Source: Gemmatimonadota bacterium (GTDB lineage: Bacteria; 4572-55; J002). Taken from it: DNA of 26,019 bases. The notes beneath the pieces were generated by a model. The model worked only from the letters and a program-made list of their open reading frames with translations, was not told the origin of the DNA and did not search any database. Of this stretch, positions 1 to 26,019 are shown piece after piece. Position numbers and translations under genes: made by a program. Location: contig RFFQ01000151.1 of assembly GCA_003697105.1 (NCBI GenBank), positions 1-26,019 on the forward strand, given 5' to 3'. How positions within the stretch are numbered: position 1 is the stretch's first letter; each line of letters starts with the position of its first letter.

Positions 1-106
1 ACGAACCTCTCGCACCGGAAATTGGCTCACAAAATCGTCCATTTACGATCCGATAGGGGACTTACGCCCCCGATCCGTTCCATTTTTTCCGGTGTGCATC
101 GCTTCT

Positions 107-134
107 AAAATAAACAAATCCGGCTGGTTGTCAA
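107..134 (-). promoter_or_regulatory. Candidate leftward sigma70-type promoter
   Basis: Read leftward, a perfect TTGACA (134-129) is followed by a 16-bp spacer and TATTTT (112-107). It would start a transcript near position 100 running off the left edge. The leader contains an imperfect hairpin, GGGG paired with CCCC around 55-70. An ATG at 42-40 opens a frame that stays open to the edge (MDDFVSQFPVREVR), but it has no clear ribosome binding site, so I do not call it as a gene. The call rests on sequence match only. Confidence 0.4.
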
Positions 135-168
135 GTCAATTAATTCGGACATAGAAATTTCTTTTATA

Positions 169-197
169 TTGACTTTGTGAGGGTGATCTGATAAACT
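169..197 (+). promoter_or_regulatory. Candidate rightward promoter of the secreted-protein gene
   Basis: TTGACT (169-174), a 17-bp spacer and TAAACT (192-197) sit 20-60 bp ahead of the possible starts of the giant secreted protein. The -35 is close to consensus and the -10 matches at four of six positions. It is back to back with the leftward promoter at 107-134. Confidence 0.4.
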
Positions 198-259
198 GGA
201 ACGATGACACATACGATAAAGTGTATCTTAATTTATTGATATTATTGATGTTAATCATC

Positions 260-3200
260 ATGAAGTGTAACTATAAAATAAATTTAATCGAACGGAACGT
301 AATTCTACTCATTGTTTTATTGTTGGGTTGGGTTGCTAAAGGGGTGGCATTTGAGGCGACATTGACTCGCCTCGAAGGAGAGGCGATGGGTGCACCACCG
401 CGTGCCTTGGCATGGGGAGATATGGATGCCGATGGTCGTCTAGAACTAGCCGTAGGGGCGGAAAACGGGATTCACATCTACCGGTACGATGAATCTCCGG
501 CATTCCCCGATGGACAATTTCGGCGTATTCAATTTGTGGAACTTTCACACCCGGTACAGGATGTCGCGTGGGGTGATCTGAACGGGGATGCCTATCCAGA
601 ATTGGTTGTGGCGCTCTCTGGACGAAATCGCGCTTTTCGGAATCAGGGGGGCAGCCAATTTGTCCCCTTTTGGGTGGCGGATAATATTGTCGATTCTCGC
701 GCCATCCGGCTTGTTGATGCAGATTCGACCCTAGATGGTCGATTGGATTTGGTGGTTGCTAATGTTAATGCGCCGGATGAATTATATCTTAATACCGGCA
801 ATGGGTTTGAACCGTTTTGGGAATCCCCGACGGCGGAGTCATCATTTTGTGTGGAAGCGGTCGATTTGAATGAAGCTCAGTATCCGGTCTTCTTTTTTGG
901 TGGGCGCGATGAAGTCCGGTTTTACACCTTTCCGTATCAAGCGTCTTCGACCAACCGAATGGCGCTCCCCGATGACAGTACCGATGCGGTTTCGCTCTCA
1001 TTTGCCCAAGTTGATGGTACCGACGGGTTGGATATGTATATCGGCACCCGCTGGATTCCCCGCCGGGTTGGGCAGGGGCAGGTCACCGAGCGGCAAGATT
1101 ACTTTTACAGGCATACCTTTAATGGTTCAGAACATCTGTTTGTTCGGGAAGAGTCATTTTTACCGGCGGCAGATGCTACATGGCAAGTTATGTGGGGTGA
1201 TTTGGACACTGATTTTCAACCGGATATTCTGGTTGCCGGATTGGAAGGCTTCAAAATATATCGCTATCACGCCGGTGTGTTGGCGGATCAACCGGCGGTT
1301 CAGGAACTTTTAGAAAATCCCGCCCGAGCCGCCGCTTGGGGAGATGCCGATAATGACGCCGATCTCGATCTGGTTATTCTTACGAGAGATACCGATTATC
1401 CCCTACTCTACCGGAATGATCAACTGTTACTAAGCCCCCTCCAACCCGTCGAGCTTGAGTTTGAGATTCTGCAACTCCACAGTTGGGATATTTCGGCTCA
1501 TTCCGGCTCAGAATTAGTCGGTGTTTCCGATGCGGGAGAGGCGTTTTATTATTATTGGGAAGACCACCAACTTGTCGCCTCCCCGCATTCTCCCGAATAT
1601 TATACCCCCTTCGTGGATATGGATGCCGGTTTTGTCAATACAGATTCGCAATTGGATGTGATTATTGCCACTCAAGAATCGCTTTATGTTTGGGATTTAC
1701 ATCAGGCAGACACCTTTACGGTTCGTCAGGAGTTAGAAGCCCCACGACCCAGCCAACTGATCAGTGCCGATCTGGATAATGATCAGGATTGGGATTTGAT
1801 TGTCCAGCGAGAGATCGGCACGCGAAGCACACTCCGGTTGATGTATAATGAAACCGGGCAATTTCAAGCGGGATCGTTGTGGGAAACGCAGTCGTCCCCG
1901 GGGAATCATATTCTGAAGTTGTTTTGGCAAGACCTTAATTTTGATATTGCCCCAGATGTCGTTGTTTTAGATGAAACGTCGTTCCGGGTGTACCGGAATA
2001 TCTCCGCATTTTTGGAAAGTACGCCCAATATCGTCATACCGTATGCGTTTGGCGGTAATTTACAAGATGCGATTCTGGCGGATATGGGAGAAAATGGAAC
2101 ACTGGACGTGGTCGTGGCGGGCGGGTCCACGCTTGGCGGCTTTCCAAACCGGTTGGCACCGCCGCCCACAATTGAAGCGTGGCAGGAAGCACCGGATGTT
2201 CAATTCGAGCCTATCCTGAACGCGATAGAACTCCCCGATACGACGCACTTGATTGAAAAAATCGACATTGATAATGATGGGGATTGGGATATCGTCACGG
2301 CAAGTGGGGGTACACTCTATTTATATAAAAATCAAGGTGATTGGCGGTTTTCCTCACCGTTAAGCCTTTTTGTCACCCGTTCCGCAATTCAGCATCTGGT
2401 GGTGGGGGATGTGGATAATGATGGTGACTCGGATATCATCACCGCCAGCCGTATAGCTAACGGTAGTGAACTACACGTTTATCTCAATTATTATCAGGAT
2501 GTATTTAAAAACCAACTCCATTTTATTGACCGTCCGGTCACGATCACGTCTCTGACACGAAGTGACTCTACCGACGGAGAGTACCGCTTTGACCTTGAAT
2601 TAAGTGACCCCCATAACAATCTTCTGCGTGTGGTGGGGGAATTCTCACTGTTTGGTGGACATTGGCAAGATTTTGATAGTACCGGCGTAGCACCTCTGGA
2701 ACATGAAACTCTCATCTTTCCGTGGGCAGAACAGCCACCTTATGCGGTTTATGGGAACGACGTCGCGGTCCGGTTTGTTCTCCGTGCCACACATTTACGT
2801 TTTGGTCAGGCGTTGTATGGGCAACCTACTACTTTATGGAAATTGCCCTTTATCCACCAACCGTATCACACCGCACCTGTGATTGACATGGTTTATCCAA
2901 CGGCAACCGATACCCTGAGTGGGAGTTTTCCGGTGTTGGCGTCCGTCTTCATTCCCCGGGATTCAATTGCCTATTCGATTACGCTGATCCGGCAAGACGG
3001 CGTTCGGATACCCTTGGAGCGGCATCAAATTCCCACCCGTTATGTCCAGCAACTGGCACTTGTGGATTCGCTTCAGGCATCGCAACTGGATTCTCTCCTT
3101 ATTACGCTGTATGAGGGGGTACAACCCCTTGATTCTCTGGCAATAGACCTCACCTTTACATCTATAGTATCAGATTACCAGCATCCCACGATCCGGCATA

Positions 3201-5710
3201 TTTTTCCAGCTAATGGTGCGGAGGATGTTCCGCGAAATAGTCCTATTTATGTGGTGATCAGTGACTCGGCGGAGATTCCGCTCAATGATCAATCCGTCAC
3301 CGCGGGGCTGACGGTGTACAACCATTACAATGCGGTGGTCCCGGGTACGGTGGAATTTCTATACATGGTGGATATTCCCAATTTAATTGTGTTTTACCCG
3401 GAAATAGACCTCCTACCGGAAAGCTATTACTACGTGGTCGTTGATCCTGAGTTACAGGATTTGGAAGGACACCGCTTGCTGAACCCTCGCGTGTGGAGTT
3501 TCAAGACCTTGGCGGAACCTCCCACCCAAGATATTGTGTTGTTTGATCCGGTGCCGGGTGCTCTCGATGTCGATCCCGATGACCCCCAGCAATTGGTTAT
3601 TCAATTTGACGAAGGGCTGCCGGAGGACCCTCAAATTCCCGTTCGGGTTTACAATTCTGCCGGTGTGCGGGTCGCTGCGGATGGAATCACCCGCTACAAT
3701 CCGATTACCCGGGTGCTGACATTTGATTGGAGTGGCAGTGTCATTTTACCCCGTTCCAACACCGGAACACCTGCCCCAGCACCCTCCATCCGAACCGATG
3801 CGTTTTATACCGTTCATATTGATGAGGCGTATTTTGTGGATTCTGAGGCACCGTACATTTACTCATTTGCGACCACCCGATCTCACCCGCAAATTAACCC
3901 GGATCGACAAATGCCCGCCCCCGGCGATTCGCTCGTGCCGCCCTCAACCTATATTGAAGTGGAATTTGACCGGTTTATGAATTCGCTGACGATTCAGGAA
4001 GAAAGTTTTTATCTGGTGGAGCTGTTTGCGGATGGTCGCGAGTCTGCCCCCATACCGGCACTGGTCAGTAACAATGCGCCACGCAAAACGGCGCGCTTGA
4101 CCCCGAACCATTCACTCCGTACTTCCACGTGGTATCGTGTTTATTTGACGACGCAAGTGAAGGACATCAGCGGTGTTCCGTTAGCTGAAGCAGTGCATTG
4201 GACGTTTCGCACTCGGCAGGTCTCCTATGATAACCGTCCGGTTGAGGTTTGCCCACCCCCGCTAGTCCCGGATACCGTCGTTGTTGCTTTGCCATCATGC
4301 CCGTATGATAACGGGGAGAATGTGCCGATCACGCTCGACAACATTACCCTAAAATTCAGTGAGGCATTAAATGGTGCAACGGTCAATACTGAATCATTCC
4401 ACGTGGCGGCGATCTACCCGCCGGATAGCTTGTACCACCTCCCCGGGATTGTCTATTACAATGGTCAGGATTCTACTGCCAATTTTTTGATCACCGGAAT
4501 GGAGTTGGAGACAAACCGGGAATACCAAGTTCAGTTTTCCCCCGATACGACGGTACTTACGGTGGGTGGGGCACGCCGGATGCCGGTTGAATGGCAGTTC
4601 CGGACGGTAAATTGTGAAACCGGGCTGATCGTCATTTCCGACCCGGATACCACCGATTATATCGACCCCCAGAATTTTGATGTCCGGTTAATCCTCAACC
4701 AACCGGTTATTTTTCCGAATCCCAATTTGCAACGCTTTGTGGTCTCGTTTCAACAGCTTTCGCCAACCGTGCGTGATCTTAGCGGAACGGTTAGCTTGGA
4801 TAGCACCGGGCATGAAATTACGTTTGTACCCAATACCGCCCCCGAAGATAGCGCGAGGTATCGTCTCCAGCTCAATACAGACCCCAACTACATCCGTTTG
4901 AAATCCGGCAATGTGGAAATCTGTTCCGGGGAGTTTGTCTGGAATTTCCAAACGCCGCCAGCAATCGATCCCAATCAGGGGGGTATTGCGGCGGATTACC
5001 GGAATCACATCCAACTGATGGTACCCTTTCACGGTCTTAACAATAAAACCGGTATCACCATTCAAGTGCTTTGTGGCTATAATGAGATTCCATGTGACGC
5101 CCTCCCGCCAGAGGAGTCAAATCCGAGTCACTTGGCTTGGGGAGACCCCTACCTTCGCTTTTCAATTTATCCCCTTGACCTCACGTTAGAGAAAACAGCA
5201 ACATTGAGCGTTGATTTGTCGTCGCTGAGTGTTCCGGAACCCACAACTTTGGGTTTTGTGTACCGGACGCCGGCGGATACCAGTTGGGTGTATCTGGGAG
5301 GCACTGTTGATGAAGTGAAGCAGTTGTTGGCTCTGCCGGTGCGTCAGTTTGGTGAATTTATGGTCGTGGAGCGACCCGAAGTTGAGGGTGAGGAATCCGC
5401 GCCCTCAATCCGCGATTTAGCCATTCAGCCCCGTGTGTTTTATCCTGCCGATGCCGGTGTCTATGACCAAACAACGCGCATCTCATTCACGTTAGGGCAC
5501 GCTTCACCGGTGACTCTTAAAATTTACAATGGCGCGGGGGTTTTGGAGCGCCGTTTGCTGGATGGCGAACGGCTTGCCGCGGGACACCACTCTTATCCGT
5601 GGGATGGACAAAACAATCAAGGTCAAATTGTTCCGGCAGGGCTATACATCGTGACCGTGGTCACGGATGATGCCAAAGCCATAAAAACGGTGGGCGTTTG
5701 GCGGCGATAG
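260..5710 (+). CDS. Giant secreted FG-GAP/VCBS and Big_5 repeat protein with FlgD-like C-terminal domain
   Basis: Likely an exported surface or extracellular protein, by family about 1816 residues long. In numbering from the upstream GTG at 221, a charged stretch and hydrophobic core (residues 15-45, ending near GWVAKGVA) form a signal peptide. The first half (about 60-800) has recurrent FG-GAP/VCBS calcium-type loops such as WGDMDADGRLELAVG, WGDADNDADLDLVI, DIDNDGDWDIVTA and GDVDNDGDSDIITA, suggesting a beta-propeller. About 1000-1620 holds repeated SbsA/Big_5 Ig-like modules (PANGAEDVPRNSPIYV, YRVYLTTQVKDISG, WTFRT endings). The last 75 residues are a FlgD-type Ig domain (PWDGQNNQGQIVPAGLYIV) like T9SS-linked tails in FCB bacteria. 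I prefer the ATG at 260 because it gives a conventional signal peptide. The GTG at 221 adds a second hydrophobic stretch, and neither start has a Shine-Dalgarno sequence. Ligand and substrate are unknown. Confidence 0.85.
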   Translation: MKCNYKINLIERNVILLIVLLLGWVAKGVAFEATLTRLEGEAMGAPPRALAWGDMDADGRLELAVGAENGIHIYRYDESPAFPDGQFRRIQFVELSHPVQDVAWGDLNGDAYPELVVALSGRNRAFRNQGGSQFVPFWVADNIVDSRAIRLVDADSTLDGRLDLVVANVNAPDELYLNTGNGFEPFWESPTAESSFCVEAVDLNEAQYPVFFFGGRDEVRFYTFPYQASSTNRMALPDDSTDAVSLSFAQVDGTDGLDMYIGTRWIPRRVGQGQVTERQDYFYRHTFNGSEHLFVREESFLPAADATWQVMWGDLDTDFQPDILVAGLEGFKIYRYHAGVLADQPAVQELLENPARAAAWGDADNDADLDLVILTRDTDYPLLYRNDQLLLSPLQPVELEFEILQLHSWDISAHSGSELVGVSDAGEAFYYYWEDHQLVASPHSPEYYTPFVDMDAGFVNTDSQLDVIIATQESLYVWDLHQADTFTVRQELEAPRPSQLISADLDNDQDWDLIVQREIGTRSTLRLMYNETGQFQAGSLWETQSSPGNHILKLFWQDLNFDIAPDVVVLDETSFRVYRNISAFLESTPNIVIPYAFGGNLQDAILADMGENGTLDVVVAGGSTLGGFPNRLAPPPTIEAWQEAPDVQFEPILNAIELPDTTHLIEKIDIDNDGDWDIVTASGGTLYLYKNQGDWRFSSPLSLFVTRSAIQHLVVGDVDNDGDSDIITASRIANGSELHVYLNYYQDVFKNQLHFIDRPVTITSLTRSDSTDGEYRFDLELSDPHNNLLRVVGEFSLFGGHWQDFDSTGVAPLEHETLIFPWAEQPPYAVYGNDVAVRFVLRATHLRFGQALYGQPTTLWKLPFIHQPYHTAPVIDMVYPTATDTLSGSFPVLASVFIPRDSIAYSITLIRQDGVRIPLERHQIPTRYVQQLALVDSLQASQLDSLLITLYEGVQPLDSLAIDLTFTSIVSDYQHPTIRHIFPANGAEDVPRNSPIYVVISDSAEIPLNDQSVTAGLTVYNHYNAVVPGTVEFLYMVDIPNLIVFYPEIDLLPESYYYVVVDPELQDLEGHRLLNPRVWSFKTLAEPPTQDIVLFDPVPGALDVDPDDPQQLVIQFDEGLPEDPQIPVRVYNSAGVRVAADGITRYNPITRVLTFDWSGSVILPRSNTGTPAPAPSIRTDAFYTVHIDEAYFVDSEAPYIYSFATTRSHPQINPDRQMPAPGDSLVPPSTYIEVEFDRFMNSLTIQEESFYLVELFADGRESAPIPALVSNNAPRKTARLTPNHSLRTSTWYRVYLTTQVKDISGVPLAEAVHWTFRTRQVSYDNRPVEVCPPPLVPDTVVVALPSCPYDNGENVPITLDNITLKFSEALNGATVNTESFHVAAIYPPDSLYHLPGIVYYNGQDSTANFLITGMELETNREYQVQFSPDTTVLTVGGARRMPVEWQFRTVNCETGLIVISDPDTTDYIDPQNFDVRLILNQPVIFPNPNLQRFVVSFQQLSPTVRDLSGTVSLDSTGHEITFVPNTAPEDSARYRLQLNTDPNYIRLKSGNVEICSGEFVWNFQTPPAIDPNQGGIAADYRNHIQLMVPFHGLNNKTGITIQVLCGYNEIPCDALPPEESNPSHLAWGDPYLRFSIYPLDLTLEKTATLSVDLSSLSVPEPTTLGFVYRTPADTSWVYLGGTVDEVKQLLALPVRQFGEFMVVERPEVEGEESAPSIRDLAIQPRVFYPADAGVYDQTTRISFTLGHASPVTLKIYNGAGVLERRLLDGERLAAGHHSYPWDGQNNQGQIVPAGLYIVTVVTDDAKAIKTVGVWRR

Positions 5711-5723
5711 AAGGAAGTATTCG

Positions 5724-5984
5724 ATGCGATTAGACCTATACCTGAAAAAAAGTCGCTTAATTAAAGAACGGACGCTGGCCAAAGTGGCGTGTGAAAGGGG
5801 TCACGTGTTGGTTGATGGGCGACCGGGCAAACCGGCAAAACCGGTAAAAGTTGGGCAACGACTGGAAATCCATTTGCGGCACAAAATTCTGGAAGTTGAG
5901 ATTTTGGAAATCCCGCAAGGAAATGTCTCCAAAGAGCGCGCACGGACTCTCTATAAACTTCTCCGGGAGGAAGCGACCGCCTGA
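5724..5984 (+). CDS. rqcP: S4-domain RNA-binding protein, RqcP/YabO type
   Basis: An 86-residue protein that is nearly all S4 domain. It opens MRLDLYLKKSRLIKERTLA and carries the typical RNA-binding loop region (GHVLVDGRPGKPAKPVKVGQ) followed by LEIHLRHKILEVEILEIP. Length and sequence fit the RqcP/YabO group (about 85-90 aa) better than the longer Hsp15. Family members bind stalled 50S-peptidyl-tRNA complexes and assist ribosome-associated quality control with RqcH; that role is inferred from family. A strong site, GAAGGAAG, lies 7 nt ahead of the ATG. It starts 13 nt after the secreted-protein stop, so the two are probably co-transcribed. No rqcH gene is in the window. Confidence 0.8.
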   Translation: MRLDLYLKKSRLIKERTLAKVACERGHVLVDGRPGKPAKPVKVGQRLEIHLRHKILEVEILEIPQGNVSKERARTLYKLLREEATA

Positions 5985-6062
5985 TCCACTATCCTCGGCT
6001 CAACCTCCCGCATTGCAGTCCGTATTGGAGAAATTGCCGGTACAACATTCGTATGTTTTAAT

Positions 6063-6179
6063 CAATCCATAGACCTTATTCCAAGCAGGGGATTTTTTAT
6101 AACCCAACAAATACGAAAAATACACATTTTACGATAAATTAGTGCTTGGAATAAGGTCTAATCGGATTGGCTGTTTTTT
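6063..6179 (+). terminator. Long-armed inverted repeat with T-run, probable terminator
   Basis: An 18-bp perfect inverted repeat, TAGACCTTATTCCAAGCA (6070-6087) and its complement (6143-6160), encloses 55 nt. The arms extend outward imperfectly through CAATCC (6063-6068) and GGATTG (6164-6169). A T6 run follows at 6174-6179 on the plus strand. This fits a rho-independent terminator for the rightward unit, between convergent genes. The large loop is unusual for a terminator, so a small mobile element or its remnant is an alternative. Confidence 0.55.
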
Positions 6180-6200
6180 ACGTTAACCATACCATTTGAG

Positions 6201-6252
6201 GCATTCGTGAATACAAAAACCCTCGCCATAATGCGGATTGGGGGACTACCGT
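6201..6252. repeat. Dispersed hairpin repeat, copy A
   Basis: This stretch matches 25661-25712 at about 41 of 51 aligned positions (shared blocks CATTCGT, CCATA, TGCGGATT, CTACCG). Read leftward, C-rich and G-rich segments flank the core and the copy ends GGGTTTTTG just past the stop of the hydro-lyase gene, so it may act as that gene's terminator. The core resembles short intergenic REP-like repeats. Confidence 0.6.
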
Positions 6253-6269
6253 GGATAGCTCTTGAGGGA

Positions 6270-8243
6270 TTACAAATTGGCTTTCACCCATTCTTCCAGA
6301 CCACCTAATATCACCAATTCCTGCGCTGCAGTACCAATAGGGGCAATCGGATAATCTTTGCCTGCGGCATGAATGACGGCATTTTCAAAATCGATTTCCG
6401 CTATGATACCGGTTTGAACCGTTAATGCTTCTGTACCGAAGGTGGCTTTAAGGTCATAGACCAGATCAGGCGCCTCGATAGTTAAAAAACCGTTATTCAG
6501 CGCGTTACGCTTATACGTTTCGCTAAACGATCCAGCAATTACTAACTGGATTCCGGCGTACTTGAAAGCCGTTGCCGCTTGCTCACGAGAACTCCCTGTG
6601 CCAAAATTGAACCCACCCACAACAATATCACCTTTTTTCATGATCTCCCGAAATTGAGGATCGTAATTTTCCATCACCACCGTTGCCTGCTGTTGTGGGG
6701 TGAAATCATCTTTGTAGGTATATTTACCCGGATAAATACCGTCCGTGTTCAGATTATCTGCCGGACAAAAGAGTACATTTCCACGAAGGGTGGGTGGAAA
6801 TCCATCTAAGATGGTGATTTTCTGTGCAGAACGTACTGGTTTTTCCAATAGGCGCACCTCACCGTGGGGGGTGGTTGTCTCCCACATGCCGTCCGGTAGA
6901 GCGATTTTACCGGCAATCGCCGACGCCGCCACCACTGCCGGTGATGCGAGGTATGCTTGGGCATTCCGTGAACCCATCCGCCCTTTAAAGTTCCGGTTGG
7001 TCGCGGAAATTCCCACTTCGTTATCGGCAAGTAACCCTTCGCCCAAACCGATGCAGGGACCACAACCGGGCGGCAAGGGGATTGCCCCCGCATCCAATAA
7101 ATCTTGCCAATAGCCCTGTTTTTCGCTTTCCGTCTGTACCTCGTTGGAGGCGGCGGCAACATAAAACCCCACACCTGCGGCCACTTTTTTACCTTTAACG
7201 ATCTTTGCTGCTAATTCTAAATCCTGCAAGCGGCTATTGACACAAGACACCAAATAGGCTTTGTGAATTTTAATATCCTGTTGGGCTAATTCTGCGACGG
7301 GTGCCATCACTTTGACCGTGTTGGGTCCGGAAACATACGGTTGCACCGTGCTCAAATCCAGCGTCAATTCAATTGCGTAAGCCGCATCCGGATCGGCTTG
7401 TAAATGCTCGGTTTCCAAGCAGTGAATACGGTTCATGTTAAGACGTGGGTGAGTACCATCAATGGCATCGGCATCTGATGGCACTCCAGCTAACCCACGA
7501 TGTTGGATAAACTGTACCCGGTCTTTCAGCCATTGGATGGTGACCTCATCAATTGGGAAAACACCGGCAAGTGCCCCCCATTCCGTTGTCATGTTCGCAA
7601 TGGTAAGCCGCTCCTCTACCGGTAGAGAGGGGATACCATCGCCCACAAATTCCACGGCATGATTGAGTACCTCGTCCTGATTAAATAACCCGCATAATGT
7701 GACAATCACATCTTTACCGGTTACGCCGGGTTTGAGTCGTCCAGTTAGGACCACGCGCGCCACCGGGGGTACTTGCCACCAGGTTCGCCCGGTTGCCCAA
7801 ATTGCCGCCGCATCCGTACGGACAACGGGTGTTCCTAAACAGCCCAATCCGCCATACATATTTGAATGGCTATCGGAAGCAACAACCATTGTCCCCGGAA
7901 ACGCATATCCTTCCTCGCACATGACCTGATGCCCAATACCCCGTCCCGGCGGGTAAAAATCGATGCCATGTGCCTTGGCAAACGCCTCGATCTGAGCATA
8001 TTTCTTCAGATTTTTCTCACTTTTATTTTGAATATCGTGGTCAATCGCAAAAACAACTTGCCGCGGATGGGCAATTTTACGTGCCCCGATGTTCTTAAAT
8101 TTGGGGATAACAGCACCCGTGTTATCGTGTGTCATTACATGTTGGGGGCGGATAGAAAGATAATCACCCGAATGGACTTCATGACCATTATCCAGCCCAA
8201 CCGCAAATTTTTGAGCGATTTTTTCCACCAGATTTTGAGCCAT
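6270..8243 (-). CDS. Homoaconitase-like aconitase-superfamily hydro-lyase, fungal LysF/Lys4 type
   Basis: A 657-residue aconitase-superfamily enzyme containing both halves in one chain: the large [4Fe-4S] domain (about 1-450) and the swivel domain (about 475-657, with GGFNFGTGSSREQA at 543-556). Predicted cluster ligands are C334 (LVSCVNSR), C394 and C397 (GCGPCIGLG). Active-site blocks THDN (38-41), SDSHSNMYGGLG (123-134) and TDAAAIWATGRTWWQVPP are intact. The sequence recalls fungal mitochondrial homoaconitase (homocitrate to homoisocitrate, alpha-aminoadipate lysine route) more than bacterial AcnA or AcnB. This judgement is from memory of the family, so citrate/aconitate or another substrate remains possible. 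GAGGTGG lies 7 nt before the ATG. The gene follows the response-regulator gene by 109 bp with its own AT-rich promoter candidate. No other lysine or TCA gene is in the window. Confidence 0.8.
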   Translation of the reverse strand: MAQNLVEKIAQKFAVGLDNGHEVHSGDYLSIRPQHVMTHDNTGAVIPKFKNIGARKIAHPRQVVFAIDHDIQNKSEKNLKKYAQIEAFAKAHGIDFYPPGRGIGHQVMCEEGYAFPGTMVVASDSHSNMYGGLGCLGTPVVRTDAAAIWATGRTWWQVPPVARVVLTGRLKPGVTGKDVIVTLCGLFNQDEVLNHAVEFVGDGIPSLPVEERLTIANMTTEWGALAGVFPIDEVTIQWLKDRVQFIQHRGLAGVPSDADAIDGTHPRLNMNRIHCLETEHLQADPDAAYAIELTLDLSTVQPYVSGPNTVKVMAPVAELAQQDIKIHKAYLVSCVNSRLQDLELAAKIVKGKKVAAGVGFYVAAASNEVQTESEKQGYWQDLLDAGAIPLPPGCGPCIGLGEGLLADNEVGISATNRNFKGRMGSRNAQAYLASPAVVAASAIAGKIALPDGMWETTTPHGEVRLLEKPVRSAQKITILDGFPPTLRGNVLFCPADNLNTDGIYPGKYTYKDDFTPQQQATVVMENYDPQFREIMKKGDIVVGGFNFGTGSSREQAATAFKYAGIQLVIAGSFSETYKRNALNNGFLTIEAPDLVYDLKATFGTEALTVQTGIIAEIDFENAVIHAAGKDYPIAPIGTAAQELVILGGLEEWVKANL

Positions 8244-8295
8244 TATGCCACCTCATCTTTTAGAATTTGGAAAATTAGCGATAAAAAAATCGATG

Positions 8296-8327
8296 ATTAT
8301 AATATATAAATTGGCAGGTAGAATCAA
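8296..8327 (-). promoter_or_regulatory. Candidate promoter of the homoaconitase-like gene
   Basis: In the 109-bp gap, read leftward, a perfect TATAAT (8301-8296) lies in an AT-rich stretch about 50 bp before the start codon. The nearest -35-like hexamer, TTGATT (8327-8322), is 20 bp away, longer than ideal. TATATT overlapping upstream would give 15 bp. Independent transcription of the hydro-lyase is plausible; read-through from the signalling genes is equally possible because I see no terminator here. Confidence 0.35.
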
Positions 8328-8352
8328 TGAAAATCGGTAGATATTTGCGCGG

Positions 8353-9405
8353 CTAATAGACCACCTCAAAGGCAGTCTGGGGTTCTGTTTTACCCTTTAA
8401 TAGAAGCGGTTCTAATTCACGAATATCCAATTGGTTACAAACGGATTCTGCCGTCTTTTTGCAAATGAGAATCTGATGTTGGGTGGCGGTCTCTTGCAAT
8501 CGTTTCGCTGTATTGACGGTATCACCGATGGCGGTGAAGTCCATCATATCCTGACTGCCCAGATTACCCACCACCGCCGAACCGGTTTGAATCCCTGCGC
8601 GCAAGCCTAGTTCCGCTAGGGAGGGGTGTTGTCGCTGGATTTCGCGAAAAATCAGTTGCATATCAATAGCGGTTTGAACTGCCCGCAGGGGGTCATCCTC
8701 ATGCGCGATGGGTGCGCCGTAAAATGCCATTAACCCCTCATCGATATACTTATCGAAAATACCATCATATTGCCGGATGATCGGTGCAAGATGACCCAAA
8801 ATTAGGTTAAGGTGATCCGTTGTTGTACGGGCGTCATGTTTTTCTGTTATCCGGTGAAATCCCCAAATATTGACAAAGAGTACGCTGATTTGGGCGGTAT
8901 CACCCCCCAGTTGCAATGCCGCTTCTGGGTTGGAAAAAATACCTTGGGTAATTTCATCTGCCACGTAACGACGGACAATATTTTGCAAGATCGCATTTCG
9001 CCGTTCTAATTCATCAAGTAACTGTTTGGCTCGAAGTTGGGTGCGCACCCGGATGAGAAGTTCCGTCCGGTCCACGGGCTTCCGCAAAAAATCATCCGCG
9101 CCGGATTCCAATCCTTTAACTTTGTCTTGTAATTCCTGCAATGCCGTCAGCATGATCACCGGGGTCGCTTGGAGGTCAGGACGCTGTCGCAAATGCCTGA
9201 GCGTTTCAAATCCGTCCATTTCGGGCATCATGGCATCTAAGACAATCACATCCGGTAATTGGGTTTCACAAAACAGGAGGCATTCCGCACCGTTGGTCTG
9301 TTGGGCAACATCATAGCCTTCTTTCACCAAAACGCGCGATAAAATCATGCGTGTTCCCGGATCATCATCAACAATTAAAATTAAGGATTTGGATTTGGTT
9401 TTCAT
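8353..9405 (-). CDS. Response regulator fused to a degenerate class III nucleotidyl cyclase domain
   Basis: About 350 residues. The N-terminal receiver domain (about 8-120) has the acidic pair in VDDD, phospho-acceptor D57 (VIVLDAMMPEMDG), a conserved T and K109 (FLRKP). A short helical linker leads to a class III adenylate/guanylate cyclase domain (about 170-345). The substrate-contact residues are present: K219, D289 (MDFTAIGD), N298 and R302. Both metal-binding positions differ from consensus: the usual FxDIxGF reads LFVNIWGF (N179), and the usual IGDG reads IDEG (E223). The domain may therefore be inactive, weakened, or a nucleotide-binding output. Start: the ATG at 9405 has AAGG just upstream; the ATG at 9420 adds five residues and has no binding site. 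It follows the hybrid kinase gene closely and is its likely partner. Confidence 0.85.
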   Translation of the reverse strand: MKTKSKSLILIVDDDPGTRMILSRVLVKEGYDVAQQTNGAECLLFCETQLPDVIVLDAMMPEMDGFETLRHLRQRPDLQATPVIMLTALQELQDKVKGLESGADDFLRKPVDRTELLIRVRTQLRAKQLLDELERRNAILQNIVRRYVADEITQGIFSNPEAALQLGGDTAQISVLFVNIWGFHRITEKHDARTTTDHLNLILGHLAPIIRQYDGIFDKYIDEGLMAFYGAPIAHEDDPLRAVQTAIDMQLIFREIQRQHPSLAELGLRAGIQTGSAVVGNLGSQDMMDFTAIGDTVNTAKRLQETATQHQILICKKTAESVCNQLDIRELEPLLLKGKTEPQTAFEVVY

Positions 9406-9444
9406 TATGCCTTGCAACATCAGGGTTTTGTAAAATGATCGGTA

Positions 9445-12400
9445 TTAACTTGGGTTTATTTCTGCCAGTAATGCGGCTTTAACACGGTTCAATTCATTCT
9501 GAATCAAGTAGAGATGTTCCCGCGCCCGGTCCAGATGGTTCGCTTTGGCTTGGATTTCCAGATGCGTGCATAATTCCGCTAAATGCAATGCGCCTAGGTT
9601 GGCACTACTGCCTTTAAGCCCGTGTGCCGCGCGTCGCACTTCATCTGTATTGTTTTGGTTTAGGGCGGTTTCGATCCGGTCGAGCAACACAGGCGCATCT
9701 TCCAGAAAAATCTGAATAACGTCGTTTAGGAATTCCGGGTCATCAGCACCCCCCAGTTGGCGGATACTTTCAAAGGCATCGGGATCGAGTGGCGGCACGG
9801 AGTTATCTTCCACCGCCATAGGCGGGGTTTCTTCCGAACGACGAGCGGATTGTTGCACCGCCTGTTCTAAGGCATTCATTAACTGGTCAAATTTAACCGG
9901 TTTGGTGATATAGTTATCCATTCCGGCATTGAGGCATTTTTCGCGGTCACCTTTCATGGCATCGGCGGTCATCGCAATGATGTGGGGGCGCTGGCTCGGG
10001 GGATACGTGCGACAGATAGTACGGGTCGCTTCCAACCCATCCATTTCGGGCATTTGGACATCCATCAACACCACATCATATTGTTGGCGGGCGACCGCTT
10101 CCACCGCTTCTAAGCCATTTGCGACCACATCGATGCGGTAACCCATTCGCTCCAACAGGCGAATTGCCAATTTTTGATTGACCAGATTATCTTCGGCTAA
10201 TAAAATTTTGAGTGGCAATCGCTCCGCCATTTTGGAATCAATTTGGGGGCGTTTTTGTTCCCGTACCGGTACCGGCAGCGGCGTTCCTTCAAGGGCTAAC
10301 AACAGGGCATTATACAGTTGCGACTGTTTGACCGGTTTGGTCAGGAGTGCATGGAACAACTGCCGGTCAGATTGCAGGTCTGTTTCTGTCCGCCCAATGG
10401 AGGTCAACATGACCAACGGAATATCTGGTGAATGGCGTTCACGGATAGCCTTTGCTACCATTAGCCCATCCATGCGGGGCATTTGCATATCCAAAATTAT
10501 CACATCTACATGATGCCCTTCGGAAAGAAGGCGTAGCGCCTCTTCCCCAGACGCCACGGCGGTCGCCTTCATCCTCCAACGAGTGGTCTGCATGCTCAAG
10601 ATTTTGCGATTCGTGGCATTATCATCGACAATCAAAACCGATTTATTCTGCAAGCGGGGTAAATGTTCATCGATAGGGCGGTGTTCGACGAGGGCGTGTG
10701 TTCGGATGGTGAAGTAAAAGGTTGATCCGCTACCGACTTCACTTTCAACCCAGATATTCCCGTTCATCATGTGGGTCAGGTGTTTACAAATGGCTAACCC
10801 CAAACCGGTACCCCCGTACTGGCGAGTTGTGGAAGCATCCACCTGACTAAACGATTTGAACAACCGGTCCATTCGATCCGCAGGGATACCGATGCCGGTA
10901 TCCTTCACCGCAAAGCGGAGGGTATGTTGATGCCGTACCGGTGAATATTCCGCCGCTACGGAAACAGTTACTTCGCCTTCTTCCGTGAATTTGATGGCAT
11001 TGCTAATCAGATTCACCAGAATTTGCCGCAACCGGGTCACATCGCCCACAATGACCTCTGGGACATCCGGTGACATGATATAGAGCAGTTCCAACTGTTT
11101 TTCCGCCGCTTTTGGTGCTAACAACTCAAGGGCATCCTCAATGCAATCCCGCAGATGAAATGGTTGTTCTTCCAATTCCATCTTACCAGATTCAATTTTG
11201 GAAAAATCGAGAATATCGTTGATGATCGTTAGTAAGGCTTCGCCACTACTCCGGATTGTTTCCACATATTCGGCTTGTTCGGCGGTGAGGTCGGTATCCA
11301 GCAACAAGCCTGTCATCCCAATAACGCCATTCATGGGGGTTCGGATTTCATGGCTCATATTGGCGAGAAATTCCGCTTTCATGCGGGCAGCCGTTTCGGC
11401 GGCATCTCGTGCGGCTTGCATCTGTTCCTTGACCTGTTCATCCGCCAGCGTTAGTCCCATCAATTCACTAACTTGCCGGAGTGTTTCTATCACAAAGGGA
11501 TCCCGCGAGGGATACGGAGCGGTGTACAGGAAGATAACACCCAACAGTTCCTCCCCATGTTTGATGGGCAAGATATAATGACCGTGGGGTGTCATCTCTT
11601 CAAATTGGTGTTCGTGCTGGGAATCCTCAAAGCAGTCATCTGAAATCATTATTTCCCCGGAGACGGCGACTCGCCCGCAGAGACAATCACCGAAGTTAAT
11701 GGTTTGCTCACGCCGTAAAAATTCTTCCGAGAAGGTCCCATGTGTGAGATACAACTGAAGTTGGTCGCCGTTTTGGCTTCGCAAAAAAATTCCGCCTTTA
11801 TTCATCAATTCCAGAGATTCTATGCTGAATAACTGTGCCAACGCTTCATCCAACCGGTCCCGTAAGGGACGTTGGTCCCGTAAAATACGGGCAATCGTTG
11901 CCCGGCGTTCCGCGATCTCTCGCCGGAAGGCTTCTTGTTTTTCCTGCCATACTTGTTCGGTAATATCTTGTTGAATTGAAATATAGCCGGTAATATCACC
12001 ATTATCGCCTCGAATTGGGGCGATTGTGGTTTGTGCCCAGTACAAATAGGGGTCATCCAATGGGTTTTGGTGGATCAGAGCTAAATGACGGGGTCCCTTA
12101 CGCCGGTTCAGGAAGCGCCCTTTCCAAACTTCGCCGTTGAGGAGGGTAGTCCACAACTCGTGATAAACCGAATCATCGGTAAAGCCGCTTTTAAACAGGC
12201 TGGGAGTTTCGCCGATTAATTCGGCGGCGGAATAGCGCGTAATGCGTTCCATAGCGGGATTGACATACTCAATCACGCCATCGAGATTCGTAATTAGCAC
12301 ACCATCTGCGGTGGCTTCTACCGCCATGGCTAAACGTTGGCGTTCCAACTCTGCCATTTTTCGCAGAGTGACATCCCGGTACTGCCACAGATGCCCCTGA

Positions 12401-13620
12401 TAGTTCCCCTCTACAAAAATGGGGATATAGTCGCGCTCAAAAATGCGCCCATCATTCAGCAGCCACTCTTCATTGGTGACGAGCTCTTGTTGGGCTAAAA
12501 TTTCAGCGGTTCGTGCCTGAAAGCCGGCTTCATCCTCAAACAGAAATTGGACGGACGGGATAAATTGGAGACTATTTGTTCCCATCAGGGATTGTGGCGA
12601 ACCGGTATATTGGAACATTTCGCAAAACCGGTTGTTGACCAGCACAATCGTGCGGTGTTCATCTTCCACCATCACACCAGCTTGCAGATTTTCCACCAAT
12701 GCCACGAGGCGCGAATACGTAGATTGTGCTAACTCTTCCGCCTGTTTCCGCTCGGTGATATTCCGCAGGGTTCCGGCGACGCCAATGACATTCCCGCGGG
12801 AGTCCCGAACTTGGTGGGCATTTGCAGATACGTACACCAAATGACCATCGCGATGCTTCATGCGAACTTCCACATCACTGACTTCACCTTTCCGGCGCAG
12901 TTGGCGAAACAATTTGAGATTATCCGACCGGTGGAAATACAACTTACTTACTGGAGTGCCAATCAATTCCTCGCGGGAATAGCCCGAATGCCGAATGATA
13001 GAAGGGCTAATCTCAACAATAGTGCCTTTCACATCGGTTTGATAATACACATCTTGCACATTTTCAAAGAGGTTGCGATACCGTTCTTCGCTTTGGTGCA
13101 ATTCTTCTTGTGCTTTCTGGCGCAACGTAATATCACGGAGTACCACCACAAAAAGCATTTCCCGCTCTAGGTTCATGGTGGTGGTGGTCACTTCTAGGGG
13201 GAAGACCGTTCCGGTTTTGTGCAATCCGTAGAGTTCGGATTCCCCCGGGCAAATCTGGTAATCTTTATTGGCAATTAAGGTCTGTAGGTGTAAGTCGTTG
13301 AGTTCTTCAGGAGTGTAGCCAAAGAGGCGCTCTACCGCCGCATTCCAAGAACGGATACATCCTTGCGGCGTTACTGTAACAATACCATCGGTGACGGTAT
13401 TCATCACGGATTCTAGGTAGGTTTTACTTTCCCGGCGGATTTGATTGAGGCTCGAAAGCTCCTGTGAGGCAATCTCTAAAGACCGATCTTTTAAGTGACG
13501 TTCTCGATCAAACTCCTCATAGGTCGCATTGATCAGGTTCAAGAGTTTTTCCAAATCCGGCGTGCCATCGGGGGAGCCGCGCCGGGCTTTTTTGAGTTGG
13601 CGTTCCAAAAGTTTGTGCAT
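9445..13620 (-). CDS. Soluble multi-PAS/GAF hybrid histidine kinase with two receivers and Hpt domain
   Basis: A 1391-residue phosphorelay kinase with no membrane segment or signal peptide, so it should sense in the cytoplasm. Domain order: short coiled-coil lead (1-65), four PAS domains (about 66-170, 178-292, 300-420 and 428-556), GAF (about 575-730), HisKA with H757 ([15 protein letters not shown]), HATPase with N874, DTGIG (907-911) and GTGLGL (937-942), receiver 1 with D1044, receiver 2 with D1187, and Hpt with H1333 ([13 protein letters not shown]). All relay residues look intact, giving a His-Asp-Asp-His chain of BarA/EvgS style. It starts 7 nt after the FIST stop codon, and GAGG lies about 12 nt before the ATG inside the end of that gene, so translation is probably coupled. 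Likely sensor input is FIST and likely output the downstream RR-cyclase; both are inferred from gene order. Confidence 0.92.
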
Positions 13621-13627
13621 GTAGGGT

Positions 13628-14767
13628 TTACGCCTCGTGTTCGCTCAAAAGAGTGATCGTCATGGTTTGATTATGCAAATTACAGGTGCCCATCGTGCGA
13701 TGAGGCGATATTTCGCCGTAGGAATAAAATCCAATTTGATGGGCGCCGTCTCCCAGAATTTCCTGAACAGCTTCCACTTCATCGGCGGTGCGTTGCCCCA
13801 GCACTAATTTTCGTCCGACACAACTGATCAGAATTGCCAACTTAGTGGTACTGGATTCCGTCAGGTGGGCTAATTTAGCGGCTTCTGCCGCACCCTCCAC
13901 TAGCCGGTCAAAGTTCGCCATCATCAGTTGGGCAGTATAGCCTTCCGGCACATCCCCGGCAAATACCATACTTTGATCCGCTTCATGGATCGTCAGAATC
14001 GTTCTTACTACCGCCTGATCCGGATTATCCGCCGGATAAATTGCTAACGGGAAAAGTAGTGCACTACCCGGCAGGTTTTTAGCCTCTTCACCCAAATATT
14101 TTTTATAGAGTTCCAATGCCGGTTTTCCATCTAACTCATATAGGATGTTGCCCTTGGAACGGGTGATGCGGCGAGTTGGGCCAAACGCATCCCACCCCCC
14201 AAAAGAACCGTGTCCAATCTGAATCTGATCGCCATAAAACCCAACAGCCGCAATCAAACCGCTGGTGGGTTCACAATTGCAACTGACATGCGTCACCTCA
14301 AACCGGTCGGCATCACCGGCTAAACCGCCGGTAATGGGGATATTGGCATCGATAACCTGATTGAACCCCTGAACTAGCTCACTCCCATTGACATGCTGCC
14401 CATCGGAAATAACCAACATGCCCCGCAACCCCTCCCGGTTGAGGCGTTCCCCTAATGATTTTCCGACAGTGAAGGATTCCGTGCTATCCGTGACCCTCAC
14501 CGAGGCAACATCAATTTGGGTGTAGGCAAACTCAATGGCGGCAACCACGATGGTGTCATCCAAAACCTCATCGTCCAAAATTTCACCCGAGGTACTGCAA
14601 CCAATAATGTTAGCTTGCGGATAACGGTCTTTCAAATCTTGATAATATTGGGGAGATTTCAGCACATCTGTACCCCCGAAGAAGAGTACCAGTTGTGGAT
14701 TTGTGACGCCGCTGCCGGGATTAATGCATTCCCAAGTCGTATCCCATAACCATTTTTCAACTTTCAT
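13628..14767 (-). CDS. FIST-domain sensory protein (FIST_N plus FIST_C)
   Basis: A 379-residue soluble protein with the FIST N domain (about 25-220; [37 protein letters not shown]) and FIST C domain (about 221-370; [67 protein letters not shown]). FIST proteins are predicted ligand-sensing modules, with amino acids proposed as ligands, and usually lie next to histidine kinases or cyclases, as here. A perfect AGGAGG is 9 nt before the ATG, and the gene begins 12 nt after the upstream lipoprotein stop. Position first in the FIST, kinase, RR-cyclase order suggests it feeds the kinase. The ligand cannot be read from the sequence. Confidence 0.9.
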
Positions 14768-14779
14768 CCGTTAAACCTC

Positions 14780-16966
14780 CTAATTTAAATTCAGATATGT
14801 CCGCATCTGTGAAATGCGGACCGTGGGTTGTTGGCACGTAAAATTTTGGCACACATAAACCGTGGTCTGGTCATCGAGGCGGTCTTGGTATGCGGTAAAT
14901 GGTGCCAACTCCGCCAATTGAGCTTGATTTGCGGATGTTTTGAGATGAATGACCATATGAGGCAGAAAGGCGTCCCGCAAGGTGCGGATCATGGCTTGGG
15001 TGTGCGGATCATCGGGTTCGCCCACAATCACCACTTCATAGCCGGGATGGAAGGCAAAATCAAGCCCGTTTAGCCATTGGGCATAGGCAGATGGGGCACG
15101 GCGGATCGTCTCTGCGAAGGCGTGCGCTAACTGCTCAGCCTGATCTTCCCAAGCCGTATTACCGGTCAAGCGGCTAAGCCGGAGTAAATTGAGCACCATC
15201 ACCCCATTACCAGAGGGCACGGCACCATCATACGCTTCTTTGGAGCGGGTAATGAGTTTTTCAGTATCATCTGCCGTAAAGAAAAAGCCACCACGTTGAT
15301 CATCCCAAAACTGCTCAAAAAGAACCTGATTGAAATCGAGTGCCGCTTGTAAATAGCGGAGATCAAACGTGGTTTGGTGCAATTCAATCAAACCCCAGAT
15401 CATAAACGCATAATCGTCCAGATGCGCCGTTAATCCGGCGTCACCTGCCCGGTAACGATGGTACAGCCGCCCGTTACCGGTTTGTAACGCCTTTAGGATA
15501 AAAGCGGTTGCCCGTTCGGCGGCAATCGTGTAGCGGGGTTCCGCAAAGACGCGACCGGCAGTTGCCAAGGCGGCGATCATTAGCCCATTCCAGTCGGTTA
15601 AAATTTTATCATCTTTGAAAGGGTGAATCCGGTTTTCGCGCACCGCAAATAATTTTTGCCGGATGGGTTCCCAGATTGCCGGATAATCGGCTTGTTGTTC
15701 ATGAAGCGGACGATTCAGATGGAGAATATTCGCACCGGTGGCATGTCCAGAAGCTTCCTCCCGAAAGTTACCTGCCGCTTCCACTTGAAATGTCCGGATC
15801 ACAAAGTCCGCTTCTGCGGGGGTGAGTATTTGGCGCAATTCGGTTTCCGTCCAGACATAAAACTTCCCTTCTTCCCCGTCACTGTCGGCATCTTCCGCCG
15901 AATAAAATCCACCTTGCGGATCGGTCATCTCCCGTTGAACGTACGTAAAAATCTCATCCACCACCTGCTGATAATATGGATCGCGGGTCACTTGGTAGGC
16001 TTCTGTGTATGCCAGCATCAGCATTGCCTGATCGTATAGCATTTTTTCAAAATGGGGCAAAAACCATCGTTCGTCAGTGGAATACCGGTGAAAACCGAAT
16101 CCGACATGATCAAATATGCCACCGAGCCGCATCTGCCGTAATGTGGTTTCCACCATTTCCATGGCATGTTGCGGGGTTTCTTGGTGGCGGCTGTAACGTA
16201 ATAGGAAGGTCAGGACGTGCGGTGAAGGAAATTTAGGGCGGTCACCAAACCCGCCATATTGGGGGTCAAACCGCTGTTCCAACTGTTGAAATGCGGTATC
16301 CAGTACCTGTGGGGTCAAGGAGTCACTGCTGGTAGCGTTCAGTTGTGCCTGTTGCAAGGCTTGCATAATGTTTTCAACGGTTTGATCGATTTTGTCCCGT
16401 TCATGTTCCCATACCTGCCGTAAGCGGGGAATGAGGTCCAGCAGACCAATTCGTTGGTAGCGGCTTTCTTTGGGGAAGTATGTGCCGGCAAAAAACGGTT
16501 TTTTATCGGGAGTCATCACAATGGTGAGGGGCCACCCCCCGTGTCCGGTCATCATTTGACAGACCGTCATATAAATGCCGTCAATATCCGGGCGCTCCTC
16601 TCGATCCACTTTGATGCAGACAAAGGTATCATTCAGCAGTTTAGCGACGGTCTCATCTTCAAACGATTCGTGTTCCATCACGTGACACCAATGGCACGTG
16701 GAATATCCAATCGAGAGAAAAATCGGTTTATCTTCTGCTTTTGCTTTGGCAAATGCCTCTTCGCCCCAGGGATACCAATCAACCGGATTATGAGCATGTT
16801 GTAATAAGTAAGGGCTTTTTTCATGAATTAATCGATTTTGATGCGGGTGGGTGGGCATGGTGGATGTTTCCTCGCTGGTTGAGCGGTTGCACTGGCTAAA
16901 CAGTAGCAGCACACTTAGACACATGATCGTTTTGATCGGGGCTGTGGGAATGGAGTTCATTTGCAT
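14780..16966 (-). CDS. DUF255 (YyaL/SSP411-like) thioredoxin-fold protein, putative lipoprotein
   Basis: A 728-residue member of the DUF255/YyaL family (spermatogenesis-associated protein 20 in animals). After an N-terminal hydrophobic segment ending LLFSQC (C26), the thioredoxin-like domain (about 38-200) begins [20 protein letters not shown] and carries the CxxC motif CHWC (C91, C94). The family signatures [20 protein letters not shown] and YFP follow. The remainder (about 230-600) is an alpha/alpha-barrel-like region resembling six-hairpin glycosidases or epimerases ([30 protein letters not shown]). C26 suggests a lipoprotein, but FSQC is not a classical lipobox. Biochemical function is not established. 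Its ATG overlaps the preceding stop as TAATG, indicating translational coupling. Confidence 0.85.
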
Positions 16967-17592
16967 TAAAGAGTCACGCTTGTTTTGATTAATTTTGGGA
17001 TCAAAATCGTGATCGCTTTTTGAAGTTCATCGAAACTATTGACAAAAACAATGTGCGGGCACTCTGCCAGCATCAGGGGGAGTTCATGGCGGATTTGGCG
17101 TCCGGCTTTAAGGTAGGCCAGCAGATGTTGGTACGCCATTTCGCCAATCTGTTGCTGGAGCGCTTTGTTTTTCACCAGTTGATCCAAATCCCCTAAACCG
17201 GGAGGGGCAAAGGTCTGTCCTCCATTAAACCAAACAATCGAATGGCGTCCGACTCTGGCGTCGTCCATAATCTCCATGACCGAGACGGCGGCAATCGTAT
17301 CTGCCGTGATTTCATAGACCCGAAGTTGAGCAAGTTTTCGCGCCCGTTTTTCTTCTGGACCATCGATGCCCCACACATACTCACGACCATGTGTGGAGGG
17401 GTGTATTTGGGGGTCATAATAAGACCAGCCTTGGGCATCCAGCCACGCCGTAAGTGGATCGCGTCCCGGATTCCGAATGGGACCGGTTAAGCTTTGGATA
17501 TTACACGCTCCCCCCGTAAACAGGAGCGGTATTTTTCCCTTCTGCATCATCTCGGAAGTAACCAACATGGACTTCGGCCGGTTTCTATCCAT
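16966..17592 (-). CDS. Conserved 208-aa protein, possibly nucleoside deoxyribosyltransferase-like
   Basis: I do not recognise this protein with confidence. It begins with a beta strand and glycine-rich turn ([12 protein letters not shown]), then [20 protein letters not shown], a strand-turn element [14 protein letters not shown], and a C-terminal [14 protein letters not shown]. This Rossmann-like pattern, with a YDPQ element after the first strand, loosely recalls nucleoside 2-deoxyribosyltransferase-like proteins; that is a weak guess. There are no membrane segments. AAAGGAG lies 8 nt before the ATG, giving a firm start. It sits 25 bp after bcp and overlaps the DUF255 start by one base, so it belongs to the same transcript. 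Confidence 0.7.
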
Positions 17593-17617
17593 CCGTCTTT
17601 CTCCTTTAATATAAGCA

Positions 17618-18097
17618 TCACGCCGCGGTCAATTCGTTTAGTTTCTGCCATACCGCATCCACATGACCTTTCACTTTAACCTTTGTCCAAGCTTCTCGCA
17701 AGATACCTGCCGGGTCGATTAGAAACGTACTGCGCACCACTCCCATATAGGTTCTGCCGTACATTTTCTTCTCTTGCCAGACACCGTATTCTGCCAGCAC
17801 GGTTTTCTCTGGATCGCTGAGCAACGTCACTTTTAGATCATGTTTTTCGATAAACTTACCGTGACTTTGGATCGAATCTGGGCTGACTCCAATCACCACC
17901 GCGCCTTTGGCTTCAAAATCGGCAAGGCGATGGGTGAAATCTAAGGCTTCGGTTGTACAACCGCTGGTATTATCTTTGGGATAAAAATAGAGGACGACCC
18001 ATTTCCCTTTTAGACTGGCAAGCGATACCATTTCACCATTTTGGTTCGGTAGGGAAAATGCCGGGGCAGGATGTCCGAGAGCCAATGAATTCGACAT
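17618..18097 (-). CDS. bcp: Thiol peroxidase of the Bcp/PrxQ family, 1-Cys variant
   Basis: A 159-residue peroxiredoxin reducing hydrogen peroxide and organic hydroperoxides in the cytoplasm. The fold is complete: VVLYFYPKDNTSGCTTEA with peroxidatic C47 and T44, and the catalytic arginine in GVVRSTFLIDP. The second cysteine found five residues on in most Bcp proteins is replaced by L52, so this is a 1-Cys form that must use an external thiol. The start at 18097 is chosen because GAAGGAG lies about 9 nt upstream and the fold begins at once; an in-frame ATG at 18157 would add 20 residues unlike the family. It heads the leftward train, with a promoter at 18169-18197. Confidence 0.9.
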   Translation of the reverse strand: MSNSLALGHPAPAFSLPNQNGEMVSLASLKGKWVVLYFYPKDNTSGCTTEALDFTHRLADFEAKGAVVIGVSPDSIQSHGKFIEKHDLKVTLLSDPEKTVLAEYGVWQEKKMYGRTYMGVVRSTFLIDPAGILREAWTKVKVKGHVDAVWQKLNELTAA

Positions 18098-18168
18098 AAC
18101 ATCAATCTCCTTCGTTAGTTGAAAGCCGGTGAAGCAGGTTGACAACACCGTAGCCATGCTTTGGGATG

Positions 18169-18197
18169 TATATACGGCATTCAGGAGTGAAATTCAA
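18169..18197 (-). promoter_or_regulatory. Candidate promoter ahead of bcp and the leftward train
   Basis: Read leftward, TTGAAT (18197-18192), a 17-bp spacer and TATATA (18174-18169) would start transcription near 18162, leaving a leader of about 65 nt before the bcp start at 18097. Downstream gaps of -1 to 25 bp suggest this promoter can serve several genes. Confidence 0.45.
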
Positions 18198-18228
18198 TAA
18201 TAAAAAGGAAGGTGGGTTTGAGCCGAAA

Positions 18229-18471
18229 TTAGATGATCCGTAGCCAGTAACCCTCTGCTACCCGGTTGGTACCGGGCAGACGGTAAGTACCCTTGCCCCG
18301 CACGTCAAAAAAGTCAGGTTCATACCCAAGATAGTCGCAGACAATCCATTTTGCCTGCTTTTCGGTAGCGGCCGGTACAATAAATATGCGTGGCTGACCT
18401 TGCTTATTCCGAAGAACGGTCAGATGATAATCCATGGGAAGACCCAGCTCAAGCTGTTGTGTATCAGACAT
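18229..18471 (-). CDS. Small hypothetical protein, 80 aa
   Basis: Not recognised. The product is soluble, with alternating strands and a helix: DYHLTVLRNKQGQPRIFIVP, then EKQAKWIVCDYLGYEPDFFDVRGKGTYRLPG and a C-terminal WLRII. There is no hydrophobic segment or metal-binding cluster. No Shine-Dalgarno sequence is visible. TATAAT sits only 6 nt before the ATG, so a leaderless transcript is conceivable, though no -35 is evident. It lies 78 bp after the membrane protein gene, beyond a hairpin, and 131 bp before the bcp start. The frame is clean over its full length, and conservation would decide whether it is real. Confidence 0.55.
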   Translation of the reverse strand: MSDTQQLELGLPMDYHLTVLRNKQGQPRIFIVPAATEKQAKWIVCDYLGYEPDFFDVRGKGTYRLPGTNRVAEGYWLRII

Positions 18472-18489
18472 TTGCGGATTATAAAGCCG

Positions 18490-18521
18490 GAGACCTGTTT
18501 CCGCTACCGAAAGCAGGTCTC
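18490..18521. terminator. Stable hairpin between the membrane protein gene and the 80-aa gene
   Basis: GAGACCTG (18490-18497) pairs perfectly with CAGGTCTC (18514-18521), and TTTC/GAAA inside extends the stem with a bulge. On the minus strand the hairpin follows the membrane protein stop codon by about 30 nt, but only TTT follows, so it would be a weak terminator, attenuator or RNA-stabilising stem. Confidence 0.4.
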
Positions 18522-18548
18522 TCTGGCAAGACAGGGGTGGGGTAGAAA

Positions 18549-19496
18549 TTATCCTTCAGAAACCGGTGCGACTTTGTTCATTAACTCATTCAATTTGGCT
18601 TTTAGCTCCTCGGGGTCCACCTCTGAGCCAATTTCCTGTTGCAATTTTAGCAAGTCTTGTTGGACTTTCAACTGGGTTTGCGCTAACTGACCCGCCAGCT
18701 TGGATTGGATTTCTTGGGTTTTCATCTCCACCATTTGTTGGGCACTCCCTTGAAATAGGGATTTTAAGGCTTCCACAAACCGGTTCAGAAAAGTATAGAG
18801 CAAATCCGCAGAAAAACCGCCTAAAATGGCAAGTAAAGGACGCACAATTCCTTCCGCCAACAGATCATTTTGAATGGATTGTTCTTTGATCAAAATTGCC
18901 AAGAGCAACCCGCTAATCAACCCCAGAAAGAAACGAATCCAGTAGGAAGCCTGATGAGTGGGATCAAACGTTCCGCTGGTAATGTAGGAATTCGCCTTGT
19001 AAAGTGCGGAAAAGGAAGCACCCAGACCGGCAGCACCCAGAAAGAAAAAGAGATTCACAAGCAAATCGATACCACTCGACTCAAAAATATTCCCTCCATC
19101 TAAATTGACATAGGGCGTCAGCGATAAGCCAATAAACAGCCCCAACGAAATAATGGCAGCCAGCATCAGTTGCCGCACCAATCCGACGGGACCCAAAAAC
19201 TTGATCAAGCTGGGGGTTTCTTGCTCAATATCCAGCAGCAGAATGGTTTGTGGCGTGGCCGGTTGAACCAATTTTGCTAACTGCTCATGAACCGCCACCA
19301 ATTCACCAATTTCGACGTCCCGTTTGGCTTTGCCTTCTTCCTCACCCTCGTACCGTTCGATGGTCTTAATGGTACCCGGTGGAATGGTTTTCCCTTTGGC
19401 AAGAGCATATTCCGCCATTGCCCGGCACTCCCGATAAACTTGATCCCGTAATTTGAGATGGGCATACGGGTTGATATTACGTTGTTTGCTCATCAT
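18549..19496 (-). CDS. Four-helix membrane protein with C-terminal coiled coil (paralog 1)
   Basis: A 315-residue protein of unknown function. A charged soluble N-terminus (1-100; helical MAEYALAKGKTIPPGTI region) precedes four hydrophobic segments near 107-125 (LMLAAIISLGLFIGLSL), 145-165 (LLVNLFFFLGAAGLGASFSA), 188-203 (FFLGLISGLLLAILI) and 218-240 (RPLLAILGGFSADLLYTFL). The last 70 residues (QQMVEMKTQEIQSKLAGQL onward) form a predicted coiled coil. Spacing of the hydrophobic segments and the PLLAxLGGxS motif match the neighbouring protein at 19571-20305, so the pair looks paralogous. GGAGGAG is about 7 nt before the ATG. The upstream gap holds a perfect 7-bp hairpin at 19541-19558. Confidence 0.75.
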   Translation of the reverse strand: MMSKQRNINPYAHLKLRDQVYRECRAMAEYALAKGKTIPPGTIKTIERYEGEEEGKAKRDVEIGELVAVHEQLAKLVQPATPQTILLLDIEQETPSLIKFLGPVGLVRQLMLAAIISLGLFIGLSLTPYVNLDGGNIFESSGIDLLVNLFFFLGAAGLGASFSALYKANSYITSGTFDPTHQASYWIRFFLGLISGLLLAILIKEQSIQNDLLAEGIVRPLLAILGGFSADLLYTFLNRFVEALKSLFQGSAQQMVEMKTQEIQSKLAGQLAQTQLKVQQDLLKLQQEIGSEVDPEELKAKLNELMNKVAPVSEG

Positions 19497-19540
19497 GAAT
19501 GTTCTCCTCCGGTAAAATAAGATTGAAAATACGCAAATGG

Positions 19541-19558
19541 GGATATGTTAGCATATCC
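19541..19558. promoter_or_regulatory. Perfect 7-bp hairpin between the membrane paralogs
   Basis: GGATATG (19541-19547), loop TTAG, and CATATCC (19552-19558) form a perfect stem in the 74-bp gap between the two paralogous membrane genes. On the minus strand only interrupted T-runs follow (CCATTTGCGTATTTTC), so a weak terminator, a processing stem, or an operator palindrome are all possible. Confidence 0.35.
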
Positions 19559-19570
19559 GAAGGGCTAATT

Positions 19571-20305
19571 TCAAGCGGATTTTCTGTGTATCGATTGAAT
19601 AACGTGATGGATCCAGCGGAGAGACTCCCGCATCCACGCATAAATTTCCTGCACCCGCCGGATCATCAGGCGATACATCCGCACCCCTCCACGATACGCT
19701 TCAACGACAATTGAGCCTGAATAGCCACCCAACACTGCCAGCAGAGGGTTCGCAATGGAGGGTTCAATAATGGGAAGCATCGCATCCCCCGGGAGCGCAA
19801 ACCCCAAGGCAATCCCAAATCCAACCCGAATCCCAAAAAGCCACCCCTGCGGGCGGTCTTCTTCCGGCTGATAGACCAAATTGAACACTTTTTGGCTCAG
19901 GGTCAGTACCGTGATGATCGTTGCCCCTAAGATTGCCCCGGAAGTATAGGCGGCAACACGCCACCATAGGTCATTTACCTGCGCGGCGGTGACGATCACC
20001 CCCACGAACACCAGCACGGATAACAAATGGAAGATCACCCACCGGCGCAATTCTGGGATTGCTCCCAAGAACGATGCCCAGCTATGCGAGCCCGATTGCA
20101 TGAGGTGTACTAATTCTGGACGGCGGGGTGAGAGCGAGAGACTCAACTTCCAGTGGGCATCTGCTAAAGCGGTGGGGTTGATCTCAGCCAAAGGCGTTTC
20201 AGCGAGGCGTATCATCTCCAGTTCGACAGCGCAACCGCGCCCTATCTGGTAACTAATCATGGATTTGAGTTCCGCCTGTTTTTGCGATAATGAGGACGCT
20301 TTCAT
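19571..20305 (-). CDS. Four-helix membrane protein (paralog 2)
   Basis: A 244-residue protein of unknown function. A soluble N-terminal part (about 1-85) precedes hydrophobic segments: VIFHLLSVLVFVGVIVTAA, VAAYTSGAILGATIITVLTL, GIRVGFGIALGFAL and ANPLLAVLGGYSGSIVVEAY. A basic C-terminal helix (MYRLMIRRVQEIYAWMRESL) replaces the longer coiled coil of its neighbour. The same helix order and the PLLAVLGGYS motif point to common descent with 18549-19496. I chose the ATG at 20305; a TTG at 20371 would add 22 residues and lacks support. The binding site is weak (AGG about 8 nt upstream). The gene follows purF by 78 bp and may be read from the same transcript. Confidence 0.7.
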   Translation of the reverse strand: MKASSLSQKQAELKSMISYQIGRGCAVELEMIRLAETPLAEINPTALADAHWKLSLSLSPRRPELVHLMQSGSHSWASFLGAIPELRRWVIFHLLSVLVFVGVIVTAAQVNDLWWRVAAYTSGAILGATIITVLTLSQKVFNLVYQPEEDRPQGWLFGIRVGFGIALGFALPGDAMLPIIEPSIANPLLAVLGGYSGSIVVEAYRGGVRMYRLMIRRVQEIYAWMRESLRWIHHVIQSIHRKSA

Positions 20306-20383
20306 GGAAATACCTATGAGTTTATCGTGATTACCTGTGGCATATTTGGTTACCGTACCGTATATCCTCAAGCCGGGTTGTGG

Positions 20384-21784
20384 CTAACAGCAGGTTTTAG
20401 ATTGTTCCGTAAGGTCACCGGGGATCGGGTAATCCCCATTGAAACAGGCGAGGCATGACCCGGTACTGGCGCCAGATAAGGTATGGCGCAGACCCTCAAG
20501 GGAGAGATAGTGCAAACTATCAGCCCCGATTTCCTGCTGAATTTCCGCCACAGAATGCTTGGCGGCGATCAAATGTTGGCGTTTAGGGGTATCGATGCCG
20601 TAAAAACAGGAGTACCGGACAGGAGGTGAACTGACCATCACGTGGACTTCCACTGCGCCGGCATCCCGTAAGGATTGGACAATGCGGCGGATAGTCGTAC
20701 CGCGCACAATAGAATCATCCACCATAATGAGCCGTTTGCCCTTTACATTTTCGGTGATAGGCGCCAGTTTGGCATTGACACCCGCTTCGCGCATATTCTG
20801 CGCCGGTTTGATAAACGTCCGTCCCACATACGAATTTCGGAAGAATCCCCGCCCGAACGGAATCCCGGATTCATAGGAATAGCCGAGTGCCGCCGCCATA
20901 CCGGACGAGGGAACATCAATCACCATATCCGCCATCACGCCATGCTCGCGGAATAACTGGCGTCCCATCTCCAGCCGGGCACTGTACACATTCAAACCGT
21001 TCAAGTTGCTATCGGTACGGGCAAAATAGATATATTCAAACGAACAAAACCGGCTCGACTCCGTAAACACCCGGATCGATTGGAGTCCCTCGCGGGAAAG
21101 GCTGATGATCTCCCCCGGTGCCACATCGCGAATCACCTCGCCCCCAACCATCTGGATCGCGGCACTCTCGGAGGCAAAACAGTAACTGTCACCAACAATA
21201 CCGAGTGTCAAAGGACGGATGCCTAACGCATCCCGAAAAGCAATTAATTTATCATTTGTCAGGACCAGGACGGAATAGCCCCCCCGGATGATCTGCATCG
21301 TCTCTTGGATAGCCTCCTCCAGAGATTCTGTTGTCAGCCGGTTTTTGACCAACTGAGCAAGAATGACTTCGGAATCCGTAGTTGTCTGGAAGATCGCCCC
21401 CAGATTTTCCATTTCATCGCGTAATTCATGGGCATTGATGAGGTTACCGTTGTGTGCTAGCGCGATTTTACCTTCGCGGTAGTTTCGCACAATCGGTTGC
21501 ACATTTTCCACAATATTTTTGCCGGTGGTGGAGTAGCGCACATGCCCAATTGCCGAGTCACCGCCCAAAAAGGCGAGCATCTCTTCATCAAAAACTTCTT
21601 GCACTAAACCTTGCTTTTTGTGGTATTTCATTTTGCCGTTTTCGGTCACGGCGATACCGGCACTCTCTTGCCCTCGGTGTTGCTGGGCAAACAGCCCATA
21701 ATAGGTATGAACCGCGGCGTGGCGATCCGGGGAGTTGTAAATCCCGAATACACCGCATTCTTCATGGAGTTCATCAAAAGGCAT
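20384..21784 (-). CDS. purF: Amidophosphoribosyltransferase, first step of purine synthesis
   Basis: A 466-residue enzyme making phosphoribosylamine from PRPP and glutamine. The class II glutaminase domain starts with propeptide MPFDELHEE, whose removal would expose C10 (ECGVFGIY); GHVRYSTTG and HNGNL follow. The phosphoribosyltransferase domain has the PRPP loop MVDDSIVRGTT. Cysteines in RFCSFEYIYFAR, RYSCFYGID and SCLACFNGDYP correspond to the four [4Fe-4S] ligands of the Bacillus-type enzyme, so this is the propeptide-plus-cluster class. It begins 12 bp after the receiver gene at 21797-22171 and is likely co-transcribed with it. purM and purN are in the opposite orientation across the shared 247-bp region. 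The ribosome binding site is weak (AAGAG). Confidence 0.97.
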   Translation of the reverse strand: MPFDELHEECGVFGIYNSPDRHAAVHTYYGLFAQQHRGQESAGIAVTENGKMKYHKKQGLVQEVFDEEMLAFLGGDSAIGHVRYSTTGKNIVENVQPIVRNYREGKIALAHNGNLINAHELRDEMENLGAIFQTTTDSEVILAQLVKNRLTTESLEEAIQETMQIIRGGYSVLVLTNDKLIAFRDALGIRPLTLGIVGDSYCFASESAAIQMVGGEVIRDVAPGEIISLSREGLQSIRVFTESSRFCSFEYIYFARTDSNLNGLNVYSARLEMGRQLFREHGVMADMVIDVPSSGMAAALGYSYESGIPFGRGFFRNSYVGRTFIKPAQNMREAGVNAKLAPITENVKGKRLIMVDDSIVRGTTIRRIVQSLRDAGAVEVHVMVSSPPVRYSCFYGIDTPKRQHLIAAKHSVAEIQQEIGADSLHYLSLEGLRHTLSGASTGSCLACFNGDYPIPGDLTEQSKTCC

Positions 21785-21796
21785 AACACATCACTC

Positions 21797-22171
21797 TTAT
21801 CTGTTATGGTGGTGAAGATGGTGAATCAACCGGACGAGCTCATCAAATTCAACGGGTTTTTGTAAATAGTGATTTGCCCCGAGGTTTAGCCCTTTTTCCG
21901 CGGTATTAACCGTTCCTTGTGCTGTCAAAATGACAAAGGGCAACGTTGGGGATAAGGCTCTAATTTGGCGTAGCACTTCCAGACCGTCCATTTCCGGCAT
22001 GGCAAGGTCACACAGGACGACATCAACCGGCTGTTCACGGAGAATCGTCAACCCGTCATTACCGGAAGCCGCCGTAATCACATCAAACCCCTCGTTTTGG
22101 AGGATATCATGTACGATCAGGCGTTGGATTTCGCTATCTTCAATATAGAGCACGTGAATTGGATCGGGCAT
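21797..22171 (-). CDS. Stand-alone receiver-domain response regulator
   Basis: 124 residues, only a CheY-like receiver: acidic pair E11/D12 (YIEDSE), phospho-acceptor D55 (VVLCDLAMPEMDG), T83 (ILTAQG) and K105 (YLQKP). There is no output domain; the last residues are HHLHHHNR, a histidine-rich tail. It would act by protein-protein contact or as a relay intermediate. The adjacent kinase is not obvious; the hybrid kinase at 9445-13620 has its own receivers. The ribosome binding site is poor. The gene directly precedes purF by 12 bp, an uncommon pairing, and its promoter candidate lies at 22195-22223. Confidence 0.92.
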   Translation of the reverse strand: MPDPIHVLYIEDSEIQRLIVHDILQNEGFDVITAASGNDGLTILREQPVDVVLCDLAMPEMDGLEVLRQIRALSPTLPFVILTAQGTVNTAEKGLNLGANHYLQKPVEFDELVRLIHHLHHHNR

Positions 22172-22194
22172 AATTGCTGAATTTCCAAGATGTT

Positions 22195-22223
22195 ATTTAA
22201 GAGTTGGGTTAAATTAGCGTCAA
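22195..22223 (-). promoter_or_regulatory. Candidate promoter of the receiver gene and purF
   Basis: Read leftward, TTGACG (22223-22218), a 17-bp spacer and TTAAAT (22200-22195) end 24 bp before the receiver start codon. The -35 is near consensus and the -10 is moderate. It lies in the 247-bp divergent region shared with the purM side. Confidence 0.4.
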
Positions 22224-22302
22224 TCATAATAGGTTTTCAGGATAAAATCAACGGAAAAACCCGTCCCCAAAAATCTGTTTGAATTTTAGGAGGGGATTGG
22301 TT

Positions 22303-22359
22303 ATGTTTGCCGCATTCACGCTCGCCATTGTAACATGGCTCAAAATAGACCGGCGGTGA
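22303..22359 (+). CDS. 18-codon mini-ORF ahead of purM with strong ribosome binding site
   Basis: The frame reads MFAAFTLAIVTWLKIDRR and stops at TGA. TAGGAGGGG lies about 7 nt before the ATG, one of the best binding sites in the window, which argues for real translation. The product would be a hydrophobic stretch with a basic tail, so a membrane micro-peptide or a leader peptide acting on purM, whose start is 60 nt downstream, are the obvious readings. There is no amino-acid run that would suggest classical attenuation. Chance occurrence of a short ORF after a purine-rich stretch cannot be excluded. Confidence 0.45.
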   Translation: MFAAFTLAIVTWLKIDRR

Positions 22360-22418
22360 GCGGATCAAATCAATCTATGATGGCGTAGGCAAAAGGATAC
22401 AATAGTAGGAGACGGGTA

Positions 22419-23441
22419 ATGATCACCTATCAAGATGCCGGAGTCGATGTGCATCGCGGTTATGAAGTGGTACAGCGGATTCAGCGGCATGTCAAATCAA
22501 CATTTAGCCCGGCGGTATTAGCCGGTTTAGGCGGCTTTGGTGGACTTTTTGAACTGGATACGGCAGGCTACCAACAGCCGGTGCTGGTTTCCGGCACGGA
22601 TGGCGTGGGGACAAAGCTCAAGTTGGCATTTGCCCTGGATATACACCACACTGTCGGTATTGATCTGGTGGCAATGTGTGCCAATGATCTGCTCTGCACC
22701 GGTGCCAAACCGCTTTTTTTTCTGGATTACGTGGCTACAGGGCAACTGCGCCCGGAAACCATCGAACAGGTCGTTGCCGGTATTGCCACGGGATGCCGGC
22801 AAGTGGGTTGCGCCCTAATCGGGGGCGAAACGGCGGAAATGCCTGACTTTTACAGTGATGGGGAGTATGATTTGGCGGGATTCGCCGTGGGTCTCGTCGA
22901 TAAACCCCACATCATTGATGGTAGTCGGATTCAAGCAGGGGATGTGCTGATCGGTTTACCCTCCAGCGGAGTCCATTCTAACGGATTTTCACTAGTGCGC
23001 AAGGTATTTGACATCCAACAATTAGAGGTGCCATTCGGTAACCGGACGTTGGGCGAGGTTCTTCTGGAACCGACACGCATTTATGTTCCGACAGTGCTGC
23101 CCTTGCTGTCCACGTTCCCAATTCATGGTATCGCCCACATTACGGGGGGCGGCTTTATCGAGAATATTCCGCGGGTCGTACCGGAAACGTTTTCGATTGA
23201 AATCTGGCGAGAAAGTTGGGAGATATTGCCCATTTTTGAGGAATTACAACAGCGCACCCAACTGGAGGAGTACCAAATGTTTAACACCTTTAACATGGGT
23301 ATCGGGCTGGTGCTAATCGTACCGGCAAATCAAGCGGATGCGGTTTTGCACCATATCCATAATTCAGGGGAAAAAGCGTATCAAATGGGACAAATTATTG
23401 ACAAACAAGAGGATCGATTATGCTTCGTATCGGTGTTTTAG
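22419..23441 (+). CDS. purM: Phosphoribosylformylglycinamidine cyclo-ligase (AIR synthetase)
   Basis: A 340-residue enzyme of usual length converting FGAM and ATP to aminoimidazole ribotide. Family features are complete: [15 protein letters not shown] at the N-terminus, [15 protein letters not shown], the [25 protein letters not shown] block, [40 protein letters not shown]-like [13 protein letters not shown], and [10 protein letters not shown] near the C-terminus. TAGGAGACGG lies just ahead of the ATG. It overlaps purN by 22 nt. Transcription presumably starts within the region shared with the divergent purF unit, where I could not single out a convincing rightward promoter. Confidence 0.97.
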
Positions 23442-24046
23442 TCTCCGGCGGTGGGACCAATCTACAAGCCATTATGGACCGGATCGAATCGGGTTATATT
23501 CCGAATTCGCGGATTACGGTGGTAATTTCAAGTAATCCCAAAGCGTATGCGCTCACCCGGGCGCGCCGGGCTGAAATTTCGACGGTCGTCATTAGTAAAA
23601 AAGAGTATCCCCGGCGGTTCGAACGGAACCGGGCATTAGTTGAAACATTGCGGAATTATGAAGTCGATTTAGTGCTATTAGCCGGATTTATGATGATTTT
23701 AAGCGAAGAGTTTATTCAGGCATACGAAAATCGGATTATGAACGTACACCCGTCATTAATTCCGGCATTTTGTGGGAAAGGATTTTACGGGGATAAAGTC
23801 CATCAGGCGGTACTGGACTACGGGGTAAAATTAACCGGCGCCACCGTGCATTTTGTCACGCAGGAGGTGGACGCCGGTCCAATCATTTTACAAAAAGCTG
23901 TGCCAGTGAAGAATGATGATACCGTAGAGACATTAAAACAACGGGTATTAGAAGAAGCCGAGTGGGTCATCTACCCGGAAGCCGTCAAGCTGTATGCGGA
24001 ACACCGGCTCAAAATTGAAAACCGGCGGGTGCTTCTCCGGGAGTAA
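23420..24046 (+). CDS. purN: Phosphoribosylglycinamide formyltransferase
   Basis: A 208-residue formyl-tetrahydrofolate-dependent enzyme making FGAR from [17 protein letters not shown] forms the phosphate-binding start. The catalytic N and H lie in [11 protein letters not shown] and the catalytic D in [14 protein letters not shown]. The [14 protein letters not shown] segment is typical of the Firmicutes/Bacteroidetes-like branch. GAGG lies about 8 nt before the ATG inside purM, so translation should be coupled. It is the last gene of the rightward unit, facing the HTH-EIIA gene 80 bp away. Confidence 0.96.
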
Positions 24047-24069
24047 CACCGGTTATGTTTTCAGCAGAT

Positions 24070-24090
24070 AGACCCGCATTGGGTATTTTC
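24070..24090 (+). terminator. Weak terminator candidate after purN
   Basis: ACCC (24072-24075) and GGGT (24081-24084) enclose a 5-nt loop and are followed by ATTTTCT, 25-45 nt after the purN stop. The stem is only 4 bp, so this is a weak candidate between two convergent genes. Confidence 0.3.
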
Positions 24091-24126
24091 TAACACAGAA
24101 TTTACCCGTTCCTAACATTTCCGCGT

Positions 24127-24825
24127 TTAATTCCCGAAAATTTGCTGTTCTTCATCAATAATACACTGCCGAATGGTGTCACTTTCATCACACGTTTTCA
24201 ACCGTTCGATAAACGCATCCGAGCGTGCCATGTGGCTAATGCGAGCAAGTGCGCGGAGGTGAAGGGCATCAGTCCGAAGACACATCAGAAAAAAGATGTG
24301 CGTCAATGACCCATCGGGAGCACCATATTCAATGCCTGCCGGGCTAACACCTACGGCAATAAACGGTTGGCGGAGAACACGAGCCATCCGGAAGCGGGGG
24401 TGCGGCAACGCAACGCCGGAAGGCAATGCGGTGGAAAACGTTTCTTCCCGCTCCATAATAGCATCAACCAAAATGGGTGCATTGGTGACAAATTGGTGTT
24501 CCACCCCCACATTGACCAATTGGGAGACCACATCTTGGGCATCACCCGGTTCCAGCGGCAACACAATGCCATTATCGGGAATTAAACTCGCAACGGTGCA
24601 GTCCGCCGAGGCTTCGTGCGTCTCAATCAAGCCCACTTCATGGGCAAACCCTTCTACCAAACCTTGTTCTAGCCATTTTTCCAGAAAAGAGCGTTTGAAT
24701 CGCCAACGACCACCTAACTTCATAGCTGGTAAACGTCCGGAAGCCGCCAGTTGGGTCACGGTTCGGGCGTTTAACTTCAAATAATCGGCAACCTCGCGGC
24801 TGGTCATAATTTCATCGTGGGGCAT
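24127..24825 (-). CDS. Excisionase-type HTH fused to a PTS EIIA (fructose/mannitol type) domain
   Basis: About 232 residues. The N-terminus (1-60) is a MerR/excisionase-like helix-turn-helix: MTSREVADYLKLNARTVTQLAASGRLPAMKLGGRWRFKRSFLEKWL. After a linker, residues about 85-230 form a PTS EIIA type 2 domain, with the phosphorylatable histidine H142 in PSGVALPHPR. This suggests a DNA-binding regulator whose state follows phosphoryl flux from HPr or NPr, like PtsN; function is inferred. Start: GAGG about 9 nt before the ATG at 24825; an in-frame start at 24939 would add 38 residues unlike either domain. No EI, HPr or sugar permease gene is nearby. It is divergent from the PhoB-type regulator. 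Confidence 0.85.
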   Translation of the reverse strand: MPHDEIMTSREVADYLKLNARTVTQLAASGRLPAMKLGGRWRFKRSFLEKWLEQGLVEGFAHEVGLIETHEASADCTVASLIPDNGIVLPLEPGDAQDVVSQLVNVGVEHQFVTNAPILVDAIMEREETFSTALPSGVALPHPRFRMARVLRQPFIAVGVSPAGIEYGAPDGSLTHIFFLMCLRTDALHLRALARISHMARSDAFIERLKTCDESDTIRQCIIDEEQQIFGN

Positions 24826-24886
24826 CAATCCATCCTCGTTCGGTATGAGTGAACAAAAAATAAGGGATTCGTAAACGGGTTTCGAC

Positions 24887-24914
24887 AATATGCAAAATCT
24901 AGGATGAGTGTCAA
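24887..24914 (-). promoter_or_regulatory. Candidate promoter of the HTH-EIIA gene
   Basis: Read leftward, a perfect TTGACA (24914-24909), a 16-bp spacer and CATATT (24892-24887) lie about 60 bp before the chosen start at 24825. This position inside the alternative longer reading frame supports the shorter start. Confidence 0.45.
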
Positions 24915-24964
24915 GCCCAAAATCGTAACAATTACGCATTTTTTAGCATTTCAAAGGAGGATAT

Positions 24965-25651
24965 ATGTCAAAAGCGCATATTTTAGCTGTCGATGACGAT
25001 CCGGATATCTTGGAGCTAATCGAATACAATTTAGGAAAAGAGGGGTACCGAGTGACAGGCGTTTCGAGCGGCGAAGATGCCTTCATATTTTTGAACACCG
25101 AATCCCCAGACCTTATTATTCTGGATTTAATGCTGCCGGGAATGCAAGGAATGGATGTATGCCGGAAGGTGCGCTCAAACCCCCACCTGAACGCCGTAAA
25201 AATCATCATGTTGACTGCTAAAGGGGAGGAATCCGATATTATTACCGGCTTAGATACCGGCGCCGATGACTACATGACAAAACCGTTTAGCCCGAATGTC
25301 CTGTTAGCTCGGGTTAAGGCGATTTTGCGACGGCGCGATACCGAACCGGTTTCTGAAACCGAGCGGATCGCCCGCCATGGGGTTACATTGGACCCCAAAC
25401 GGCACGATGTATGGCTCCACGATAATAAAATTGACCTTACCTTTACTGAATATAATGTGTTGCACTTTTTGATGCGGCATCCGGGCTGGGTGTTCACACG
25501 ATACCAAATTGTGGATGCGGTGCGCGGGGATAATTATCAGGTGACAGACCGCGCCGTGGATGTACAGATTGCGGGTCTGCGCAAAAAACTGGGGGATTAT
25601 GGACACCTCATTGAAACCGTGCGGGGAGTAGGTTATCGCTTTAAGGAATAA
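24965..25651 (+). CDS. OmpR/PhoB-family response regulator
   Basis: A 228-residue DNA-binding regulator. The receiver domain (1-120) has the acidic cluster VDDDPD, phospho-acceptor D54 (LIILDLMLPGMQG), MLTA and YMTKPF. The C-terminal winged helix (about 130-228) has LTFTEYNVLHFLMRHPGWVFTR, the recognition-helix region TDRAVDVQIAGLRKKLG and the wing VRGVGYRF. Sequence is closest in style to PhoB, but no phoR kinase follows within 370 bp. AAAGGAGG is an ideal ribosome binding site just before the ATG. Its target genes cannot be told from this window. Confidence 0.93.
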   Translation: MSKAHILAVDDDPDILELIEYNLGKEGYRVTGVSSGEDAFIFLNTESPDLIILDLMLPGMQGMDVCRKVRSNPHLNAVKIIMLTAKGEESDIITGLDTGADDYMTKPFSPNVLLARVKAILRRRDTEPVSETERIARHGVTLDPKRHDVWLHDNKIDLTFTEYNVLHFLMRHPGWVFTRYQIVDAVRGDNYQVTDRAVDVQIAGLRKKLGDYGHLIETVRGVGYRFKE

Positions 25652-25660
25652 CATGCCGGA

Positions 25661-25712
25661 GCCATTCGTAAATGCGAAACCCCCCACCATATGCGGATTT
25701 GGGGGCTACCGG
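25661..25712. repeat. Dispersed hairpin repeat, copy B
   Basis: The second copy of the element at 6201-6252, same orientation, about 41 of 51 aligned positions identical. CCCCCC (25680-25685) and GGGGG (25701-25705) can pair across the TGCGGATT core, making a hairpin 10 nt after the PhoB-type gene's stop. The palindrome CTACCGGTAG adjoins it. No T-run follows on the plus strand. Confidence 0.6.
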
Positions 25713-25720
25713 TAGGTTGC

Positions 25721-25756
25721 TTCAAGTGCGTCGACTTGAATTGCAAGTTGTCAAGA
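25721..25756. repeat. Nested short inverted repeats
   Basis: TTCAAGT (25721-25727) pairs with ACTTGAA (25734-25740) across GCGTCG, while ACTTG (25734-25738) can instead pair with CAAGT (25744-25748). These mutually exclusive stems sit between the dispersed repeat and the tandem array and look like part of the same REP-like cluster. Confidence 0.35.
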
Positions 25757-25771
25757 CCCCAGTTATCTTTT

Positions 25772-26019
25772 TATCGCCCATCACCATCCCCAAAAATTTT
25801 GCCAGCGCCTCCAAACCGTGTGGGAAACCGGCGCGCTTATCTGGATTCGGTAGGATACCCCCGTAGAGACGTTGCACTGCAACGTCTCTACGGATATCGC
25901 CCATCACCATCCTAAAAAATCTTGCCAGCGCCTCCAAACCGTGTGGAAAACCGGCACGCTTATCTGGATTCGGTAGGATACCCCCGTAGAGACGTTGCAG
26001 TGCAACGTCTCTACAGATA
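25772..26019. repeat. 123-bp tandem repeat, two units and the start of a third
   Basis: Unit 1 spans 25772-25894 and unit 2 25895-26017, both starting TATCGCCCATCACCATCC and differing at about ten positions; two bases of a possible third unit reach the edge. Each unit ends with a long palindrome. In unit 1 its arms are 16 bp, CCGTAGAGACGTTGCA, around one central base (25861-25893). In unit 2 the arms are 14 bp (25986-26014) with the central base changed from C to G. The array may continue beyond the window. I see no real gene in it. Confidence 0.85.

What the first reader, a model, noticed from the sequence alone, without database searches (positions are those of the whole stretch)
8353..14767. 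Soluble FIST - hybrid kinase - RR/cyclase relay as one unit
FIST protein, 1391-aa kinase and response regulator-cyclase lie head to tail with gaps of 7 and 24-39 nt, and none has a membrane segment. The sequence shows intact relay residues (H757, D1044, D1187, H1333 and D57 of the regulator). FIST is a proposed small-molecule sensor, so the set reads as a cytoplasmic ligand-sensing phosphorelay ending in a nucleotide-related output. The assignment of FIST as input is inference from order.
Basis: partly seen in the sequence, partly recalled or inferred. Interest (0 to 1): 0.6.

Follow-up and report, generated by a model that had tools for sequence, protein, structure and literature searches.

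The report
FIST sensor with shared docking segment
Three neighbouring genes encode a soluble FIST sensor, a large relay kinase and a response regulator, and comparison with relatives shows that FIST proteins of this branch are almost always followed by a protein beginning with the same uncatalogued 66-residue helical segment, whether that protein is a kinase, a c-di-GMP enzyme or a phosphatase, which points to a common plug by which one sensor drives many outputs.

Summary
The three ORFs, their gaps, relay residues and lack of membrane segments are as described. FIST-kinase pairing is real: in 76 of 78 testable GTDB loci encoding a FIST 47-59% identical to the window's, the next gene begins with a conserved ~66-aa helical segment (window kinase residues 2-67) matching no Pfam or NCBIfam family. 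It occurs on histidine kinases, GGDEF-EAL enzymes, SpoIIE-type phosphatases and two short free-standing proteins. FIST divergence tracks this segment (r=0.83) far better than the kinase core of the same polypeptide (r=0.31). In two genome samples (386 and 347), 24 of 26 clear matches (E<1e-9) lie beside a FIST gene. Best reading: FIST docks on this segment and tunes the relay kinase, as NosP does NosK, though this FIST is below NCBIfam's NosP cut-off. The third gene is less secure: none of 36 second-downstream genes scanned in relatives is a cyclase, and the window's cyclase domain alone among 20 has both metal-binding aspartates replaced (N184, E225), so a nucleotide product is doubtful. The ligand is not identifiable from sequence. 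AlphaFold showed the segment as helix-turn-long helix but gave no docking evidence. Verdict: a new variant of FIST-linked two-component signalling, with an apparently undescribed adaptor segment.

The parts
13628..14767 (-). FIST protein, 379 aa, soluble (FIST N + FIST C); family-wide conserved C316 and H365, and in this branch also C362
   Evidence: ORF; PF08495 3.4e-52, PF10442 5.8e-39; fold of a relative matches human FBXO22
9445..13620 (-). tripartite hybrid histidine kinase, 1391 aa: segment - PAS x4 - GAF - HisKA - HATPase - REC - REC - Hpt
13420..13617 (-). kinase residues 2-67: conserved FIST-partner N-terminal segment (H.LL.RQ...Y...D.DR...ERS...S.E), proposed FIST docking segment
   Evidence: 5.4e-23 to the segment model; the window is one of its training rows; and 88/89 adjacency; co-divergence; no Pfam/NCBIfam family
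10702..11382 (-). kinase HisKA + HATPase core, phospho-accepting H757
10297..10641 (-). first receiver (D1044), limits approximate
   Evidence: Pfam finds two receiver stretches; residues read
9868..10206 (-). second receiver (D1187)
   Evidence: residues 1139-1251
9472..9720 (-). Hpt domain (H1333)
   Evidence: same coordinates
8353..9420 (-). response regulator with class III cyclase-like output, 355 aa (or 350 aa from ATG 9405)
9046..9381 (-). receiver domain of the regulator (D62 of the 355-aa reading)
   Evidence: residues 14-125
8374..8895 (-). degenerate class III cyclase domain: metal Asp1 -> N184 (8869-8871), metal Asp2 -> E225 (8746-8748); transition-state Asn and Arg kept
14780..16966 (-). 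DUF255/thioredoxin-like gene ending 12 nt before FIST; possibly co-transcribed, not part of the conserved set

Best explanation
The locus is a cytoplasmic sensor-kinase relay. The free-standing FIST protein binds an unidentified small ligand or cofactor (heme/NO is the only precedent) and docks on the conserved N-terminal helical segment of the kinase (residues 2-67: a short helix, a turn, then a long helix running on toward the PAS/kinase part). Ligand-dependent docking changes the coil and so the autophosphorylation or phosphatase state of H757; phosphate then passes H757 -> receiver -> Hpt H1333 -> D62 of the adjacent regulator. The regulator's output is a cyclase-fold domain that has probably lost normal catalysis and acts, if at all, by binding a nucleotide or a partner. 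Shown here: gene order, intact relay residues, the shared segment on kinases, GGDEF-EAL enzymes, phosphatases and stand-alone proteins beside FIST, co-divergence of FIST with the segment, and the altered metal residues. Inferred: physical docking, ligand, direction of control, phosphotransfer to this regulator, loss of catalysis.
For: Gene order and residues. A genome scan keyed only on FIST peptides gave 80 GTDB loci; two contigs end under 190 nt after FIST; in 76 of the other 78 the next gene (gap -55 to +95 nt) carries the segment, and no other ORF in those loci does. Partner types: 66 histidine kinases, 5 GGDEF-EAL, 5 SpoIIE, 2 short proteins, 1 cut by a contig end, counting the window and two Azospirillum plasmids; at least 9 changes of partner type on the FIST tree. 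Independent samples: 386 genomes, all 9 matches with E<1e-15 directly downstream of FIST; 347 genomes of one phylum, 16 of 18. FIST-segment distance correlation 0.83 (subsamples 0.77-0.87; best of 1000 permutations 0.12) against 0.31 for FIST-kinase core of the same chains. Azospirillum oryzae and A. lipoferum plasmids: FIST - PAS kinase - HD-GYP regulator, gaps 4 and -4 nt. Precedent: NosP binds NosK and controls its autophosphorylation (PMC12570481). Cyclase sites.
Against: AlphaFold gave no docking evidence: the segment alone (pLDDT about 86-98) is no worse than when joined to FIST by reading through the stop (pTM 0.81, segment about 81-96), and no coordinates were available. Two matches at E<1e-9 (G609; second copy in G627) and weaker ones (G338 4e-9, G208 3e-8, G315, G390) have no FIST beside them. 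A conserved gene pair inherited together would also give correlated distances, although the kinase core of the same chain does not follow. FIST proteins at 26-29% identity sit beside kinases without the segment, so FIST can evidently work without it.
Confidence: 0.62

Rival explanations
1. Classical NosP-NosK-NosR system: the FIST protein is a heme-based nitric oxide sensor and the locus is simply a NosP operon in a new lineage.
For: Same gene set and logic (PMC12570481; PMC11237717); the only relevant NCBIfam match of the FIST protein is to the NosP model, E 3e-18.
Against: Score 66 bits against the curated cut-off of 450, best stretch residues 24-165 only. Heme or NO binding cannot be read from the sequence; the output is not a c-di-GMP domain. 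Whether characterised NosK/NahK kinases carry the segment could not be tested, since none of those genomes was at hand.
Confidence: 0.2
2. The conserved segment is a kinase/coiled-coil dimerisation leader that merely travels with FIST as an inherited gene pair, and FIST talks to another part (PAS or GAF).
For: It continues into a long helix; some divergent copies occur without FIST.
Against: It is shared by kinases, GGDEF-EAL enzymes, SpoIIE phosphatases and two short proteins that have nothing else, and kinase cores of the same chains do not follow FIST divergence.
Confidence: 0.2
3. The regulator is an active class III adenylyl or guanylyl cyclase, so the relay ends in cAMP or cGMP.
For: Overall match with solved cyclases, E 2.4e-26; transition-state Asn and Arg kept; Glu could still hold a metal; a distant FIST lies 7 nt from a canonical-looking cyclase in Aliiroseovarius plasmids.
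Against: Both metal aspartates replaced (N184, E225); the 19 other cyclase domains with both sites aligned, from this and other genomes, keep both.
Confidence: 0.15
4. Chance adjacency: the three genes are independent neighbours in a two-component-rich genome.
For: 124 HATPase_c matches in 4.18 Mb.
Against: FIST-partner adjacency in 76 of 78 loci and 24 of 26 clear matches in independent samples. For the regulator alone, chance is not excluded.
Confidence: 0.03

Closest known systems
NosP-NosK-NosR (NosP-NahK-NarR) nitric-oxide systems
   Same: Free-standing FIST protein encoded with a soluble histidine kinase and a response regulator; FIST acts as auxiliary input (PMC12570481, PMC11237717, PMC8846402). 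B. pseudomallei NosR also has a degenerate output domain (HG-GTP in place of HD-GYP, PMC12570481).
   Different: This FIST scores 66 bits against a cut-off of 450 for NosP; output is a cyclase-like domain, not c-di-GMP turnover; kinase is a PAS x4-GAF tripartite hybrid carrying the 66-aa segment.
Azospirillum FIST - PAS kinase - REC-HD-GYP loci (A. oryzae KACC 14407, A. lipoferum 4B plasmids)
   Same: Same order, tight spacing, segment-bearing hybrid kinase, FIST 42-45% identical
   Different: Regulator ends in HD-GYP instead of a cyclase-like domain.
Tripartite hybrid kinases of the BarA/TorS/ArcB kind
   Same: HisKA-HATPase-REC-Hpt relay; best NCBIfam score is to BarA
   Different: No membrane part, two receivers, PAS/GAF input, FIST-partner segment; below the BarA cut-off (517 against 890 bits).
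Class III adenylyl/guanylyl cyclases (solved chains 2w01, 1wc0)
   Same: Whole-domain sequence match and most motifs
   Different: Both metal aspartates replaced (N184, E225).
Human FBXO22 (FIST-fold F-box protein)
   Same: Best fold match of a relative's FIST, Foldseek E 9e-12
   Different: Ubiquitin-ligase substrate receptor, no two-component partner.

Membership tests
FIST family | FIST N and FIST C domains over the curated cut-off | tested here: met
   177.5 against 23.2 and 133.7 against 28.5 bits
NosP (NCBIfam NF041558) | score over the curated cut-off of 450 bits | tested here: not met
   66 bits, best stretch residues 24-165
NosP | binds heme and nitric oxide | not testable with these tools
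   needs purified protein
NosP-NosK-NosR operon type | FIST gene next to a soluble kinase and a response regulator | tested here: met
NosP-NosK-NosR operon type | regulator with a c-di-GMP-metabolising output domain | tested here: not met
   receiver + Guanylate_cyc
Segment-bearing FIST partner (grouping proposed here) | N-terminal 66-aa segment, gene directly downstream of FIST | tested here: met
   5.4e-23 to the model (the window is in the training set, but the consensus was first seen in an alignment without it), 7 nt downstream
Tripartite hybrid histidine kinase | intact H, D and Hpt H residues in HisKA, receiver and Hpt domains | tested here: met
   H757, D1044, D1187, H1333
Class III nucleotidyl cyclase, catalytically competent | two metal-binding Asp | tested here: not met
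   N184 and E225 in their place
Class III nucleotidyl cyclase, catalytically competent | transition-state Asn and Arg | tested here: met
   both present
Cognate phosphorelay | phosphotransfer from this kinase's Hpt to this regulator | not testable with these tools
   needs in vitro phosphotransfer

The most novel reading that the evidence does not exclude
The 66-residue N-terminal segment is a general, undescribed FIST-docking adaptor: one lineage of free-standing FIST sensors uses it to plug into histidine kinases, c-di-GMP enzymes and SpoIIE phosphatases alike, with outputs swapped repeatedly in evolution while the sensor-adaptor pair stays together. Here it feeds a relay that ends in a pseudo-cyclase.
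Probability: 0.55. Interest if true: 0.72.

Novelty: new variant of a known kind. Interest (0 to 1): 0.58.

Why it matters
FIST proteins are known to control kinases and c-di-GMP enzymes, but a 2022 review states that little is known about how they bind substrate and pass the signal on (PMC8846402). A short, conserved partner segment that follows FIST rather than the attached enzyme gives a concrete docking site to delete, swap or fuse. It predicts which proteins without a recognised sensory domain are FIST-controlled, and could let a FIST sensor be transplanted onto different outputs. The altered cyclase is a reminder that the output of such relays should not be read from the domain name.

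Tried and rejected
Fusing FIST to the segment by reading through the stop in a relative with in-frame genes (L054) and folding it: good local confidence but no coordinates for an interface, and the segment alone folded as confidently, so it says nothing about docking. Column covariation between FIST and segment over 77 pairs: top values exceed permuted pairings and many involve FIST residues 313-363, but the null ignores the tree and 77 pairs are few, so it is a hint only. Promoter and terminator scans: 12 and 12 sites, no more than in shuffles, so the transcript start is not located. Sequence search of the PDB with FIST: none. tblastn of the segment against plasmids: none, although a profile finds it in the Azospirillum plasmids. 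Phylum of G328: only 9 genomes, too small for statistics. Considered and rejected: membrane anchoring of any member; strict conservation of the three-gene set; classing the FIST as a NosP equivalog. A simple ORF picker failed in GC-rich loci and was replaced by one anchored on the FIST match.
Full report
OBSERVATION. The window holds on its minus strand FIST (13628-14767, 379 aa), a 1391-aa kinase (9445-13620) and a 355-aa regulator (8353-9420), with gaps of 7 and 24 nt (39 if the regulator starts at the second ATG, 9405). Pfam gives FIST N + FIST C; PAS x4, GAF, HisKA, HATPase_c, two receivers and Hpt; and receiver + Guanylate_cyc. H757, D1044, D1187, H1333 and the regulator Asp (D62, or D57 from the second ATG) are in place, and no 19-residue window is hydrophobic enough for a membrane helix. 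The run of co-directional genes extends upstream: a DUF255 gene ends 12 nt before FIST, preceded by a 208-aa ORF and an AhpC/TSA gene. Promoter-like sites are no more frequent than in shuffles, so the transcript's start is unknown.

IS FIST COUPLED TO THE KINASE? The genome has one FIST gene. A scan of GTDB contigs keyed only on two FIST peptides returned the 80 best loci, 47-59% identical, from Bacteroidota, Nitrospirota, Pseudomonadota, Cyanobacteria, Gemmatimonadota, Acidobacteria, Planctomycetota and others by record title. Anchored on the FIST match, the next gene was read off. Two contigs end within 190 nt (L025, L040); L024 and L026 have no close downstream gene; in the other 76 the next gene lies at -55 to +95 nt.

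THE SHARED SEGMENT. Aligning these next genes, without the window, gave almost no conservation except at the N-terminus: H.LL.RQLKR ... P ... L..V...Y...D.DR...ERSL.LSS.EL...N..L. The window's kinase begins [61 protein letters not shown] 66-position profile matches all 76 next-gene proteins, both Azospirillum ones and the window; the only scanned one without it is Nostoc (FIST 28% identical). No other ORF in those loci carries it (two 'other' rows there are the window itself and an over-long ORF). Pfam at loose thresholds and NCBIfam list no family for it. The most conserved positions in window numbering are L4, L5, R7, Q8, Y34 and E54.

WHAT IT IS ATTACHED TO. Of 79 partners counted with the window and two Azospirillum plasmids, 57 have a kinase core found directly and 9 more by Pfam (L031, L032, L035, L043, L058, L063, L067, L070, L077). 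Five are GGDEF-EAL (L030, L049, L065, L076, L081), five SpoIIE phosphatases (L033, L041, L066, L094 by Pfam; L086 by near identity to L066), two short proteins with nothing else (L069, 114 aa; L085, 158 aa), and L088 is cut by its contig. On a quick FIST tree the four partner types need at least 9 changes. The segment-bearing label needs 3 changes, or 2 after correcting the label of L017, which does have the segment beside it, and 1 if the orphan Legionella plasmid FIST is left out. The tree is a quick one with long outgroup branches, so these counts are approximate.

INDEPENDENT TESTS OF ADJACENCY. The segment alignment was searched in 386 genomes, mostly one per family: 12 matches, of which all 9 with E<1e-15 lie just downstream of a FIST gene on the same strand; G338 (4e-9), G208 (3e-8) and G315 (2e-4) lie in genomes without FIST. 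FIST itself occurs in 90 of the 386. In 347 genomes of one large phylum there are 18 matches in 17 genomes, 16 beside FIST; the exceptions are G609 and a second copy in G627. Taken together, without counting G084 twice, 24 of 26 matches with E<1e-9 are beside FIST. A further weak match (G390, 1.7e-4) is not.

CO-DIVERGENCE. For 55 loci with a kinase core, pairwise distances of FIST and segment correlate at r=0.83 (two-thirds subsamples 0.77-0.87; best of 1000 permutations 0.12). FIST against the kinase core of the same polypeptide gives 0.31, and 66-column pieces of the core 0.22-0.37. The segment therefore follows FIST, not the enzyme behind it. A column covariation test hints at the C-terminal part of FIST (residues 313-363) but does not control for the tree.

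STRUCTURE. AlphaFold2 predicts the segment as a short helix, a turn and a long helix (relative L054 alone, pLDDT 93). A read-through fusion of FIST and segment from the same relative gave pTM 0.81 and similar local confidence. No coordinates were available and the fusion did not raise the segment's confidence, so structure neither supports nor contradicts docking. The FIST part matches human FBXO22 best.

THE OUTPUT. None of 36 tightly placed second-downstream genes in relatives contains a cyclase domain; they are mostly receivers, kinases and HD-GYP. The closest named relatives with the whole set, Azospirillum plasmids, have FIST - PAS kinase - REC-HD-GYP. The window's cyclase domain aligns with solved cyclases, but the first metal Asp is N184 (LFVNIWGF against LFADIRGF) and the second is E225 (KYIDEG against KFIGDG), while the transition-state Asn and Arg remain. 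The 19 other cyclase domains with both sites aligned, eight of them from this genome, keep both Asp. That these Asp bind the catalytic metals is established knowledge of the family, not tested here. The second site differs by several bases, so a single sequencing error is unlikely. I infer that catalysis is lost or altered. There is a parallel in B. pseudomallei NosR, whose HD-GYP motif is degenerate (PMC12570481).

COMPARISON WITH KNOWN SYSTEMS. NosP proteins are FIST-domain heme/NO sensors that bind and control an adjacent kinase, which phosphorylates a regulator (PMC12570481; PMC11237717; PMC8846402). The window's set works like this on paper. As to membership, its FIST scores 66 bits against NCBIfam's NosP cut-off of 450 and its regulator has no c-di-GMP domain, so I do not file it as a NosP system. 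FIST proteins at 26-29% identity (L021, L125, L128) lie beside kinases without the segment, so there are at least two ways in which FIST is paired with kinases. Whether experimentally studied NosK/NahK kinases carry the segment could not be checked. The literature library (open-access papers only) held no description of such a segment in the papers my searches returned, which does not prove that it is undescribed.

VERDICT. The finding is real, and its input half is strongly supported and generalises. Most of the interest lies in the shared partner segment.

Noticed in passing
window 14780-18157: AhpC/TSA gene, a 208-aa ORF without Pfam family, and a DUF255 thioredoxin-like gene run head to tail into FIST (gaps 25, -1 and 12 nt) and may share its transcript; the gene before FIST varies among relatives.
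   Followed up: partly
window 18549-20371: Two neighbouring ORFs (315 and 266 aa) with hydrophobic stretches and no confident Pfam match.
   Followed up: no
window 221-5710: 1829-aa protein with FG-GAP repeats, Big_5 Ig-like domains and a C-terminal FlgD_ig domain, probably secreted or on the cell surface.
   Followed up: no
L151 4944-6939 (Aliiroseovarius crassostreae plasmid): A distant FIST (27%) is followed at 7 nt by a class III cyclase whose metal sites look canonical (FADFVGF, KTIGDAY): a direct FIST-cyclase pair without kinase or segment.
   Followed up: partly
G208:C105:53353-53541, G338:C178:229-420 (L122, L123): Divergent copies of the segment in two genomes of one family that have no FIST gene; the G208 copy heads a histidine kinase.
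   Followed up: partly
G609:C3:320233-320427 and G627:C342:19897-20091: Clear segment matches without a FIST beside them; G609 has no FIST at all although congeners have the pair.
   Followed up: partly
L069 11142-11486 and L085 11158-11634: Short proteins (114 and 158 aa) consisting of little but the segment, beside FIST; possible adaptors acting in trans.
   Followed up: partly
L018 4476-5642 (Legionella anisa plasmid; also L. longbeachae, L. sainthelensi): A FIST of this branch (48% identical) without any kinase beside it.
   Followed up: no
L138 5512-6524 (G006): FIST gene next to the segment appears split over two reading frames.
   Followed up: no
G000:C52:11882-12505: A second cyclase-domain protein in the same genome (379-aa frame), 43% identical in the cyclase domain, with canonical metal aspartates.
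   Followed up: partly
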